A stretch of DNA of 64,000 nt from Armatimonadota bacterium (GTDB lineage: Bacteria > Armatimonadota > Fimbriimonadia > Fimbriimonadales > Fimbriimonadaceae). Shown here one piece after another: positions 1-64,000 of this stretch. The position numbers and the translations under genes are program-made. The first letter of the stretch is position 1, and the number at the start of each line of letters is the position of its first letter. The stretch covers positions 1-64,000 of the forward strand of contig JAKOXK010000017.1 in assembly GCA_029781035.1 (NCBI GenBank). The letters are read 5' to 3'. The notes beneath the pieces were generated by a model, which worked only from the letters and a program-made list of their open reading frames with translations, made no database searches and was not told where the DNA came from.

Positions 1-411
1 TGCCAAGTCCTCTCTGAATACGGTACGAGAGCACTGGTATGGCCCGACATCAGCATGGCTGCACTGCAAAATACTGATGCAGCCGTGTTCCTCGGTTGGG
101 ACGAGGGCCGACCCATCGCGATCGGACTGGCCTTTGCGCACTCTGGGGTCGCATACCTGTCGAGCGCTGCCACCGTCACACAGTACCGTGGACGTGGAGC
201 CCACCAGGCACTTATTGCCGCTCGGCTCCGTTGGGCAAAAGATATCGGGTGCGAAGACGCTGTTACCGAAACCTATGGTTTTCTCGGCGAGTCACACCGA
301 AATCTCGTGCGTTGCGGTTTCACCGATCTCTACGTTCGCAGGATCTTCCGGTTTGAGACGAACGTTGACGATTCGAACGAGGGAGGCAAGGAACCCGCAC
401 GGGTTCCCTAG
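1..411 (+). CDS. GNAT family N-acetyltransferase (5' truncated)
   Basis: The reading frame is open from the first base of the window, so the N-terminus lies outside it; the first in-frame ATG (55) is probably internal. The visible part reads as the C-terminal half of a GNAT acetyltransferase. A beta strand and helix carry the acetyl-CoA binding signature around VTQYRGRGAHQALIAARL, followed by an 'N..L...GF' segment typical of the last GNAT strands. The family transfers an acetyl group from acetyl-CoA to an amine; the substrate cannot be told. The stop interlocks with the convergent nuclease gene through a shared CTAG at 408-411. Confidence 0.75.
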   Translation, partial: CQVLSEYGTRALVWPDISMAALQNTDAAVFLGWDEGRPIAIGLAFAHSGVAYLSSAATVTQYRGRGAHQALIAARLRWAKDIGCEDAVTETYGFLGESHRNLVRCGFTDLYVRRIFRFETNVDDSNEGGKEPARVP

Positions 412-1367
412 TCTCCGATAGCCTTGTTAAGGACTTCAGCCAGACGGTACCCGGCTAAGACAGCCAGCCTCTTGCACAGTTGGGCTTGACGGGACATGTA
501 TCCCGCGTCCGGCTTGTCGCCACGCTCGACGCCCGCATACACGTTTTTCTCGGCGTTGACGGCACCTGTAGTTATCCAGTCTGCGAAGTCCAAGTCCTGG
601 GCGTCTGATTCCGACGGTGCAGCTTCCTTGATCCACCTTGAGGTTACACTCGCGGGGTCGTCCGGCATCCCCTTTTCGGCACTGATCGCGTTTTCAATGC
701 CAGCGTCCCATAGCGAGTGCAGGTTCATTTTCTTCTCGGGATTGTCCGGATAGCCCAAACCGAGTTTGAAAAGGTTGCCTCCGGCATCGCCTTGTGGCTC
801 AAACTCAAACGAACTGACACAATGCAAAGGTTGGTGCAGGTCACCGACAACATGCTCGAGCCAGTAGAGCCACCAGCACTCCGATTTTCGGTCTGTCGAC
901 TTCTCGACTTCCAGTAGCGTGAGTTCCAGCCTGGCGGTCGTCATGGCCACCAACGCGTTGCTAGGCTCGACACCCGGTTTCGAACCCTTGTAACGCAGAG
1001 GTTCGTCGAAGTAATGCCACCTCTTACACCGGACGGCTTCCCCTGTCCGTTCCGACTCGGTCAATCCGGGCTGGAACCGGTCGTTCCACGATCGGATCAT
1101 GTCTTCGAACAGCCCTTGGCTGTTGCCCTTGATCCAGTCCGGCCAAGTAGCAGCCTTGTCAAAAGCAGTCCGTACGTCACTTTCATCGTGGGACGCCGGC
1201 CGAAAGTCAGTGTCCCCCGCAAGGAGCATCTCCGTGATCTCGGCTTTGGCTTTCGGTGACAGTCGAGTCCATGCGATGTCGGCAATCTGCATGTGCCCTC
1301 GCGCATTCCATGCAAGGCCAAACGGGCTCAGAAAGGCCAAGAGGAGCAGCGTGTGCAGACGTTTCAC
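408..1367 (-). CDS. S1/P1-type nuclease, secreted
   Basis: The 319-residue product starts with a short signal peptide ending near the Trp-Asn of 'LAWNARGHMQIADIAW'. In the S1/P1 nuclease family the mature N-terminal Trp and nearby His are zinc ligands, and WNARGH fits that role. A second zinc-site motif, HVVGDLHQPLH, lies in the middle. The family are three-zinc phospholipase C-fold enzymes that cleave single-stranded DNA or RNA and 3'-nucleotides, here probably in the periplasm. The start codon is GTG. It converges on the GNAT gene with interlocked stop codons. Confidence 0.9.
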   Translation of the reverse strand: MKRLHTLLLLAFLSPFGLAWNARGHMQIADIAWTRLSPKAKAEITEMLLAGDTDFRPASHDESDVRTAFDKAATWPDWIKGNSQGLFEDMIRSWNDRFQPGLTESERTGEAVRCKRWHYFDEPLRYKGSKPGVEPSNALVAMTTARLELTLLEVEKSTDRKSECWWLYWLEHVVGDLHQPLHCVSSFEFEPQGDAGGNLFKLGLGYPDNPEKKMNLHSLWDAGIENAISAEKGMPDDPASVTSRWIKEAAPSESDAQDLDFADWITTGAVNAEKNVYAGVERGDKPDAGYMSRQAQLCKRLAVLAGYRLAEVLNKAIGD

Positions 1368-1447
1368 GAATGGAGAGTTTGTGCCCTCTCTCCGTTAAAG
1401 GTCTAGCCCACAAAGTCGGACTGGGCAGAACGGCATTAGCCCATGGT

Positions 1448-3007
1448 TTACGCGACTCCACGCGAGGCGGTCTGCTCTGAGTGTCCGAGGAACTCGACGA
1501 ACTTCTCGACAAGCCGCGGATCCAATCGTGTGCCCGCTTGGATCCTCAGTGCGGCCAGAGCGGAGCGATGACTGTCCTTCGAGTGGCTTTCTAGTTCGCG
1601 GAACCATGTCGAGACGACCGCAAAGATATTGGACTGAATCGTGGCGGTCGAGGCTCCGGTCTTCCACGGAATGTCGGACTGCAGGCACACGGAGAGGATT
1701 GGGCCCAAGGTGACGCTTCGGGCGAAAAGGCTGTTGTCGAGCCAAGCCATGGTCTCCCTCCCTTCCGTGTCGCGGTGGAACCGCAGGTACAGCCCTTTGC
1801 GTAGCGCTGCCCTTTGGACATTGTCCAACCCGAGGCTCGCGGCAAAGGCCTCGCAGGTCCCAAGCACTTGGACTTGCTTCGGCGGTAAGGCGTCCGACCG
1901 GTGTTCCAGGAGTTCGACCAGGTAGTTCAGCGATTCCTCGCCAGCGGCCTGAAGACCCCGAGTCCGTTCCTCCACCAGTTTCCTCAGATCGGCGTTCCGC
2001 TCTTGGAGCTGCGTCTGACGGGCGTTGGACTCCAAAAGCGCGACGACCCCGTCGACGCCGTCGTCATGACCAGCGTAGTCGGCCAATAGGTAGGCATCTC
2101 CGCGCTCAACGGCACGCTCAAACTCAGCTTTCGGGAGCACAACGAACCGTCGAAACACGATGAGGAGAGTGGTGACCAAGAACCCGAGTCCAATGCCTTG
2201 CTGGGCCAAGTCCATGTTTCCTCTTTCAAGCACTCGGGAGGCAAGCATTGAAGGCCGGAAAACATGCAGCCATGCCACGGGCTTACCGTCTGGGCCCTTG
2301 AGCGGGACATCATAAACTGAAGCAGTTACATCCTGGTTCCGTCCTCCGCTCTCCCCAGGCTTAAGGATCGTGACTTGCGAGTCCAAGGCCTTGGACAGAG
2401 ACTCGAGCCGAGCCTGGTCCATGTCCTTGGCCACGACGATGTACCCAGACGATTCCGGGGAATTCCCGTCCTCCCGGTGGAAGCGACCTACCAGGAAGTC
2501 CTGGAGGCCGCTGTCGGTCCATTGGAAGTACCGCACACGGTCTGTGGCTCGAGGCAAGTCTCGACGGTCTGCGACCGGTGACCAAGCCGTCGGCAGTTTC
2601 CTGCCGTCAGTGGCCTCGTGGACGATCCTTCCTTGACCATCGAGGATCCACAACTCAGACAAGCCGTACGACTCGATAGCGGTGTCAGCGTTGTCGCGAA
2701 TCCAGGCCTCGTTGGGGGATTTTACGTAGTTCTGCAGGTCGGACCAAACCGAGTAGTCCTCGACCATCTTTTCTAGCGTTCCCGCTTCCGAGTTCCAGAT
2801 GTTGTCGACGAGCACACGACGGTCTGTGTTGTACCGAGCGATGATTCGGGCGTCCTGATGGTCGTTCCAGACTTTGGCCGCGATGGCGCCGAGGAACACT
2901 GCCAAACAGCCTGCAAATTGGAGAAACCTCAGCCTCTTGCGGGCGGAAACAGAACGATAACTGGGAAATAAAGTCACGCGAGCACCACTCAGCCCCATCC
3001 CATGCAT
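1448..3007 (-). CDS. Membrane CHASE4-like sensor with degenerate HD-GYP-like C-terminus
   Basis: The product is about 519 residues. A membrane segment near residues 25-45 is followed by a long extracytoplasmic region with the 'DYSVWSDLQNYV' and 'LSELWILDGQGRIVHE' features of CHASE4 sensor domains, then a second membrane segment near 270-290 and a short coiled linker. The C-terminal ~150 residues keep the closing element of HD-GYP domains (AALRIQAGTRLDPRLVEKF), but no HD pair and no HHExxDGxGYP motif are visible. It therefore looks like a c-di-GMP phosphodiesterase relative that has lost catalysis; this is inference. The start is uncertain (ATG 3007 or 2998). It follows selD on the same strand with a gap of about 90 nt. 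Confidence 0.65.
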   Translation of the reverse strand: MHGMGLSGARVTLFPSYRSVSARKRLRFLQFAGCLAVFLGAIAAKVWNDHQDARIIARYNTDRRVLVDNIWNSEAGTLEKMVEDYSVWSDLQNYVKSPNEAWIRDNADTAIESYGLSELWILDGQGRIVHEATDGRKLPTAWSPVADRRDLPRATDRVRYFQWTDSGLQDFLVGRFHREDGNSPESSGYIVVAKDMDQARLESLSKALDSQVTILKPGESGGRNQDVTASVYDVPLKGPDGKPVAWLHVFRPSMLASRVLERGNMDLAQQGIGLGFLVTTLLIVFRRFVVLPKAEFERAVERGDAYLLADYAGHDDGVDGVVALLESNARQTQLQERNADLRKLVEERTRGLQAAGEESLNYLVELLEHRSDALPPKQVQVLGTCEAFAASLGLDNVQRAALRKGLYLRFHRDTEGRETMAWLDNSLFARSVTLGPILSVCLQSDIPWKTGASTATIQSNIFAVVSTWFRELESHSKDSHRSALAALRIQAGTRLDPRLVEKFVEFLGHSEQTASRGVA

Positions 3008-3100
3008 TCCACGATTGGCAGCCCTGGTGTTGATGACAAAAGTGTCTTGAAGCCGGGGCCCAACTTCCTCGACGAGGCCCTCGGGACTGATCCCCTCGCG

Positions 3101-4111
3101 CTACAAAAGGACGATCGAGGGCCCACCTTCGACGACCCGTCCGATCTTGACGCAGCCCTCGACGGGCTCGCGGCTCAAGATTGCCAGCCCACCGCTAGTT
3201 TGAGGGTCGACAGCGACCTCTTGGATCCATGGCGGGACCGATTCGCCGATGACCAGGCGTTCTCCCAGGAAGAGCCTGTTCTTGAGGGCGCCCCCGGTGA
3301 CACACCCTTCGGCAACCATTCGTTCGAGCCCAGGAAGGAGCGGGAGCAGACCGGTCTGGATCTCAATACGCACTTGGCTGGCTCGGGCGATGTTGAACAA
3401 GTGTCCGGCCAGGCCAAAACCGGTAATGTCGGTTGCGCAGACCACTTCGGGCGATCCGTCGTCTGCCGTTAGGGCAAGACCCTTTTCGCGCGTCGTATCG
3501 TTGAGCATCGACATCGAGTCCACAGCCGACCGAAGTTCCTCGTCACTGCATCGGTCGTTCATTGCCGCTGTGGTCACAATTCCCACTCCAAGCGGCTTGG
3601 ACAACCAAATCTGATCGCCGTGACGGGCCGAGTCGTTCCGCCAAACACGCTCCGGGTCAACGATCCCCGTCACAGCCAGTCCAAACTTCGGCTCATCGTC
3701 CTCGACAGTGTGTCCACCAAGAACGACAGCCCCTGCCTCCACTGTCTTGTCGTACATTCCCTGGAGCACGGCTGCCCACGTATCGGCCGGAGCGGCGTTA
3801 GGGTCGAAGCAGGCTATGTTCAGGACCGAGAGGGGCGTGCCGCCCATGGCGTAGACATCGCTCAGTGCGTTCGCAGCCGCAATCTGGCCATACGAGTACG
3901 GGTCGTCGACGATCGGCGTAAAGAAGTCCATCGTCTGCACGAGGGCCTGTCCAGAAGGCAATAGGAAGACCCCCGCATCGTCGGATGATTCAAAACCGAC
4001 GAGCAGGCTTGGGTTCGCGTTTCGCGGCAAACGGCCGAGGACCTCGGCCAACTGGGTGGGGCCCAGCTTGCTCGCTCAACCGGCACAGTGGACTAGCTGC
4101 GTCAACCGCAT
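3101..4111 (-). CDS. selD: Selenide, water dikinase SelD with in-frame UGA (selenocysteine)
   Basis: SelD makes selenophosphate from selenide and ATP for selenocysteine and tRNA selenouridine synthesis. A simple ORF begins at a TTG (4051) and gives 316 residues lacking the catalytic N-terminus. Reading through one TGA (4078-4076) to ATG 4111 restores the conserved start MRLTQLVHCAG-U-ASKLGPTQ, with Sec at residue 12 and the catalytic Lys at 15. A TAG lies upstream in the same frame, and ATG 4111 and a TTG two codons later are the only starts before the UGA. The rest is canonical: DDAGV, TDFF-like MDFF, VYAMGG, GGHTVED, DITGFGLAGHL and DPQTSGG. Total length is 336 residues, near the family norm. 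Sec versions of SelD are known in other bacteria. tRNA-Sec, SelA and SelB are not in this window. Confidence 0.92.
4033..4049 (-). promoter_or_regulatory. Candidate bacterial SECIS hairpin of selD
   Basis: On the minus strand the RNA forms a perfect 7-bp stem GGCCGAG/CUCGGCC closing a GUC loop. The stem begins 26 nt after the UGA codon (4078-4076), so the apical G and U sit about 34-35 nt downstream of it. Bacterial SECIS elements are hairpins just 3' of UGA with a G (often GU) in the apical loop. The element lies within the coding sequence. The fit is by eye, and no SelB footprint can be shown. Confidence 0.6.
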
Positions 4112-4248
4112 AGCAGGGAGGATACTGTCACCGGCCTACCCACGATGCGCCCCTCCTACCCGTGCGTGCTGTTTTGAAAGCCAGTCAGCGACTTTTGAGC
4201 GAGAAGAGGAGTCTAATCCCGCATGGACTGTCGCCTCGGGAGGACAAT

Positions 4249-5337
4249 GTGAACCTCAGGAACCTCGCTCTGCTCGGCCTGTGCTGCCCACCAATCGTCG
4301 CTTGTGCCGACGACGTGACGCTCGGTACGAACCGTTCCTCGGGCATGGCTGGCGCTGGGCTGGCCCTCAGGATGCACGGAGACGGCTCCTACCCACGGAA
4401 CCCAGCGATCCTGGCCTACATGCAGCGCTTCAGACTGACGAATCTCGATCTTGGCTATCGCACTGAGGGCCTCTCCTTCGGTGAGCTCCAGGATCGGCTC
4501 TCAGGCACGTCGAACGGTGGATTGAACAAGGACGATCTGTCCCAACTGGCCAAGACGTTTGGCGATCGCCCGACCGAGTACGGTCTCAATGGGAGGATTG
4601 GCCTTGGAACCAGCGGGTTCAACTTCGGGATTGACGGCAACGCGCTCGCAACCACCCGGCCGAACGCTGAACTCCAGAACTGGGTCAAAGGCGGCGCCGA
4701 CGTGAACAACCCAGATCCCAACATGAGGCTCGACGGCTACGGCTATGGCTACTATGCCTTTGACCTCGGCTATGGGAGGCCGATACCGACTAAGTCGGGT
4801 CAGGACATGGCCATTGGTACTCAAGTCCGGATCATCAAAAGCTACTACTCACACCATTTCGTGGATGCGAACCAGATCATCAATGGGGGAAGCACCAGGG
4901 GCCCGGAAATGGGCTCGGAAGACGTGGTCTCGCAAGACGGCGTCGGTGTCGATCTCGGATGGTACGCCGTTGTGGACGACCAGCACCGATTCGAAGTCGC
5001 TGCCGTCGTCAACAACCTGATCCAGCCGAACGTGAGCTTCAATGGGGTGACGCCGACCGGCGCGACCGAGGAGGTTTTTCCTTTCAAGAGGAGCCTGAGC
5101 CTCGGTACCGGCTATAACTTCGACCACGGCGCCGTCGGAGCCCTCGACTATGTCGGCATCGGATCCGATAGCGCTGAGCTACGAACCGGCGTGGACGTTC
5201 CGCTGGGAAAAAACCTCGCTGCCGCTGCGGGCTACGGAAGTCGGGGTGGGTTCACGGCCGCGGTCACGTTTTATGGCGTCACCTTGACCTTGGGATCGAC
5301 GAACGGGTTCCGTGCCGGCACCTTCTTCCGGTTCTGA
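4249..5337 (+). CDS. Outer-membrane beta-barrel protein (TraF_2/PorV/FadL-like)
   Basis: The GTG at 4249 is preferred over the ATG at 4162 because a GGGAGG ribosome site lies about 6 nt upstream and the protein then opens with a signal peptide (NLRNLALLGLCCPPIVACA). The mature ~345 residues are rich in Gly, Asn and Tyr with alternating hydrophobic strands and end in an aromatic residue (GTFFRF), as outer-membrane barrels do. The early segment 'GTNRSSGMAGAGLA' resembles the N-terminal hatch of FadL/PorV/TraF-like barrels. Cargo is unknown. It is divergent from selD and followed by a strong hairpin. Confidence 0.6.
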   Translation: MNLRNLALLGLCCPPIVACADDVTLGTNRSSGMAGAGLALRMHGDGSYPRNPAILAYMQRFRLTNLDLGYRTEGLSFGELQDRLSGTSNGGLNKDDLSQLAKTFGDRPTEYGLNGRIGLGTSGFNFGIDGNALATTRPNAELQNWVKGGADVNNPDPNMRLDGYGYGYYAFDLGYGRPIPTKSGQDMAIGTQVRIIKSYYSHHFVDANQIINGGSTRGPEMGSEDVVSQDGVGVDLGWYAVVDDQHRFEVAAVVNNLIQPNVSFNGVTPTGATEEVFPFKRSLSLGTGYNFDHGAVGALDYVGIGSDSAELRTGVDVPLGKNLAAAAGYGSRGGFTAAVTFYGVTLTLGSTNGFRAGTFFRF

Positions 5338-5339
5338 AC

Positions 5340-5374
5340 CGGCCTAAGGCTATGCTCGGGCCAGCCTTGGGCCG
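5340..5374 (+). terminator. Hairpin terminator after the barrel gene
   Basis: A 12-bp inverted repeat (CGGCCTAAGGCT with AGCCTTGGGCCG, one T-G pair) encloses an 11-nt loop and starts 3 nt after the stop codon of the barrel gene. No T-run follows. Confidence 0.6.
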
Positions 5375-5741
5375 ATGAGCGCACACCGGAATCTAGACCG
5401 GTCGTGTCCGCGTTTGGGCTTCAGGCTCGCTGTAAGCAACAACCTCGGGGCGACGGCCAGCCTTCGGGCAAGCGTGGGAAAGGCCATGCGGACTTCAGAC
5501 CCCACCGATCCAGCGCGGCCGGCGTCTTGGGACCAAGGCACAGTTGCGGTCGGATTCAACGCTTGAACGCGCGTAGGGCGGGACGGCGGCTTTCCGTACC
5601 CTGGCCCCTTCGGCCAAGTTTCGCAAGACAACTCCCATAGATTCAGCTGAGGCTGATTCCGGCCCTCTCCGTGGGCTAGTACCCGGTCAACCTCAACGTT
5701 GAGACGTCCTGAAACAGCGTGGCCGAGACGACCCATGTAGA
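5375..5741 (+). other. Non-coding leader before threonine synthase, unassigned
   Basis: About 370 nt between the terminator hairpin and thrC carry no convincing gene. The ORFs that can be drawn on either strand have biased, non-protein-like composition. Several short inverted repeats are visible, including a perfect 12-nt palindrome at 5692-5703. I could not match the segment to RNase P RNA, tmRNA, SRP RNA, T-box, TPP, SAM or cobalamin consensus elements by eye. Confidence 0.4.
5692..5703. promoter_or_regulatory. 12-nt perfect palindrome upstream of thrC
   Basis: CTCAACGTTGAG reads identically on both strands and lies about 40 nt before the thrC start. It could be an operator, but no second copy was seen near other genes. 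Confidence 0.3.
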
Positions 5742-6878
5742 ATGCTGCCCGTGGTCACGGCGCTCACCTGCTTTTTGTGTGGCAAGACGTACGACCATTC
5801 GCTCGTCCAAGGTCTGTGTGAGTGCGGTCGACCACTACGAGTCGACCACGACATCCATCCGGGGACAATGAGCTTGGCCGAGGTGGCACTGCGACCGCCC
5901 GACATGTGGCGGTACCGCGAAGTCATGCCGGACTGCGAGCCCATCACACTCGGCGAAGGCATGACCCCTCTCCATGAGGCTTCGGTTCTCGGGGCTGACT
6001 GGTGGATCAAGGACGAAGGCGTCAACCCCACTGCCAGCTTCAAAGCACGGGGCATGAGCGCGGCCGTTTCGATGGCCCGCAAGTTCGGGTCGAGGAAGGT
6101 TGCAGTCCCAAGCGCGGGCAACGCTGGTGGCGCGCTCGCCGCCTACGCGGCCAAGGCGGGTATCGAAGCTCACGTCTTCATGCCCCGCGACACTCCCAGG
6201 GCGTGCATCGTCGAATGCGAGTGTCACGGTGCCTTCGTCAACCTCGTCGACGGACTGATTACTGACTGCGCGAACGAGATTGCCCGACGCAAAGACCAGG
6301 AGGGCTGGTTCGACGTCAGCACGTTGAAGGAGCCCTATCGTATTGAGGGTAAGAAGACGATGGGTTATGAGCTCTTCGAGCAACTAGGTGGGCTCCCCGA
6401 CGCGCTGGTCTATCCGACAGGCGGAGGGACGGGCCTGATCGGGATGTGGAAGGCGTTCGACGAGATGGAACGGCTGGGATGGATCGGCAGGGAGCGACCT
6501 CAGATGGTCTCGGTCCAGGCTGAGGGCTGTTGCCCGATCCCGACCGCGTACACGAACGGTGAGAGGTTTGCCAGGATGCATGAAAACGCGCAGACGGTCG
6601 CCTCGGGCCTCCGGGTGCCAAAGGCCGTCGGAGACTTCATCATGCTCGACCTGATCCGGGTGTCGGGCGGTACGGCCCTGACTGTTTCTGACAACGAAAT
6701 GGTCGCCTGTGCCCGAGAAATGGCGGCTCAGACAGGCGTCTTCGCTTGTCCCGAAGGGGGCGCGACGCTCGCCGCGGCCAAGACGCTCCTTGCGTCTCAC
6801 TACTTCAGGGAGACGGACAAAGTCGTGCTCTTCAACACGGGCTCGGGCGTCAAGTACCTTGAAGCACTCAGCCTTTAA
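5742..6878 (+). CDS. thrC: Threonine synthase
   Basis: This 378-residue fold-type II PLP enzyme converts O-phosphohomoserine to threonine. The PLP-binding Lys is at about residue 101 in NPTASFKARGM, and the phosphate-binding glycine loop appears later as PTGGGTGLIG. The N-terminus carries CxxC and CxC pairs (residues 10, 13, 26, 28), a small zinc-ribbon-like start common in the short, plant/archaeal-type ThrC subgroup. No other threonine pathway gene is adjacent. Only 4 nt separate its stop from that of the convergent SDR gene. Confidence 0.9.
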   Translation: MLPVVTALTCFLCGKTYDHSLVQGLCECGRPLRVDHDIHPGTMSLAEVALRPPDMWRYREVMPDCEPITLGEGMTPLHEASVLGADWWIKDEGVNPTASFKARGMSAAVSMARKFGSRKVAVPSAGNAGGALAAYAAKAGIEAHVFMPRDTPRACIVECECHGAFVNLVDGLITDCANEIARRKDQEGWFDVSTLKEPYRIEGKKTMGYELFEQLGGLPDALVYPTGGGTGLIGMWKAFDEMERLGWIGRERPQMVSVQAEGCCPIPTAYTNGERFARMHENAQTVASGLRVPKAVGDFIMLDLIRVSGGTALTVSDNEMVACAREMAAQTGVFACPEGGATLAAAKTLLASHYFRETDKVVLFNTGSGVKYLEALSL

Positions 6879-6882
6879 GCCT

Positions 6883-7632
6883 CTAGAGCGACGTCTTCTT
6901 GAAGATTTTCTCGGGTACAGAGCGTAGAACAAACATGATCAGCCTCCAAGGGGTCGGAACGTAGAGCACGTCCTTTCCTTGGGCAAGTCCCGCCACAATT
7001 GCCTTGCCCACAGTCTGAGGGTCAGCCAAAAGCGGCAGTCTGTCCATCCCAAACGTCATGGCGGTGTCGACGGGACCCGGCTTTACCGTCATCACGTGCA
7101 CGCCAGCTTTCTGCAGGCGCGATCGCAGGCCTTGAAGAAAGATCGTGAGCCCGCCCTTGGCCGAACCGTAGACGTAGTTGCTCATACGGCCCCGGTCACC
7201 GGCGACGGACGAGAGCACGACGATCCAGCCCTCACCTCGAGTCTCCATTGATTGAGCGACAACGTGGAGGATCGAAGCCGCGGAAACGAAGTTGCGCTCA
7301 AGTACTGACCGAGCTTCACCCCAGTCTTCTTGAGCCCGCTGCTGGTCGCCCAGGTAGCCAAATGCTAGGACGACGCCTTTGAACGGGCCGTGATCCACTT
7401 CGGCTTGAGCCCAGAACGCCTTGTGACTCGTCTCATCTTCGGCGTCAAAAACGAGGTGCGAGACGGACACTCCGCACCGGATTTCGAGGTCTGACTTGAT
7501 CCTCTCAAGCTCTGGCTCATCCCGGCCAGCCAAGACCAGACTACAGCCTTTCGCGGCCAGGGCCAGCGCGACGGAACGGGCAATGGCTGAGGTCGCTCCC
7601 AGGACAAGGACCGGTCCCGGACTCAGTGGCAC
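6883..7632 (-). CDS. SDR oxidoreductase, DprE2-like
   Basis: A 249-residue short-chain dehydrogenase with the catalytic Ser in VVLSSVAGD and the YxxxK pair in NYVYGSAKGG. The nucleotide loop is the variant GATSAIA rather than TGxxxGIG. Its start overlaps the end of the preceding FAD oxidase gene by 10 nt, so the two are translationally coupled. In mycobacteria the DprE1/DprE2 pair epimerises decaprenyl-phospho-ribose to the arabinose form through a 2-keto intermediate. The pairing here suggests a similar two-step epimerisation of a polyprenyl-phosphate sugar; the substrate is inferred. Confidence 0.75.
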   Translation of the reverse strand: MPLSPGPVLVLGATSAIARSVALALAAKGCSLVLAGRDEPELERIKSDLEIRCGVSVSHLVFDAEDETSHKAFWAQAEVDHGPFKGVVLAFGYLGDQQRAQEDWGEARSVLERNFVSAASILHVVAQSMETRGEGWIVVLSSVAGDRGRMSNYVYGSAKGGLTIFLQGLRSRLQKAGVHVMTVKPGPVDTAMTFGMDRLPLLADPQTVGKAIVAGLAQGKDVLYVPTPWRLIMFVLRSVPEKIFKKTSL

Positions 7633-8975
7633 AGACCCAGCCTCCGAGCCATGTCCGAATCGAAGCGGCCCTCAGGGTCGATCGATTTTTTGAATTCGCA
7701 GAAGTCGCCCAGTCGGGGATACCCAGATCGAAGGACGGCTGGCTTCATGCGGGCGTCCTTAGCCATGTAGAGCCTGCCTCCATGGCTCAAGACAATATCG
7801 TCAAGCTCATCGAGGAAGGTCAGAAGACCATCCGAGAAAGGAATGTCGAGGGCCAACGTGAGCCCCTCGGTCGGGAACGAGAGCCAACCCTCTCCTTGCG
7901 GGCCAAATCGCTTGAGCACCGCCAAAAACGAGGCCTTCTTGGCTTGACTGAGACGCTCCAAGACAAGCCTGGTCCCCTCACGCGCGGTGGCCGTGGGAAG
8001 AACGTATTGATACTGGAGGAACCCTCGCTTGCCGTACATGCGGTTCCATCCCTGGATGCCGTCAAGCGGATAGAAGAACTGGTCGTAGTCGCAAACGAAC
8101 TCAGTCCTTCGCCCCTTGGCCCAATCGTAGACTAAGTTGAACGCCTTGATCGTGGTGGGATTGAGGGCCCAGCCCGGCAGATCCATCGGAAACGGCTTCT
8201 GTCGCCGAAACGGGACACTCAATGGATTAGCGACCCGCAGTGAAACCTCTGATCGCAGGGCGTGCTCGCCAGCCATGAATATCCCCCGCCCCAGGTTGCG
8301 ACCACCGGCCAGACAGTCGATCCAAGCGACGGTGTACCGGGCGTCGTGGCCAGGGTCGGTCAGAAGTTCGATCGTTCGGTCCAAGTCCTTCGACCGCGTG
8401 TGCCTGACCCGCATAAAAGCCGTTTCAACGGGTGTCATTTGGAGGGTCAGTTCACTGGCGAGGCCTGTCAGTCCCATTCCGCCTGCAGTTGCCCAAAAGA
8501 GGTCGTCGCCCCGTCGGGCCGTCTGGCGGGATCCATCAGCGAGCACGATCTCGAACTCTGGCACGTGGTTCGAGAACGTGCCTTCCCGATGATGGTTCTT
8601 CCCGTGCACATCGGCAGCCAGACAACCACCCAGGGTGCAGTTCTTCGTCCCTGGGGTCACGGGGACAAACCACCCTCGTGGCACCAAAGCCTCGAGAAGG
8701 TCTTTGAGCGTGACCCCGGCTTCGGCCCTGACAACGCCGCTTTCCGGGTCGAACGCAAGGAATCGGTTCAGGCGCTCGGTCAGCACCAAAGTGCCTCCCG
8801 ACAGAAGGGCCGCGTCGCCGTAGGCTCGGCCAAGTCCCCTGGCCAGGCAGTGTTCGCCCACGGGAGTCAGCCCACGAGCGCGTTCCGGTCGGACAGCCCT
8901 CGTGTCGGCAAGCGGATAGCGTCCCCACCCCCCCAACGCAGCCAGATCCTTGACGGCCTGCTTTTCAGGCAGCAT
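7623..8975 (-). CDS. FAD-binding oxidase, DprE1-like
   Basis: The ATG at 8975 (MLPEKQAVKDLAALGG) is chosen. An upstream ATG at 9140 would add 55 poorly conserved residues and run into the divergent fucosidase. The 450-residue protein has a PCMH-type FAD domain with GLGRAYGDAA and the hallmark ADVHGKNHHREG, then a C-terminal substrate domain ending in a 'RLGDF..FKKSIDPEGRFDSDMARRL' tail typical of D-arabinono-lactone oxidase/DprE1 proteins. It probably oxidises the 2'-OH of a lipid-linked sugar, with the coupled SDR reducing it back on the other face. Confidence 0.78.
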   Translation of the reverse strand: MLPEKQAVKDLAALGGWGRYPLADTRAVRPERARGLTPVGEHCLARGLGRAYGDAALLSGGTLVLTERLNRFLAFDPESGVVRAEAGVTLKDLLEALVPRGWFVPVTPGTKNCTLGGCLAADVHGKNHHREGTFSNHVPEFEIVLADGSRQTARRGDDLFWATAGGMGLTGLASELTLQMTPVETAFMRVRHTRSKDLDRTIELLTDPGHDARYTVAWIDCLAGGRNLGRGIFMAGEHALRSEVSLRVANPLSVPFRRQKPFPMDLPGWALNPTTIKAFNLVYDWAKGRRTEFVCDYDQFFYPLDGIQGWNRMYGKRGFLQYQYVLPTATAREGTRLVLERLSQAKKASFLAVLKRFGPQGEGWLSFPTEGLTLALDIPFSDGLLTFLDELDDIVLSHGGRLYMAKDARMKPAVLRSGYPRLGDFCEFKKSIDPEGRFDSDMARRLGLCH

Positions 8976-9074
8976 GCGGCGGGAGTGTATCCGGAAAGGC
9001 GCGATCGGGAAAGGGAGGATGTCTGTCGACCGGGCCTTAGTTTGCGCTTCGACGCTGGGTAACGTCCCGATGGG

Positions 9075-10316
9075 ATGATCCCACGACCCCTTCCCCGCGT
9101 CGCAGCTTTTGAAAAGCTGGCCTTTGGCATGTTTGTCCACTGGGGCCTGTATTCACAGTTGGGACGAGGGGAGTGGGTCCAGCACTTCGAGAAGATCCCA
9201 CGCGACGACTACTTGAAGCTGATGGAGACGTTTACGGCCGAGGATTTCGACGGTCGAACGTTGGCTCGGGTGGCCAAAAGGGCGGGGATGAAGTATGTGA
9301 CGATGACGAGCCGCCACCATGAGGGCTTCAGCTTGTACGACACGAGAGGACTGTCAAAACTCGACGTGACCCACACGCCGTGCGGCCGTGACCTGGTCGA
9401 GGATTTCGTCGAAGGATGCCGCACCGAGGGCATCGTACCCATGCTTTACTGCACGACCCTCGACTGGAATGACGTCCGATTCAAGGATGATTGGGGCGCT
9501 TACCTGAAGTACCTCCGAGACAGCATCGAGATCCTCTGCACTCGGTACGGTCCGATCGGCGGGTTCTGGTTCGACGGGAACTGGAGCCGTCCGGACGCCA
9601 ACTGGCAGGAATCGGAGCTCTACGAGACGATCCGGCGATATCAACCGGACACCATGATCATCAACAACACAGGTGTGGACGCGCGCGGTCGTGCTGGCCA
9701 CGTGGAAATCGACTGTGTCACCTTCGAGCGGGGACGGGCAGAGCCGCTCCAACAGGAGGATGCGCCGAAGTTCCTTGCCGCGGAGATGTGCCACACGATG
9801 AACTACCACTGGGGCCGTGCCCACCACGACTTCAACCATCTCTCCCCGGCAAACGTCATTGAGGAGTTGTGTCTGGCCAGAAGGGCCGGGGCGAACTTGC
9901 TGCTCAATGTCGGTCCCATGGCAGAAGGTGGCTTGCCCGAGTACGAAGCGGCGGCCTTAGCCCGAGCCGGCGAGTGGATCGATCTGCACGGTGGCTCTGA
10001 AGGTGTCATCTATGCTGGCACTCCCTGTGGGGTACAAGGTTCGGGCGAGGACTTTGGCTTGGCGACATCAGACGCCCTTTATCTCTTTGTCACCAACATC
10101 ACCCCCACTTCGGACACGCGATACGTTCCAGGGTTACAAGGTACTGGCCCCAGGGTCTTCGATGGGATAAGGCAAACCGTCGGCTCGGCTGTCTGGCTGG
10201 ACGATGGAACGCCCGTCGAGTGGGGACAAGACCCAGAAACCGAGAGGCTGACCATCACAGTGCCAGAGTATCCATATGGCTCCAACACAGTCGTGCGGGT
10301 CGCCAAGCTCAACTGA
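9075..10316 (+). CDS. Alpha-L-fucosidase, GH29 family
   Basis: 413 residues with the GH29 opening FGMFVHWGLYS, the histidine motif SRHHEGF and the nucleophile Asp (about residue 167) in GGFWFDGNW, followed by LLLNVGP. Family members hydrolyse terminal alpha-L-fucose. There is no signal peptide, so the enzyme is probably cytoplasmic and acts on imported oligosaccharides. It is divergent from the DprE1-like gene, with about 100 nt between starts. Confidence 0.88.
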   Translation: MIPRPLPRVAAFEKLAFGMFVHWGLYSQLGRGEWVQHFEKIPRDDYLKLMETFTAEDFDGRTLARVAKRAGMKYVTMTSRHHEGFSLYDTRGLSKLDVTHTPCGRDLVEDFVEGCRTEGIVPMLYCTTLDWNDVRFKDDWGAYLKYLRDSIEILCTRYGPIGGFWFDGNWSRPDANWQESELYETIRRYQPDTMIINNTGVDARGRAGHVEIDCVTFERGRAEPLQQEDAPKFLAAEMCHTMNYHWGRAHHDFNHLSPANVIEELCLARRAGANLLLNVGPMAEGGLPEYEAAALARAGEWIDLHGGSEGVIYAGTPCGVQGSGEDFGLATSDALYLFVTNITPTSDTRYVPGLQGTGPRVFDGIRQTVGSAVWLDDGTPVEWGQDPETERLTITVPEYPYGSNTVVRVAKLN

Positions 10317-10414
10317 GGTCAACTACCCCAGAACATTTCTCTGCCGAACTGGAATCTTTCGACCCAAGACAGCGTATCCTTCAGTGGCACCAGGGTGCCT
10401 GGAGGTTTGGGAAC

Positions 10415-11413
10415 ATGAGGCTCAAGTTCGTAGGTTTTGGGATGGGGGTGGCACTGGTGGCGGCCACAACCATTGGATGTACTCCGAAGCAGGATTCCGT
10501 CGTAGCACCACCGACTGACAATCCAAGCACGAGTCAATCGAGCACCGGTACAGGAGGTCGCGGCCCATCGGACTCAGGGAAACAGCCCGGCGACACGGCT
10601 CCGGGCCAAGTGGCAAAGGGCAACGAAGCCCAACCCAAGGCTGGTGGTGCTCCCACTCCGGGACCAGGCACACCGCCAACGCAGAACGGAAGGAACGGGC
10701 AGGCACAAGGGTTTGGGCGCTTTAACAACGGGGGTTCGAGCCTGGGCCTGCTGAGACGTGAGGATGTCCAGGATGAGCTCAAGCTCACGGACGAGCAGAA
10801 GAAGAAGATCGAGGCGCTCTCACAATCGATCCGGCCGCAGGGGGGCAACAATGCGCAGCCACCGGATCCTCAAGCGATGCAGGATCGAATGAAGAAAGCC
10901 GAGAGCGATCTCAAAGCCATCCTCAACGCTGATCAGAACAAGCGGCTCCAGGAACTTTCGCTTCAACGTCAGGGCCTGACCGCGCTGACGCGGCCCGAAG
11001 TAGCCAAACAGGTGGGCCTCACGGACGCCCAGCAGAAGCAGATCCAAGACATTGAAAAAGCGAGCTCAGACAGAATCCGCGAACTCATGGGTTCCGCAGG
11101 TGGCCCTGGCGCTGGGCCCCGGTCAGGCGCCCCAGGGGGCCCTGGTGAACAGAGGCCAAACCAAGGAGACACCAAAACTGGTGCCCCAGGCACTGGACGG
11201 CCTGGAGGCAACTTCCAAGAGTTTCAGAAGATTCGAGAAGAGACCAACACGAAGATCTTGGGAGTCTTGAACGCAACGCAGAAATCGAAGTGGCAGTCCA
11301 TGTCGGGCAAGCCCTTTGAGTTCCGTCGCGGCAACGGAATGGGAGGCGGCCAACGAAACGGTGGCGGGCGACCGAACGGCGGCCCCGGAGGCGAGGCGGC
11401 AAAGGGAGCTTGA
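10415..11413 (+). CDS. Lipoprotein with Spy/CpxP-like LTxxQ repeats
   Basis: The ATG at 10415 follows a GGAGG site by 9 nt and gives a lipoprotein signal ending ATTIGC; upstream starts lie inside the fucosidase gene. After a Ser/Thr/Pro/Gly-rich linker come helical segments with the repeated elements LKLTDEQKKKIEAL and VGLTDAQQKQIQDI and a final ILNATQKSKWQSM. These resemble the LTxxQ motifs of Spy/CpxP periplasmic chaperone-like proteins. Gly/Asn/Gln/Arg-rich low-complexity stretches fill the rest. The role is unknown. Confidence 0.7.
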   Translation: MRLKFVGFGMGVALVAATTIGCTPKQDSVVAPPTDNPSTSQSSTGTGGRGPSDSGKQPGDTAPGQVAKGNEAQPKAGGAPTPGPGTPPTQNGRNGQAQGFGRFNNGGSSLGLLRREDVQDELKLTDEQKKKIEALSQSIRPQGGNNAQPPDPQAMQDRMKKAESDLKAILNADQNKRLQELSLQRQGLTALTRPEVAKQVGLTDAQQKQIQDIEKASSDRIRELMGSAGGPGAGPRSGAPGGPGEQRPNQGDTKTGAPGTGRPGGNFQEFQKIREETNTKILGVLNATQKSKWQSMSGKPFEFRRGNGMGGGQRNGGGRPNGGPGGEAAKGA

Positions 11414-11426
11414 CGCCTCTTACCAT

Positions 11427-11480
11427 CCGAACAGACAAGGACGGCGCACCGGTACAGGCGCGCCGTCCTTGTCTGTTCGG
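11427..11480. terminator. Perfect 21-bp inverted repeat, bidirectional terminator
   Basis: The arms 11427-11447 and 11460-11480 are exact reverse complements around a 12-nt loop, between two convergent genes (lipoprotein and serS). No long T-run follows on either side. The position and exactness point to a two-way terminator. Confidence 0.75.
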
Positions 11481-11485
11481 AAGCC

Positions 11486-12769
11486 CTACTTCGGTCTCGT
11501 CAAGAGACCGATGCCCATGTATGGCCGCAACGGCTCTGGAATGACTATGTCGCCCGAGTCTGAAAGCCGGAATGTCTCGAGAAGGGCAACAAGAAGTCGT
11601 GGTACGGCAAGCCCCGATCCGTTCAGAACGTGAACGAATTCAGGCTTCTCCCCTGGCCCCCTTCTGAAGCGGATATTCGCTCTTCGAGCCTGGTACGCCT
11701 CAAAGTTGGTGCAACTGGAGACCTCGAGGTACCGGTCTTCGCCAGGTGCATAGACCTCAAGGTCGTAGCACTTGCACCCTTTCTCACCCATGTCGCCAGC
11801 GCACAGCAAAACGACACGGTAGTGGAGCCCAAGCGCCTGCAACACGGATTCGGCGTCCACGACAAGGAGTTCGAGTTCGTTGTAGGACTCCTCAGGCAAG
11901 ACGTACTTCACCAACTCGACCTTCTCGAATTGGTGCGTCCTCAGGATGCCACGCGTGTCCTTGCCGGCCGCTCCAGCTTCTCTCCGGAAGCAGGGAGTGA
12001 ACGCGCAGTGTTTGATCGGGAGGTCCGTGCCGTCGAAGATCTCGTCGCGGTACAGGTTCGTGACCGGCACTTCGGCCGTCGGGATCAGGTAGAGATCGTC
12101 TTTGGTGCTGTAGAGGTCTTCTTCGAACTTGGGCAAGTTCCCTGTCCCGACAAGCGAACTGCTCAGTACAAGGGATGGCGGATAGACCTCATCGTAACCG
12201 TTGACCTGAACCTGGTGATCCAGCATGAACTGAATCAGCGCCCGGTGGAGCTTGGCCCCCAGACCGGTGTAAACGGCGAAACCGCTCCCGCTGATCTTGG
12301 CTGCGCGCTCAAAATCGATCAGACGGTGCTCGAGCGCTATATCGAAGTGCTGTCGTGGAGGCTCGGCGAATGTTGGCCGGTCGCCCCACTCTCGGACCGT
12401 CACGTTTTCCTCTGGCCTCATACCGTCCGGGACAGATTCGTGGGGAAGGTTGGGAAACCTGAGTTCGATCTCTCTCAACTGCGCTTCGAGTTGCTTGGCG
12501 CGCTCTTCCTGGGTCCCAACTTTCGCCTTGAGTTCAGCCGCCCTGGCTTTCGCCTCCTCAGCCTCGCCCTTCTTCCCCTGCCCCATCAAGGCACCAATAC
12601 TCTTGCTGACCCGGTTCATCTCTGCCTGAGTGGACTCCCACTCGTGGGTGGCAGTGCGCCAAGAGGTATCGATGGACAGGAACTCATCTACCGGTGCGTC
12701 GACCCCTTTTCGCTTGGAGCCTACCCTGACCAGATCTGGGTTCTGGCGTATGAGGTTTCGGTCGAGCAT
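11486..12769 (-). CDS. serS: Seryl-tRNA synthetase
   Basis: 427 residues, the usual bacterial length. It opens MLDRNLIRQNPDLV, followed by the long coiled-coil arm (about residues 35-105) that contacts the tRNA-Ser variable arm. The class II catalytic motifs are present: motif 2 around CFRREAGAAGKDTRGI.RTHQFEKVE, and motif 3 with NGSGLAVPRLLVALLE. It charges tRNA-Ser with serine. No T-box or other leader was recognised in the short upstream gap. Confidence 0.95.
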   Translation of the reverse strand: MLDRNLIRQNPDLVRVGSKRKGVDAPVDEFLSIDTSWRTATHEWESTQAEMNRVSKSIGALMGQGKKGEAEEAKARAAELKAKVGTQEERAKQLEAQLREIELRFPNLPHESVPDGMRPEENVTVREWGDRPTFAEPPRQHFDIALEHRLIDFERAAKISGSGFAVYTGLGAKLHRALIQFMLDHQVQVNGYDEVYPPSLVLSSSLVGTGNLPKFEEDLYSTKDDLYLIPTAEVPVTNLYRDEIFDGTDLPIKHCAFTPCFRREAGAAGKDTRGILRTHQFEKVELVKYVLPEESYNELELLVVDAESVLQALGLHYRVVLLCAGDMGEKGCKCYDLEVYAPGEDRYLEVSSCTNFEAYQARRANIRFRRGPGEKPEFVHVLNGSGLAVPRLLVALLETFRLSDSGDIVIPEPLRPYMGIGLLTRPK

Positions 12770-12816
12770 AGGTTCAATGTACCCTTCGGATCAGAGGTGT
12801 CTTCAGGAACGACCGA

Positions 12817-12836
12817 GGCCTGCCGAAAGGCAGGCC
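12817..12836 (-). terminator. GAAA-loop hairpin after the PEP-CTERM gene
   Basis: GGCCTGCC and GGCAGGCC form a perfect 8-bp stem. The loop is GAAA as written on the plus strand and TTTC in the minus-strand transcript. It lies 24 nt past the stop of the leftward PEP-CTERM gene and upstream of serS. Confidence 0.6.
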
Positions 12837-12859
12837 CCAGCCGATTGACGTCCGCGCGT

Positions 12860-13624
12860 TCACCTCTTGCGACGGCGCCAGATTCCCGCCATCAAAGCAA
12901 ATCCCGCGAGCATTGCCGATGGCTCGGGAACCATTTGTCCTGTCTCTCCTGAATAGGCAGCACGCCAAAAGTCTGGGAGACTCGCGTACTTCACCATCGG
13001 GTCATAGAACTGAGGGAGCGAAAAGGCATTCATGTACCGATCGAACAGGTCGACGTGGCCGCGCATGGCCCCAGGTTTCCCGATCAAGTTCATTGCGTCC
13101 GGAATGAGACCGCCAACTATTGTCCCAATCCCTTCCAGGACATAGGAGTGAACCCCTTGCTGGTCCGAGTAACCATAGAACGAGACCTTCTCGAGGTCGA
13201 GCGCCCACAGCAGACCGTTGAAACCCATTGTTGTGCCGAAGATCAACAGATCTGGTGCCATGCCGTCGTTCAAGCCGGTGCCAGTCAAGCTGACGTCCAG
13301 GGGCCCCTGTGGTGCGTCTTGGCCCGTGAACTTCACGCCAAGCACAAGATCGCCACCAAACTGCTGGTTGGCCAAATCAAAAACCGGGAAGACCGGCGGC
13401 TGAGGCCAGTTCGGCCAAAGGGCGGTGACTTCGTGTTGAGACTCCTGGGTGTACACAAGTGTGTCTGGTGCGGCGCCCATCGTGTTCCACTCAGGAACCC
13501 CTTGTTCACCGTTCCATCCCCCGAAGTTGAAGTCCGGGCCACTGATCAAAGGCAATAACGGCGCTCCGTGGGCCCCTGTGAAAACCAACATTCCCACGGC
13601 AAGTGCCGTAAGATTCCTATTCAT
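12860..13624 (-). CDS. PEP-CTERM sorting domain protein
   Basis: 254 residues with an N-terminal signal peptide (MNRNLTALAVGMLVFTGAHG) and a C-terminal exosortase signal: the VPEPS motif, a hydrophobic stretch (LAGFALMAGIW) and a terminal RRRKR. In PEP-CTERM systems an exosortase processes the tail and the protein is exported to the surface or matrix. The body shows no recognised catalytic domain. No exosortase gene is in the window. Confidence 0.8.
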   Translation of the reverse strand: MNRNLTALAVGMLVFTGAHGAPLLPLISGPDFNFGGWNGEQGVPEWNTMGAAPDTLVYTQESQHEVTALWPNWPQPPVFPVFDLANQQFGGDLVLGVKFTGQDAPQGPLDVSLTGTGLNDGMAPDLLIFGTTMGFNGLLWALDLEKVSFYGYSDQQGVHSYVLEGIGTIVGGLIPDAMNLIGKPGAMRGHVDLFDRYMNAFSLPQFYDPMVKYASLPDFWRAAYSGETGQMVPEPSAMLAGFALMAGIWRRRKR

Positions 13625-13808
13625 TATTCGACCTCTCTTCCTAGACTGTCCACGAACCGTGGGACTCTGGTTACCAGTATAGGAGCCCTTTCGCCCGCCT
13701 GATCAAACTCGAATTCTGAGTCTGGATTAGTTTCTTTGGCCGTCGAGAGGGCACGGTTCTAGGTTGGGCCCGGTCCGGCGACGTTCAAGCACGGTGTAAG
13801 CTTCGCGC

Positions 13809-14498
13809 ATGGCCGTGGAACCGAAGTCAGCTCCCCGCCCGATCACACTCAAGGATGTCAAATCGAACCCGAAAGTCCGCCAACTGATCGAGGGCGCGAA
13901 CGAACTGCTCAAGTCCATGGGCTATACGGAGCACGGACACCGACACGTCGAGGTAGTGGCAGGGATCACTCGGTACATCCTAGAGCACTTGGAGACCGAT
14001 TCAAGGACGATCGAGCTCGCCGTCATCGCTGCCCATCTGCACGACATCGGCAATGTGATCAACCGTATCGACCATCCCATGACCGGTGCTGGATTGGCGT
14101 TTCGCATCTTGGACCAGATGGGCATGCCTAGCGACGAAGTCGCGCCGATTCTGGGGGCGATTGGAAACCACGAGGAACTGGCCGGCTCGCCGATCAGTCT
14201 GATGGGCGCCGCGCTGATCATCGCGGACAAGAGCGATGTCCACCGCACCCGTGTTCAGAACCCGATTCTCGAAACATTCGACATTCACGACCGGGTCAAC
14301 TACGCAGTGACGAAAAGCCGAGTCGACATGGACACTGAACACCAATCGATCGCTCTCAAGCTCGAGATCGACACCTCGTTCGCCAGCGTCATGGAGTACT
14401 TCGAGATCTTCTTGAGTCGTATGGTGATGTGCCGCAAGGCCGCGCAGTTCTTCGGTTATCGGTTCACTCTGGAGGCCAACGGCACCCTCTTGGAGTAG
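13809..14498 (+). CDS. HD domain metal-dependent hydrolase
   Basis: 229 residues with the HD-superfamily ligands H..H near residue 42-45 (HGHRHVE), the central HLHDIGN, a later GNHEE, and a metal-site Asp in IADKSDVHR. HD proteins are mostly phosphohydrolases of nucleotides or cyclic nucleotides. No extra domain reveals the substrate. It stands alone, between a leftward PEP-CTERM gene and the flgM leader. Confidence 0.78.
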   Translation: MAVEPKSAPRPITLKDVKSNPKVRQLIEGANELLKSMGYTEHGHRHVEVVAGITRYILEHLETDSRTIELAVIAAHLHDIGNVINRIDHPMTGAGLAFRILDQMGMPSDEVAPILGAIGNHEELAGSPISLMGAALIIADKSDVHRTRVQNPILETFDIHDRVNYAVTKSRVDMDTEHQSIALKLEIDTSFASVMEYFEIFLSRMVMCRKAAQFFGYRFTLEANGTLLE

Positions 14499-14605
14499 AC
14501 AAGTGGGCCGGCCTGAAAATAGTCTTGAAAACTGACCTGAGCCCCTACAGATGAGATCAAGACCTGCCGTTATCCAAGGTAGCACGACCAGGCCCTAGCC
14601 CAGAC

Positions 14606-14672
14606 AAAGGCACGACGGAGGCGACTCCGATCACGCAAAGCCACGGATCTCAAGAAGACAGCCGGGTTGCCT
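14606..14672 (+). promoter_or_regulatory. Cyclic-di-GMP-I (GEMM) riboswitch upstream of flgM
   Basis: The core of the class I c-di-GMP aptamer is visible. P1 arms GGCA (14609-14612) and TGCC (14668-14671) close it. A CGGAG/CTCCG stem with a GCGA (GNRA) tetraloop lies at 14616-14629. The invariant ACGCAAAGCC spans 14633-14642, and the 3' segment AGCCGGGTTGCC lies at 14660-14671. The usual GGCAAACC is GGCACGAC here, the main departure from consensus. It sits about 28 nt before the flgM start, so it should tie FlgM synthesis to c-di-GMP. Confidence 0.85.
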
Positions 14673-14678
14673 GAGAAA

Positions 14679-14696
14679 GGACCAGTCGGGAGGTCT
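14679..14696 (+). promoter_or_regulatory. Hairpin over the flgM ribosome binding site
   Basis: GGACC (14679-14683) can pair with GGTCT (14692-14696; one G-U pair). This places the GGGAGG Shine-Dalgarno (14688-14693) partly in the stem and partly in the loop, 6 nt before the GTG start. It lies directly after the riboswitch aptamer and is a plausible translation-control platform. Confidence 0.5.
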
Positions 14697-14699
14697 GTC

Positions 14700-14966
14700 G
14701 TGAAAATAAGCACCGAACAACTCGAAAAAATCAAAGCGCTCGGCGGACAAGTGACGCCGCCTGGTTCCGTGGTCGACACCGCGGTCATCAAACTGATGGA
14801 CCGTGAACTCATCAGCAACGTCGTCTCAGACGTGAAATCGATGCCAGACCGCGAGGAGATGATCGCCGAAATCAAAGCGCGCCTCGACGCAGGCACCTAT
14901 CAGGTCACGGCCGATGAGGTCGTCGACGCCATGGTCCGGAGGGCCAAGGCCGACCAAGTCAGTTAG
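14700..14966 (+). CDS. flgM: Anti-sigma-28 factor FlgM
   Basis: The GTG at 14700 is chosen because GGGAGG lies 6 nt upstream; an ATG at 14667 falls inside the riboswitch. The 88-residue product has the FlgM pattern in its C-terminal half: 'DREEMIAEIKARLDAGTYQVTADEVVDAMVRRA', matching the conserved two-helix sigma-28 binding region with its G-x-Y-x-V step. FlgM holds the flagellar sigma factor inactive until the hook is complete. It lies near motA/motB but is separated from them by mutL on the other strand. Confidence 0.8.
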   Translation: MKISTEQLEKIKALGGQVTPPGSVVDTAVIKLMDRELISNVVSDVKSMPDREEMIAEIKARLDAGTYQVTADEVVDAMVRRAKADQVS

Positions 14967-14987
14967 GCAGACTCTGTTTCCAATTCT

Positions 14988-15017
14988 GGGGGCGAGGCTT
15001 GAAAGAGGCTCGCCCCC
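14988..15017. terminator. Terminator between flgM and mutL
   Basis: GGGGGCGAG (14988-14996) pairs with CTCGCCCCC (15009-15017) around a 12-nt loop, followed by TTT on the plus strand. It lies between convergent genes. Confidence 0.75.
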
Positions 15018-15059
15018 TTTCCGTCTGACGAATCCCTGACAGAACACAATGGGTGTCAC

Positions 15060-16847
15060 CTAGCACCGTTTGAACCGGCGATAGAGATCCGACTTCGGTA
15101 AAACGATCGTGATCGGACGTCCGTGTGGGCAGAGATAGGGGTTCTCGGTTCCGGCCAAGTCAGTCACGAGCTTTTCCATTTCGGCAACACCCAATGGATC
15201 GCCTGCTTTCACCGCCATCTTGCACGAGCACATGATGTAGACGTCATCCCTCAGACTCGTCAGACATCCCTGTCCCAATCCGTCGGCGAGCTCGTCCGCC
15301 AGATCGCGAAGTGTCAGCATCGGTGGGCGGCCTCTCCAAAGAGCCGGCACTGCACGCAGGAGGAAGCTGTCGCCACCGAACACCTCCAAGTCGTAGCCAA
15401 TCGCACGCAACTCGTCAAGACGCTCAGCCAGCAGCTCGGCGGCGCGGCGGTCCAAGTGAAGGGTCTCGGGATGCAACAGCGCCTGCTTCTCGATCGGTGC
15501 CCCACCCCGGGTCGAACGCAGCCGCTCATAAATAATCCGCTCGTGCGCGACGTGCTGGTCGATCACGAGAATCCCCTGCACGTTCTCGGCAATGATAAAG
15601 GTGTCGTCGACTTGCCCGAGGATCCTGAGTCCCGTGAGGAATCCGACTTCCGGCCCGCCGGCGCGATCGCTGTCCGGGGCATGTCCCGGCGTGGTCGGTT
15701 CGAGCGACGCCGCCCCAGGCGCCAGACCAAAAGCCGCCGAGGGAAAGAGGGGCGCTTGGGCAGCGAACGTAGCCGCTTGGATGGCAGCGTTGGCCGAGGC
15801 GATGCCTTCGGCATGGGGCACCATCCCCGTCTCGAGAAGGGCCTGGGCGACTCCTCTGCGGACTACGTCGAACACGGCACCCTCCGAGTGGAACCGCACC
15901 TCGCTCTTCGTGGGAGAGACGTTGACATCTAGGCGGGAAGGATCGATGTCAAGTTGGAGGATTGCGAGCGGATACCTCTTCTCAGGTGTCAAAGACCGGA
16001 GTGCCTGGTCGAGCGCCGCTTGAAGCGTCCGAGACTTGACTGGCCGACCATTGACCATGAACCACTGACTGGCGCGGGTTGGGCGAGTGAAATGGGGAGG
16101 CGAGACAAGGCCCCGCACTCGTGCCCCTCCATTGAATGCCTCGACCACCGCGAGGGCACGGGCTGTGTCGCGGCCCCATACGGCCGCAACGGCGTCCAGC
16201 AAGTCTCCCGATCCACTCGATTGGACGAGCACACCCTGACCGTGTCGCAGCGTGACGCGCACAGAAGGATAGGTCACAGCGTACTTCGAAACGGTCTCGA
16301 CGCAAGCCGCCAGTTCCGTCTGGTCTGACTTCAGAAACTTGAGGCGGGCTGGTGTGTTGTAGAAGAGGTCACGGACGGTGACCGTCGTTCCGACGGGGCC
16401 GGCAGCAGGCTCTGCTTCGGAAACGACACCGCCTTCGACCGTGACCACATGACGGACGCCATCGAGTCGGCCGGACGACAGGACCATGCGTGAGACAGAA
16501 GCGATGGAGGGAAGCGCCTCACCCCGGAACCCAAGGGTCGAGACGTTGTTCAGGTCTTCGACACGTTCTATCTTCGACGTCGCGTGGCGTTCCAGAGCAA
16601 GCCGCGCCGTATCAGGATCCATGCCGCACCCGTCGTCGGCCACCTCGATCAACTTCCGACCATAGTCCTCGATGCGAACTTCGATCCAAGTCGCCCCTGC
16701 ATCCAACGCGTTCTCGACCAACTCCTTGACGACTGAAGACGGTCGTTCGACGACTTCGCCAGCCGCGATCTGGTTGATCGTGTGGGGGTCAAGAAGACGG
16801 ACGGTGGGAATCGGCCGAGAATCGGCCAAAGGAGGGCGGGCCATCAC
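15060..16847 (-). CDS. mutL: DNA mismatch repair protein MutL
   Basis: 595 residues. The N-terminal GHKL ATPase motifs are clear: NQIAAGEVVERP, ELVENALDAGA, DDGCGM and TLGFRGEALPSIASVS. A low-complexity Ala/Pro linker (about residues 340-400) leads to the C-terminal dimerisation domain ending in CPHGRPI. MutL links MutS mismatch recognition to strand incision. The DQHxxHE-type metal motif appears as IDQHVAHERI, so endonuclease activity is possible. It is divergent from motA. Confidence 0.95.
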   Translation of the reverse strand: MMARPPLADSRPIPTVRLLDPHTINQIAAGEVVERPSSVVKELVENALDAGATWIEVRIEDYGRKLIEVADDGCGMDPDTARLALERHATSKIERVEDLNNVSTLGFRGEALPSIASVSRMVLSSGRLDGVRHVVTVEGGVVSEAEPAAGPVGTTVTVRDLFYNTPARLKFLKSDQTELAACVETVSKYAVTYPSVRVTLRHGQGVLVQSSGSGDLLDAVAAVWGRDTARALAVVEAFNGGARVRGLVSPPHFTRPTRASQWFMVNGRPVKSRTLQAALDQALRSLTPEKRYPLAILQLDIDPSRLDVNVSPTKSEVRFHSEGAVFDVVRRGVAQALLETGMVPHAEGIASANAAIQAATFAAQAPLFPSAAFGLAPGAASLEPTTPGHAPDSDRAGGPEVGFLTGLRILGQVDDTFIIAENVQGILVIDQHVAHERIIYERLRSTRGGAPIEKQALLHPETLHLDRRAAELLAERLDELRAIGYDLEVFGGDSFLLRAVPALWRGRPPMLTLRDLADELADGLGQGCLTSLRDDVYIMCSCKMAVKAGDPLGVAEMEKLVTDLAGTENPYLCPHGRPITIVLPKSDLYRRFKRC

Positions 16848-16928
16848 TGAGTAAACCTACGGACAGAACCGACAATTCGAAGTGTGCGGGGTCGGGCCCA
16901 TTCTACACCCCGTTTGAATTGACTGGAA

Positions 16929-17786
16929 ATGTTCACGTTCATCGGCATCATAGTCGGTGTTGTCGCCGTCATCGTGGGTTACGTCATGCATGGCGGACAA
17001 ATGGGCGTATTAATCCAAGTCAACGAATTCGTCATCCTTGGCGGTGCGGGGTTTGGAATCTTCCTGGGTTCAAACGGGATGGCCGTCCTCCAGCAGACGA
17101 TCAAAGCCCTCACTGGCTTGATGAAGCCACCTCCAGCCAAGCAGGATTATGTCGACCTGCTGAAAATGATGTACCAGCTCTTCACTGTGGCGCGGAAGGA
17201 GGGCTTGCTCGGTCTCGAAAAGCACGTCGAGAATCCAGAAGAGTCGGAAATCGTCAAGAAGTTCCCATCGTTCATGGCGAACCACCATGCGGTGCATTTC
17301 TTCTGCGACACGATGAAAGTGATCCTGACCGGAGCTGTCGGGCCTCACGACCTCGCCGAGATGATGGAGCTGGATCTTGAAGTCGCACACGCCGAGGAGA
17401 TCGTCCCATCGGAAGCTCTTCAGAACGTCGCTGACGCCATGCCTGCCGTAGGAATCGTCGCCGCCGTCCTTGGAATCATCATCACGATGGGCAAGATCGG
17501 CGGAGAACCCTCTGCGATCGGTCACTCCGTCGGCGCGTCACTCGCGGGAACGTTCTTCGGCATCTTCGCCGGCTATATCGTCGTTGGGCCGATGGCACGG
17601 TCCGTCGGCAACCGGGTCAAAGCCTCAGGCCAGTACTTGACCTGCATTCGGTATGCCCTCTTCAGCTTTGCCCGAGGAGAGTCACCGATCACGTGCGTCG
17701 AATTCGCCCGCCGCAACATCGATCCGTCTGTCCGTCCCGGCTTCACCGAATTGGAGAAAGCGGTCAAGGAGAAGGATGCGGCTTGA
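16929..17786 (+). CDS. motA: Flagellar motor stator protein MotA
   Basis: 285 residues with four predicted membrane segments. Two are at the N-terminus (FTFIGIIVGVVAVIVGYVM and a Gly-rich second helix) and two follow a large cytoplasmic loop (AVGIVAAVLGIIITMG and GTFFGIFAGYIVVGPM). MotA with MotB forms the ion channel that powers flagellar rotation; the loop interacts with FliG. MotB follows after about 29 nt in one transcription unit. Confidence 0.92.
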   Translation: MFTFIGIIVGVVAVIVGYVMHGGQMGVLIQVNEFVILGGAGFGIFLGSNGMAVLQQTIKALTGLMKPPPAKQDYVDLLKMMYQLFTVARKEGLLGLEKHVENPEESEIVKKFPSFMANHHAVHFFCDTMKVILTGAVGPHDLAEMMELDLEVAHAEEIVPSEALQNVADAMPAVGIVAAVLGIIITMGKIGGEPSAIGHSVGASLAGTFFGIFAGYIVVGPMARSVGNRVKASGQYLTCIRYALFSFARGESPITCVEFARRNIDPSVRPGFTELEKAVKEKDAA

Positions 17787-17815
17787 TTGACAACAGAGGT
17801 CGGTGAGGCAACGAG

Positions 17816-18703
17816 ATGCAAGAAGGCACCCCGATCATCATCAAGAAGAAGAAGGCGCACGGGCACGCCCACCACGGGGGTGCCTGGAAGGTCGCCTATG
17901 CCGACTTTGTGACGGCGATGATGGCGTTCTTCATGGTGATGTGGATCATGGGGATGGACCAACCGACCCGGGAGGTGATCGCTGGGTACTTCAAAGATCC
18001 ACTCGGGTTTGAGAAGAACACACCCAAACACACCGTCAACATCATGAAGAGCACGGGCGCCCTGGTGACGACGCCCGGCAAGGGTGGGGCTGACAGTGCC
18101 CATCGGAGCGAGCTCGCCGCCATGCGGAACCTGGAGGAGCAAGTCCAGCAGACGATTGAGAAGGACGCGGGCCTCAAGAAACTCGAGGATCACAAGGCGA
18201 TCCAACTCGAACTCACACCGGAGGGCCTTCAGATCGAGCTCATTGAGAACGAGACCAACTCGGAGCTCTTCTTCACGATCGGCAGCGCAGAAGTCCGCCC
18301 CCAAGCGCGCACCGTCCTGGCCAAGCTGGCCCCACTGCTGCAAGGCACGGGCCGCAAGATGGTCGTGGACGGACACACCGACGCCCGGCCGCTAAACCGA
18401 CCAGGATACGACAACTTCGATCTGAGCCACGACCGGGCCAATGCGGTCCGAAGACTTCTGATCCAGGGTGGGTGCACAGACGACCGCTTCCTCGCTGTCC
18501 GCGGATTCGCGGCAAATGAACTGAGGCATCCTGAGGATCCCTACCACTTCAGCAACCGCCGTGTGTCGATCCTCATTCCCTACGCTTTCAATCAAGGCGT
18601 CGCCGACGACCTTCCGGCCAAGGTGAACAAGGAAAGCATCCAGGGCGTCTTCCGCTTCCCGAAGATCAAGCCAGACTCGCCCGAAATCGGATCCGACCAC
18701 TAG
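17816..18703 (+). CDS. motB: Flagellar motor stator protein MotB
   Basis: 295 residues. A basic His/Lys-rich cytoplasmic N-terminus is followed by one membrane helix carrying the ion-binding Asp (YADFVTAMMAFFMVMW). A periplasmic linker then leads to a C-terminal OmpA-like peptidoglycan-binding domain (VDGHTDARPL, DLSHDRANAVRRLL, NRRVSILI). It anchors the stator to the cell wall. The Asp and both helix boundaries are as expected for a functional stator. Confidence 0.93.
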   Translation: MQEGTPIIIKKKKAHGHAHHGGAWKVAYADFVTAMMAFFMVMWIMGMDQPTREVIAGYFKDPLGFEKNTPKHTVNIMKSTGALVTTPGKGGADSAHRSELAAMRNLEEQVQQTIEKDAGLKKLEDHKAIQLELTPEGLQIELIENETNSELFFTIGSAEVRPQARTVLAKLAPLLQGTGRKMVVDGHTDARPLNRPGYDNFDLSHDRANAVRRLLIQGGCTDDRFLAVRGFAANELRHPEDPYHFSNRRVSILIPYAFNQGVADDLPAKVNKESIQGVFRFPKIKPDSPEIGSDH

Positions 18704-18774
18704 ACGGGCCCGACCTGCGGCACTTTGTGGCTGCTTCCTTCGTCCCAACTCGTAAGCGACATGGAGGTCGACAC

Positions 18775-19062
18775 ATGGCAGTAATGCTCCCGAGCCTCTG
18801 GAGGTTCAATCTGGCGAGGATCGTCGTTGTGGACGTCACAGATGACTACCGAACGATGCAACCACCTCTCCCAACGGACTGGTATCCCGTTCTCACCGAA
18901 GTCTGGGTACGTCCGGTGGATCTCGACCGCCGTCTGGCAGAACTCAACCTGGTCGAGGGGTATCTCTATGACTGGCACCAAACGCCTGAGGTGGAGGGGG
19001 AACCGTGGTATGTCGGCGTTGTCAGCCGCGGCCTCTTGTCGGGTTCGGCTGCGCAGGGCTAG
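18775..19062 (+). CDS. Conserved-looking hypothetical protein between motB and ruvC
   Basis: 95 residues from an ATG preceded by GGAGG at 7 nt spacing. The sequence is soluble and acidic-aromatic, with no recognised domain (LWRFNLARIVVVDVTDDYRTM near the start; YLYDWHQTPEVEGEPWYVGVV near the end). It sits between motB and ruvC in the same direction with a 9-nt gap to ruvC, so it is likely co-transcribed. Function unknown. Confidence 0.6.
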   Translation: MAVMLPSLWRFNLARIVVVDVTDDYRTMQPPLPTDWYPVLTEVWVRPVDLDRRLAELNLVEGYLYDWHQTPEVEGEPWYVGVVSRGLLSGSAAQG

Positions 19063-19071
19063 ACTGTCCGC

Positions 19072-19545
19072 ATGGTGATCCTGGGGATCGACCCCGGCCT
19101 GGAAAGGGTTGGTTTTGGGGTCGTCCGAAAGGAAGGTTCCCGTTTGACGGCCCTAGCTTACGGCCTTGTCAAGACGCCCCGAGTCTCGACTCCCGAGCGG
19201 CTTTGTCTCATCCACGACCGGTTCGTTGAGATCCTCGCTGAACACCGTCCAGACGCTGTCGCCAACGAGCGTCTCTTTTTCGCCAAGAACCAGACAACGG
19301 CCATGGACGTGGCTAAAGCCCTGGGAGTCATCCAACTGGCGTGCGCCCAAGCCGGACTGCAATGTATCGAGTTCTCGCCACCAGAAGTCAAGCAGACCGT
19401 AGTCGGCAACGGTGCAGCGGAGAAGCGCCAGATCCAGTACATGGTCCAGCGCCTCCTCAGCCTCTCTGAGCCGCCCCGGCCCGACGATGTTGCTGACGCC
19501 TTGGCCCTGGCCATCACCCTTGCACTCAAGGGTGTCCCTCGCTAG
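19072..19545 (+). CDS. ruvC: Holliday junction resolvase RuvC
   Basis: 157 residues. Acidic catalytic residues are visible in GIDPG (residue 7), ANERLFFAKNQTTAMDV and DDVADALALA. RuvC cuts Holliday junctions symmetrically with RuvAB. RuvA and RuvB are not adjacent. The stop is interlocked with that of convergent dprA through CTAG at 19542-19545. Confidence 0.93.
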   Translation: MVILGIDPGLERVGFGVVRKEGSRLTALAYGLVKTPRVSTPERLCLIHDRFVEILAEHRPDAVANERLFFAKNQTTAMDVAKALGVIQLACAQAGLQCIEFSPPEVKQTVVGNGAAEKRQIQYMVQRLLSLSEPPRPDDVADALALAITLALKGVPR

Positions 19546-20426
19546 CCGTCCCAGAGTCGTTGAGCCGGGGCCATAGGTTGCTTGAGTCGGGCGACAACGT
19601 CTTCGATCGTGTCCACGCTCACGGCGCCTAGCCGGATGAGGGCGTCCGACGCCTGGTCTCCGGCAATCCGCCTCACCAGCAGTTCGCACAAGGTTCGTCG
19701 AACGGCATCGGTTGCTCCCGTCCAAGTCCCTCCTTCTCGATACCGGGCCCTCACCACGACCGCCCTTTCCGATGCAGCGTAGATCAGCGTGTTCCGTTCC
19801 ATCGCTTGGCCGGCACTAAACGACGCGCTCGGTTCGCAGACGCTGATAGCGACGACTCCCGGAGGCACCTGAACAGCACTTAGTCCACAAGGGATGATAA
19901 ACAGGACACGGCCGGCGCCTCCGGCACCGAGTGCCGACAACGCAGCCACGGAATCCGAGCCGATCGCGCCGCCAGTGACGAGACAATGGCCGCAGGACAT
20001 CACCGCTGCACCGAGCGACCGGGCGAAGGAACGGTCACGAGAGTCGAGGCAACGGTTGCCCGTGACCGAAACCATCGGCCCCACCGGGCATTGTCCCTGG
20101 ATCCACGCGCAAGGCGGGGCGCATGCACCAAGCACCTGGATCCATCTGGCCGGATAGCCAGCCGACACGACCGTCAGAACCCTGCCAGCCTCCACTTGAT
20201 CATTTCCCCAGTCCAGGGCTCGACCGTCTGCCAATGCCGAAGCCTCGTCCCAGAGTCCGGCGTCCTTCAGAGCTGGAGCGACTTGCCCAAGTTTTGGCGC
20301 TGCCCGGCAGAGTGCGTCTTGTACGCGGACCCAGTTCCTTCGACGGATGGCCCGTGCGTAGGGAGAGCCCCTCAGATAGAGGGCGGCCATTGCCGACGCG
20401 ACGACTTTGAGCTCCCCCTTCTCCAT
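19542..20426 (-). CDS. dprA: DprA/Smf-like DNA-processing protein, divergent
   Basis: The ATG at 20426 is preferred, since the upstream ATG (20501) overlaps the divergent mannosidase start. About 294 residues. The Rossmann core is recognisable: VTGNRCLDSRDRSFA in place of the usual GSR.xSxYG, VTGGAIGSDSVAALSAL in place of SGgA.GID..AH, then RNTLIYAASERAVVVRARY and TWTGATDA. A helical N-terminal region and a short winged-helix-like end flank it. DprA loads RecA on incoming single-stranded DNA during transformation. The altered motifs make the exact activity less certain. Confidence 0.75.
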   Translation of the reverse strand: MEKGELKVVASAMAALYLRGSPYARAIRRRNWVRVQDALCRAAPKLGQVAPALKDAGLWDEASALADGRALDWGNDQVEAGRVLTVVSAGYPARWIQVLGACAPPCAWIQGQCPVGPMVSVTGNRCLDSRDRSFARSLGAAVMSCGHCLVTGGAIGSDSVAALSALGAGGAGRVLFIIPCGLSAVQVPPGVVAISVCEPSASFSAGQAMERNTLIYAASERAVVVRARYREGGTWTGATDAVRRTLCELLVRRIAGDQASDALIRLGAVSVDTIEDVVARLKQPMAPAQRLWDG

Positions 20427-20478
20427 GCCGGGCAGAATACCCAACGGGTAACCTCCTTCCCCTGAACTGGACCGCCCT

Positions 20479-23400
20479 ATGTTGAAACACGCCAACATCA
20501 CACTTCAGCGCGTCAAGCAGTTCCTCAAGCGGGAGCTCAAAGACAAGACCGTCCTCGAATCGATCGCCGTTTCCGCGACGTTTGGAGATGGGAAGCAGTG
20601 GAAGGCGGTCGATCCCGGTTTTTCCTGGGGCCCAACTTATAGTGAAGGGTGGTACAAGGTCGAGTTCGAGGTGCCTCAAGAGTGGGCCGGCAAGGAGGTC
20701 GGCCTCGCTTATGGAGCCCCTGACATTTGGGGCCAGCACGACGGGAACGTCGAGGCGACCGCCTATATTGACGGGAGAGCGATCGGCGGTCTTGATTGGG
20801 GCCGCAACTATATGCGTCTCTCCGAGCGTTGTGACGGTGGTGAGCGGCACGAGATCCTGTTCCATGCTTGGGCCCACAACAAGGAAGTGACCGTTCACGG
20901 AGCTGAGAAGCCCAGGACGGCCAAGCCGGAAGTGTACAAGGGGTTCTGGCTGTGCACGGTCGATCCCGACGCTGTTGCCCTAGCCTACGACGTCGCCTTC
21001 GGCATCAGCCTGCTCGAAGCCATCGACGAGAAGAACCCGGCCCGAGAAGTCCTCCTGCGGGCTCTCAATGACGTCTGCAATCACCACCGCGCCGGTCAAA
21101 AGCGAGCCGTGGCCCATTGTCGCCGGATCCTCAAGGACGCTCTCGACGCCCTGACTGATGAGACCTTCCACGAGGTCGTCGCTGTTGGCCACGCCCATTT
21201 GGACACGGCCTGGCTTTGGCCTCTCAGCGTGACTCGCCTAAAAATGGCGCACACGACCGCTGTTCAGTTGGCCCTGATGGAACGGTATCCAGACCACGTG
21301 TTCGTCCACACCCAGGCGTCCCAGTACGAATGGCTCGAGCAGGAGTATCCCGACTTATTCGACCGGGTCAAGCGCGCGGCCAAGAAGGGCCAGTGGGAGC
21401 CACTTGGATCGATGTGGGTCGAGGCCGACTGCAATCTGACAGGAGCTGAATCCCTTGTTCGTCAGTTCCTCTTCGGCAAGCGTTATTTCAAGAAGCATTT
21501 CGGCGTCGACACGATCGACATGTGGCTGCCCGACGTCTTTGGGTACTCGGCCGCCCTTCCTCAAATCCTCCGTAAGTTCGGCATCAAGGCGTTTCTCACG
21601 CAGAAGTTGAGTTGGAACCAGTTCAACAAGCTCCCGAACCACACGTTCTGGTGGCAAGGCATCGATGGAAGTCGCGTGTGGACCCATTTCCCACCGGCCG
21701 ACACCTACTGCGCATCGTGCGAGCCGACGGAGATCGCCGAGTCAGTCCGAAAGTTCAAGGACGCGGGCCGGTCTGACATGTCACTGTACGTCTTCGGGTT
21801 CGGCGATGGTGGGGGTGGCCCGACCGAGCAGCACATCGAGTTTCTGCGCCGTGCCCGACAAGCCCCGGGCCTGCCTGTCATCTTGCCGAAAAAGAAGGCC
21901 ACCGACTTCTTCAACGAGGCGATCGGCAGCAGCGGCGATCTCTGCACCTGGGTGGGCGAACTCTACTTCGAACTTCACCGCGGCACGTACACGAGCCAAG
22001 CCGCCAACAAGAGGTCGAACCGCGAATGTGAATTCCTTCTGAGAGACGCGGAATGGCTGGCGACATTCTGTGGAAGCCCCGCCGACTACCCGCGGCAGGA
22101 GTTGGAGGATTCGTGGAAGACCGTGCTCCTGAACCAGTTCCACGACATCATCCCTGGCTCCTCAGTCAGAGAAGTCTACGTGGACAGCGCGAAGGACTAT
22201 GACCGAGTCCGCCAGGTGGGAGAAGAGATCATCAAGCACTGCCTGGAGCAACTCGGCAAGAAGTTGGACACGTCCGACATGTCTCATCCGGTCGCGGTCT
22301 TCCACAACAGCACGATCCCTTCGCAGGCCGAACTTCCTTGGGAAAGCAACTCCGTCCCAGGGGCCTTGAGGCTCAAAGACGAGGAGCTACCGGTTCAGCT
22401 GATTGATGACTTCGGAACGAGGAAACTCGTGTTTCAAACGCCGGTGGATGCACTCGGAGCCGTCAGCGTCGGAGATCTGGTGCCCTCTCCTCCTCACATC
22501 CTTCCCCGTCTCAAAGCCGGTGGGCGCAAGCTGGAGAACAACGAGTTCGCAGTCCGGTTTGATGGCAACGGGAACATCGTTAGTATCCAAACGATGGACG
22601 ACGAGCCCATCGAGTTCGTAGCCCCGGGAAAGCTGGCCAACGTCTTTCAGCTTTTTGACGATCACCCCTTGTTCTGGGACGCCTGGGACGTTGACGTCTA
22701 TGCTCTGGAGACTCAGAGGGATCTAATCCGAAGCGACAGCTTCGAGGTCGTCGAGCGAGGGCCCGTACGGGCAGCTGTGGAACTGGTCAAGAAGTTCGGA
22801 AACTCGACCATCCGGCAGCGGATCAGCCTGGGCCCGACGCCAGGGATTCGCTTCGACACGCTGGTGGACTGGCACGAGGAGGACAAGATGCTCAAGGTCG
22901 CCTTTCCTCTCAACGTCAACTCTCAGCGCGCGACATTTGAGATTCAGTTTGGCCACGTCGAACGTCCGACCCACCGGAACACGACATGGGACGTCGCTCG
23001 GTTCGAAGTCTGCGCCCAGAAGTGGGCCGATCTCAGCGAAGGCGGGCATGGTGCCGCCATCCTCAACATGGGCAAGTACGGGCACGATGTCCTGGACGAC
23101 ACTCTGCGCCTGACTTTGCTCCGGTCTCCAAAGGCCCCTGACCCTACGTGTGACATGGGGCAGCACCGCTTCACGTACGTTCTGCTTCCCCATTACGACC
23201 AAGTCCAGCACAGCGACGTGGTGGCTGCCGCCTACGCCCTCAATGCGCCGGTTCGTGTCGCGCGCCTGAGCCCCGGGAAAGGGGCCAAGACCGACCTACC
23301 TCGACTGGTCGCTTGCGACAACCGAAACGTCGTGATCGAAGCCGTCAAACGGGCAGAGGACTCGGACAATGTGATCGTCCGCCTCTATGAGTGCCACAAC

Positions 23401-23559
23401 ACACGGGGTACCGGACTATTGCAGTGCGCCACTCCAGCCAAAAGGGCTTGGGTCTGCGATCTAGCCGAGAACCGCGTACAGGCCCTCGAGGTTCAGGACG
23501 GCGCCGTCCCGTTCGCCTACAAGCCGTTCGAGATCGTCACGCTGATGCTCGAGTTGTGA
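20479..23559 (+). CDS. Alpha-mannosidase, GH38 family
   Basis: 1026 residues, the usual size. The metal-binding GHAHLDTAWLW motif is at about residues 237-247, and the nucleophile Asp is at about 352 in WLPDVFGYS. NQFHDIIPGSS and the long C-terminal beta-sandwich region follow. GH38 enzymes remove alpha-mannose residues using zinc or cobalt. No signal peptide is present, so it is probably cytoplasmic. The N-terminal ~200 residues form the jelly-roll domain common in bacterial GH38. Confidence 0.93.
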   Translation: MLKHANITLQRVKQFLKRELKDKTVLESIAVSATFGDGKQWKAVDPGFSWGPTYSEGWYKVEFEVPQEWAGKEVGLAYGAPDIWGQHDGNVEATAYIDGRAIGGLDWGRNYMRLSERCDGGERHEILFHAWAHNKEVTVHGAEKPRTAKPEVYKGFWLCTVDPDAVALAYDVAFGISLLEAIDEKNPAREVLLRALNDVCNHHRAGQKRAVAHCRRILKDALDALTDETFHEVVAVGHAHLDTAWLWPLSVTRLKMAHTTAVQLALMERYPDHVFVHTQASQYEWLEQEYPDLFDRVKRAAKKGQWEPLGSMWVEADCNLTGAESLVRQFLFGKRYFKKHFGVDTIDMWLPDVFGYSAALPQILRKFGIKAFLTQKLSWNQFNKLPNHTFWWQGIDGSRVWTHFPPADTYCASCEPTEIAESVRKFKDAGRSDMSLYVFGFGDGGGGPTEQHIEFLRRARQAPGLPVILPKKKATDFFNEAIGSSGDLCTWVGELYFELHRGTYTSQAANKRSNRECEFLLRDAEWLATFCGSPADYPRQELEDSWKTVLLNQFHDIIPGSSVREVYVDSAKDYDRVRQVGEEIIKHCLEQLGKKLDTSDMSHPVAVFHNSTIPSQAELPWESNSVPGALRLKDEELPVQLIDDFGTRKLVFQTPVDALGAVSVGDLVPSPPHILPRLKAGGRKLENNEFAVRFDGNGNIVSIQTMDDEPIEFVAPGKLANVFQLFDDHPLFWDAWDVDVYALETQRDLIRSDSFEVVERGPVRAAVELVKKFGNSTIRQRISLGPTPGIRFDTLVDWHEEDKMLKVAFPLNVNSQRATFEIQFGHVERPTHRNTTWDVARFEVCAQKWADLSEGGHGAAILNMGKYGHDVLDDTLRLTLLRSPKAPDPTCDMGQHRFTYVLLPHYDQVQHSDVVAAAYALNAPVRVARLSPGKGAKTDLPRLVACDNRNVVIEAVKRAEDSDNVIVRLYECHNTRGTGLLQCATPAKRAWVCDLAENRVQALEVQDGAVPFAYKPFEIVTLMLEL

Positions 23560-23591
23560 CCCTGGGCTGCCGCCTGGGTACCCTCGACACC

Positions 23592-23903
23592 ATGCGACCA
23601 GAGGAGCCACTGTCCCGACAACCAGACGAAGGCCCGGCAGTGACCGAACGTCCGTTCATCCGGGTCTCGTTTCAGTCGGGGGCTCCGCACGAGGTCGGCG
23701 TCAATGGGTGTAGAGTCGAAGACGTCATCGACGCCTTGGTCGACAAACTCTTGGACTACCAGTCTCGCCACTTGGCGTGTGAGGAGAATGAGCGGGCGGT
23801 CTACCACCTCGGTCAGGCTAAGAAAGCGCTCGAAGACCGTCGGAAGGCGCGCCAGCAACAAGGCGTCCTCGGTCACAAGGCACCTCATGCAACGAACTTG
23901 TAG
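23592..23903 (+). CDS. Small Acb2/Tad1-like hairpin-domain protein
   Basis: 103 residues from ATG 23592. From about residue 25 it reads as the small phage-common family now linked to Acb2/Tad1: FQSGAPHEVGVNG, then EDVIDALVDKLLDYQ, then ACEENERAVYHLGQAKKAL, and an Arg-rich end with R...R..QGVLG. Acb2 and Tad1 are phage proteins that bind and sequester cyclic nucleotide signals of CBASS or Thoeris defence; many relatives have no tested function. It follows the mannosidase by 32 nt and overlaps the convergent response regulator by 19 nt. Family assignment is from remembered sequence pattern. Confidence 0.65.
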   Translation: MRPEEPLSRQPDEGPAVTERPFIRVSFQSGAPHEVGVNGCRVEDVIDALVDKLLDYQSRHLACEENERAVYHLGQAKKALEDRRKARQQQGVLGHKAPHATNL

Positions 23904-24595
23904 CCCACTCCGCGCACGGTCACTATGTGACGAGGAAGCGACGGTTCGTCCTCAATGTGTTCCCGGAGCCACCGTACGTGGACGTCGACGGTTCTGGGAG
24001 ACACGTAGGCGTCTTGACCCCAAACCCGATCAAGAAGGGCCTCGCGAGAGAAGACCTGCCCCGCATTCCGCGCTAGGAAGTGCAGCAGGGCGAACTCCTT
24101 GGGGGACAGCGACAAGCTGGCCCTTGCATCGCCCGAACCTACCGAAGGCGGGGAGAGGCGTGTGAGCCAAACTTCGTGGGTCTTCGGATCGATTCTCAAC
24201 CAAGAAAGGTCGACAGGGTCTTCGACGCCTTGGTCGCCTGACGATCGGCGCAAAACGGACTTGACGCGAGCACTGAGTTCAGCGAGCGAGAACGGCTTCA
24301 CGACGTAGTCGTCAGCCCCCATCTCAAGACCAGCCACCCGGTCTTCTTCGCTGGCCCGAGCGGTCAAGAAGATGATCGGCGTGGCAGCCGTTTTTCGAAT
24401 CGCCCGGCAGAGGTCGTATCCCGAACGGTTCGGCAACATGACGTCCAGCAACAAGAGGTCGGGCTTGACGAGCCTGTAGATCCGCATGCCTTCTTCGGCG
24501 GAATCGGCCGAAAAGGTCGTGTAGCCTTCACGACGGAGCTTCGTCTCGACGGTTTCGAGCAGTGTGGGTTCGTCGTCAACAATCAGTATCTTCAT
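23885..24595 (-). CDS. OmpR-family response regulator, orphan
   Basis: 236 residues. The receiver domain has the acidic pocket DDE at the start, the phospho-acceptor Asp in LLLLDVMLP and Lys in VVKPF. An OmpR/PhoB winged-helix DNA-binding domain follows (SLSPKEFALLHFLARNAGQVFSREALLDRVWG, RTVDVHVRWLREHIE, VRGVGYKFV). An unusual 15-residue insertion (LTRLSPPSVGSGDARA) sits just before the winged helix. No histidine kinase is adjacent. The gene overlaps the preceding barrel-sandwich protein by 4 nt, which suggests functional coupling. Confidence 0.92.
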   Translation of the reverse strand: MKILIVDDEPTLLETVETKLRREGYTTFSADSAEEGMRIYRLVKPDLLLLDVMLPNRSGYDLCRAIRKTAATPIIFLTARASEEDRVAGLEMGADDYVVKPFSLAELSARVKSVLRRSSGDQGVEDPVDLSWLRIDPKTHEVWLTRLSPPSVGSGDARASLSLSPKEFALLHFLARNAGQVFSREALLDRVWGQDAYVSPRTVDVHVRWLREHIEDEPSLPRHIVTVRGVGYKFVA

Positions 24596-25716
24596 GAGGC
24601 GGCGATGATCTCGACGTTCGCCCGGGGCACCGTGACATCCCGGCCGTCGTCAAGCTTCGCTTCAAGAACCCTCACTTCAGCCCCGGACTCGACTGTCAAG
24701 AGCTGCGGAGGCAACCCTGTGACCTTGCCAAGCAGGCCAAAGTAGGGCTCGCGGATCACCCTGATGGGCGTCCCAATGTCCAGTGTTCCGCCAGAAGCGG
24801 CCACTTGGGCCTCACCGGCAACACTCTCCATCGGACAGATGACCTCGGGCCTGATGACACCGGCACGGATCTGGGTCGCGCCGTTCAGACTCGCAGTCTT
24901 CCCTTCGATTGTTTTCAAAAGGTTAAAGGTCCTTTCGGCCATGGGCAACACTCCAAAGCCCTCTGTTGCCACAAGGGTGAGGTTGATCGGCTCCTGCCCC
25001 GTGATCGCCACCCCGATGTCGAAGCCGAGGAACTTGATGAGGTCGACGTCACGGACGGCGCCCGTCACGATGCCGATCACGCCGCTTTCGTTGGCCTTCT
25101 GAAGCGCCTCGTAGGTGACGCCGCTCCCTCCGATCAAGATCTTGCCCGCGTCGTCAGCCCGGATCGCCGCCGCATCAAGAACCTCACCCTGCCCGGTCAC
25201 CGCCACTCGGACGGTTCCGTTTCGCTCTCCACCGACACCAAAAATGCCCTGAACCATGGCTCCCCGGGTCTCGATCAGGGCACCCTCGCCTACCATGACG
25301 CTGGAAACTCGGCCATCGACGTAGGCCGCGATTTCAACAGGGATGCTGGGTTCGCGAACGAGGACGTGCCCTGTGATTTCAGAAATGCTCTCGACAACAC
25401 CAGTGTAGTCGCTGGTCAGTTCATGGCCCTTGAAGATCAGCCAGCCCTTGGTCTTGGCCACCAACTGCCCCTTCTCGACGGCATCCCCTTCCTTAAGTTG
25501 GAAGAACTGGCGAACGTCCTTCGCCTCGACGCCGAGCTTCTCCGCCAGCTTGATCGTCTGGAGTGGCCCTGGCAAGAGGGCTCTGGCAACAACCGTATCG
25601 TGCTTGACAGGGTCACCAGCCGCCACCAACACGTCACCTTTGATGGGCAGGCGGCGAACCCGCTGAACAACGACGTCTTTGCTGACAGTAAGGCCGGGGG
25701 TGTAGGCAGAGCCCAT
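24592..25716 (-). CDS. Barrel-sandwich/KOW-like protein of unknown function
   Basis: 374 residues without signal peptide or membrane segment. The N-terminal ~140 residues have repeated 'GDxVxKGQLVAxTKG' strand turns, like biotinyl/lipoyl or RnfC-type barrel-sandwich hybrids but without a modified Lys motif. The middle contains a Rossmann-like stretch (GKILIGGSGVTYEALQKANESGVIGIVTG). The end resembles a KOW turn (IREPYFGLLGKVTGLPPQL). Its stop overlaps the start of the response regulator gene (ATGA). No known function. Confidence 0.6.
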   Translation of the reverse strand: MGSAYTPGLTVSKDVVVQRVRRLPIKGDVLVAAGDPVKHDTVVARALLPGPLQTIKLAEKLGVEAKDVRQFFQLKEGDAVEKGQLVAKTKGWLIFKGHELTSDYTGVVESISEITGHVLVREPSIPVEIAAYVDGRVSSVMVGEGALIETRGAMVQGIFGVGGERNGTVRVAVTGQGEVLDAAAIRADDAGKILIGGSGVTYEALQKANESGVIGIVTGAVRDVDLIKFLGFDIGVAITGQEPINLTLVATEGFGVLPMAERTFNLLKTIEGKTASLNGATQIRAGVIRPEVICPMESVAGEAQVAASGGTLDIGTPIRVIREPYFGLLGKVTGLPPQLLTVESGAEVRVLEAKLDDGRDVTVPRANVEIIAAS

Positions 25717-25762
25717 AGTTCCCGCCAGTTTAGCACTCGCCCCGGATCAAGTCAGCGGCTTG

Positions 25763-26734
25763 TCAGCCCTGCGGGCGACTGCCCGTCCTGACGCCGACAA
25801 CTTGGAGGCCGCCGGCCGACGATTTCAGGACAAACGTAGGCCCGTCTTTGATCGCAAGCTCCCAGCGCCTGTCAGAGAGCTTGACCACCTTCCAGTCGTC
25901 CAAGACGTCTTGATGGGGCCATGCACGGAGGAGACGCCTTTGAAGCACGCTCGGTCTTCTTGCGCTCCAAGCTGCCACAAGGGCCGTGTCCACCGCACGT
26001 AATTCGGGTTGCCCAAGGACTGTCTTGACGGGCTTCGGTCGACCTGAAGAGCAGTCCCACACCGTGGTCCTGGACAGCACGTCGAGCCCGCCGCTAACGA
26101 TGAAGGCTCTTGCGAAGTCGGTCGTTCGGGCCGTCACGAGGTTCCCGCTCACCGTCACAGGGCCGTCCTCGGCGAGCGTGTACGCCGTTGTGACGGACTT
26201 GAGCGGCACGAAACGGTCTCCCAAAGGTCGGAACCAGACCAGTTTGAGCCCGACGTGCATACCCGCTTCCTGTAGCCGGCCAGCGTTGAAAAGGCAAAGG
26301 TGGTTGGGTAGGAACACGACTTTGGGGCTGAACTCGGTCCACCGCCATTCGGACGGAATCCTGATCTCCTGCCCGTTGCGGCCAAAAACTCTCGTTCTGG
26401 TGACGCGGCCCATGCGCGCCGTGAAGACCTTAAGCCCGTCACCATCGGCCTCACCAAGGTCGAAATCCGCAAAGCGCGACCACTCCCCATCGACCTGCTT
26501 GAATCCGATCCCCTTCCGGTAGGGCTCAAGCCAGGCGTCGGCTCCGACATCGACGTCCTTTCGGGCCGAATCGATCTTTGCAGCCTGGATCAGTGTGTCC
26601 ATGCAATCGGAGATATGGGGGTCGACGCGATCGGCAGGGTAGTCGGTCTGGCGCTTGTGGAAGGAGGCGGCAAACCGGGAGACAAGAGGACTCTGGTGAG
26701 ACTGGCAAACAAGAAGGACTAGGGCCCCAAGCAC
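25763..26734 (-). CDS. Hypothetical exported protein
   Basis: 323 residues beginning with a short hydrophobic stretch (MLGALVLLVC) that could be a weak signal. The rest is soluble, beta-rich and without a recognised domain. It follows the TPP-riboswitch-linked prepilin gene by 38 nt on the same strand, so the two are probably one transcript. Function unknown. Confidence 0.6.
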   Translation of the reverse strand: MLGALVLLVCQSHQSPLVSRFAASFHKRQTDYPADRVDPHISDCMDTLIQAAKIDSARKDVDVGADAWLEPYRKGIGFKQVDGEWSRFADFDLGEADGDGLKVFTARMGRVTRTRVFGRNGQEIRIPSEWRWTEFSPKVVFLPNHLCLFNAGRLQEAGMHVGLKLVWFRPLGDRFVPLKSVTTAYTLAEDGPVTVSGNLVTARTTDFARAFIVSGGLDVLSRTTVWDCSSGRPKPVKTVLGQPELRAVDTALVAAWSARRPSVLQRRLLRAWPHQDVLDDWKVVKLSDRRWELAIKDGPTFVLKSSAGGLQVVGVRTGSRPQG

Positions 26735-26772
26735 GGTCGAAGTGTACTCGGCGCCCTGTCAGCGCTCACCGG

Positions 26773-27564
26773 TCAGTCGCAGACGCCATACCAGGTGCCA
26801 GTCCAAGAGTCGGAGTTAGCGTCGCCGGACCGGTGTCCGTCCGGACTAACGACCTCACCGTCGAATTGCCCGTTCCCGGTGATGAACTTAGCGTGACCGT
26901 CAGCAAAGATGACAGTGCCGCCAGTCGGGGACCACATTCGGAAGTAGTTGTTGGGGGGATCGCAGTCGTAGTAGTACCGGGTGCATCCAACGTCCACCGT
27001 CTTCGAAAAGAACGGGAACATCTCGATCCGGATGACCCGCGACTCGCTCGGAAACTCCAGTTGAGTCTCGGTAACGGGTCGGTCAAAGTCGTAGACATTG
27101 TTGTTCTGCGACGATTCGCCCCTAGCGATCGTAAAGAGGCACTGTGTGAAACGGTAGGAACTGCCATAGGCTTCCCAGTAGCTCTGGGCTCCGGGAACGT
27201 CGGTCGCCAAGTAGGGCCCACCATCGTCCCAAGGTGACTTGAACAGATCCTTGTCCTTGCAGTACGGCAGCAAAAGCCTCTCAGTGCCTTTGTGCTTCGG
27301 ATCGTTTGCGGGTGGCTGAGAGTTGTAAGCGTAGAAGATCGGCATCTGATCGTCGCTGTCCACAAGGTACAGCTTCACAGCCATTCCGATCTGTCGGCCA
27401 TTGCTCAGGCAACTTGTGTTCTTGGCGGCCGATTTCGCCTGGGCGAAGACGGGGAACAGGATTGCTGCGAGAATGGCGATGATGGCGATGACGACGAGGA
27501 GCTCTACAAGCGTAAAGCCCGAGTGGCGTCCGTCGGTATGTCGACGCGCATTGGCCTTCTTCAT
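26773..27564 (-). CDS. Prepilin-type N-methylation domain protein (pilin-like A)
   Basis: The ATG at 27564 (MKKANARR) is preferred, with GAGG upstream; an ATG at 27615 falls against the riboswitch hairpin. The 263-residue protein has the type IV prepilin signal: basic leader, Gly before FTLVE, then a hydrophobic helix [23 protein letters not shown]. The C-terminal globular domain has Cys pairs and a [13 protein letters not shown] end like the DUF1559-type exported proteins of Planctomycetes and Armatimonadetes. It would be processed by a prepilin peptidase. A TPP riboswitch lies just upstream. Confidence 0.85.
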
Positions 27565-27581
27565 CTGTGCCTCAAAGCAGA

Positions 27582-27612
27582 AAGCGCGTCCCGCGATTGC
27601 TGGACGGCGCTT
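27582..27612 (-). promoter_or_regulatory. Hairpin between TPP aptamer and pilin-like gene
   Basis: On the minus strand AAGCG-C-CGTCC pairs with GGACG-CGCTT (10 bp with one bulged C) around a 10-nt loop, then TTCTGCTTT. It lies between the aptamer 3' end and the start codon, where an expression platform would be. It could be an intrinsic terminator or an accessory stem. Confidence 0.5.
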
Positions 27613-27629
27613 CACTTTTGAGGTTGCGA

Positions 27630-27714
27630 CGCCGCAATCCCTACGCTGGCATGACCCAGATCAGGTTCGAGGGGACAGTTCCCGGGGTCGGGAATCATCT
27701 CAGCCTTGCGGCGC
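27630..27714 (-). promoter_or_regulatory. TPP (THI) riboswitch aptamer
   Basis: On the minus strand all TPP hallmarks occur in order: P1 arm CGCCGCAA (27713-27706), GCTGAGA (27704-27698), GAACCTGATC (27668-27659), a CTGG..CCAG stem, GCGTAGGGA (27646-27638) and the closing P1 arm TTGCGGCG (27637-27630). It binds thiamine pyrophosphate in known cases and lies upstream of thiamine genes. Here the next gene on the same strand is a prepilin-like protein. Confidence 0.93.
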
Positions 27715-27810
27715 CCCCTGCGGACAAGCTTTCTTGCTTGTTGTGAGTGTACGACAGTTGAGCAAAGAGGAGAGGGCCCCATTCCGAGGACATGAGTCGG
27801 CCCGTTCGTT

Positions 27811-29667
27811 TCAGTCCTTTCGCCGAGCCTTGAGTTCGTCCTCCACGCACAGGAGGGTCAAAAAGCTGTCCACGAGGAGTCCCTCATATCCGTGGCACGT
27901 GCCGTCCCAAGCGCGCCAGTCCTTGGACTGACCGTTTTCACCAAAACCCATGAAGTTGCCTTCGGCGTAGCCCTTGAGCATGGGAAGGAAGACCTTTCGA
28001 GCGTCCGACAGCCGTCCCAACTTGTAGAGTGCCTTCACCGTGAAGTAAGCCCAGCATCCTGTCGCCCCACCGTTCTCGTAGATCTGAAATGCGTCGGTAC
28101 CGTCCTCGCGGCTTGGCTCTCCGACGTTGATCGCGCCAGTCCAGTTGTGCTGCACGTAATCGCCTTTCTTGATGGGTTCCAGGTTGCCTGGCAGACCATA
28201 TTTGAAGCTCCTGAACCCAACTTGTTGGAGCTTGGCAAGGAGGTGGTCCATGACGCTGTTGGCGGTTTTGTCGTCCAGCAGGCCGTACGTCACGGCGGCA
28301 CCTTGAACAAAAGTGAATGCGTAGTCGTGCAGTTCACCGTCCTGACTTCGCCAGCCCGCCAGCAGTCCTGACTGAGTGTTGAGAAATGCTGGGGCGTAGG
28401 CCGTCTTCAACTTTCTGGCAAAACGTTCGAGTTTGGCGGCTTCGTCAACCCGCCCCACCGACTTGGCCAAGGCCCCGAACAGTCCAGCCGCCCGATAGGC
28501 TAGAGCGTTTGAAAAGGCGTCTTCGTGGCCGAAGTTAATGGTGTCCCACCAGTTTGCCGGTCGGTTGCTCGGTGTCGGACGGTCGTTGAAATTGCCGGTC
28601 CTCGGGTATTCGATAAGTCCGTTGCCGTCCTTGTCGAGCGACATCATCGTCTCTGCCCAGGCGGCGAGCTTGTCGAAGTTGGCCCTGCCCCAGGCGATGT
28701 CTTTCGTCGATTGAACGTACTCACCGGCGGCGATCAACAATGACGGATAGGTGTCGAGTGAGTCGTACGGACTGCCCCAGCCTACGACGTCCGCTTGTTC
28801 AGGGCCAGGCCCATACCCCACTTGCCCGTACCCCTTTTGGCCGGCCAAGTACTTGTCGAGGGTCGCTCGGACGAGATTCATGCATGTCAGCCCCTTGCCA
28901 AGCGGGGGTGCTTTTGCAGCCATCTCCGCGTATTCAAACACTGTGAACGCCACCAGGTCGCTGGAGGCGTTGTTGGCCAACATGCCAAACCGTGGGTTGA
29001 CCTGGAACATGTTGAGGAATCCACGCTTGAACCCTTCGAACACGGGATCGTCCGTGAGCGGCTGCCAATGGGGGTACAGGGCAGTCGCCTCAAGTCGGTA
29101 GCGCACTCTCGTGTGCACCTGGTCAGCGCCAGGGAACGACACCGAGACATAAGGGCCTTCCTTGGCATAACGGCGGGCATCGTAGTCGAGGGCCATGCCT
29201 GCCGTGCCCGATATCTGAAATGAGCCGCTGTCAGGAAGGTGGAGAACGCAAGGGAGGGTCATTTGCTTGGTGTTGGGCACCATGGTTCCGAGCAAGGAAG
29301 CGTGACACTTGCGCTGGTCGAACTCGAGAACAAGCGCAGGAGCGGCCCTGCCGTCAACGGCTTCGGATTCAACGGTCAACGTTTTCGCGGAGCAGTGGAC
29401 AACCCAACACGGCTTTCTTGCTCCAGGAGTGAAGTACGAGAACTTGCCCTTGCCGTCCGAGTGAAGTTCAACGGGCGTGCTGCCTGCGGAGGCGGCTTTG
29501 ACGCCGTCATCTCCCAGGTGACCTTTGCCCAGGCCGTCCAATCGCAGCGAACTGACTCGGGGAGTGTCCTGACCTAGCCTGATCTCATAGTAGGACGACT
29601 CATAGCTGTCGGCCCCCATTTTGGGCTGGGTCGTCGCGGCCGTGTGCACAGCACCGAAGAGCGGCAT
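27811..29667 (-). CDS. Six-hairpin glycosidase-like protein
   Basis: 618 residues. The N-terminal ~200 residues are beta-rich, and the C-terminal ~400 show the repeated helical hairpins and Trp/Asp/Glu-rich turns of (alpha/alpha)6-barrel glycosidases (DSLDTYPSLLIAAGEYV, GLIEYPRTGNFNDRP, NGGATGCWAYFTVKALYKLG). The hydrophobic N-terminus is short and a signal peptide is unclear. Exact family, substrate and catalytic residues are not assignable by eye. It lies between the two pilin-like genes, all leftward. Confidence 0.65.
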   Translation of the reverse strand: MPLFGAVHTAATTQPKMGADSYESSYYEIRLGQDTPRVSSLRLDGLGKGHLGDDGVKAASAGSTPVELHSDGKGKFSYFTPGARKPCWVVHCSAKTLTVESEAVDGRAAPALVLEFDQRKCHASLLGTMVPNTKQMTLPCVLHLPDSGSFQISGTAGMALDYDARRYAKEGPYVSVSFPGADQVHTRVRYRLEATALYPHWQPLTDDPVFEGFKRGFLNMFQVNPRFGMLANNASSDLVAFTVFEYAEMAAKAPPLGKGLTCMNLVRATLDKYLAGQKGYGQVGYGPGPEQADVVGWGSPYDSLDTYPSLLIAAGEYVQSTKDIAWGRANFDKLAAWAETMMSLDKDGNGLIEYPRTGNFNDRPTPSNRPANWWDTINFGHEDAFSNALAYRAAGLFGALAKSVGRVDEAAKLERFARKLKTAYAPAFLNTQSGLLAGWRSQDGELHDYAFTFVQGAAVTYGLLDDKTANSVMDHLLAKLQQVGFRSFKYGLPGNLEPIKKGDYVQHNWTGAINVGEPSREDGTDAFQIYENGGATGCWAYFTVKALYKLGRLSDARKVFLPMLKGYAEGNFMGFGENGQSKDWRAWDGTCHGYEGLLVDSFLTLLCVEDELKARRKD

Positions 29668-29703
29668 GGCCCAGCGTACCTACCTCGAGGCCTTCGGTCA
29701 CGC

Positions 29704-29746
29704 AGAGAGCGAGAGCGGAACGCCCCGCGTCCCGCTCTCGCTCTCT
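29704..29746 (-). terminator. 15-bp perfect hairpin after pilin-like gene B
   Basis: AGAGAGCGAGAGCGG (29704-29718) and its exact complement (29732-29746) enclose 13 nt, just past the stop of pilin-like gene B and before the glycosidase-like gene. Confidence 0.75.
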
Positions 29747-29764
29747 GGTCTCAACTGATGGCGC

Positions 29765-30601
29765 TCAGTTGCAGGACGCCGTGTCTTCCGAGTCGGTAAT
29801 GTCCGTGCCCGGAACGCCGTGGAGGTCGTTGTACGGATCGGTCGGAGTGCTGGGAACCGACTGCAGCGTGCTGCCTGTGCTGCAGAGCCCTTCTGGCGGG
29901 CAGTTTGTCGTGTCCGTGCGCCATCCGTAGTAGAACGGCGAGCGACTGCCTGAAGGCGTCGGGAAACTCCGGCCAATTTGCTGCACCCCGTTCCAGCGCA
30001 CCGTCTTCGCATGTGAGTCGGCAAAGTTGATGACGACCTGTCCCGCGTGGCGTGCCCAAGCCAGGAACGTATAGTAGTTCAGGTCAGGTGACTTCTGTTT
30101 GATGTAGCCGTCGAAGAACATGATCGTCTCGACCTGAGTCGGGAGCGTCGACGCAGGCGTCACTGGTGTGTACTTCGGCTTGAAGCCGCAGAGGTTGTCG
30201 CCGAACAGGCCTAGGTTGGGAACATAGCTGGCAAACTCAACCTTGTCGTTCCGGAGGCCTAAATCCTCAAGTCTCTGTTTCCAGCTCTGGCCTGGTTGTG
30301 CATCGGCTGGGCTGACCAGGATCTGGACGTTCTTCATATAGGGTTGGAGGAGGTCGTAGACCGACTCCACTTTTGGCTTGGCCTGGTCGAACACGAGATA
30401 GGCGCTCTGGGGCAGCACGTCGTCTGAGTCCCCCAGATAGAGCTGAACAGAGGTGCCGACCTGTTTCAGGTTGCTGAGAGAGGCGGTCTTCTTGGCGGCG
30501 TCTTTGGCCTGGGCAAAGACGGGGAATAGGATGGCTGCAAGGATCGCGATGATGGCGATCACGACGAGAAGCTCGATCAAAGTAAAGGCATGACGCTTCA
30601 T
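29765..30601 (-). CDS. Prepilin-type N-methylation domain protein (pilin-like B)
   Basis: The ATG at 30601 gives [20 protein letters not shown], a compact prepilin leader with Glu at position 5 of the mature helix, followed by [26 protein letters not shown]. About 278 residues. The globular part ends with VINFADSHAKTVRW and a Cys-containing tail, like pilin-like protein A. It is a paralogue of A without the riboswitch. A long leader region lies upstream and a strong terminator downstream. Confidence 0.88.
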   Translation of the reverse strand: MKRHAFTLIELLVVIAIIAILAAILFPVFAQAKDAAKKTASLSNLKQVGTSVQLYLGDSDDVLPQSAYLVFDQAKPKVESVYDLLQPYMKNVQILVSPADAQPGQSWKQRLEDLGLRNDKVEFASYVPNLGLFGDNLCGFKPKYTPVTPASTLPTQVETIMFFDGYIKQKSPDLNYYTFLAWARHAGQVVINFADSHAKTVRWNGVQQIGRSFPTPSGSRSPFYYGWRTDTTNCPPEGLCSTGSTLQSVPSTPTDPYNDLHGVPGTDITDSEDTASCN

Positions 30602-30916
30602 GGACTGGCTCGCATACGGGCTCAAGGGCCCGAAAGTAAACGACCGCGCCAGAAAGACTAGAATCTTCTTAGCACGAGCCCGCAGTTATACCGCGTGAGC
30701 CATCCCAGTCGCCGACCTGGAACCAGAACCCCGTAATTGTGCGACTCCGGCCCTACGCTGCTTTGGACAAGGTCTCTCCCGACGGGATCGGGTTTGTGGC
30801 TTGAGCATCGACATAGACACGCCTGCACCCACGAATCAAAAGAGACGTGACTCTAACGCACTGGACGTGGGCCCGGTTTCAACCTAACGTCCTAAGGATT
30901 GCGCCATGATTGAACC
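30602..30916. other. Divergent intergenic region, no gene seen
   Basis: About 315 nt separate pilin-like gene B (leftward) from the sugar isomerase (rightward). Promoters for both should lie here. I see no ORF worth calling and no clear -35/-10 pair. A short CAGCGTAGGG-like string on the minus strand recalls the TPP 3' element, but its partners are missing. Confidence 0.4.
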
Positions 30917-31651
30917 ATGGACATCGGGGTTCAGCTCTTCTCCGTGCGCGACGCCATGGAACGAGACCTGCCTGGAACCTTTGCTCGCCTGGCCAACGGT
31001 GGGTACCGCTTTGTCGAAACTGCGGGTCTTCACGGATTGACCCCCGACAGATACAGGTCTGAACTCGACAACGCGGGTCTGAGGGCCATCGCGTGCCACG
31101 TTGGACTCTCCGACGTCGAAGAGCGGTTGCCCGAGACGGCCGAAGGGGCGCAGTGTCTTGGTGCCGAGTGGCTGGTGGTACCTTGGGTGCCAAAGGAAGT
31201 GTACGCAGATGGTTGGGCGGATTTCGGTCGACGCCTCGGAGAGGTTGCGGCCGCTTGTCACGAGCACGGCCTGATGTTCGCCTATCACAATCACTCGTTC
31301 GAGTTTGAGCTTGAGGACGGTGTTCCCGGCTTCGAGATTCTCTGGAATACTGCACCGAGCACCGTCGAGCCCGAGATCGATCTCTACTGGACTTGGTGGG
31401 CAAAGCACGATCCCGTGGCTTGGCTAGAGCGGCTCGCTGGGCGCGTCTACTTGGCCCACTTCAAGGACGGAAAGGACGGCAGGCACATGCCGATTGGCGA
31501 GGGTGAGTTGGACTACCGCCGCATCACGGAAGTGGCCAAAGCCGCAGGCGTTCGTTACGCCATCGTCGAACTGGACGAGTCTCCCCGAGACTCCGTCGAG
31601 TGCTGTCTGGCAAGCTTCGGTTACCTGAAATCGATCGGCGCAGACGCATGA
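30917..31651 (+). CDS. Sugar phosphate isomerase/epimerase (xylose isomerase-like TIM barrel)
   Basis: 244 residues with the AP2Ec fold pattern: MDIGVQLFSVRD at strand 1, YHNHSFEFE (metal-binding His/Glu region), VEPEIDLYW (Asp ligand) and YLAHFKDGKDG (His and Asp). The family isomerises or epimerises sugars and cyclitols. There is no signal peptide. A 4-nt ATGA overlap couples it to the HAD phosphatase gene. Confidence 0.82.
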   Translation: MDIGVQLFSVRDAMERDLPGTFARLANGGYRFVETAGLHGLTPDRYRSELDNAGLRAIACHVGLSDVEERLPETAEGAQCLGAEWLVVPWVPKEVYADGWADFGRRLGEVAAACHEHGLMFAYHNHSFEFELEDGVPGFEILWNTAPSTVEPEIDLYWTWWAKHDPVAWLERLAGRVYLAHFKDGKDGRHMPIGEGELDYRRITEVAKAAGVRYAIVELDESPRDSVECCLASFGYLKSIGADA

Positions 31652-32265
31652 GCCTTCGTGTCGTCTGCTTCGATCTCGGTCATGTCCTCGTCAGGATCCG
31701 CAACGATTGGGGAGAAGCCTTCGCGTCTGTAGGAGCGGCACAACACCATCTGGACAACGTCCCTTTCGACGCCTTTCCCGAGTTCCTGAGGTTCCAGGAT
31801 GGCGGAATTGGCGAAGAGGATTACCTGGACGCGCTGGCGATGTTCGCCGGAACCGCTTTGGATCAGGCCAAGAGAGCGCACAATGCGATCGTCGTCGGCG
31901 AGCACGAAGGGATCGATGAACTTCTCGGACGGCTGCGGCTCAACTCACTTCGCCTCGGATGCCTGTCCAACACCAATGTGATCCACTGGCGGATGATGAC
32001 TGACCCTAACTTGTTTCCGACCGTTGCGAGGCTTGACATTCAAGCGGCCTCTCATGAAATCGGCTCCTGCAAGCCAAGTGTTCCTGCGTTCGAGGCGTTT
32101 CGAATCCGGGCCGGAGTCCAGCCCGAGGAGATCCTCTTCTTCGACGATTCAGACGTCAATGTCCGTGCTGCCGTGAAGCTTGGTTGGAAAGCAAGATGGG
32201 TGGACAGCTCGAAGGCGCCACAACCCCAGCTGCGACGAGCCCTGGCACGCCTGGGCCTGATCTAA
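31648..32265 (+). CDS. HAD-superfamily hydrolase (YihX-like)
   Basis: The ATG at 31648 overlaps the isomerase stop. 205 residues with motif I as VVCFDLGHVLV, motif II as CLSNTN, Lys in IGSCKPS and motif III as ILFFDDSDVNVRAA. This matches the HAD subgroup around YihX/epoxide-hydrolase-N that dephosphorylates sugar phosphates such as glucose-1-phosphate. Coupling to the sugar isomerase supports a sugar substrate. Confidence 0.8.
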   Translation: MSLRVVCFDLGHVLVRIRNDWGEAFASVGAAQHHLDNVPFDAFPEFLRFQDGGIGEEDYLDALAMFAGTALDQAKRAHNAIVVGEHEGIDELLGRLRLNSLRLGCLSNTNVIHWRMMTDPNLFPTVARLDIQAASHEIGSCKPSVPAFEAFRIRAGVQPEEILFFDDSDVNVRAAVKLGWKARWVDSSKAPQPQLRRALARLGLI

Positions 32266-32345
32266 GGGCCACTTTTGACGGGACCAACGAACTTCGCGCG
32301 CAACCCCGCGTTAGAATGAACCGTTGTCCCGACAAGGCGGCATTC

Positions 32346-32888
32346 ATGGGTGAAGGTCCTGTCCAAGCGGAATGGTTCTACGTGGGCCACTACGGCCAAC
32401 TCGGGCCTCTCACATATGAACAGATTTGCGAACTTGCCCGCGACGGAGTGATCGCGCACGACACGTTTGTGTGGAAGCACGGAATGGGTGACTGGCGGCC
32501 TGCGATTGACATTCCAGACCTTCGCCCACTGGTAGCCCCCACCCCGAGTGGGTTTGCCCCGCCTCCTGTACCTGGTTCACTGGCTGTCGGAGCCCCACCA
32601 GTCGCCCCGACTCCCGCCTATACCGGCCAGTCCATGGTTCCGGCCCAAGGCCAGTGGCGCTACCTTGAAGCCTCGGTTCCCAAGAGTGACAAAAACCGTA
32701 CGACCGCAGGTCTTTTGAACCTGATCCCGGGGGTGGGCCGGTTCTACCTGGGATACGCGGCCCACGGCGCCCTTCAGCTTGTCGCAGCCCTCTGCGGTAT
32801 CGGATACCTCTGGTCTGTGATCGACGGCATCTACATCCTGATGGGAGGGGTCAAGTACGACGGGTACGGACGACTCATCCAAGACTGA
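32346..32888 (+). CDS. GYF_2 plus TM2 domain membrane protein
   Basis: The ATG at 32346 has an AAGGCGG-like site upstream; ATG 32316 is the alternative. About 180 residues. An N-terminal GYF_2 domain (WFYVGHYGQLGPLTYEQICELARDGVI, then GMGDWRPA) is followed by a Pro-rich linker and a C-terminal TM2 domain (LLNLIPGVGRFYLGYAAHGALQL, then a second helix ending in a YDGYGR-type tail). Such proteins probably bind partner peptides at the membrane; function unknown. Confidence 0.82.
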   Translation: MGEGPVQAEWFYVGHYGQLGPLTYEQICELARDGVIAHDTFVWKHGMGDWRPAIDIPDLRPLVAPTPSGFAPPPVPGSLAVGAPPVAPTPAYTGQSMVPAQGQWRYLEASVPKSDKNRTTAGLLNLIPGVGRFYLGYAAHGALQLVAALCGIGYLWSVIDGIYILMGGVKYDGYGRLIQD

Positions 32889-32941
32889 CTTCAGCGTGCA
32901 CGTTGCCACTGTCGTTCGTCTAAGCTCTAGGGAGAACCAAC

Positions 32942-33490
32942 ATGCGCCTTTTGACTTTGATCCTGATCGTCTGTTGTTCCATTGCCTCGTTTGGCCAAGC
33001 TGCCAAAGCGAAGCCTGGGCAGACGTTGCTCCTTTTGGACATCGAAGGGAAAGGGAGGATTTCGATCCTCCTTCACACAAAGGAAGCCCCCAAAACGACG
33101 GCGCAGATCGTTCGCTTGGCGCAAAGCGGCTTCTACAACGGTCAACGGTTCTTCAAGGTCGTCAAGCAGCCCCGCGAGTTCCTGATCCAGACCGGAGACC
33201 CGGCTTCCCGCACCGCCGACATGAAGGACGCCTCGCTCGGGTCGGGCGGCAGCGGCACGAAAGTCCCTTACGAAGACAGCGGCTTTCCCAATGTTGAGGG
33301 TGCGGTGGGCCTCTCCACGCTTCCCAATGACCGCGACAGCGGGGACTCACAGTTCTACATCCTGTTGGGCAACGCCAAGTTCCTGGACGGGAACTACACG
33401 GTCTTCGGTCAGGTCTTGGACGGCATGGACGTCGTGCGGGCCGTGACGCTTGGCGATAAGGTAACTTCAGCCTCGATTATTCGAGGTTGA
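32942..33490 (+). CDS. Cyclophilin-type peptidyl-prolyl isomerase, exported
   Basis: 182 residues with a signal peptide (MRLLTLILIVCCSIASFGQA). The cyclophilin core includes YNGQRFFKVV.QPREFLIQTGDP and SQFYILLGNAKFLDGNYTVFGQVLDGMDVV, where the F..Q..G and Q-F-Y-I residues match the active site. It catalyses proline cis-trans isomerisation, probably in the periplasm. The stop overlaps the start of the ABC permease by 1 nt (TGATG). Confidence 0.9.
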   Translation: MRLLTLILIVCCSIASFGQAAKAKPGQTLLLLDIEGKGRISILLHTKEAPKTTAQIVRLAQSGFYNGQRFFKVVKQPREFLIQTGDPASRTADMKDASLGSGGSGTKVPYEDSGFPNVEGAVGLSTLPNDRDSGDSQFYILLGNAKFLDGNYTVFGQVLDGMDVVRAVTLGDKVTSASIIRG

Positions 33491-34458
33491 TGTCGGCCGC
33501 TCCTGGACTTCGCTTCTTCAAATCCATCGCCCTCCGACTGCTTTACGGAGTGGTCAGTCTTCTGTTCATCGCCTTCGTCACCTTTCTTGCCGGCGAGCTT
33601 GCGCCCGGCGACGCGGCTCTCGCACGAGTGGGGGAGAAGGCGACCCACGAAGCCTATCTGGCCGCTCGGCACGAGCTCGGTTTGGATCTTCCTTGGCCCC
33701 AGAGATTTGTCAAATACGTGGCCGACGCATCCCACGGGGATCTTGGGCAGAGCTGGTTCGGAACGCGCGAACCTGTTGGACAGATCATTGGCAGGGCCTT
33801 CCCCGTGACAGCCAGAGTCGCCCTGCTCGCGATCGCGCTCGCCACGCTTGTCGGTGTGTTCCTGGGGAGCGTCGCCGCCGTCAATGAGAACCGCGCGATG
33901 GACAAGGCTGCCCTGAGCATCAGCACGCTCGGCGTGACCGTGCCGAACTTTGTGCTCGGGCCTTTGCTCGTTCTGTTTTTCGCAGAGTGGAACACGTGGC
34001 TACCCATCAACTATGAGCCAGAGATGAGCCGTCCGCTCTGGATCTACTTGGTGATCCCTGTGGTCATCATGTCAGCACGCCCCATGGCGACATTGGCCAG
34101 GCTGACACGCGCCAGCATGATCGACACCCTCCGCATGGAGTTCGTGAAGCTCGCGGTCGCCAAGGGCGTGCCCCCTTGGCGGCTCTACACGACGCACGCC
34201 CTCCGCAACGCCGTTTTGCCGGTCGTGACCGCGATGGGAACGTCGTTTGGCTTCCTCCTGACGGGCTCCTTCATCGTCGAGCGTTTCTACAGCATGCCCG
34301 GCATCGGCTTCTATACGATCGACGCCATTCAGAAGCGGGACACGCCTCTAATCCTCGGTACCGTGCTCGTGACCGGCGCGATGTTCGTCGTCGTCAACCT
34401 CATCGTGGACATTGTCCAACCTCTGATCGACCCTCGAATCCGGGAGTCTCAGGTTTGA
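33490..34458 (+). CDS. ABC transporter permease, DppB/OppB type
   Basis: 322 residues with about six membrane helices. The N-terminal GELAPGDAALARVG loop and the coupling-helix EAA-like segment (FVKLAVAKGVPPWRLYTTHALRNAVLPVV) are typical of peptide/nickel permeases. It forms a heterodimer with the next gene. No ATPase or binding protein is adjacent, so substrate and completeness are unknown. Confidence 0.88.
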   Translation: MSAAPGLRFFKSIALRLLYGVVSLLFIAFVTFLAGELAPGDAALARVGEKATHEAYLAARHELGLDLPWPQRFVKYVADASHGDLGQSWFGTREPVGQIIGRAFPVTARVALLAIALATLVGVFLGSVAAVNENRAMDKAALSISTLGVTVPNFVLGPLLVLFFAEWNTWLPINYEPEMSRPLWIYLVIPVVIMSARPMATLARLTRASMIDTLRMEFVKLAVAKGVPPWRLYTTHALRNAVLPVVTAMGTSFGFLLTGSFIVERFYSMPGIGFYTIDAIQKRDTPLILGTVLVTGAMFVVVNLIVDIVQPLIDPRIRESQV

Positions 34459-35255
34459 GGGGTAAGTGGCTGTTGGCCATCGCGCTGGCATTCCTTGCGT
34501 TGGTCGTCCTCTTTGCCGTGTTTGGCCCCAACTTTCGCCACGGCTACTTGGACGCCACGGGGCAGCCGTTCCTCGCGCCCAACGGTGACTTTTGGCTCGG
34601 GACCGACGAACAGGGCCGCGACATCATGTCCCGTTTGGGTTTCGGGGCTCGGATGTCGCTGCTTGTCGGTGTGACTGTCCAACTGATTTCGCTCGTTGTC
34701 GGCACGGTCGTTGGAGTTTTGGGCGTTTTCGCACCCGTCTGGATCCGAGTACCGCTTCTTCGTCTCACCGACGGGATGTTTGCTTTCCCCGATATCCTGC
34801 TTGCGATCCTCATCATTGGAGTCTTTGGGATGGGGCTCTTCCCTGTGATCGTCGCTTTGTCGATCACCGCCTGGCCGTCGGTCGCAAGACTCGTCAAGAC
34901 CCAGGTCGCCTCGCTCAAGGACCGCGAATTCTTCGTTGCTTCGCAAGCCCTGGGTGCACCGACGCCTTACTTGGTTTTCAAGCACGTTTTGCCGCACTTG
35001 TGGGGCATCCTCCTGGCAGTGTCCATGGTGGACGTCGCCGGCACGATCTTGGCTGAGAGCTCTCTGAGCTTCCTCGGTATCGGTATTCAAGCGCCCGATC
35101 CCAGCTGGGGCAACATGATCAATCAGGCGCGGCTCTACATGAACTCCAATCCGATGGTCTTGCTCTGGCCCTGTCTGATTCTGAGCATGACCGTGTTCGC
35201 TCTCAACTTCGTCGGAGACGAGTTGCGTTCACTGGCCGATCCGCGTTCACGCTAG
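34455..35255 (+). CDS. ABC transporter permease, DppC/OppC type
   Basis: The start is TTG 34455, overlapping the upstream stop by 4 nt; longer ORFs run into the first permease. 266 residues. The DppC landmarks HxLGTDEQGRDIMSRLGFGARMSLLVG (here FWLGTDEQ), the coupling loop (AASQALGAPTPYLVFKHVLPHLW, first residue Val) and the final LNFVGDELRSLADPRSR are all present. It partners with the preceding permease. The stop interlocks with the S41 protease stop by CTAG. Confidence 0.88.
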   Translation: MRGKWLLAIALAFLALVVLFAVFGPNFRHGYLDATGQPFLAPNGDFWLGTDEQGRDIMSRLGFGARMSLLVGVTVQLISLVVGTVVGVLGVFAPVWIRVPLLRLTDGMFAFPDILLAILIIGVFGMGLFPVIVALSITAWPSVARLVKTQVASLKDREFFVASQALGAPTPYLVFKHVLPHLWGILLAVSMVDVAGTILAESSLSFLGIGIQAPDPSWGNMINQARLYMNSNPMVLLWPCLILSMTVFALNFVGDELRSLADPRSR

Positions 35256-36550
35256 CCCGCACCGGTGTGCGCATAGGGCGTCAGCGAAGCTTGTCCCGAG
35301 CGACCGTTCTTGCTCTTGATGATCTCAATCGCCTTGCGCAGCTGCCCGTCTTGGGCTGGTTCGCCGAAAACAGTGTCCTCGTCCGGGCTCGGATGTACAA
35401 CCACGTCTGGTTGGAGACCTCCGCTCACGTACTCGCCATCGTCGTCGACTTTCCGACCAATGTCCCGACCCGATGGGAGGAAATACTTGGCGATTGTGAT
35501 CTTAGCGCTGGAAAAGTCGATCAGATTGATGACGTTCTGAACGGACGACTTGCCGTAAGAGTGTTCTCCGACAAGCGTCGCGACCTTGTACTCCTGCAGG
35601 ACTCCAGAGAAGATCTCGGCAGCGCTCGCCGAATCCTCGTTGATCAGGATGACGATCGGTACGTGGATGTCACGCTCGAACCCGACCGGAGTGAACAACG
35701 TCTCGTCCTCACCGCCCCTCTTTTGTGTCCTGACGGCTTGCTTGCCCGACACGAACCGGCCGAGCATCTTGACGGCAGAGTCCAAGAGCCCACCTGGATT
35801 GCCACGAAGATCCAGCACCAGGCCAATGGGACGCTGAGGCATCAAGTCGTCCAATGCTTGGTCTAGCTGCTGCGGAGTGGGCTGGGCAAATCCGGTGATG
35901 GAAATGTATCCGATCTGTGAATCCGCGAGCATCCGGCCATCCACCGACGGAAGTACAACGGTCGCCCGACGGATCGTGAACGACAGGGGTTGCGAAGTTT
36001 TTGGCCGCACGACCCGGAGTTTGACGGTCGAGCCTTCCTTCCCACGGATCTGCTTGACGATGGAATCGGTGTCGGTCCCGGCCGTACTCTGGCCATTGAC
36101 TTCGATGATCGTGTCGCCCACCTTGAGACCAGCCCGCTCAGCAGGCGAATTGCGGAAGACCGACGCGATCCTGGCTCCGGCGGGATCACCCCCCAGCCGA
36201 GCTCCAATCCCCACAAAATCCCCACGGGTCTCCAGTTTCAGGCTGTCCGCGTCGAGGGGTTCAAGGAAGTTGGTGTGGGGATCGCCCAACGAGGCGAACA
36301 TCCCAGACATGGCCGCGTACTTGAGTTTGTCGGGGCGCACCTCGACTTCCGTTTCCGAGAGGATCCGGTTGTACTGCTGCTGGAACAACTCGGTCGGAGA
36401 CTGTTGTGCCCGGCTGTTGGGATCGATCAACGCGCGAAGGGCCGTGACCGAAGGCATCCGCTGAGCCCAAATGTCCCGCGACGTGAAGCCGAATACAAAG
36501 GCCAGTGCCAGCACAAGTGCGAAACCGGCGATCTTGAAGACGGCTTTCAA
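35252..36550 (-). CDS. S41 C-terminal processing peptidase, apparently active
   Basis: 432 residues with an N-terminal membrane anchor (FALVLALAFVFGF), a PDZ domain (RNSPAERAGLKVGDTIIEVNG) and the tail-specific protease core. The catalytic Ser lies in NEDSASAAEIF and the Lys in GEHSYGKSSVQ. CTPs cut periplasmic substrates near their C-termini. The start overlaps the stop of an upstream paralogue by 4 nt. Confidence 0.92.
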   Translation of the reverse strand: MKAVFKIAGFALVLALAFVFGFTSRDIWAQRMPSVTALRALIDPNSRAQQSPTELFQQQYNRILSETEVEVRPDKLKYAAMSGMFASLGDPHTNFLEPLDADSLKLETRGDFVGIGARLGGDPAGARIASVFRNSPAERAGLKVGDTIIEVNGQSTAGTDTDSIVKQIRGKEGSTVKLRVVRPKTSQPLSFTIRRATVVLPSVDGRMLADSQIGYISITGFAQPTPQQLDQALDDLMPQRPIGLVLDLRGNPGGLLDSAVKMLGRFVSGKQAVRTQKRGGEDETLFTPVGFERDIHVPIVILINEDSASAAEIFSGVLQEYKVATLVGEHSYGKSSVQNVINLIDFSSAKITIAKYFLPSGRDIGRKVDDDGEYVSGGLQPDVVVHPSPDEDTVFGEPAQDGQLRKAIEIIKSKNGRSGQASLTPYAHTGAG

Positions 36551-37803
36551 TTCCGTGCCTCCAGTGAATCAGGAACGAAGCGACCCGTGCAGAGCGAATA
36601 CCCGCTGCCATCAGGTAGGCCGGACGTCTCGATCCAGGTTGGTTCGCCAGCCATCGGGCCCCCGTCAAGATCAGCCAATCCTCGTGACCGGAGCGCCAAA
36701 GCCAGGATCTCTGCAGCACCCCGCGTTGAGCGGTCGACCAGCAGTTTGTAGTGACGTGGCGAAGTCGTCCCGACCTCAGTCGCCAACGTTCTGGGCTGGC
36801 CCGGCTTGTCGGTCGCCAAGGTACCAAAGCGGCCCGCAGGTGCCATCAGTTCCAGCAGTGGTTTGATCTCTCGCGCGTCGCCCAACGAACTCTGTCGAAG
36901 GTCAATGGTGCAGTTCGATTCCGGAAGTCGATGGGCTGCAAGGAGTTTGGCGGCACCTTCGAAAAGCCTGAGATGGAGGACACCGTCTGATTCGGTCACG
37001 GCGGAAACGGTGGTCTGACCCGTTGTCACTTGGGCAGTGGACTGCACGCCACCTCGCGACCAGGCGACTTGGATCGTCTTGTCGGCGCCCTGGGTCAACA
37101 GCTCAATGGCCCGGCCGGCCGAGATCGTCGAGTGCACTTTGGTTTGGAACTCGGTCCTGACTTTCTTCAGTTCGTCAGCGGGAACGGTGCCGTTCGAGAC
37201 TCCCTGTTGGAGCTTGCGCAGCCTTTGAACATCCTCAAAACCCACGATCCATTTTCCGTTGACGGACACGATGCGGTCTCCGACGGCCATTCCCGCCCTC
37301 TCGGCTGGTGAGCCCGGTGCGACCATCGCGACCTCGAGTTCAGGAAGTAGCATGAGTGGATCGGCGTCTCGGACGTTCTTCCTAGCCTTCTCAAGTTGAT
37401 CCTTCGCCACCACCGTCCGCAGTTCGATACCAATACCGTCGAAGACACCCTGCTTCCGCGCCAGGAACTCCTGCCAGTGGTCTGCAGCGACAAACTGGCT
37501 GAACGGGTCCCAGAGCCCATTGATCATCCCCTTGACCGCGCCGACCGCCAGTTTCCGTTCGTTGTGGATCGGATCCACGTAGTCGCGCTCGAGAAGGAGA
37601 GTGAGCTGGTAGAACAGCTCGCTTTCCGGAATGCTCCTGGGATTGTCCGTCGGGTTCTCAATACCTGCAAGGTCCAAGCGCTTCATCGACCTAGCGGCAG
37701 TGCCGACGTCGATACGGGTACGAACATTGCCGCCGACCATGAAGGCCAGGACGACCGCCAGAACCGCGACGGCGGGGACAACGTTCTTCTTCCAGTCTGA
37801 CAT
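36547..37803 (-). CDS. S41-like pseudoprotease lacking Ser/Lys
   Basis: 418 residues in the same order as the downstream protease: N-terminal membrane helix (AVAVLAVVLAFMVGG), S41 N-terminal helical region, PDZ domain (APGSPAERAGMAVGDRIVSVNG) and protease-like core. Where the active paralogue has DSASAAEI this one has STRGAAEI, and where that has GEHSYGKSS this one has GGPMAGEPT. Both catalytic positions appear replaced, so it is probably a non-catalytic partner or regulator. The core is divergent and shortened. Confidence 0.78.
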   Translation of the reverse strand: MSDWKKNVVPAVAVLAVVLAFMVGGNVRTRIDVGTAARSMKRLDLAGIENPTDNPRSIPESELFYQLTLLLERDYVDPIHNERKLAVGAVKGMINGLWDPFSQFVAADHWQEFLARKQGVFDGIGIELRTVVAKDQLEKARKNVRDADPLMLLPELEVAMVAPGSPAERAGMAVGDRIVSVNGKWIVGFEDVQRLRKLQQGVSNGTVPADELKKVRTEFQTKVHSTISAGRAIELLTQGADKTIQVAWSRGGVQSTAQVTTGQTTVSAVTESDGVLHLRLFEGAAKLLAAHRLPESNCTIDLRQSSLGDAREIKPLLELMAPAGRFGTLATDKPGQPRTLATEVGTTSPRHYKLLVDRSTRGAAEILALALRSRGLADLDGGPMAGEPTWIETSGLPDGSGYSLCTGRFVPDSLEARN

Positions 37804-37833
37804 TCCGACTACCTTAAGCTTGACACGATTCGA

Positions 37834-38274
37834 TCAGCCGACGTTCCCGTCCAGCTTCTCGACCCGGCGGACATGTCTTTCATTGTCGTCCTCCGGACTG
37901 TCGAGGAACACTGACAAGATGGCGAGCGCTGTCTCAGATTCCGTCAACCTGGCGCCGAGACACAAGACGTTCGCGTGGTTGTGGGCACGGGCGAGCCGAG
38001 CACTTTCCGGCGAGCAGCACACCGCTGCCCTGATACCCCGATACCGGTTGGCGCGGATGCTGACTCCGATCCCAGTGCCACAGACCAAGACGCCCGCGTC
38101 AGCCTCACCGGCGCGGATTGCCTCTGCGACAAGGTCGGACGCGTCCGGATAGTCGTAGGGCTCTTCGCTCATCGCCCCAACTTCGCGGGTGTCGAGACCA
38201 AGGCTCATGGCTTTCTGTGTCAGCAGTCGCCGGAGGACGTAACCCGCGTGGTCGGAGCCCAGTATCAGCCTCAT
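37834..38274 (-). CDS. rpiB: Ribose-5-phosphate isomerase B
   Basis: 146 residues with the family opening LGSDHAGY, the catalytic Cys in VLVCGTGIGVSI and RAAVCCSPESARLARAHNHANVLCLGAR. It interconverts ribose-5-phosphate and ribulose-5-phosphate in the pentose phosphate pathway. Its ATG overlaps the stop of the HEAT protein gene (ATGA), and the pseudo-S41 gene follows after 30 nt. Confidence 0.95.
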   Translation of the reverse strand: MRLILGSDHAGYVLRRLLTQKAMSLGLDTREVGAMSEEPYDYPDASDLVAEAIRAGEADAGVLVCGTGIGVSIRANRYRGIRAAVCCSPESARLARAHNHANVLCLGARLTESETALAILSVFLDSPEDDNERHVRRVEKLDGNVG

Positions 38275-40904
38275 CGAACCGGCACCTGGAATCCCTTGGC
38301 CTTGGCGAGTTGAAGCAAAGCCTTGTGTACTTCGGGGTCTTGATCTTCCATCACGTTCTTCACCTCGTTGGGTTCAACCGGACCCGGAAGCGTCGCGAAG
38401 GCTCGTAAGGCGGCCGCTCGAACTCGAGCCACGGGATCCGTCACAGCCAAACGAAGGGCCGGTCGGTAGTCCTCTTTGGCCCCCGCGGCCATCGCGCGGA
38501 GCAGATCGATCCGGACTCCCACCGCCTCGTCCCGAACTCCCTTGAGGGCCTCGTCTTGAATCGACTTGATCGGACTGTCGATGAGCTTCTTGTAGCAGGC
38601 TGAACGCACCCACTGGTACGGATCGTTGACAGCAGCATAGAGCAGTCGCCTCGCCACCAACTCGATGGAAGCATCTGCTACTTGAGCGATACCGAGGCGG
38701 ACGACGGGATCGATCTCCGTCTGCAACATGGCGGCAAGGATGACCGCCGCACTCGTCGAGTGAATCTTGCCAAGAGCCTTCACACCGGCCAGCCGGGCGC
38801 TCCAACTGTGAGCGATCAGGTAGTTCAACGATGCCGCCATCGCCGGGTCTGGTTTGAGAGCGAGCTCCTCGGCCGCAAACCGACGGTTATGATCGAATGG
38901 CCCGTGTTCGGCCATTTGACGGATGGCCGACCAGGCGGCGTCGGTGTCCTGAAAGGCCAAAGCCCGCGTGGCTAGCCCCGCAACGGGGACTAGACTCGAT
39001 TGGGCGAGATCGATCAACGCCTGTTCGGCCTCCGGAAGCTTGATTCGGGACAGGACGGACAGGGCCGTTAGTCTGAGGGTGGCGTTTCCACTCTTGAGCC
39101 CGTTCTGGATGTCCGTAACCTGCTCGGCGGTCGGGGTTCCCTTGATCGCTGCCAAAGCCAGCGCAGCGTCAGACGAAGTTGTGGGCGACCAGCCGGGCGG
39201 GAGGGCACCCACCGACGGCAGGGACATCCCGATCTTCAGTTGGCCTCTCGAAAGCCGTTCGTAACGACCACCATAGCTCGGTACGAGCCGGACTTCCACG
39301 ATACTGGCCGTCGCAGCAATTCTTTCGAGCGGAACAGTCACAGAGTGCCACTGGTCATCAGCGGGCACGCTCACGTCATAGACTGGCAGTCCCCCGGTTA
39401 CCTCTTCAGGCCCTGGTGCATCACCACCTAGCAGAGCCGTCCCGAGCCACTCACCCTTGGCGCCAATGAAATCCAATGCGAGATTCTCATCGTTGGCGAT
39501 CCTGAACGAGAACGACAAAGCCTGTTTGTCTCCAACGGCGGCCAGCGGGGTCCCTGCGGCGACTGTGACGTACCCCCGGCCCGCAGCGCCATGCAACACG
39601 ACGTCCAACCCGGGCGAGCCCGAGGGGCCCTCGCCTTTGGCGCACTCAAAGGCACCGACTGCGGTCCCCACGACAGCTGGGGAGTTGCTTGGCTCGGACG
39701 ATGGGCTGCCCTTCATCTTGGCCACCGCCGCCTCGGCCTCATTGGTTGGCGCCTTGACGACCACTCCCAGCCCGTCCGGATGGACGGACCACCCGACAAC
39801 GGTGGCGTCCTCGGGCTTGACGGCACTCAGGGCCAAGTCAGCGAGGCCGACAGGGACCTCGAACTGCCCCGAATCCGAAGGGCCGAGCCGCGATACGCCA
39901 CACGGGTCGGTCGACTCTTTCACAACCGGCAACTGGTCCGTGCCGAGACTGTCCACTGATGTCAGGGGCACAGATTCCACAGAGTGAGGTTGCCCATCGC
40001 GCAGCGAAGCAGCGACCAGAGCGTTCCAGACAGGCCCACTAGGAATGTTTAGGGCATCAATGGGAACGGCACCTGCCATGCCCTTCGACGAACCGGCCGC
40101 AGCGGACAGCATGACCATGCGCTTCCAGGACTCAAAGAGAGCGACAGGGAGGGCCTGTGACGCCTTCATGTCGGTGAACCTGTTGTAGGCAAGGCTTGCC
40201 ATTGGGGTGTTGTCCACTCTGGCGAACTCGATCCCACCACTCAAGGCGGCGTGGATCACATAGACAGCGGCGAACGGGCCCCGGTACACACCGTCGTCCA
40301 CGTCGAATTTCTCGTCGTTGATCCGGGGAGCGATGGACTGCCGGAAGTACTCTGGCCCAAAGGAGGTCGTGGACGCCTCGTCAGCGCCGGTGTATGTCGG
40401 AACTGTCTGGGCAACTGGGTCTGCGAAGTCGCACGCGCCGAACACGGGATCATCGTCGGAAGAGACTTCAAGGCGAACGTCATAGGCGCCCTCGGTGGCG
40501 GCCTCGATTGAGGCTTTCAGGGTCGCCAAGGATGACAGGATCGTGTTAAGCTCGCTGTCATCAATGGAACTCCGGCGTTGGCGAACCACACCGGCCGGGC
40601 TGGACTCGATCAGCGTCGCATACTGGAGAATGAAGACACGAATCGGGTACGGCTTGGCCAGCGTGCTCTTCGGGTGTTTGGCCGCCAGATCGGTAAGGTC
40701 GCCCCAACCACCGTCGTTGAGATAGCGCCGCACGATCGTGCCGTCCGCGTCGGTGGCAAACTTCCAATCCCCGAACTGGACACCCTGATTTGACAGGGCT
40801 GGGCCAGCCGGGGGCAGGGTGATCGGTACATCCCGGCCCAGCAACCGGACGGTTCCGGAGCTTTGTTGCAGGGCCAGGGCCAATACGGCCAGCGCGGCAG
40901 TCAT
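38271..40904 (-). CDS. Large exported HEAT-repeat protein
   Basis: The ATG at 40904 gives a clean signal peptide (MTAALAVLALALQQSSG) and lies just past the MTAP stop; ATG 40964 would overlap MTAP. About 877 residues. The N-terminal two thirds are beta-rich with no clear family. The last ~260 residues are helical HEAT-like repeats (VRLGIAQVADASIELVARRLLYAAVNDP; DPVARVRAAALRAFATL). It likely binds another exported factor. It is linked by 4-nt overlap to rpiB. Confidence 0.75.
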   Translation of the reverse strand: MTAALAVLALALQQSSGTVRLLGRDVPITLPPAGPALSNQGVQFGDWKFATDADGTIVRRYLNDGGWGDLTDLAAKHPKSTLAKPYPIRVFILQYATLIESSPAGVVRQRRSSIDDSELNTILSSLATLKASIEAATEGAYDVRLEVSSDDDPVFGACDFADPVAQTVPTYTGADEASTTSFGPEYFRQSIAPRINDEKFDVDDGVYRGPFAAVYVIHAALSGGIEFARVDNTPMASLAYNRFTDMKASQALPVALFESWKRMVMLSAAAGSSKGMAGAVPIDALNIPSGPVWNALVAASLRDGQPHSVESVPLTSVDSLGTDQLPVVKESTDPCGVSRLGPSDSGQFEVPVGLADLALSAVKPEDATVVGWSVHPDGLGVVVKAPTNEAEAAVAKMKGSPSSEPSNSPAVVGTAVGAFECAKGEGPSGSPGLDVVLHGAAGRGYVTVAAGTPLAAVGDKQALSFSFRIANDENLALDFIGAKGEWLGTALLGGDAPGPEEVTGGLPVYDVSVPADDQWHSVTVPLERIAATASIVEVRLVPSYGGRYERLSRGQLKIGMSLPSVGALPPGWSPTTSSDAALALAAIKGTPTAEQVTDIQNGLKSGNATLRLTALSVLSRIKLPEAEQALIDLAQSSLVPVAGLATRALAFQDTDAAWSAIRQMAEHGPFDHNRRFAAEELALKPDPAMAASLNYLIAHSWSARLAGVKALGKIHSTSAAVILAAMLQTEIDPVVRLGIAQVADASIELVARRLLYAAVNDPYQWVRSACYKKLIDSPIKSIQDEALKGVRDEAVGVRIDLLRAMAAGAKEDYRPALRLAVTDPVARVRAAALRAFATLPGPVEPNEVKNVMEDQDPEVHKALLQLAKAKGFQVPVR

Positions 40905-40914
40905 GAGCACGATT

Positions 40915-41751
40915 CTATTCGAATAGACGGACGTCGTAGGAAGATGTGGCGTGTCCATCGCCACGAGTGAACTTCAATGACCCGTGGCCCCCGATGGCGG
41001 ACAGGTCGGCTGGTAGCCGCGAGACCAGGTCCAGAACAACCCTCCTCGCGTTTTCCGAGTTCTTCTGAAACACCTCAAGGACGTCGTGTGCCGTCACGGC
41101 CTCCGTGTCGGCTACGATGCCGCTGTCAAAGTCGGTGACAAGGGAGATATTGACGACGCCCATACCGAGCTCGTGACACAGATACGCTTCCGGGTACTGG
41201 GTCATGTTGACCACGTGCCATCCCATTTGGGTGAACCAGGCGCTCTCGGCCTTCGTGGAGAATCGTGGACCCTGGATAACGACGATGGTTCCGCCGTCAT
41301 GGCACGTGATGCCTAGGGCCTTGATGGACTCGACCGCCAACTGGCGAAGGGTCTTGTCGTACATGTCGGCCGGGCTCACGTGCGTCGTGATCGGCCCGTC
41401 AAAGAACGTGTCTTTGCGACCGCTCGTCCGGTCGACAAACTGGTCAGCGACCAGGAAGTCGCCCGGTGCGATGTGCCTTTGGAGGCTGCCGACAGCACAG
41501 GGACTGACCACAGCACGCACTCCTAATCGGTGAAACGCCCAGACGTTGGCCCTGTAGTTGACGCATTGGGGAGGAACCGTATGACGTCGCCCGTGCCGAG
41601 GCATAAATGCGACCTTCCGGCCTGCGACCGTGGCGATGAAGACACTGTCACTGGGCGGGCCGTATGGCGTGTCGATCTTGGCTTCCTCAACGTTGTCCAA
41701 GAGGCTATAGAAGCCCGATCCTCCGAATACTCCGATCTCGATGGGTTCCAA
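40915..41751 (-). CDS. mtnP: S-methyl-5'-thioadenosine phosphorylase
   Basis: 278 residues with IGVFGGSGFYSLL, phosphate/ribose site RHGRRHTVPP.CVNYRANV, AVGSLQRHIAPGD, QGPRFSTKAES and the MTQYPEAYLCHELGM signature of MTA phosphorylases; NISLVTDFDSG follows. It cleaves methylthioadenosine to adenine and methylthioribose-1-phosphate. It lies 3 nt after the BtuF-like lipoprotein gene and 10 nt before the HEAT gene, inside one leftward run. Confidence 0.93.
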   Translation of the reverse strand: MEPIEIGVFGGSGFYSLLDNVEEAKIDTPYGPPSDSVFIATVAGRKVAFMPRHGRRHTVPPQCVNYRANVWAFHRLGVRAVVSPCAVGSLQRHIAPGDFLVADQFVDRTSGRKDTFFDGPITTHVSPADMYDKTLRQLAVESIKALGITCHDGGTIVVIQGPRFSTKAESAWFTQMGWHVVNMTQYPEAYLCHELGMGVVNISLVTDFDSGIVADTEAVTAHDVLEVFQKNSENARRVVLDLVSRLPADLSAIGGHGSLKFTRGDGHATSSYDVRLFE

Positions 41752-41754
41752 TAT

Positions 41755-42630
41755 CTAGTTGCTCCTCGCCGTAGCGGCCTGTCTGATGGCGTTCGAGAGG
41801 TTGTCCAGCAGGTCTTTGACCCGCGGAGCCGTTCTCAGCAGAACCCCTGGATCGACCTGGTAGACCCGCGGGTGCGGTTTTGAGCGTACCGCGTTGACTG
41901 TGGCCAGTCGAGGATCGCCCAAAATGGACTCAGGCTTGTCGTCAGTCAAGATGATCTCGGGGTCGCCCTTGACGAGCGCTTCGGCCGAAAAGGGTGAGAA
42001 CACTTTGCCTGCCGGGCCGACCATCTCGCCTCCGCAGCTTTTGACAACGTCGGCAAGGAAAGAGTCCTGGCCAGCTGCGAGGAGCTGGCCCGCTCCGCCC
42101 GTGATCACGGCCACGCGGACCTTCTCGTTGGGAGCGTTTGCGATCGCGGCTTCACGAGCCGAATAGATCTGGTCGCAGACCTCTGAGGCGCGTGAAACGG
42201 ACCCCGTCCTCGATCCGACTAGAAGCATGTAGTCCATCAATTGATCGATCGAGTCCACGTCCATTACGAGGATGTCGTCCGGCTTCTTGACGACCTCTTT
42301 GAGTTTTTCAAGGTCGGTGTTGGGATAGAGTTTCTTGTCGTAAACAATGAGGTCGGGAGCGATCGTAGCGATCTTCTCGAAATTCGGCTTTGTGCCGTCG
42401 ACCACGACCACGGCCGACTTGACCCCAGGAGGATAATCGCAGTTGGTTGTGCGGCCGACCAGCTTGTCGTACACATTGAGTGCTCCGATCACTTCGGTCG
42501 TGCTCGGGCTCAGACTGACGATCTTCTTGACGGGAGGGGCGATCCACCCGCCAACACCACGGTTTGGTTGCTGGCAACCAGCGACGACAAGGCAGAAGGC
42601 GGTCAGGGCAGCCAGCCAGCCAAAACGCAT
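41755..42630 (-). CDS. BtuF/FhuD-like substrate-binding lipoprotein
   Basis: The ATG at 42630 starts a lipoprotein signal ending LVVAGC; a start at 42705 reaches toward the tRNA. About 291 residues. The class III binding-protein pattern is clear: KIVSLSPSTTEVIGALNVYDKLVGRT, PNFEKIATIAPDLIV and a long backbone helix. The family binds cobalamin or iron chelates for ABC import. No permease or ATPase is adjacent. It heads a run of genes that includes MTAP and RpiB. Confidence 0.85.
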   Translation of the reverse strand: MRFGWLAALTAFCLVVAGCQQPNRGVGGWIAPPVKKIVSLSPSTTEVIGALNVYDKLVGRTTNCDYPPGVKSAVVVVDGTKPNFEKIATIAPDLIVYDKKLYPNTDLEKLKEVVKKPDDILVMDVDSIDQLMDYMLLVGSRTGSVSRASEVCDQIYSAREAAIANAPNEKVRVAVITGGAGQLLAAGQDSFLADVVKSCGGEMVGPAGKVFSPFSAEALVKGDPEIILTDDKPESILGDPRLATVNAVRSKPHPRVYQVDPGVLLRTAPRVKDLLDNLSNAIRQAATARSN

Positions 42631-42718
42631 TGCCAATTCTGGCGCAATGGCGTCCCGATTGGTTCGTTGTCCGCTGGGACTGCCTTTCTGGCTCCCGGGT
42701 ATCATGGCCCCATCCCGC

Positions 42719-42794
42719 AGGGGCGTAGCTCAGTTGGCAGAGCGGCGGTCTCCAAAACCGCAGGCCGCGGGTTCGAATCCTGCCGCCCCTGCCA
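42719..42794 (+). tRNA. tRNA-Trp (CCA)
   Basis: A full cloverleaf is visible: acceptor arms AGGGGCG and CGCCCCT, D-arm GCTCAGTTGGCAGAGC, anticodon stem GCGGT/ACCGC with loop CTCCAAA (anticodon CCA at 42752-42754), and T-arm GCGGGTTCGAATCCTGC. The 3' CCA is encoded (42792-42794). Confidence 0.95.
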
Positions 42795-42869
42795 CTCCAA
42801 CTTCAGGTTCATTCAACCGACAATTCCCATGGCGGCGTTCAGGCCACTGGCCCGGCGCGTAGAACTGCA

Positions 42870-43742
42870 GTGTTCATAGGTTTTGTCTGGCTAGTACTGT
42901 GCTCCATCCTAGCTTGGGCGGTTTGCGCCCGGGCTTGGCGCTCTCGCGGCAATACGTGGGCCGAGATTGGGGTCACTCTCGTGGGCCTTACTGCCATCCT
43001 TTGTGCATGCAACTGGAAGGTCGAGACCGACGCGACGAGGCAGCGCCGGCTTGTCCAGAACTCCCTCTTGGGATACGCGCGGAAGATGGCTCAGCGAACC
43101 TCGTTCATGGGGCATTACAGGCTGCCGACTGGCGCACCAGCCGACAATCCGGTCTACCAGCGTCTGCTCGAAGCCCAGCGGCGGTGGCTCCGATCCTATC
43201 CCGACGCGGCTTCCGTCTACACCGTGCGGCCGAACGATCACGGCGGTCTGACCTTCGTGGTCTGCGCGGAAGCCGACCTTGACCAGAACGGCAAGATCGA
43301 AGGTGACCGTGAGCTGTTAGTCCCCAACGGAGAAGACTACGACGACTTCTCACCCGAGTTCCGTCAAGCGCTCAAGGAAGGTGTTGGCTTCTCAAAGGAG
43401 CCATCGACCGACAAGTGGGGCACATGGATCACAGCCGCGGCTGCCGTGAGAGATCTGCAGGGCCATGTCGACGCCATTTTGGGAGTGGATTTTCCAGCGG
43501 AGACTTGGATCGCCTCCCAACAAGGGGCCCGTGCTGCCGACACGTGCGCATCGGTGTTCTTCGTGCTGCTCTACTTGGTGATGTGTTCTGGGCTGCTCCA
43601 ACACTTCAGCCGACGGCGGATCAGTTCCATGGCGGGCCAGGATGCCAGAACAGCGCTACGGATCGCCGACCAGACGATGGAGGTCGCAGAACTGTGGGCG
43701 ATCGAAGCAGAAACAGAACCCAGTCAGACAGACGCGGCTTAG
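42870..43742 (+). CDS. Membrane PDC/Cache-like sensor without output domain
   Basis: 290 residues from a GTG start. Two membrane helices lie at the N-terminus and one near 230-250, and the intervening region resembles the extracellular sensor of signalling kinases and cyclases: 'YTVRPNDHGGLTFVVCAEADLDQNGK', 'TDKWGTWITAAAAVRDLQGHVDAILGVDF'. After the last helix only ~40 residues remain and no kinase, GGDEF or methyl-accepting domain follows. It may pair with a partner in the membrane. The stop interlocks with the anti-sigma gene (TTAG at 43739-43742). Confidence 0.7.
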   Translation: MFIGFVWLVLCSILAWAVCARAWRSRGNTWAEIGVTLVGLTAILCACNWKVETDATRQRRLVQNSLLGYARKMAQRTSFMGHYRLPTGAPADNPVYQRLLEAQRRWLRSYPDAASVYTVRPNDHGGLTFVVCAEADLDQNGKIEGDRELLVPNGEDYDDFSPEFRQALKEGVGFSKEPSTDKWGTWITAAAAVRDLQGHVDAILGVDFPAETWIASQQGARAADTCASVFFVLLYLVMCSGLLQHFSRRRISSMAGQDARTALRIADQTMEVAELWAIEAETEPSQTDAA

Positions 43743-44458
43743 TGAGACCGAACGGCGTCGCTCATCTGAATCAGTTCTGACCGGTCCCGCGGTGCCACGA
43801 TCAGGAACAGCTTGCCGGAGTTGGCCCAACTCACCGCCGGCCATCCGTTGATCCGACCGCACAGGTAGCCAGAGTCAGGCTGCTCGATGCCCTCAATCGC
43901 GTTGGTTCCGAGGATCACGAACAGGTAGAACGCTCCTTTCCCATCATCGAGAAGGAAACGGGCGGCGCGGCGGCCGTCGACGTTCCCCGTCGCGACTTCG
44001 AGCACGCGCGCCATGTCCCGCACCTGTTCAGCGGGCGCTCCAAAGGAGCGCCCGACTTGATCCAGGGCCTGTCCGGGCTGAAGCGGTGTCAAACCGTTGA
44101 AGAGCCCTGCCATGTGGGCGTTCGAGAGCGGACGGCTCATTCCCATCTGATTGAACAGGGCGGCCACCAGGATAGGGGCCAGGAAGGCGAGGCAGAAAGC
44201 CCAGGCATACTTGCCGACGAAAGTCTCTACGCCACGGGACTTGTCGATCGCCGCAAGCCTGGCCCGACAGGTCTGCCAAAGCTCTGGGTTCTCGACCGGT
44301 GGCAGCTTCTCACGGAGCGTCGACTTGATGTAGAGGGCCCACTGGTGCTCGGCTGAAGCACTCGCATCCGTCGCCACGGCTGACTGAGCCTCTCGGAGTT
44401 CCTCGCCTTCGAGTTCTCCATCGGCCAGGGCGTTTGCCTTTTCAATCCAGTCGCTCAT
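43739..44458 (-). CDS. Anti-sigma factor-like membrane protein
   Basis: 239 residues. The N-terminal ~70 (SDWIEKANALADGELEGEELREAQ) has the short acidic helical start of ECF anti-sigma factors, but the zinc HxxxCxxC motif is absent. One membrane helix (YAWAFCLAFLAPILVAALF, about residue 85-105) leads to a periplasmic domain. It overlaps the end of the ECF sigma gene by 17 nt, the usual arrangement for a sigma and its inhibitor. Confidence 0.82.
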   Translation of the reverse strand: MSDWIEKANALADGELEGEELREAQSAVATDASASAEHQWALYIKSTLREKLPPVENPELWQTCRARLAAIDKSRGVETFVGKYAWAFCLAFLAPILVAALFNQMGMSRPLSNAHMAGLFNGLTPLQPGQALDQVGRSFGAPAEQVRDMARVLEVATGNVDGRRAARFLLDDGKGAFYLFVILGTNAIEGIEQPDSGYLCGRINGWPAVSWANSGKLFLIVAPRDRSELIQMSDAVRSH

Positions 44459-45008
44459 TTCTCAGATATCCCTGTTCTCGCGCAAAACTTTCCAGTTCTC
44501 TTCGAAGGATCGCACGCCCCCGGGCGATTCGCGACCGTACTGTGCCCACTGGCACGTCGGTCGCTTGCGCGATCTCTTCGTAGCTCAGGCCTTCCAGGTC
44601 GGAGAGGATCACCGCAGCCCGGAACACGTCCGGTACCTTGCCCAGTGCCTCTTCGACCTCCGCACCGAGCAGTCCATCAAAGACCAACCGGTCTGGGGCC
44701 TCGTCCGCCGGGGCGACCGGCTCGGCAGAAAGCTCGTCGTCAAGAGAGCTGTTCAAGCCTTCGCGTTGTCGCTTCCGGTACTTGTTGATGTAGAGGTTCG
44801 TCAGGATGCGCAGCATCCACGCCTTGAAGTTACGACCGTCAAAACGGTCGAACGCCTCATAGGCGCGCACCAGCGCTTCCTGTGCGAGGTCGCTGGCCTC
44901 CTCCCTGTCTCGGGTCAGGCGTAACGCCGTGCCGAAGAGCGAGGAAAAGACCTGCTCCGCCATCCGCTCGAAGCGCTCCCTTCGGGCGTCGGCCCGTTTG
45001 AAGAGCAT
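44442..45008 (-). CDS. ECF RNA polymerase sigma factor
   Basis: The ATG at 45008 (MLFKRADARRERF) is the better fit of two close starts. 188 residues. Region 2 shows SDLAQEALVRAYEAFDRFDG with FKAWMLRILTNLYINKYRKR, and region 4 shows LEGLSYEEIAQATDVPVGTVRSRIARGRAILR; no region 3 or 1. ECF factors are held by membrane anti-sigma factors and released by envelope signals. The target promoters are not evident. Confidence 0.93.
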   Translation of the reverse strand: MLFKRADARRERFERMAEQVFSSLFGTALRLTRDREEASDLAQEALVRAYEAFDRFDGRNFKAWMLRILTNLYINKYRKRQREGLNSSLDDELSAEPVAPADEAPDRLVFDGLLGAEVEEALGKVPDVFRAAVILSDLEGLSYEEIAQATDVPVGTVRSRIARGRAILRRELESFAREQGYLRNERLD

Positions 45009-45215
45009 TGCGCGGATGGTACCTCTCGGCACCTTCTAACAGAAGGCGGAGGGCCGTGGTTCCCGGTTCTTCGGTTTCTAGGAAAGTTGCCGGGTGTCTT
45101 TGCAAGGCAACCCACCACCGCCCCAGGCGTGAACGCTGCCGGTGCCCAGGGTCTTTGACCTCGTGATCGAGCCCCAGGTTGCCTCGCTGTCCGAAGCGCC
45201 AGTGGCAACCGAAGA

Positions 45216-46616
45216 CTACCGGGTCTTGCCCTGATCCAGGTTCACCATGGTGCCCATGAGCGTCTTCTCAGCACCGCCGGTGTCGCCGCGCTGAATGGCC
45301 TGAATGGCCAGCGTGACTTCCTGAGCGTCCTGAGTCCGTCCTTGCGACAGCAACAAAGCTTGCGTCTTCTGAAGGTCGGAAAGGGCCGCCGCCGAGGTGA
45401 TCTGCTGTGTCTTGAGCCCCATGATCGTCTTTTCCACGACCCGGCTCGCCGCGCTCACTTGGGCAGCGGCAGCCACACGAGGATCGACGGCCACGGAGTA
45501 CCGGGCTGCGTCGGACGTGAACTCCATGACGAAGTCGAGGTCGACGACCCGGGCGACACCGCTCGCGTCTTGGTAGGAGAGCTTGCCACCCGCCACTCGA
45601 TAGTGGCCCAGCGGGTGGTTGGGGAAGTCAAAGTCGAAAACAATGGCCATTACGGCACCGCGTTCCAAGTCGGCCAGGTCAAGGCTGAAGTCTCGGGAAT
45701 CCGGTGGAACCGAGTGGCCAGTGACCCCGCGCAGATTGACCCAACGCGAGAGTTTGAGCGACAGCTTGAGGTGCATGGCGCTCACCGTCATCAGCTTCTG
45801 AAGCTCAGTCCTGAAGATCTCGGGGATCAGTTGTGGCTGCGGGATGTAGTAGTAGTTCCCGCCGGCCTTTTTGGCCATTGAGGCGAGAAGCTCTTCGTTG
45901 TACTCCGGCCCAAACCCGAGAAACGTGCAAGTGACGCCTCGGGCCTTAATGTCGCCCGCATGGTTCACAAGGCTGTTGAAATCCTTGATGCCGGCCGTCG
46001 GCTCGCCATCGGTCAGAACGACCATCCGGGTGGCCCGACCGCTCTCTCCGTGCATCGCCAGTTGGTGGGCTGCGAGTTGGATACCGTCGTACAGGTTCGT
46101 CGTGTAGCCAGGAGTGAGTTGGGCGATCCCGTCCTTGACCGCTTGTCGGTTGGTGACCCGCTGCGGCGGCATCAGCACTTCGACGGTCTCGTCGAACACA
46201 ACGATACTCAGGACGTCGTCCGGCCCCAGCAAGTCCACAACGAATCCACACGCTTGCTTGGCGTACTCCAACGGAGGGCCCTCCATTGAACCCGACCGGT
46301 CGATCACGAGGCACAGGTTCAAGGGAGTCCGGGGACCTGACACAGCAAGCCCAGGCAGACTGGGATCCTGTGGGGCTGTGATTTCGAGCAGGAACTGCTC
46401 GCGAGCCGGGCCGTTTGCCATGGTGGCGGCGCGGCTAGGAGTCAACACGACTCCGAGTTCCTGGGAAGGCGGCGCCCAAGCCGTGGTCCGGTTCGGGTCT
46501 CCTACTGCCGGAGCCGAGGGCATCGCCTGCGTCCGGTTATCGACGGGCCCACCACCGATCACGGTCTTGTTCGGGTCGAAACCAGTCAAAACGGTCTTGT
46601 TCGGATCCTGCTGCAT
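45216..46616 (-). CDS. VWA domain protein with repeated DPN[KR]T motifs
   Basis: 466 residues, no signal peptide. The N-terminal tail carries DPNKTV twice (Thr 8, 18), NRTQAM (Thr 29) and DPNRTTAW (Thr 44). The VWA domain follows, with the MIDAS start DRSGSM (residues 106-111) and VVLTDGEPTAG, then a beta-rich segment of the vault/inter-alpha-inhibitor type. The C-terminal region has EKTIMG and EKTLMG. Threonines followed at +3 by bulky residues are typical FHA ligands when phosphorylated. It is last in a run with two FHA proteins. Confidence 0.88.
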   Translation of the reverse strand: MQQDPNKTVLTGFDPNKTVIGGGPVDNRTQAMPSAPAVGDPNRTTAWAPPSQELGVVLTPSRAATMANGPAREQFLLEITAPQDPSLPGLAVSGPRTPLNLCLVIDRSGSMEGPPLEYAKQACGFVVDLLGPDDVLSIVVFDETVEVLMPPQRVTNRQAVKDGIAQLTPGYTTNLYDGIQLAAHQLAMHGESGRATRMVVLTDGEPTAGIKDFNSLVNHAGDIKARGVTCTFLGFGPEYNEELLASMAKKAGGNYYYIPQPQLIPEIFRTELQKLMTVSAMHLKLSLKLSRWVNLRGVTGHSVPPDSRDFSLDLADLERGAVMAIVFDFDFPNHPLGHYRVAGGKLSYQDASGVARVVDLDFVMEFTSDAARYSVAVDPRVAAAAQVSAASRVVEKTIMGLKTQQITSAAALSDLQKTQALLLSQGRTQDAQEVTLAIQAIQRGDTGGAEKTLMGTMVNLDQGKTR

Positions 46617-46684
46617 GGCTCTACCTTATCTAACTTTGGCAAAAGTCTGGTCAACTAGACGGGTTACGGGACAAAAACGGTCGT

Positions 46685-48145
46685 TCACTCGACCCGAAAC
46701 TGGGTCGACCCCACCGTCACGACGTCTCCTTGCCTTACTGTCGCTGATTGTATCCGCTGACCGTTGACGTACGTACCGTTCGTGCTCCCCAGGTCTGTGA
46801 CTTGCAGTCCGCCAGGGCCGGGGGCCACGTTCGCATGGCGTCGCGATGCTTGAGCGTCGTACGACAGAGTGACTCCCGGCGACTCGCGCCCGATGTCGAT
46901 CGGGCCGCCAACGGGAATCCTCTGACCTGTCATCGGCCCGGTCATCACCACAAGGGCACTTCCCGTCATTGGAGCCGCAACCGGCTGTTGAACTACAGGA
47001 GGCTGATAGGCCATGGTTTGGTTCGCCACCGGTGCCTGGCCGGGATAGGCCATCGTTTGGTTCGCTCCGGTAGGTGCCTGATACGCAGCCGTTTGATTGG
47101 CTGGCGGCGCATAAGTGCCAGGCATCGGAGCTTGTTGCGGCACGAACGGTTGCGGAGCAGGCGCCTGCGCACCCGCCTGCATTGGCGCCCCGCCAACGGG
47201 GATAGCCTTCGCCCGTCCTTCGCCTTGGCTGGCTCCTCCCGCGCGCATCATGAACTGGAAGTTCAGCGAGCCGATCTGGATCGTGTCGCCACTTGAGAGG
47301 ATGGCTTGCGGAACCCGAACCCCGTTGTGGCCGATACCAATGGGCGAGCCAGGGTCTTGGAGGATGTACTGACGGCCCTGCTTCACAATGACGGCCGCGA
47401 GAGCCGGGATCGAAGGGTCGCCGAACAGGGGGACGTGCGCCCGCTCGTCCCTTCCGATAAGCGTCTGCAGATTGTCGATTGGCCACTCCTTGCCTTCGTT
47501 GCGTCCGAGGACCAAGCGAAGCCACGCGCGCCTCGTCGCGAGATCAACTAAGGCTGTGAAGAGCCCGACGAGCAGTCCGAGGCCGGTGTCCATGATTGCT
47601 CTTCCAGGCGCACCGATCTCATGGATCCCGGGATTGCCTCCGATCGTAGTCAATCCGCTCAGGGCGAGCGAAACCTGATCGAACATCGCACCGGTGACGA
47701 ACCCCGCAATGGCTCCCCCCAAGGCCCCGGACATCATCCCGCGTTTCGAGCGTTGGGACGCACCAACTCCGGCACCCAGGGCGAGGCCCCAAGGGGTGAA
47801 CGCGACGGTGCGGGCAACGATCGTGTTGACGTGGGCGAGTGAGACGAAGAACCCGCCGGCGATGAGGTGGCCGAACGATGAACCGATGGTTCCAAAGAGG
47901 ACACCGATAGCGATCGAGAAGCCGATGTTGCGCTTACCGCCTCGCTCCATTCCGTTGAACAAGCCAGCCGCCAGGCCTATCAAGGCACCCAAAATCAAGA
48001 CGGCGACAGATTCGACTTGCGCCCACCGGTCGTCCATGAGGACGCCTGCTTGGTTGACCTGCTTGGGATAGAACGGTTCGCAGAGGAGCCAGGCCAAAGC
48101 TCCGGCAATGCCACAAACCAGGGCTTTTGAAAGTGCTCGGCCCAT
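46685..48145 (-). CDS. Membrane protein with two FHA domains and NQTxAY repeats
   Basis: 486 residues. A Gly-rich multi-helix membrane region fills the first ~200, followed by a degenerate FHA-like fold at about 222-300 (TLIGRDERAHVPLFGDPSI). A Pro/Gln/Ala linker then carries NQTAAY and two NQTMAY repeats (about 350-378), before a canonical C-terminal FHA (IDIGRESPGV, SRRHANV, DLGSTNGTYVNG). The repeats share the N[KRQ]T core with the VWA protein. The start directly abuts the preceding FHA gene stop. Function unknown. Confidence 0.85.
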   Translation of the reverse strand: MGRALSKALVCGIAGALAWLLCEPFYPKQVNQAGVLMDDRWAQVESVAVLILGALIGLAAGLFNGMERGGKRNIGFSIAIGVLFGTIGSSFGHLIAGGFFVSLAHVNTIVARTVAFTPWGLALGAGVGASQRSKRGMMSGALGGAIAGFVTGAMFDQVSLALSGLTTIGGNPGIHEIGAPGRAIMDTGLGLLVGLFTALVDLATRRAWLRLVLGRNEGKEWPIDNLQTLIGRDERAHVPLFGDPSIPALAAVIVKQGRQYILQDPGSPIGIGHNGVRVPQAILSSGDTIQIGSLNFQFMMRAGGASQGEGRAKAIPVGGAPMQAGAQAPAPQPFVPQQAPMPGTYAPPANQTAAYQAPTGANQTMAYPGQAPVANQTMAYQPPVVQQPVAAPMTGSALVVMTGPMTGQRIPVGGPIDIGRESPGVTLSYDAQASRRHANVAPGPGGLQVTDLGSTNGTYVNGQRIQSATVRQGDVVTVGSTQFRVE

Positions 48146-49411
48146 TTAGACCTCATATCGGAACGCGATGGCTCCGAACTGGATAGCGTCCCCGGGATTT
48201 AGGACGACGCTTCCTGAAATCTTCGCGCCGTTCACAAACGTGCCGTTCGTACTGCCCGTGTCCGTCAGCGTTACTGAGTCGCCCGCTCGATCCAGTCGCG
48301 CATGGTTCCTCGATACGGATGATTCTCCTGGAAGCGAGACTTCCAGGCCCGACTCACGGCCGACCGTACTCGCCCCCTCCATCAATAGGACGACCGAGCC
48401 ATCCGACTTGACGAGGCGGGGATTCGCGACCGCCGTCGCGCTGAACGTTGGCGCTGCCACGGGTGTCACCGCTGCTGACGGGGTGGTGTCACCCAGGTTT
48501 ATGGGCTTGAGGGGCTGGGGCTGGGCGGGAACCGGAGGGAGGTTTCCGTCCGGAGGTGGCTCTGGTGCGCCAATCCCAAGCTTCTTGAGCCCCTGCTCGA
48601 CTTGAGCTTGGTTGTTCTGGACGTACCGGTAGATGACGTAACCAAGCGCACCGATGACGGCGACGCCGACGGCCATGTTGATGATGGTCGCGATCGGGTT
48701 CGGCGCAGGTTCTGGCTTCTCCTTGGGCGCGGATGTCTCGGGCGACCCTTTCGCACCTTCCTCAGCCTTGGACGTCTTCCCGGTGTCTGAAGAAGTGGCC
48801 GTAGGAGGCACGACGGTTTCGACCTTTTCAGCGATCGTGATCGTCTTGGTCGCAGGCTCCCCTGCACCAAGTTTGATGGCGAAAGTCTGTGGGGGAGTAC
48901 TGTGGTTCTCGTTCCCCACCTTGTACTGAACCGAGACCTCGACCTGTCCCGGAGTCAGGCAGTAGACCGATCCCATGCCTTGGTCCGAGGGTCCGATCAG
49001 TGCCGTCCGGCTCTCACTGCCCGTCTTAGCGTTGACGAGCGCGCTCGAGACAGCTTTGCCGTCCGACTGGACCAGGAACTTCATCGAGTAAACGTACTTG
49101 TCGTCGGAGGGCGCGACCTTCCATTCGCCGGTCTTGAGCGCCGCATCCACGGCTCTCGCGGCGACGTTTCCTGTCTTCTTGTCGTGGACAAAGAGGCTCT
49201 GTCCTGCCCCACTGGCGGGCACATCGACCGTGATCGACACACCCGAGGCCGACGCTGGCGACTTGATCACCTCAGGTGTGGCCGTCGGTCCGACCCAAAC
49301 CTCACGTTCCCCTTCTGCCGGGAAGACGATCTTTACGGGCTTGGTCGCTTGCCCCCAGGCCACGTTCGCCGTGAGGAAGGCGACCAGCACGAAACTCCCA
49401 ATCGTTCTCAC
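48146..49411 (-). CDS. Exported single-pass protein with cytoplasmic FHA domain
   Basis: 421 residues. A signal peptide (MRTIGSFVLVAFLTANVAWG), an extracytoplasmic beta-rich domain of about 170 residues, and a Pro/Lys/Glu/Ser linker are followed by one membrane helix (about 240-262, IINMAVGVAVIGALGYVIYR). A Pro-rich cytoplasmic linker leads to a canonical C-terminal FHA (STVGRESGLEV, SRNHARL, DTGSTNGTFVNG). This topology could carry an outside signal to phosphothreonine partners inside. It overlaps the Nnr gene by 4 nt. Confidence 0.85.
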   Translation of the reverse strand: MRTIGSFVLVAFLTANVAWGQATKPVKIVFPAEGEREVWVGPTATPEVIKSPASASGVSITVDVPASGAGQSLFVHDKKTGNVAARAVDAALKTGEWKVAPSDDKYVYSMKFLVQSDGKAVSSALVNAKTGSESRTALIGPSDQGMGSVYCLTPGQVEVSVQYKVGNENHSTPPQTFAIKLGAGEPATKTITIAEKVETVVPPTATSSDTGKTSKAEEGAKGSPETSAPKEKPEPAPNPIATIINMAVGVAVIGALGYVIYRYVQNNQAQVEQGLKKLGIGAPEPPPDGNLPPVPAQPQPLKPINLGDTTPSAAVTPVAAPTFSATAVANPRLVKSDGSVVLLMEGASTVGRESGLEVSLPGESSVSRNHARLDRAGDSVTLTDTGSTNGTFVNGAKISGSVVLNPGDAIQFGAIAFRYEV

Positions 49412-50910
49412 TTCGATAGAATAGACCGCGCACGGGGCAGGAATTGCGCTAAGTCCGAGGCAGAAAAGCCGATTTCTCCCAACTCACCAGCGCAAAGGTC
49501 CCCGGCTAAGCCGTGCCAATACGTGCCGGCCACGGCCGCGAACGGGTCAGGAAGGAGCGAAGCGATGACTCCGGCAAGTACGTCGCCCATCCCGCCTGTC
49601 GCCATCCCGGGGTTACCAGTTGGATTCACCATAAGTGGCTCTTCGGGCAAGGAGGCGATGCTGTAGGCACCCTTGAGAACCACCGGACAACGGTACCGCT
49701 CGCGCAGTTCCCGGGCCGCACGGAAACGATCAGACTGGATGTACGCCGTGTCCGCGCCGAGAAGTCTCGCAGCTTCCCCAGGATGTGGCGTCAGCACGCA
49801 TTGCCCGTTCGGCAAGGCGACCCCGCCGGAGACGAGATTGAGGGCATCGGCGTCCACCACAGTCGGTACCCACCAGTCCCGCCACAGTGTTTCGAGGAGT
49901 CGGCGAACGCCAGGTCCGGGCGTCAGCCCCGGTCCGATCACGGCCGCGCTGAATTCCGCCTTCACGTCTTGGATCAAGTCGGCTGCGGCTGGATCGACCG
50001 TGCCATCGGCCTCGGGCAGAGGTAGGAAGATCGCCTCTGGGGCGCGGGAGGCGACAGCCTCGACGACGGGCTCGATGGCGGCGACCGTCACAAGCCCTGC
50101 TCCGGCCTTGAGGGCGCCAAGGGCTGCAAGGGATGCGGCACCTCGGTAGCGACGGGAGCCGGCCAAAACAAGGACGTGCCCGTTGCCGCCCTTGTGCGAG
50201 TCCATCTTTCGCCGGGGCAAGAGCATTTCGCTTGGCCCAACGAGTCTGGCGCTCCTGACCTCCTGGACAAGTCCTTCTGGAAAGCCGATGTCGGCGACCT
50301 CCCATTCGCCAGCCAGTTCGAGGCCTTGTCCCTGGAAGAGAAAGGGCTTGGGCAACCCGAAGGTGACGGTCCAATCTGCCTTGACGGCGGTCCCGAGCTC
50401 AGTCCCGGTGTCCGTCTCGACTCCAGAGGGGACATCGACCGACAAGACTTTCCAGCCGGACGAGCGGATCAGGTCGATCGCTTCAGCGACCAGCCCCTTG
50501 GGCTCACCTTTGACCCCCGTCCCCAAAACAGCATCGATGCAAAGGTCGAAACGCCATTGGCTCAGGTCCGCCAAGCCAGTGCCTTCGGTGCAGAAAACGG
50601 GTTGGAGGCCCACTTCCTCAAGTCGCTCCAGTTGCAGGGCCGGCAGACCGGTGAGGTCGTGCCGTGCCGCCAGCACCAAGGTCTTGACGGCGAACCCCTG
50701 CTGGTGCGCGAGCCGGGCGACAACAAGGCCATCCCCCCCGTTGTTCCCTTTTCCACACAAGACGATGATCGTCGAGCCCGGTCGGAGCAAGCTTTGAACC
50801 TTCGAGAAGACAGCCTGGCCGGCTCTCTCCATCAGTGACTCGACAGGTACGCCGAGTTCGTGTGCCCTCCGATCGAGTTCTCTTGTGTCTTCAGAGGTCG
50901 CGATCCACAT
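49408..50910 (-). CDS. nnr: Bifunctional NAD(P)HX epimerase/dehydratase
   Basis: The ATG at 50910 follows GGAGAGG; the longer ORF would begin at a TTG. 500 residues. The N-terminal epimerase domain (YjeF_N) has CGKGNNGGDGLVVARL and SVDVPSGVETDTG. The C-terminal dehydratase domain has HKGGNGHVLVLAGS, GALKAGAGLVTVA, VVDADALN, LTPHPGEAARLLG and the NPGMATGGMGDVLAG loop. The enzyme repairs hydrated NADH and NADPH. It heads the run with two FHA proteins. Confidence 0.95.
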   Translation of the reverse strand: MWIATSEDTRELDRRAHELGVPVESLMERAGQAVFSKVQSLLRPGSTIIVLCGKGNNGGDGLVVARLAHQQGFAVKTLVLAARHDLTGLPALQLERLEEVGLQPVFCTEGTGLADLSQWRFDLCIDAVLGTGVKGEPKGLVAEAIDLIRSSGWKVLSVDVPSGVETDTGTELGTAVKADWTVTFGLPKPFLFQGQGLELAGEWEVADIGFPEGLVQEVRSARLVGPSEMLLPRRKMDSHKGGNGHVLVLAGSRRYRGAASLAALGALKAGAGLVTVAAIEPVVEAVASRAPEAIFLPLPEADGTVDPAAADLIQDVKAEFSAAVIGPGLTPGPGVRRLLETLWRDWWVPTVVDADALNLVSGGVALPNGQCVLTPHPGEAARLLGADTAYIQSDRFRAARELRERYRCPVVLKGAYSIASLPEEPLMVNPTGNPGMATGGMGDVLAGVIASLLPDPFAAVAGTYWHGLAGDLCAGELGEIGFSASDLAQFLPRARSILSK

Positions 50911-51065
50911 GGGCCTCTCCAAGGTCGCTCACAGCATGGCCGGAAGTAGGACGTTTGGCGGAGAGAATACGACGAATTCACATCGAGATGGGCCACAGCG
51001 AAGCGCCCTCACGTCGATCCACCGCCCATACGAGTCACTTCGCGCCACGGTTCAACCCGCCAAGG

Positions 51066-51413
51066 CTACTCGTCCACCCTGGAGAAGTAGATGACCGTCA
51101 CCAAATGGGCGGGGGTGATGAACTCGCCGTAGATTCGGGTCAAGAGGGCAATGACGTCGTCTTCCGACCGTAGCTCTGGATTCTCCCGTTCGATGTCGCG
51201 GGGCGAGAGGTCACTGATGGGCTTTACGTCAACCCGGTCGAGTATTGCCGCGTATAATTTCTGACGCCTCCCAAACCGTGGTCCGACCGTGATCCAAACC
51301 ACCATCCCTGTCTTGTACTTTTCCGCCTTGTCACCGAGCCGGATAGTAGCGGTTTTGCGATTCTTAGTGAGGAGATCCTCATAGAGCTCCGAGTAGAAAT
51401 TAAGGGCGTACAT
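51066..51413 (-). CDS. ASCH domain protein
   Basis: 115 residues with the ASCH/PUA-like core: KTATIRLGDKAEKYKTGMVVWITVG, a strand-rich centre (LYAAILDRVDVKPISDL) and an end VTVIYFSRV. ASCH domains are thought to bind RNA, and some hydrolyse modified nucleosides. It is divergent from the first alpha/beta hydrolase gene, with about 45 nt between starts. Confidence 0.8.
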   Translation of the reverse strand: MYALNFYSELYEDLLTKNRKTATIRLGDKAEKYKTGMVVWITVGPRFGRRQKLYAAILDRVDVKPISDLSPRDIERENPELRSEDDVIALLTRIYGEFITPAHLVTVIYFSRVDE

Positions 51414-51458
51414 GTCCGGCGGTCTGGTATTTTATCCTAAGCAGGTCTCTCCAAGCTG

Positions 51459-52397
51459 ATGTTCTGGTTGATATTGTTGGGCGTCCTCGGAGGGATCATT
51501 TCTCTCTATACACTCCTCATCGCCGGTGTGGCCTGGTTCAGCGTGCGGCCACCGCGCATGCCCCAGTTTGTCACTCCCGGGCTCATGGGTGAGAGGCACG
51601 ACACGGTCTCAATACCCACCAGCGACGGCCACACGTTGCGGGCTTGGTGGGTACCCACAGAAGGTGACACGACGGTCATCTTTGCGCACGGTTACTTCAC
51701 AAATCGGTGCGAATTCGTCCCGTTCGTTAGCCGCTTTCGAAGACGGGGCGCTTCGTGCCTGTTCTTCGACCACCGGGCCCACGGAACAAGCACGGGTACG
51801 AAGTGCACGTTCGGGCTGGACGAAGCAACCGATGTAAGGGCCGTGGTGAAGTGGGTCAAAGAGCGGAGACCGGACGACAGGATCGTATTGGTGGGCAACA
51901 GCATGGGCGGCGTCGCTTGCGCCGTCAGTTGTGCAGGCAGCCCCTTGCCGGTAGACGCCCTTGTGCTCGACAGCCCCTATGCGCGCGTCGGTGAGGCGGC
52001 CAAGGGTTGGTGGACCTTCTTTGCCCGTGGTCGGTTCAAGCGGTTCCTTCGGCCCGCCTCGATCTTCGGGCGCGTCTTCACAGGGGCCGACCTCAAGCAA
52101 GTCGATCTTCCCAAGGCACTTTCGCGGATTCGGAACATTCCGGTGCTGCTGCTGTTCGCGTCCCAGGATCCACTCGTGCCGAGAGAGTCGGCCCTAGAGT
52201 GCATTTCTGCCGCCGGGCCCCTGGGTGAAGCGGTCTGGTTCGATCACAGCAACCATGCACGCGCGCGCTTCAACGAGCACGAGAAGTACGCCGACGCCGT
52301 CTTCCAGTTTCTCGAGTCAAGAGGGTTTGTGCGCGCTGATCCACCTGATCTCGTCGCACCCCGTATCATCACAACCCCGACGGTTCAAACACCGTAG
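51459..52397 (+). CDS. Membrane-anchored alpha/beta hydrolase (copy 1)
   Basis: 312 residues with an N-terminal membrane anchor (ILLGVLGGIISLYTLLIAGV). The alpha/beta-hydrolase core has VIFAHGYFTNRCE, the nucleophile elbow GNSMGG, Asp in LFASQDPLVP and a late His (FDHSNHARA). Substrate unknown. A close paralogue follows after about 50 nt; both share PPR[MV]P, the NRCE and the SMG segments. Confidence 0.85.
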   Translation: MFWLILLGVLGGIISLYTLLIAGVAWFSVRPPRMPQFVTPGLMGERHDTVSIPTSDGHTLRAWWVPTEGDTTVIFAHGYFTNRCEFVPFVSRFRRRGASCLFFDHRAHGTSTGTKCTFGLDEATDVRAVVKWVKERRPDDRIVLVGNSMGGVACAVSCAGSPLPVDALVLDSPYARVGEAAKGWWTFFARGRFKRFLRPASIFGRVFTGADLKQVDLPKALSRIRNIPVLLLFASQDPLVPRESALECISAAGPLGEAVWFDHSNHARARFNEHEKYADAVFQFLESRGFVRADPPDLVAPRIITTPTVQTP

Positions 52398-52445
52398 GGC
52401 AAGGTCAGGAGACATGGCCGACCAAAGGCTTGTTAAGAAAGCTTG

Positions 52446-53375
52446 ATGACGACCGCCGGAGTAGTCGCTTTAGTAACGATCCTCTCGGTCGGCGGGCTCT
52501 ACCTCGTGTTCCTCTTGGTCGCGTCCTACGTGAGCGTGAAACCACCCCGTGTGCCCTTGCTGCTCACTCCGGCACAGCTTGGTGAGCCGCAGGAATCGGT
52601 CGCCCTTCAAACCTCAGACGGGCTCACGGTGCGCGGATGGTGGTCGCAGGGAGACGGCGACTGGGCGGTCATCTGCAGTCACGGCTACCTGGCCAATCGG
52701 TGCGAACTCGTTCCCTATGGTCCTCGGCTACGAGCCCTAGGTGCCTCGGTGTTCTACCTTGACTTCAGGTGCCACGGGGCCAGTGACCGCGCGACTTGCA
52801 CTTTTGGGTTGTCTGAGGTCGAAGACCTCCGTGCGGCTGTGGGCTTTGTTCAGGAACGCATGCCTGCATCGAGGATCGTCTTCTTTGGCAGCAGCATGGG
52901 AGCTGCATGCGCAGCCAGACTCTGCGCCGAGGACAAAACCCTCGCGCATGCCCTGATCCTCGACGGGCCCTATGCCAGTCTCGACGAGGCCGCCCGCGGT
53001 TTTTGGTACGTAACCGGATTTAGGAGCTTGGCCAAATTCATGGCTCCTGTGTCTCGATTCGGCAGGCTGTGGGTGGGCTTCAGCCCAAGAAAAGTGGACA
53101 TGTTGGATGTCTACTCCCGCTTGGAGAAGTGTCCGACCCTGTTCCTATTTGGGACGGCCGACACGGTCGTTCCCCTGAAGTCAGCCGAGGCATGCGTTGC
53201 GGCCAAGGGAGCTGGCACCAAGGTCGCGTGGTTCGAAGGAGCTTCACACGGTCAAGCCCGGTTTTCTGCCGCTGAACGGTACTTCGCCGAGATCGCGTGC
53301 TTCCTTCGAGAGACCGGATTGGGTGGCAACGGCCAAGCCACTCTCGTGGAACCGGGCCAAGAACTCAACGTGTAG
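52446..53375 (+). CDS. Membrane-anchored alpha/beta hydrolase (copy 2)
   Basis: 309 residues from ATG 52446. The architecture matches copy 1: N-terminal anchor (VVALVTILSVGGLYLVFLLVA), VICSHGYLANRCE, nucleophile GSSMGA, FGTADTVVP and a final GASHGQARFS with the catalytic His. The pair looks like a tandem duplication that has diverged. Function unknown. Confidence 0.85.
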   Translation: MTTAGVVALVTILSVGGLYLVFLLVASYVSVKPPRVPLLLTPAQLGEPQESVALQTSDGLTVRGWWSQGDGDWAVICSHGYLANRCELVPYGPRLRALGASVFYLDFRCHGASDRATCTFGLSEVEDLRAAVGFVQERMPASRIVFFGSSMGAACAARLCAEDKTLAHALILDGPYASLDEAARGFWYVTGFRSLAKFMAPVSRFGRLWVGFSPRKVDMLDVYSRLEKCPTLFLFGTADTVVPLKSAEACVAAKGAGTKVAWFEGASHGQARFSAAERYFAEIACFLRETGLGGNGQATLVEPGQELNV

Positions 53376-53412
53376 ACCAGGCACAGGCAAGCAAGACAGC
53401 TAGAATCGAATC

Positions 53413-54309
53413 ATGCCGGTACTTCTGCAGTCGACCCTCAAGGGTGCAGACCTCATCCATCGGGGCAAGGTACGCGACACCTATGACCTGGGCGACAGCC
53501 TGCTCATTGTGGCGAGCGACCGAATCTCAGCTTTCGACGTGATCATGGAGAACGGCATTCCCGACAAGGGCCGGATCCTGACTCAGATGTCGAATTACTG
53601 GTTCCGAAAGCTGAGTGAAGTCTGTCCCCACCACTTGCAGGTGACCGACGATGAACAGATTCGGCAACGGGTCCCTGGCTGGGATGAGAGCCTTGCAGGA
53701 AGGTCAGTGATTGTCACCAAAGCTCAACCGTTGACCATCGAGTGCGTGGCACGAGGCTACATTGCTGGATCCCTGTTCAAGGACTATCGGCGTGAGGGAG
53801 GACAGACTCATGGCCTTGACCTACCCGACGGCCTCTTGGACGGGTCTCGGCTTTCCGAACCGATTTTCACGCCCGCGACAAAGGCGACGGAGGGCCACGA
53901 TGAGAACATCGGATTCCGGGAAGCCGTCGACCGTGTCGGACGCGAAGTGGCTGAAACGGCTCGAGAGTGGACTCTCGAGCTGTACCGGCGTGCAGCGGAT
54001 CATTCCGCGACCGTTGGACTTCTCTTGGCCGACACCAAGTTCGAATTCGGGCTCACGGAGGACGGGCTCGTGTGGATCGACGAGGCCCTGACACCCGACT
54101 CGTCCCGGTATTGGGAAGCCTCGCAATGGAAGCCGGGAGGTCCCCAACCGAGTTTCGACAAGCAGTTCGTCCGAGACTACCTAGAGACCCTGGCATGGGA
54201 CAAAAGGCCGCCGGGCCCCCGCCTCCCGGACGATGTCGTCGAGAAGACAAAGCAGAAATACTTGGAAGCTTTCCGGCGTGTCACAGGGCACGAACTTCCA
54301 GCACGCTGA
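53413..54309 (+). CDS. purC: Phosphoribosylaminoimidazole-succinocarboxamide synthase
   Basis: 298 residues, the longer SAICAR synthetase type. GKVRDTYDLGDSLLIVASDRISAFDVI marks the ATP site, and RGYIAGSLFKDY, FTPATKA..GHDENI and DTKFEFG follow, ending with the C-terminal GPRLPDDVVEKTKQKYLEAF. It joins aspartate to CAIR in purine synthesis. The Kdo transferase gene starts 29 nt downstream. Confidence 0.95.
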   Translation: MPVLLQSTLKGADLIHRGKVRDTYDLGDSLLIVASDRISAFDVIMENGIPDKGRILTQMSNYWFRKLSEVCPHHLQVTDDEQIRQRVPGWDESLAGRSVIVTKAQPLTIECVARGYIAGSLFKDYRREGGQTHGLDLPDGLLDGSRLSEPIFTPATKATEGHDENIGFREAVDRVGREVAETAREWTLELYRRAADHSATVGLLLADTKFEFGLTEDGLVWIDEALTPDSSRYWEASQWKPGGPQPSFDKQFVRDYLETLAWDKRPPGPRLPDDVVEKTKQKYLEAFRRVTGHELPAR

Positions 54310-54338
54310 CTGCCCCAGTCACGGCGCCCGAACTACCG

Positions 54339-55607
54339 ATGATCTGGATCTACAACCTGTTCGTCACTTTCGGCTCCCTCTTTTGGGTGCCATGGATGCT
54401 GTGGCGCGCCAACCGGAGAAAGGAAGCGGTGGACTGGAAGGAACGGACAGGCGACTATCGTTTCCAGCTCAAGAAAGGCAAACCCCGACTCTGGCTCCAT
54501 GCTGTCTCAGTCGGTGAGGTGCTAGCCGCGATACCCATTCTCAAGGAAGTCCGGCTCCTTGATCCTGACCTCGAAATCGTGTTGAGCGTGACGACGAGTA
54601 GCGGTCACCAGACTGCCCGAGAGCAGCCCGAGGGCCTCTTTGACCATTTGGTTTACTACCCGATAGATGTCTACCGGTTTGTGCTTGCTGGGCTCGTCCG
54701 CGTGCGTCCGAGCGTCGTCGCCGTCATGGAGACGGAGCTTTGGCTCAACTTCCTTGACGCGTCCAAGAACGTTCGCGCACAGACAGTCTTGGTCAATGGG
54801 CGCATTAGCGACCGGTCCTTTCCCCGGGCGCGAGCCTTGAGATTCTTCTACAAGGACTTGCTCAAACGAGTGGACCGCTGCCTTATGCAAAGCCCCCGGG
54901 ACGCTGACCGGATTAAGGTTCTCGGCGGACGGAACGTCGAGGTCGTTGGCAATTGCAAGTTTGATCAGGCCCTTGAAGGACTGGACGCGGATCCCGTGGC
55001 TTGGCGGAAGGAACTCGGGATCGACCCAGCCAGGCCGGTGGTCGTCATCGGCTCGACCCGGGGCGAGTTGGAGGAGCGATTGGTTTGCGACGGAATCGAT
55101 TCCACGGACGCACAGTACATCTGGGCTCCACGCCATTTGGAGCGCGCCGATGCCCTTGAGGCGGAGTTGAGGGCGCGTTCGTTCCGCGTGGTTCGTCGGT
55201 CACGCGGGGATCGTCTCGAGCCGACAGGCACGGTCAAGGAAGTGCTCCTGCTGGACACGTACGGAGAGTTGGCTCAAGTCTATTGCGTGGCCGACGTGGT
55301 CGTCATTGGAGGAGGTTTTGACCGACTGGGTGGCCAGAACCTGATGCAAGCTCTTGCCCATGGAAAACCGGTTGTCCACGGCCCTCATATGCAGAATTTC
55401 CGAGATGCGACGGAGATGGCCCATTCGAGTGGCGCAGCCTTCACGGCGAGCACGAGCCAGGAACTCAGGGCCACGTTGGACAGCCTCCTGTCGAACGCGG
55501 AGTTGCGCAGGGTCGCGGGTGAAGCCGCCTCGGCCATGGTGAAGGCAAGCCAAGGGTCAAGCCGGAAATACGCACAAGCGATCGTCAGCGCGGCCAGGGT
55601 GAGCTAA
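54339..55607 (+). CDS. waaA: 3-deoxy-D-manno-octulosonic acid (Kdo) transferase
   Basis: 422 residues from ATG 54339; the longer ORF runs into purC in another frame. One N-terminal membrane anchor is followed by the GT30 features WLHAVSVGEVLAAIPILKE, VVAVMETELWLNFL, VVIGSTRGELEE and the nucleotide-sugar site VVIGGGFDRLGGQNLMQALAHGKPVVHGPHMQNF. It adds Kdo to lipid A, indicating an LPS-type outer membrane. The stop interlocks with the PhyH gene by CTAA. Confidence 0.92.
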   Translation: MIWIYNLFVTFGSLFWVPWMLWRANRRKEAVDWKERTGDYRFQLKKGKPRLWLHAVSVGEVLAAIPILKEVRLLDPDLEIVLSVTTSSGHQTAREQPEGLFDHLVYYPIDVYRFVLAGLVRVRPSVVAVMETELWLNFLDASKNVRAQTVLVNGRISDRSFPRARALRFFYKDLLKRVDRCLMQSPRDADRIKVLGGRNVEVVGNCKFDQALEGLDADPVAWRKELGIDPARPVVVIGSTRGELEERLVCDGIDSTDAQYIWAPRHLERADALEAELRARSFRVVRRSRGDRLEPTGTVKEVLLLDTYGELAQVYCVADVVVIGGGFDRLGGQNLMQALAHGKPVVHGPHMQNFRDATEMAHSSGAAFTASTSQELRATLDSLLSNAELRRVAGEAASAMVKASQGSSRKYAQAIVSAARVS

Positions 55608-56299
55608 ACGCACCACTTCCAGGCGAGGCCGTCTGGAAGCGGCAAGGTCGAGAACTCAAGGTGGAGCACGCGGCGACGCCCCACTTCGCTGGCGGGAGCG
55701 CTGGAGTGCAAAAGCAATGGCCTCATGGCGATCACATCTCCGGCGTCACATGTGAGCGTCTCGACTCTGCCAGCATGTACGACCTCGTCGATCTTGTAGC
55801 TCGGTAGCATTCCGTGCCGGTGCGATCCAGGAATCACCTTGAGTGGACCGTTTTTCGGACCGCAACGATCAAGGTGAAACCGGAGAGTAACCATGTGTTC
55901 CAGCACGTTCGCTGGCGGCTGACAATGAACCGTGCCCTCTTTGACCGACCATCCGATGAAGCCCGGAGCCTCGGCGCGCGCAGTCACCGCGATCTTCCGA
56001 TCTTGGTGCCATGGCACCTTCCAGTTGGCTCTTGCGTACTTGTCGAAGTAGATGGCACGCACGCAGAACGCGTCTTGCAGTCCGAGCAGGGCCAGGCAAT
56101 GCCGCACAGCTGACGAACGTGCGAACTCGATACCCCACTCTCGATCGAGGACGGACCGGGTGCCAGCCCGTTTGTCCAAGAGGCCGTCAGACAGGTCTGC
56201 GAATCGGGCGATCGACGCGGAATCGACCACCGCATGGGCGAATGCGTAGCCCTGGTTTGCCAGGGTTTCGGGCGTGAAATCAGCAGCCACAGCGCTCAT
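55604..56299 (-). CDS. Phytanoyl-CoA dioxygenase-like protein
   Basis: 231 residues with the non-haem iron ligands: His and Asp in WHQDRKI, a His in the HLEF end, and PLKVIPGSHRHG as the 2-oxoglutarate-site segment; LLLHSSAPAS supplies a His. Family members hydroxylate varied small molecules. Substrate unknown. It follows the small membrane protein gene by 10 nt. Confidence 0.8.
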   Translation of the reverse strand: MSAVAADFTPETLANQGYAFAHAVVDSASIARFADLSDGLLDKRAGTRSVLDREWGIEFARSSAVRHCLALLGLQDAFCVRAIYFDKYARANWKVPWHQDRKIAVTARAEAPGFIGWSVKEGTVHCQPPANVLEHMVTLRFHLDRCGPKNGPLKVIPGSHRHGMLPSYKIDEVVHAGRVETLTCDAGDVIAMRPLLLHSSAPASEVGRRRVLHLEFSTLPLPDGLAWKWCV

Positions 56300-56309
56300 C
56301 TGGCCACCG

Positions 56310-56666
56310 CTATGTCCAGAGGGCCCTCCAACAGCAGGCCAACAGCACAGCGTTGATTACAAGATAGCCCACGAACACCCTGACCATGTGGGAATGGTAG
56401 GGATTCGGGCGCAACATGACTTCGTGAGTCTCTTTCAGACGGGCTCGGACGGCTTGTTCGATCACGGCGTGGTCTTCACACGACGCGGCCTGCCCTTTGG
56501 CGTCCACTTCACCGATTTTCTGTCTGACACTGTTCCACTTCGAGTCTTCTTCCTGGAGCTGTGCCAGTCGCCAACGACGGGCGGTCCGCCAATATAGGGC
56601 CAAGAGTCCGATAAAAGTCGCGTCGGAAGCCATCTGCACCATGGCAGCCGTACCCGTCGGACTCAT
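56310..56666 (-). CDS. Small two-helix membrane protein
   Basis: 118 residues. A hydrophobic stretch near residues 15-28 (ATFIGLLALYW) and a clear helix near the end (VFVGYLVINAVLLACCW) flank a charged middle (KWNSVRQKIGEVDAKG). No known domain. It lies between hmgA and the PhyH-like gene on the same strand, probably in one transcript with the latter. Confidence 0.6.
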   Translation of the reverse strand: MSPTGTAAMVQMASDATFIGLLALYWRTARRWRLAQLQEEDSKWNSVRQKIGEVDAKGQAASCEDHAVIEQAVRARLKETHEVMLRPNPYHSHMVRVFVGYLVINAVLLACCWRALWT

Positions 56667-56731
56667 GTGTCCTTCCTACGCCAGGCAGGTGTGCTTGCGT
56701 TCATCCGCACGCCACACCCTCCTCAGCGCTA

Positions 56732-57889
56732 TCACCGAGTCTGCCAGCTCTTCCAGTAATCGGGATCCTCGATGGCGACGGCTTGCTCGGTGAGCCACAG
56801 TGGATGGAACGTATCCAGCATCACGGCCAACTCGTCGGTGTGGGTCGCCCCGAGCGACCGTTCGACCGCACCGGGTTGGGGACCGTGTGGGATACCCAGC
56901 GGGTGTAGCGTGATGGAACCCTCCTCGATGCCCTTTCTCGACCCGAACTTGTCGTTGCAGTAGTAGAGGACCTCGTCCGAGTCGACGTTCGAGTGGTTGT
57001 AAGGAACGACGATCGCGTCCGGGTGGAAGTCCAGCATCCTCGGACAGAACGAACACACAACGAAGTTGTGGCCGGCAAAAGTCTGATGGATCGGCGGCGG
57101 CATGTGAAGCTTGCCCACGATCGGCTGAAAATCGTTGATATTGAAGCTCCAAGGATAGACATACCCGTCCCAGCCAATGACGTCGAAGGGGTGGAACCGA
57201 TAGTGGTACTTCGTCTGGCGACCGCGCGCCTGAACTACCACGTAGAAGTCTCCGTCAGTGTCAAAGGTCCTCAGTTCGACGGGAGGATGCACATCCCGCT
57301 CGCTGTACGGGGCCTCCTCGAGGAGCTGTCCATACTGGTTTCGGTAGTTCCTGGGGATGACGACCGGACCATGACTCTCGATGGTCAACATCCTGACAGG
57401 GAGCTTTTCGAACTCGATCTGCCAGATCGTGCCACGAGGAATGACGAGGTATTCGCCTGGCTTGAACGGCACGTCGCCGTACATCGAGTGCAAAACACCA
57501 CTTCCATCATGCACGAACAGGATCTCGTCAGCCTGAGCGTTCTTGAAGAAGCCGAGCATCGGTTCGGCCACGACCCCCTGGTTCCAAATCACGTCGTTGT
57601 TACCCATGAGCGGAATCCGCCCCGTGATCGCATCGCCGCACGGTTTCATGCGGGTCGTCTTGAGGTGACGGTGCCTCAGAGGCTCATCCTGGCGATACTG
57701 GGGCACTACAGAGCCCATGTCCTCCCAACCCGCGACCTCGGTCGGCAGATTGATGTGGTACATCGTGGACATCATGTCGCTGAAACCGTGCGTGCTGAAA
57801 AGCTCCTCTGCATAGAGGCCGCCGTCCGGCTTGCGAAACTGGACGTGCTTCTTTGCTGGCAGCTGGCCGAGTCGGTGGTATCTGGGCAT
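56732..57889 (-). CDS. hmgA: Homogentisate 1,2-dioxygenase
   Basis: 385 residues with the cupin-type HGO pattern: EILFVHDGSGVLHSMYGDVPFKPGEYLVIPRGTIW (here split around GEY), ESHGPVVIPRNYRN, FHPFDVIGWDGYVYPW and the iron-ligand region CPRMLDFHPDAIVVPYNHSNVDSDEVLYY. It opens the ring of homogentisate in tyrosine and phenylalanine breakdown. The usual neighbours (fumarylacetoacetase, HPPD) are absent here. Confidence 0.93.
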   Translation of the reverse strand: MPRYHRLGQLPAKKHVQFRKPDGGLYAEELFSTHGFSDMMSTMYHINLPTEVAGWEDMGSVVPQYRQDEPLRHRHLKTTRMKPCGDAITGRIPLMGNNDVIWNQGVVAEPMLGFFKNAQADEILFVHDGSGVLHSMYGDVPFKPGEYLVIPRGTIWQIEFEKLPVRMLTIESHGPVVIPRNYRNQYGQLLEEAPYSERDVHPPVELRTFDTDGDFYVVVQARGRQTKYHYRFHPFDVIGWDGYVYPWSFNINDFQPIVGKLHMPPPIHQTFAGHNFVVCSFCPRMLDFHPDAIVVPYNHSNVDSDEVLYYCNDKFGSRKGIEEGSITLHPLGIPHGPQPGAVERSLGATHTDELAVMLDTFHPLWLTEQAVAIEDPDYWKSWQTR

Positions 57890-57948
57890 GGTGGACCTCT
57901 GCCCTCGATTTTACTGGCGAAAAGCATCACGATGGGGCAGCGACGTAC

Positions 57949-58857
57949 TTAGAACCTCCCGGCCAATGTCACGGAGAACACCCCGCGTTCGGTCTGATCA
58001 CCGAACAACCTCTGAAGGATCGGCACTTGCCAACTCGCACCCAAGGTCACTGATTTGGCGATCGGCGTCGTCACGCTCAACCCCAAGTACATTAGGTGCC
58101 CTCCGCTGTTCTCGTCCAGCGATCCATCTTCGGTGTGGTCCTTCGCGGCAAAACGTCCCAACAACTCGACAGAGGCGTTGCCTTTCTCGCCGAACGGGTG
58201 CGAGTAGCCCAGGTTGTAGAACAGGACGTTGCCAAACTGGTAGCTACGGGTGTTGCGACCGTTGAGCCTTGCAGAAAGTCCGCCGTAGAGGAGAGGACTT
58301 CCGAAGCCTCCCGTCTCCTTGGTAAATGAGACACCTAGACTCAGATCCGTGCTGCCGGTACCTGGTTGAAGGTGCTGCTCAAGCAGGTTTCCTTCGCCGT
58401 CGCGCCTGCTGTCCGACCCGGTTGGTAGTTTAACGGCCACGGTGAAAGCAGTCAGGAGGGGTGCGTCGACCTTCGGCGCTTGCTGGAAGGTGACGCCGAT
58501 CGTCGCGTCACCCAGGCCAGCGGCCTTGTCGGTGACACCGTCTGCCTCGATGCTCTTCCAGACGTAGGGAACGGCCATGCCGAGCATGATGCGATCGGAA
58601 AGACCGTATGCCAAGCCGACAGAGGCTTCGCGATAGGTTTCAAACTCACGTGTGCCAGGTTCCTCGCCTGCGTTTGATTTGGAGAGCCCGAGATAGGTCG
58701 TGCCAACGACAAGGCTGCCCTTCGGGAGGGTCTGGGCTCCTATGCCGTGGAGCGCGGCACCGAGCATGTGGGCGATACAGACTGAGCAAGCCTGGGCGGG
58801 TCGAGGGGTGGCCAGGCACACCAAAGCGGCGAATGCGAATGCGCGTGTTGAACTCAT
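57949..58857 (-). CDS. Outer-membrane beta-barrel transporter-like protein with ACSVC motif
   Basis: The ATG at 58857 gives a signal peptide (MSSTRAFAFAALVCLATPRPAQA); the longer ORF adds a non-homologous Pro-rich stretch. 302 residues. A mature CSVC pair is followed by alternating strands and a final FSVTLAGRF, as in phenol-degradation MetA-like or other small outer-membrane barrels. The CxxC near the N-terminus may bind metal. It is preceded by a possible Cys-rich partner. Confidence 0.68.
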   Translation of the reverse strand: MSSTRAFAFAALVCLATPRPAQACSVCIAHMLGAALHGIGAQTLPKGSLVVGTTYLGLSKSNAGEEPGTREFETYREASVGLAYGLSDRIMLGMAVPYVWKSIEADGVTDKAAGLGDATIGVTFQQAPKVDAPLLTAFTVAVKLPTGSDSRRDGEGNLLEQHLQPGTGSTDLSLGVSFTKETGGFGSPLLYGGLSARLNGRNTRSYQFGNVLFYNLGYSHPFGEKGNASVELLGRFAAKDHTEDGSLDENSGGHLMYLGLSVTTPIAKSVTLGASWQVPILQRLFGDQTERGVFSVTLAGRF

Positions 58858-58924
58858 GGTTGATCCAAACAGGGTCGGGGCCGGCAAGGAGTCGGCTGAA
58901 GTCAGAACTGGGTTGGCGTCTGGA

Positions 58925-59320
58925 TCAGGAGAGGCACGGTGGTGGGGTCGGTGGCGCGTGAGCAAGAAGCCAGGCCGACCAAGGTTTCCACAAAGGCACC
59001 AGAGCGTGTTGATCCAAAGGGAAACGCAAATCGTATTCTAGGGAATCTGACTCGTCTATGGCGACTGACACAACAACGTTGACCGCGGGCTGGTGGGCTT
59101 TCTTCTCAGCACACCGACACTGCACGAAACCCCTTTCACCGGGTTTGGGCACGTGTCCTCCGACGACCGGAGCCGTGGGACACTGCACACCGACCGGGGT
59201 CAGTGGCGCAAACCGACCAGCACTGAAGACCAGCTGACCGATCAGAGCGGCCAGGATCCAGAACCCGTTCGGGACTCGACTGAACGAAGGCAGGCGCGGC
59301 ACCCAGCAAAAGGCTACCAT
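58925..59320 (-). CDS. Possible small exported Cys-containing protein
   Basis: 131 residues from ATG 59320. A hydrophobic segment (GFWILAALIGQLVFSA) is followed by GVQCPTAPVVGG and KPGERGFVQCRCAEKK, then an uncharacterised tail. It lies 67 nt before the barrel gene with the ACSVC start. No Shine-Dalgarno is obvious and composition is only moderately protein-like, so it may not be real. A metal-related role is speculation. Confidence 0.45.
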   Translation of the reverse strand: MVAFCWVPRLPSFSRVPNGFWILAALIGQLVFSAGRFAPLTPVGVQCPTAPVVGGHVPKPGERGFVQCRCAEKKAHQPAVNVVVSVAIDESDSLEYDLRFPLDQHALVPLWKPWSAWLLAHAPPTPPPCLS

Positions 59321-59551
59321 CTTGTTGGTGTTCTCGAGAGCCGGAACGCGGCCATCTCGACTCTGGTTCCCTCTGAATCCCAAGTCTGTTGGCGTTGCGA
59401 CGGGACGGCAGCCCTGCTCGTTCTCGGCGGGGAGCTCGGCCGAGCCGATCGGTTGGCTCCGCTGAAGGATCAAACCAACGCACTAGGTCGGCCGTCTGCA
59501 CTGGACCGAACCCTGGGATTCGAGTACCCCGACGCTGTCAAAAGCGCCAAC

Positions 59552-59752
59552 CTAGATCTTCTTCCGAGTTCCCTTCTTGGCCTGCGCGGGCGCGTTGTGC
59601 ACGGCCCCACTGCCCCCGGATTTTCCATGCTTGGGAGCCTTGGGCAAGGGCGCTTCGTGGTGACTGCCAGGCTCGCCGTCCGTCTTCTCCGTTCCCTCGG
59701 TCTCTTCTACCAGCTTCTTGCTGGCTTTTCTCATGAAGTGCTGCATCGACAT
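59552..59752 (-). CDS. Possible small basic protein
   Basis: 66 residues from ATG 59752, or 64 from 59746: a short N-terminus, then Glu/Thr/Gly-rich and Lys/Ala/Pro-rich stretches ending AQAKKGTRKKI. It is low-complexity with no domain. The leftward direction matches neighbours, but evidence is weak. Confidence 0.35.
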   Translation of the reverse strand: MSMQHFMRKASKKLVEETEGTEKTDGEPGSHHEAPLPKAPKHGKSGGSGAVHNAPAQAKKGTRKKI

Positions 59753-59891
59753 GGCATCATTTTGACGCGCAACGGCGCTTGCCACACCGGACGCAGTAAA
59801 AACTACACCTCACAACTTCCTCACAAGCCACAGACAGAATCTTGGACGGCATTGGGGCGACAAAGCCTCCGGCCGCTTTGGAGATGTGAAG

Positions 59892-61040
59892 ATGAGACTT
59901 TCGCGCAAGCTCGTTCTCGCCAGTGTTGCTGTGACCCCTTGGATCTTGGTCGCCGCGTTTGGCCAAGACGGTGTGGGAATCCTTCGCTTGCCTTCCAACC
60001 CTTACCACTACGCCGACGCCGACCAGCACTATCCGCCCTACTTCACGAGCCCGAACGTGCCCGGGAGCGTGGCATTGGCCGACAACACACCAGCGGACAA
60101 CCGCATCACAAACGACGGAGCGACGCTCGGTCGCGTGCTCTTCTATGACCGCCGACTCTCCCGCAACTATACGATGTACTGTGGCGAATGCCACAAACAA
60201 AGCCACGGTTTTTCGGATCCAGACCGATTCAGCCACGGCCTGTACGGAGGTTTGACGACACGCCATGCCATGGGGATCACGAACTCGCGCTACTACCAGA
60301 ACGGCCGGTTCTTCTGGGACGAGAGGGCACCATCGCTGGAGGACCAAGTGCTTCAGCCGATCCAGAACACGGTCGAGATGGACATGACGCTGCCTGAAGT
60401 GGTCACTCGCCTTCAGGCGACCACCTTCTACCCAAAACTCTTCAAGAGCGCCTTCGGTACACCCGATATCACGGCCGACAGAATCTCAAAGGCTTTGGCC
60501 CAATTCGTTCGCTCGATGGTCTCGTACCGCTCAAAGTTCGACTCTGCGTTCGATTCGAACGGCCTCGCCCACTTCCAGCAGACCTTGACAGCCCAGGAGT
60601 TTCTGGGCTTGCGGCTCTTCCAGCCGGTACCCGGCTTTCCCAACATCAGCCGGGGGTGTGCCGCCTGCCACACGGCGACCTCGCAAATAGGCACGCACGC
60701 CCAGAATAACGGGCTCGATCTGAACACCCCCGACGGGGGACGGTTCAAGACCCCCTCGCTCCGCAACATCGCCACCCGGGCTCCCTATATGCACGACGGA
60801 CGGTTTGCCACCCTGATGGATGTCGTGAACTTCTATGACCACGGAGTTCAGAACAACCCGTTCCTGGATCCTCTCCTTCGAGATCCGAACACGGGCCTGC
60901 CCCGCCGGCTCAATATGACTCAGCAAGAGAAAGACGCTCTGGTCGCGTTCCTAAACACCCTGACGGATCCGACGTTCCTGACTGACGTCCGGTTCTCCGA
61001 CCCGTTTGTCTTCCCTGTGCGTACCAAGCCACACCCCTAG
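59892..61040 (+). CDS. Di-heme cytochrome c peroxidase/MauG family protein
   Basis: About 382 residues with a signal peptide (LSRKLVLASVAVTPWILVAA). Two c-type haem sites are visible, CGECH (C97) and CAACH (C256), with the peroxidase signatures LGRVLFYDRRLSRN, FFWDERAPSLEDQVLQPI and TPSLRNIATRAPYMHDGRFATLMDVV, where Met or His act as haem ligands. Such proteins reduce peroxide or oxidise substrates in the periplasm. ATG 59892 has GGAG upstream. Confidence 0.92.
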   Translation: MRLSRKLVLASVAVTPWILVAAFGQDGVGILRLPSNPYHYADADQHYPPYFTSPNVPGSVALADNTPADNRITNDGATLGRVLFYDRRLSRNYTMYCGECHKQSHGFSDPDRFSHGLYGGLTTRHAMGITNSRYYQNGRFFWDERAPSLEDQVLQPIQNTVEMDMTLPEVVTRLQATTFYPKLFKSAFGTPDITADRISKALAQFVRSMVSYRSKFDSAFDSNGLAHFQQTLTAQEFLGLRLFQPVPGFPNISRGCAACHTATSQIGTHAQNNGLDLNTPDGGRFKTPSLRNIATRAPYMHDGRFATLMDVVNFYDHGVQNNPFLDPLLRDPNTGLPRRLNMTQQEKDALVAFLNTLTDPTFLTDVRFSDPFVFPVRTKPHP

Positions 61041-61054
61041 ATGCAAGGTGCGGC

Positions 61055-61080
61055 GGGCGCGAGCAGAAGGACTCGCGCCC
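61055..61080. terminator. Hairpin between convergent genes
   Basis: GGGCGCGAG (61055-61063) pairs perfectly with CTCGCGCCC (61072-61080) around 8 nt, between the peroxidase and choice-of-anchor gene stops. Confidence 0.7.
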
Positions 61081-61088
61081 ATCCGATA

Positions 61089-62690
61089 TTAAGGGTTCAC
61101 CGTCCAGCTGAGCAGGTCAAAGTCCGCTTTGAAGACGCTGACCGTGACCGGGCCACTCTGCTTGTACGAGACCTGTGCCTTGACCTGTCGCGTCGTCTGG
61201 TTCACGAACCGGTCTGGATTGGTCGCCGGCAGACTGACGGTCGTGTCAGAGGTCGGCGCGGCTCCCGAAGACACGGTCACCCAAGCCGAGGACGTCCAGT
61301 CGTACAGCTCCACCGTCTGCACGAGCCCAGCCGTGTTCACTTTCGAGCAGAGGTTCAGTTGGAGTCTGCTGACGTCTGACCAAGGGCACGTCCCGACAAA
61401 CTGGACCTGGATCGGAGACTCGGTCGCGTTGGCGATGATCCCCTTTTGAACTGTCAGGTACTGCCCATCGACTGTGGCGACTTCAGGGACCCCTCCGGAG
61501 AGGACGTGGCCCCGCACCGCTTGGAAGTTGTCAGTGGGGATACCCGTCTTGGTGGCGTCACTCACGTCGAGGATGAAGGCCCCGCCGTTGATGTCGCTCA
61601 CGATGACGGTTCCGCTCGGGAAGAACGAGTAGTTGCTCCACGTCCCCACGAAGTCGGTCCGATCGTCTGCGGGAAAGGTGTCGTACCAGCCCACTTGGGG
61701 CGGGTTCAGCGGGTCGACGTTTGCGTTGAAGATACGAAGGCCACTGGCGTAGTCCGACTGGAAGATGAACCCGTTTCGCCAATACAGGTTGTGGTCGATA
61801 GCCGTCGTACCCGTCGTATAAGTGCTGACCAAGTCGGCCGTCTCCAAGACGCTCACGTCGAACACCAAAGTCCGGGTTGTCGACACATAGCCGTAGTACT
61901 CGTCGAGTTCGTCGTCGACATAGAGATAGTGCCGGTCGCCGCTGAGCCAGCACTGGTGGCAATAGCCGACGAAGGGATAGGCGATGCGCTTGATGAGCGC
62001 GACGTTGCTCTTGTTCGTGACGTCCCAGATCTCGAGTCCACGGCCCTCGCCGCAACCGAACATGATCTGTCGCCCTGCATAAGGGCCACTCGTGTAGGTG
62101 ACCGTGTTCGCGTCGTGTTGGTAGGTCGTTGTGAGCGACGGTGATCCTACTTGAACCGGATTGAGGGGGTCTTGGTTCAGGTCAAAACAGACGGTCGTCC
62201 CGGTGCCATCACGCGAGCCACACGTGTAGAGGTAGCCCGACGCGGTGTCCAACGAGAGGTTGTGGTTCCGGCCGGGGCCGCTCAGGGTCCTGACCAGAGT
62301 CACGACGTGATTGTCGATGTCACTGAGGTCGATGACTTGGATGCCGGTTCCTGACGTCTCCGTGACGGCGTACGCCACGTTCTTGTAGACCTTCACGTCT
62401 CCCCAAGTGCTTGACGAGTGAGGGATCTCGGCGAACTTCACCGAGTTGGCCGGATCGGTGACGTCGATGAACACGACCTTGTTGTTCAAGCTGACGATGC
62501 CGTATTCACGACCGGATGGTGAGACATAGCCCCAGCAGTCGTTTCCAGCCGAGGCCCCAAGTTGGCTGAGGGTGAACTGCTTGTAGAGCTTGACGTTGTA
62601 CGCCTGTTGAGCCTGAGACGCGGCGCAGAGCCCACAGACCAAGACGAGTGATGCGGCCAGGACTCTGCCGCCATGAGTGAACCAAGACAT
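61089..62690 (-). CDS. Choice-of-anchor B family exported protein
   Basis: The ATG at 62690 leaves a good signal peptide (GGRVLAASLVLVCGLCAASQA). About 533 residues. LVIVD-type repeats run through the body: VVFIDVTDPANSVKFAEIP, IQVIDLSDIDNHV, LEIWDVTNKSN and LRIFNANVDPLNP. This is the propeller pattern of choice-of-anchor B proteins. The end is beta-rich (VTVSVFKADFDLLSWTV) with no sorting tail seen. Probably surface-exposed; role unknown. Confidence 0.83.
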   Translation of the reverse strand: MSWFTHGGRVLAASLVLVCGLCAASQAQQAYNVKLYKQFTLSQLGASAGNDCWGYVSPSGREYGIVSLNNKVVFIDVTDPANSVKFAEIPHSSSTWGDVKVYKNVAYAVTETSGTGIQVIDLSDIDNHVVTLVRTLSGPGRNHNLSLDTASGYLYTCGSRDGTGTTVCFDLNQDPLNPVQVGSPSLTTTYQHDANTVTYTSGPYAGRQIMFGCGEGRGLEIWDVTNKSNVALIKRIAYPFVGYCHQCWLSGDRHYLYVDDELDEYYGYVSTTRTLVFDVSVLETADLVSTYTTGTTAIDHNLYWRNGFIFQSDYASGLRIFNANVDPLNPPQVGWYDTFPADDRTDFVGTWSNYSFFPSGTVIVSDINGGAFILDVSDATKTGIPTDNFQAVRGHVLSGGVPEVATVDGQYLTVQKGIIANATESPIQVQFVGTCPWSDVSRLQLNLCSKVNTAGLVQTVELYDWTSSAWVTVSSGAAPTSDTTVSLPATNPDRFVNQTTRQVKAQVSYKQSGPVTVSVFKADFDLLSWTVNP

Positions 62691-62808
62691 GAGTGAACTT
62701 CTCGACCAAAAAATCAAGAGCCGGATCCACGAGGGCACCCGACCTTGCCCAAGAGGTTATCACAAAATCGTCCACATTGGTCAATTCCAGTGGACGAGTC
62801 CTCATTTT

Positions 62809-64000
62809 CTACGCGGCACCTGGCAAGGCAAGTCTGAGCAAGCCCTCTTCCGTCGCTTCAGCCCGCGGAACCGCAGCCACAATCCGTCCTTCGTTCATCA
62901 CGAGGATCCGGTCGCACACACCCATGACTTCGGGGAGTTCACTCGAAACCAGCAGAATGGCCAGTCCCCGTTCGGCAAGTCCATAGATGATCTCGTAGAT
63001 CTCGCTCTTGGCCCCTACATCGATTCCCCGGGTGGGCTCGTCCAAGAGGACGACTTTCGGTTCGCCCCCGAGCCATCGCGCTAGGATCGTCTTCTGCTGG
63101 TTCCCTCCGGAGAGGTTCTTGACGAGTTGGTCGATCGAAGGCGTCCTGATCCCCATGCGCCCCACCATCTCGTCTGCCACCCGTTTCTCAGCCCTTTCAT
63201 CGATCCAGAACTTCTGCCGCCCTGCAATGTTGATGTTCTCCTTGACTGATCGAAGTTCGATGATGCCTTCTTTCTTGCGGTCCTCAGGGCACAAAACGAT
63301 GCCGGACCGGATGGCTGACCGGGGCCCCTTGAGCGGACAGGGCCGCCCACTGACTTCAACGACACCCTTCCCTGCCCCATAGATGGCTTTTAGCAGTTCA
63401 GTCCTCCCTGCACCAACCAGGCCAAAGACACCCACGATCTCGCCCCGGTGGACAGTCAGGTCGGCCCCTGTCTTGAGTCCGGAACCTTCCAGCTTCTTGA
63501 CTTCCAGTACGGGCTCGCCGACTTCACGCGAACGGTAATGGAAGATGTCTTGGATCTTACGGCCGACCATCCGTTCGACGATCGTGTCAGTTGAGATCCC
63601 TTGCAGGGAGGAGAACGTTTCGACGTGCTTGCCGTCTCTGAGAACCGTGCATGAATCGCACACGCGCTGGATCTCGTCCATGCGGTGCGAGACGTAGAGC
63701 ACCACCTTGCCTTGCTCCTTGAGCTTGGTGATCGTGGAGAAGAGACTCTCGACCTCGCGGCTCGAGAGCGAGGACGTCGGTTCGTCGAACGCGATGACTT
63801 TCGCGTTCCGCGTGAGCGCCTTTGCGATCTCTACCATCTGTCGTTGGGCAATCGGAAGGTCGCCGACTTGAGTCGCTGGCTGCACGTCCAGGCTCAACAT
63901 GTCCAGCATCCTTTGACAGTCGCCGCGCAGTTCTTTGCGGCGAACCCAGCCAGCACTCGCAGGAAAGTGACCGAGGTAAAGGTTCTCAGCGACGCTCAGG
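62809..64000 (-). CDS. Sugar ABC transporter ATPase, RbsA/MglA-like (partial)
   Basis: The gene runs off the window end; reading past the ATG at 63909 remains open to 64000 (LSVAENLYLGHFP and so on), so the start lies outside. The visible ~396 residues hold the end of the first ATPase domain (IAQRQMVEIAKAL, AFDEPTSSLS) and a complete second domain, whose P-loop is the variant FGLVGAGRTE, with NLSGGNQQKTILARWL and VLLDEPTRGID. This tandem form drives ribose, galactose or similar sugar import. Permease and binding protein are not visible. Confidence 0.92.
   Translation of the reverse strand, partial: LSVAENLYLGHFPASAGWVRRKELRGDCQRMLDMLSLDVQPATQVGDLPIAQRQMVEIAKALTRNAKVIAFDEPTSSLSSREVESLFSTITKLKEQGKVVLYVSHRMDEIQRVCDSCTVLRDGKHVETFSSLQGISTDTIVERMVGRKIQDIFHYRSREVGEPVLEVKKLEGSGLKTGADLTVHRGEIVGVFGLVGAGRTELLKAIYGAGKGVVEVSGRPCPLKGPRSAIRSGIVLCPEDRKKEGIIELRSVKENINIAGRQKFWIDERAEKRVADEMVGRMGIRTPSIDQLVKNLSGGNQQKTILARWLGGEPKVVLLDEPTRGIDVGAKSEIYEIIYGLAERGLAILLVSSELPEVMGVCDRILVMNEGRIVAAVPRAEATEEGLLRLALPGAA

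Follow-up and report, generated by a model that had tools for sequence, protein, structure and literature searches.

What does a class I cyclic-di-GMP (c-di-GMP) aptamer do directly in front of flgM, the gene for the anti-sigma-28 factor, and with which sign? The question is raised by a genome of the Fimbriimonadaceae (Armatimonadota), a phylum with few cultured members. In the bacteria that have been studied, proteins (FleQ, PilZ-domain proteins) are the main link between c-di-GMP and flagella, with an OFF riboswitch on an early operon as another in Clostridioides difficile. The window, by which we mean the whole 64,000-nucleotide stretch of DNA analysed, contains the following features around flgM:

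14544 to 14573, forward strand: sigma-28 (FliA)-like promoter, with CCTACA at 14544-14549, a 16-nt spacer and GCCGTTAT at 14566-14573
14583 to 14605, forward strand: 5′ leader strand of the anti-RBS helix P0 (CACGAC.AGGCC....CCC.GAC), overlapping the 5′ strand of P1
14594 to 14680, forward strand: closing helix P1, with CAG 14601-14603/CUG 14671-14673 and distal CCU 14594-14596/AGG 14678-14680
14599 to 14674, forward strand: c-di-GMP-I aptamer (RF01051, 43.8 bits)
14679 to 14696, forward strand: GGACC/GGUCU local hairpin, a possible local competitor and not a conserved platform
14685 to 14702, forward strand: RBS and start codon, the 3′ strand of P0 (GUC-GGGAGGUCUGUC-GUG)
14700 to 14966, forward strand: flgM (anti-sigma-28 factor), GTG start, 88 aa, apparently monocistronic (PF04316, 35.5 bits)

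The aptamer upstream of flgM is genuine. Searching the whole 64 kb window with cmscan and Rfam 15 gave the RF01051 (c-di-GMP-I) match at 14599-14674 (+), whose 43.8 bits (E-value 2.9e-5) exceed the gathering score of 35. The GTG of flgM starts 26 nt 3′ of the aptamer end (14674), and the reading frame from 14700 (GTG) to 14966 (TAG) is identified as FlgM (PF04316) at 35.5 bits, over the Pfam cut-off of 25. The original prediction, made from the sequence alone, had placed a class I c-di-GMP aptamer directly before flgM; the Infernal score above the family threshold and the Pfam match to FlgM bear it out, and ACGCAAAGCC, the GNRA-capped stem and AGCCGGGTTGCC lie where it had put them. The 3.4-Mb genome encodes a single FlgM, a FliA-family sigma factor above the curated cut-off and nine GGDEF domains, and has two RF01051 matches in all, the flgM copy included. 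The gene next after flgM is mutL, on the opposite strand; motA and motB lie farther along the same window.

Three other elements were seen in this genome. A likely terminator, absent from the output of a pattern scan, lies 3′ of flgM at 14983-15020: an inverted repeat rich in GC (GGGGGCGAG...CTCGCCCCC) with TTT behind it. A TPP riboswitch (RF00059, 67.1 bits) occupies 27620-27728 (-) of the window. The second c-di-GMP-I aptamer of the genome (L001, at G000:C15:29084-29180, 67.5 bits) lies, as read from the sequence, 5′ of a gene for a subtilisin-like S8 peptidase, and the pairing of such an aptamer with an S8 peptidase-like gene recurs in two relatives (L004 in G033 and L005 in G002).

In the families read, the predicted binding pocket is near-invariant. 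With the numbering of the Vc2 aptamer taken from PMC3764141, G20, G21 and C22 fall at 14609, 14610 and 14611, C44 at 14634, A47-A49 at 14637-14639, and, in the 3′ part, G83 at 14661 and C92 and C93 at 14670 and 14671. The named ligand contacts are G20, A47 and C92 (PMC3764141, PMC4744006), and all three are present in the window (14609, 14637, 14670). Among 111 sequences compared, G21, C22, A23, C44, G45, C46, A47, A48, A49 and C93 are found in every one (111/111), G20 in 108. C92 is present in almost every sequence, and one of the exceptions (G034) looks like an off-by-one of the residue-count script. The three sequences with A in place of G at position 20 (L101 in G020, L082 in G040, L085 in G041) may have an altered or relaxed choice of ligand.

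The helices covary as well. The original prediction had flagged two departures from consensus, one in a sequence motif and one a shortening of P2/P3; both are typical of the lineage, P2 being extended and covarying and P3 in the window shortened. GGCACGAC is part of this extended P2 across the lineage, with both sides changed at seven of seven pairs, and aptamer decay is ruled out as its cause, the form being lineage-wide and covarying. Compensatory changes in P2 and P3 altered 10 pairs on both sides, the C44-G83 pair is C-G in 42/42, and over the whole structure both-side changes filled 57 cells versus 16 in shuffles; in slid controls pairing drops to 23-40%. P1 is present in 71/71 genomes tested, the window copy having 9 bp with internal mismatches. 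In one relative (L081, G063) the P3 of the flgM aptamer is swollen by short repeats resembling GAGAATCGT that add about 90 nt.

The family was sampled with 85 Fimbriimonadaceae genomes, of which 68 have RF01051 and 78 have FlgM. The original prediction had pointed to relatives as the place where the arrangement should recur. Reading of the DNA 5′ of every flgM shows the aptamer directly upstream in 73 of the 78 FlgM-bearing genomes, as 74 copies that take in several below the Rfam threshold. The five FlgM-bearing family genomes lacking an upstream aptamer are G045, G046, G047, G059 and G060. Conversely, nearly every RF01051 match in the 85 genomes sits directly 5′ of flgM, and the seven family genomes without FlgM are without the aptamer too. 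This association is far beyond chance. Four genomes that have neither FlgM nor aptamer (G008, G009, G016 and G026) also have zero GGDEF domains, found in 14/14 of the other genomes checked, as if c-di-GMP synthesis and the flgM switch had been lost together.

Beyond the family, the rest of the order contributed at least 10 genomes paired by coordinates and 11 by sequence reading, and all five of its families are represented. In the wider phylum another 48 genomes, spread over ten other families, carry the aptamer at 166-263 nt 5′ of the FlgM domain. Together these make at least 142 genomes from 15 families, a lower bound that mixes coordinate pairing with sequence reading. In genus g41, which figures among the genomes paired by sequence reading, the short reading frames after the aptamer (L233, L237, L238, L240, L241, L243-L246) resemble FlgM proteins too divergent for PF04316; among the matches listed only G162/L241 has a Pfam match, and the riboswitch serves there as a marker for divergent FlgM. 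At 20 FlgM loci outside the Armatimonadota no Rfam match was found, although 10 of 19 of these genomes have RF01051 elsewhere. Both the spread across the phylum and the sigma-28 promoter described next are additions to the original prediction.

A conserved sigma-28-type promoter precedes the aptamer. In the window it has three mismatches to CCTAAA-N15/16-GCCGATAA and a fixed distance of about 69 nt separates it from the GCAAAG core; across the family the boxes lie some 62-78 nt 5′ of the aptamer core, and matches with at most three mismatches occur in 45/73 family genomes versus 0.3% of shuffles. Promoter boxes were seen by eye in other families too. The transcript should start at about 14579-14581, just 5′ of the leader strand. 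The mRNA bearing the riboswitch is thus probably transcribed by sigma-28, the very factor whose inhibitor the riboswitch would control; flgM of C. difficile is sigma-D dependent (PMC5386303).

Which element, then, would pass the state of the aptamer on to the gene? Control at the ribosome site, as originally predicted, agrees with what we find in the window's clade (21 genomes), where a coevolving leader:RBS helix spans both the Shine-Dalgarno (SD) sequence and the start codon. In the minimum-energy fold of 14580-14726 without ligand, the leader (14583-14605) is paired with 14685-14702, and this helix, P0, covers the GUG start codon and all of GGGAGG except the A. Compared with shuffled sites the leader:RBS duplex has a mean z of -2.8 and falls below -1 in 20/21 genomes, values to be read as strength and not as independent confirmation, the pairing elements having been picked from the sequences later tested. 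In a position scan the signal peaks at the leader alone. Leaders pair better with their own RBS (-14.7 kcal/mol) than with swapped ones (-11.6 kcal/mol; 0 of 20,000 permutations, a count that is not a strict probability because family genomes are related by descent). The pair types differ from genome to genome while the match is kept: CACGAC/GUCGUG in G000, UCGACCU/AGGUCGA in G031, UAAGCCU/AGGCUUA in G052 and GGACCUC/GAGGUCU in G082.

The original prediction had assigned the closing of GGGAGG to a GGACC/GGTCT stem, and this is not supported. GGACC (14679-14683) and GGTCT (14692-14696) are both present, but in the minimum-energy fold, where the long leader:RBS helix wins, they are not paired with each other. 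Read by eye, GGACC/GGTCT is found only in G000 and G034, and AGACC/GGTCT in G043 and G044. The hairpin was rejected as the platform on these two grounds, its few genomes and its absence from the fold.

P0 draws on the strand that closes the aptamer. The two helices have at least 3 nt in common in 19/21 genomes of the clade (5 leader nucleotides in the window sequence), and the start codon is paired in 17/21. Enforcing P1 lowers the mean cost of opening the RBS from 9.5 to 6.2 kcal/mol, in folding energies computed without ligand or tertiary contacts; opening becomes cheaper by more than 2 kcal/mol in 16/21 genomes and dearer by more than 2 kcal/mol in none of the 21. The same enforcement also cuts opening costs somewhat in the clade that lacks the leader helix. 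These energies suggest a strand exchange in which formation of P1 would leave the RBS free. The window's own P1 is weak (3 bp and an interrupted distal part). Its enforcement carries a modelled price of 7 kcal/mol, which the ligand together with tertiary contacts, or the order of events during transcription, must pay. Taken as a whole, this RNA folds only moderately better than shuffles (z -1.9).

Leader:RBS pairing is not a family-wide rule and breaks down in about 50 further genomes of the family. There (53 sequences) the partner of the P1 3′ strand (CUGUCUGAAA) is a stretch of flgM itself, codons 3-6 (UUUCAGAC). The mean z of this pairing is -3.0 (n=53), where the window's clade gives 0.0, and 0 of 20,000 permutations match it, figures to be read with the same reserve as those of the leader helix. 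Matched changes are seen in this helix (GUCGGAAA/UUUCCGAC, GUCCGAAA/UUUCGGAC), the pairing exceeds the expectation from synonymous recoding (mean z -1.6), and in 51/53 no fewer than 4 nt are shared with P1. In a sister family the SD itself pairs with the P1 3′ strand (CUGUCUCC/GGAGGCAG). Families f10-f14 and f19 repeat the aptamer 5′ strand GGCA(AAC) in the SD region; in most genomes of f31, f32 and f35 a GUUUGCC complementary to that strand is followed by a U-tract, with a match of at least 5 nt beside the T-run in 16/17, arranged as an attenuator would be. In each clade the blocking element competes with a strand of the aptamer, so the ligand should favour expression.

On these grounds we consider it probable that a sigma-28-transcribed c-di-GMP class I riboswitch turns FlgM ON, so that motility falls at high c-di-GMP. 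Sigma-28 would make flgM mRNA from the promoter just 5′ of the aptamer. As long as no ligand is bound, the leader, with the 5′ P1 strand as a part of it, would pair with the SD and GUG and leave flgM untranslated; with c-di-GMP bound, P1 would be locked in the aptamer, the leader strand lost to the RBS and FlgM made. FlgM would then hold sigma-28, and the late flagellar genes and motility would drop. The aptamer with its place and conservation, the coevolving leader:RBS helix, its overlap with P1 and the conserved promoter are results of computation; ligand binding, the ON direction and the effect on sigma-28 are what we infer here. The predicted sign follows from the geometry: c-di-GMP stacks on the uppermost pair of P1 (PMC3764141), and if P1 formation frees the RBS, ON is predicted. 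The original prediction had held that the direction of control cannot be told from sequence; this is true of a single sequence, but the comparison of related genomes points to ON.

The most probable of the alternatives, though unlikely, is the opposite sign. The ligand would close P1, the leader:RBS helix would stack outside it as an extension, and flgM would be shut off. OFF switches of the c-di-GMP-I class are known, such as Cd1 upstream of the flgB operon (PMC5386303, PMC4744006), and in the window the outer part of the helix, CACGAC/GUCGUG, encloses P1 in a nested arrangement that may be compatible with the proximal CAG/CUG pairs. A shorter form of the leader:RBS helix might persist outside P1 with the start codon still closed. 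Such stacking sits badly with the leader nucleotides shared with P1 (at least 3 in 19/21 genomes) and with the opening costs, which in the window's clade never rise by more than 2 kcal/mol when P1 is enforced. The differing elements of the sister clades, moreover, all compete with an aptamer strand, and an OFF switch would mean more of the sigma-28 inhibitor when c-di-GMP is low, contrary to the usual sense of c-di-GMP in motility.

Another ligand, 3′,3′-cGAMP or some variant specificity, is improbable. It would draw on the c-di-GMP-I-GGC model (RF03167), which in a small-region search scores slightly higher on the window than RF01051 (45.8 versus 43.8 bits), and on the A at position 20 of three relatives (G020, G040, G041), a change that shifts specificity towards cGAMP. 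Membership of RF03167 was rejected, however, 45.8 bits being below its gathering score of 59 and its consensus having G where the window has A47; the sensible filing is c-di-GMP-I. The contacts G20, A47 and C92, all in the window, and the nine encoded GGDEF domains also speak against another ligand. Least probable is that the aptamer is a relic, or a structural 5′ element that does no switching; one might cite for this a score only modestly over the cut-off, the shortened P3 and the weak P1 of the window. A relic would hardly show the compensatory P2/P3 changes (57 cells against 16 in shuffles), a pocket near-invariant in the families read, or one strand with two alternating partners.

Returning to the ON switch, we lean towards a phylum-wide circuit in which an mRNA made by sigma-28 is under c-di-GMP ON control for FlgM and sets the feedback, through at least four platforms with one sign. 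If true, c-di-GMP would set the strength of the sigma-28/FlgM negative feedback, and a conserved RNA would tie it directly to the sigma-28 checkpoint via FlgM in a poorly studied phylum. This would offer a testable account of switching between swimming and sessile life in the Armatimonadota, and one aptamer with one gene and varied platforms would be a natural series for platform change under a kept regulatory sign.

The original prediction knew of no riboswitch described on flgM, in agreement with the literature searched (which covers few subscription papers), where we found none. What appears new here is a widely conserved target of a known aptamer class, plus platforms that we have not seen described. 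The Vc1 and Vc2 aptamers of Vibrio cholerae (RF01051) are like ours in the core, the contact residues, the C44-G83 interhelical pair and the GNRA tetraloop of P2, and differ in that here the target is the anti-sigma factor gene flgM, P2 is extended with GGCACGAC and the RBS is predicted to be closed by the 5′ leader. The c-di-GMP-I-GGC family (RF03167) belongs to the same clan and is similar in overall sequence (45.8 bits on the window), but that score is under 59, and the A of the window stands where the consensus of that family has G. The merRNA of Bdellovibrio bacteriovorus (PMC3627812) is likewise a riboswitch RNA for c-di-GMP and is plentiful in the motile attack phase, whose program FliA largely drives, but it controls no conserved reading frame, is proposed to store c-di-GMP and has no FliA promoter in its own table row. 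OmrA and OmrB act post-transcriptionally on Escherichia coli flgM (PMC7549644), at early codons and with an effect on sigma-28 output, but are trans-acting, Hfq-dependent sRNAs with no ligand-binding cis element. Cd1 of C. difficile (PMC5386303) also places a c-di-GMP-I aptamer on the flagellar hierarchy, indirectly on sigma-D/sigma-28, and no riboswitch is reported there for the sigma-D-dependent flgM. It is an OFF switch working by transcription termination on the early flgB operon, which carries the sigma gene, while the riboswitch described here is predicted to be ON, translational in the window's clade, and placed on the anti-sigma gene.
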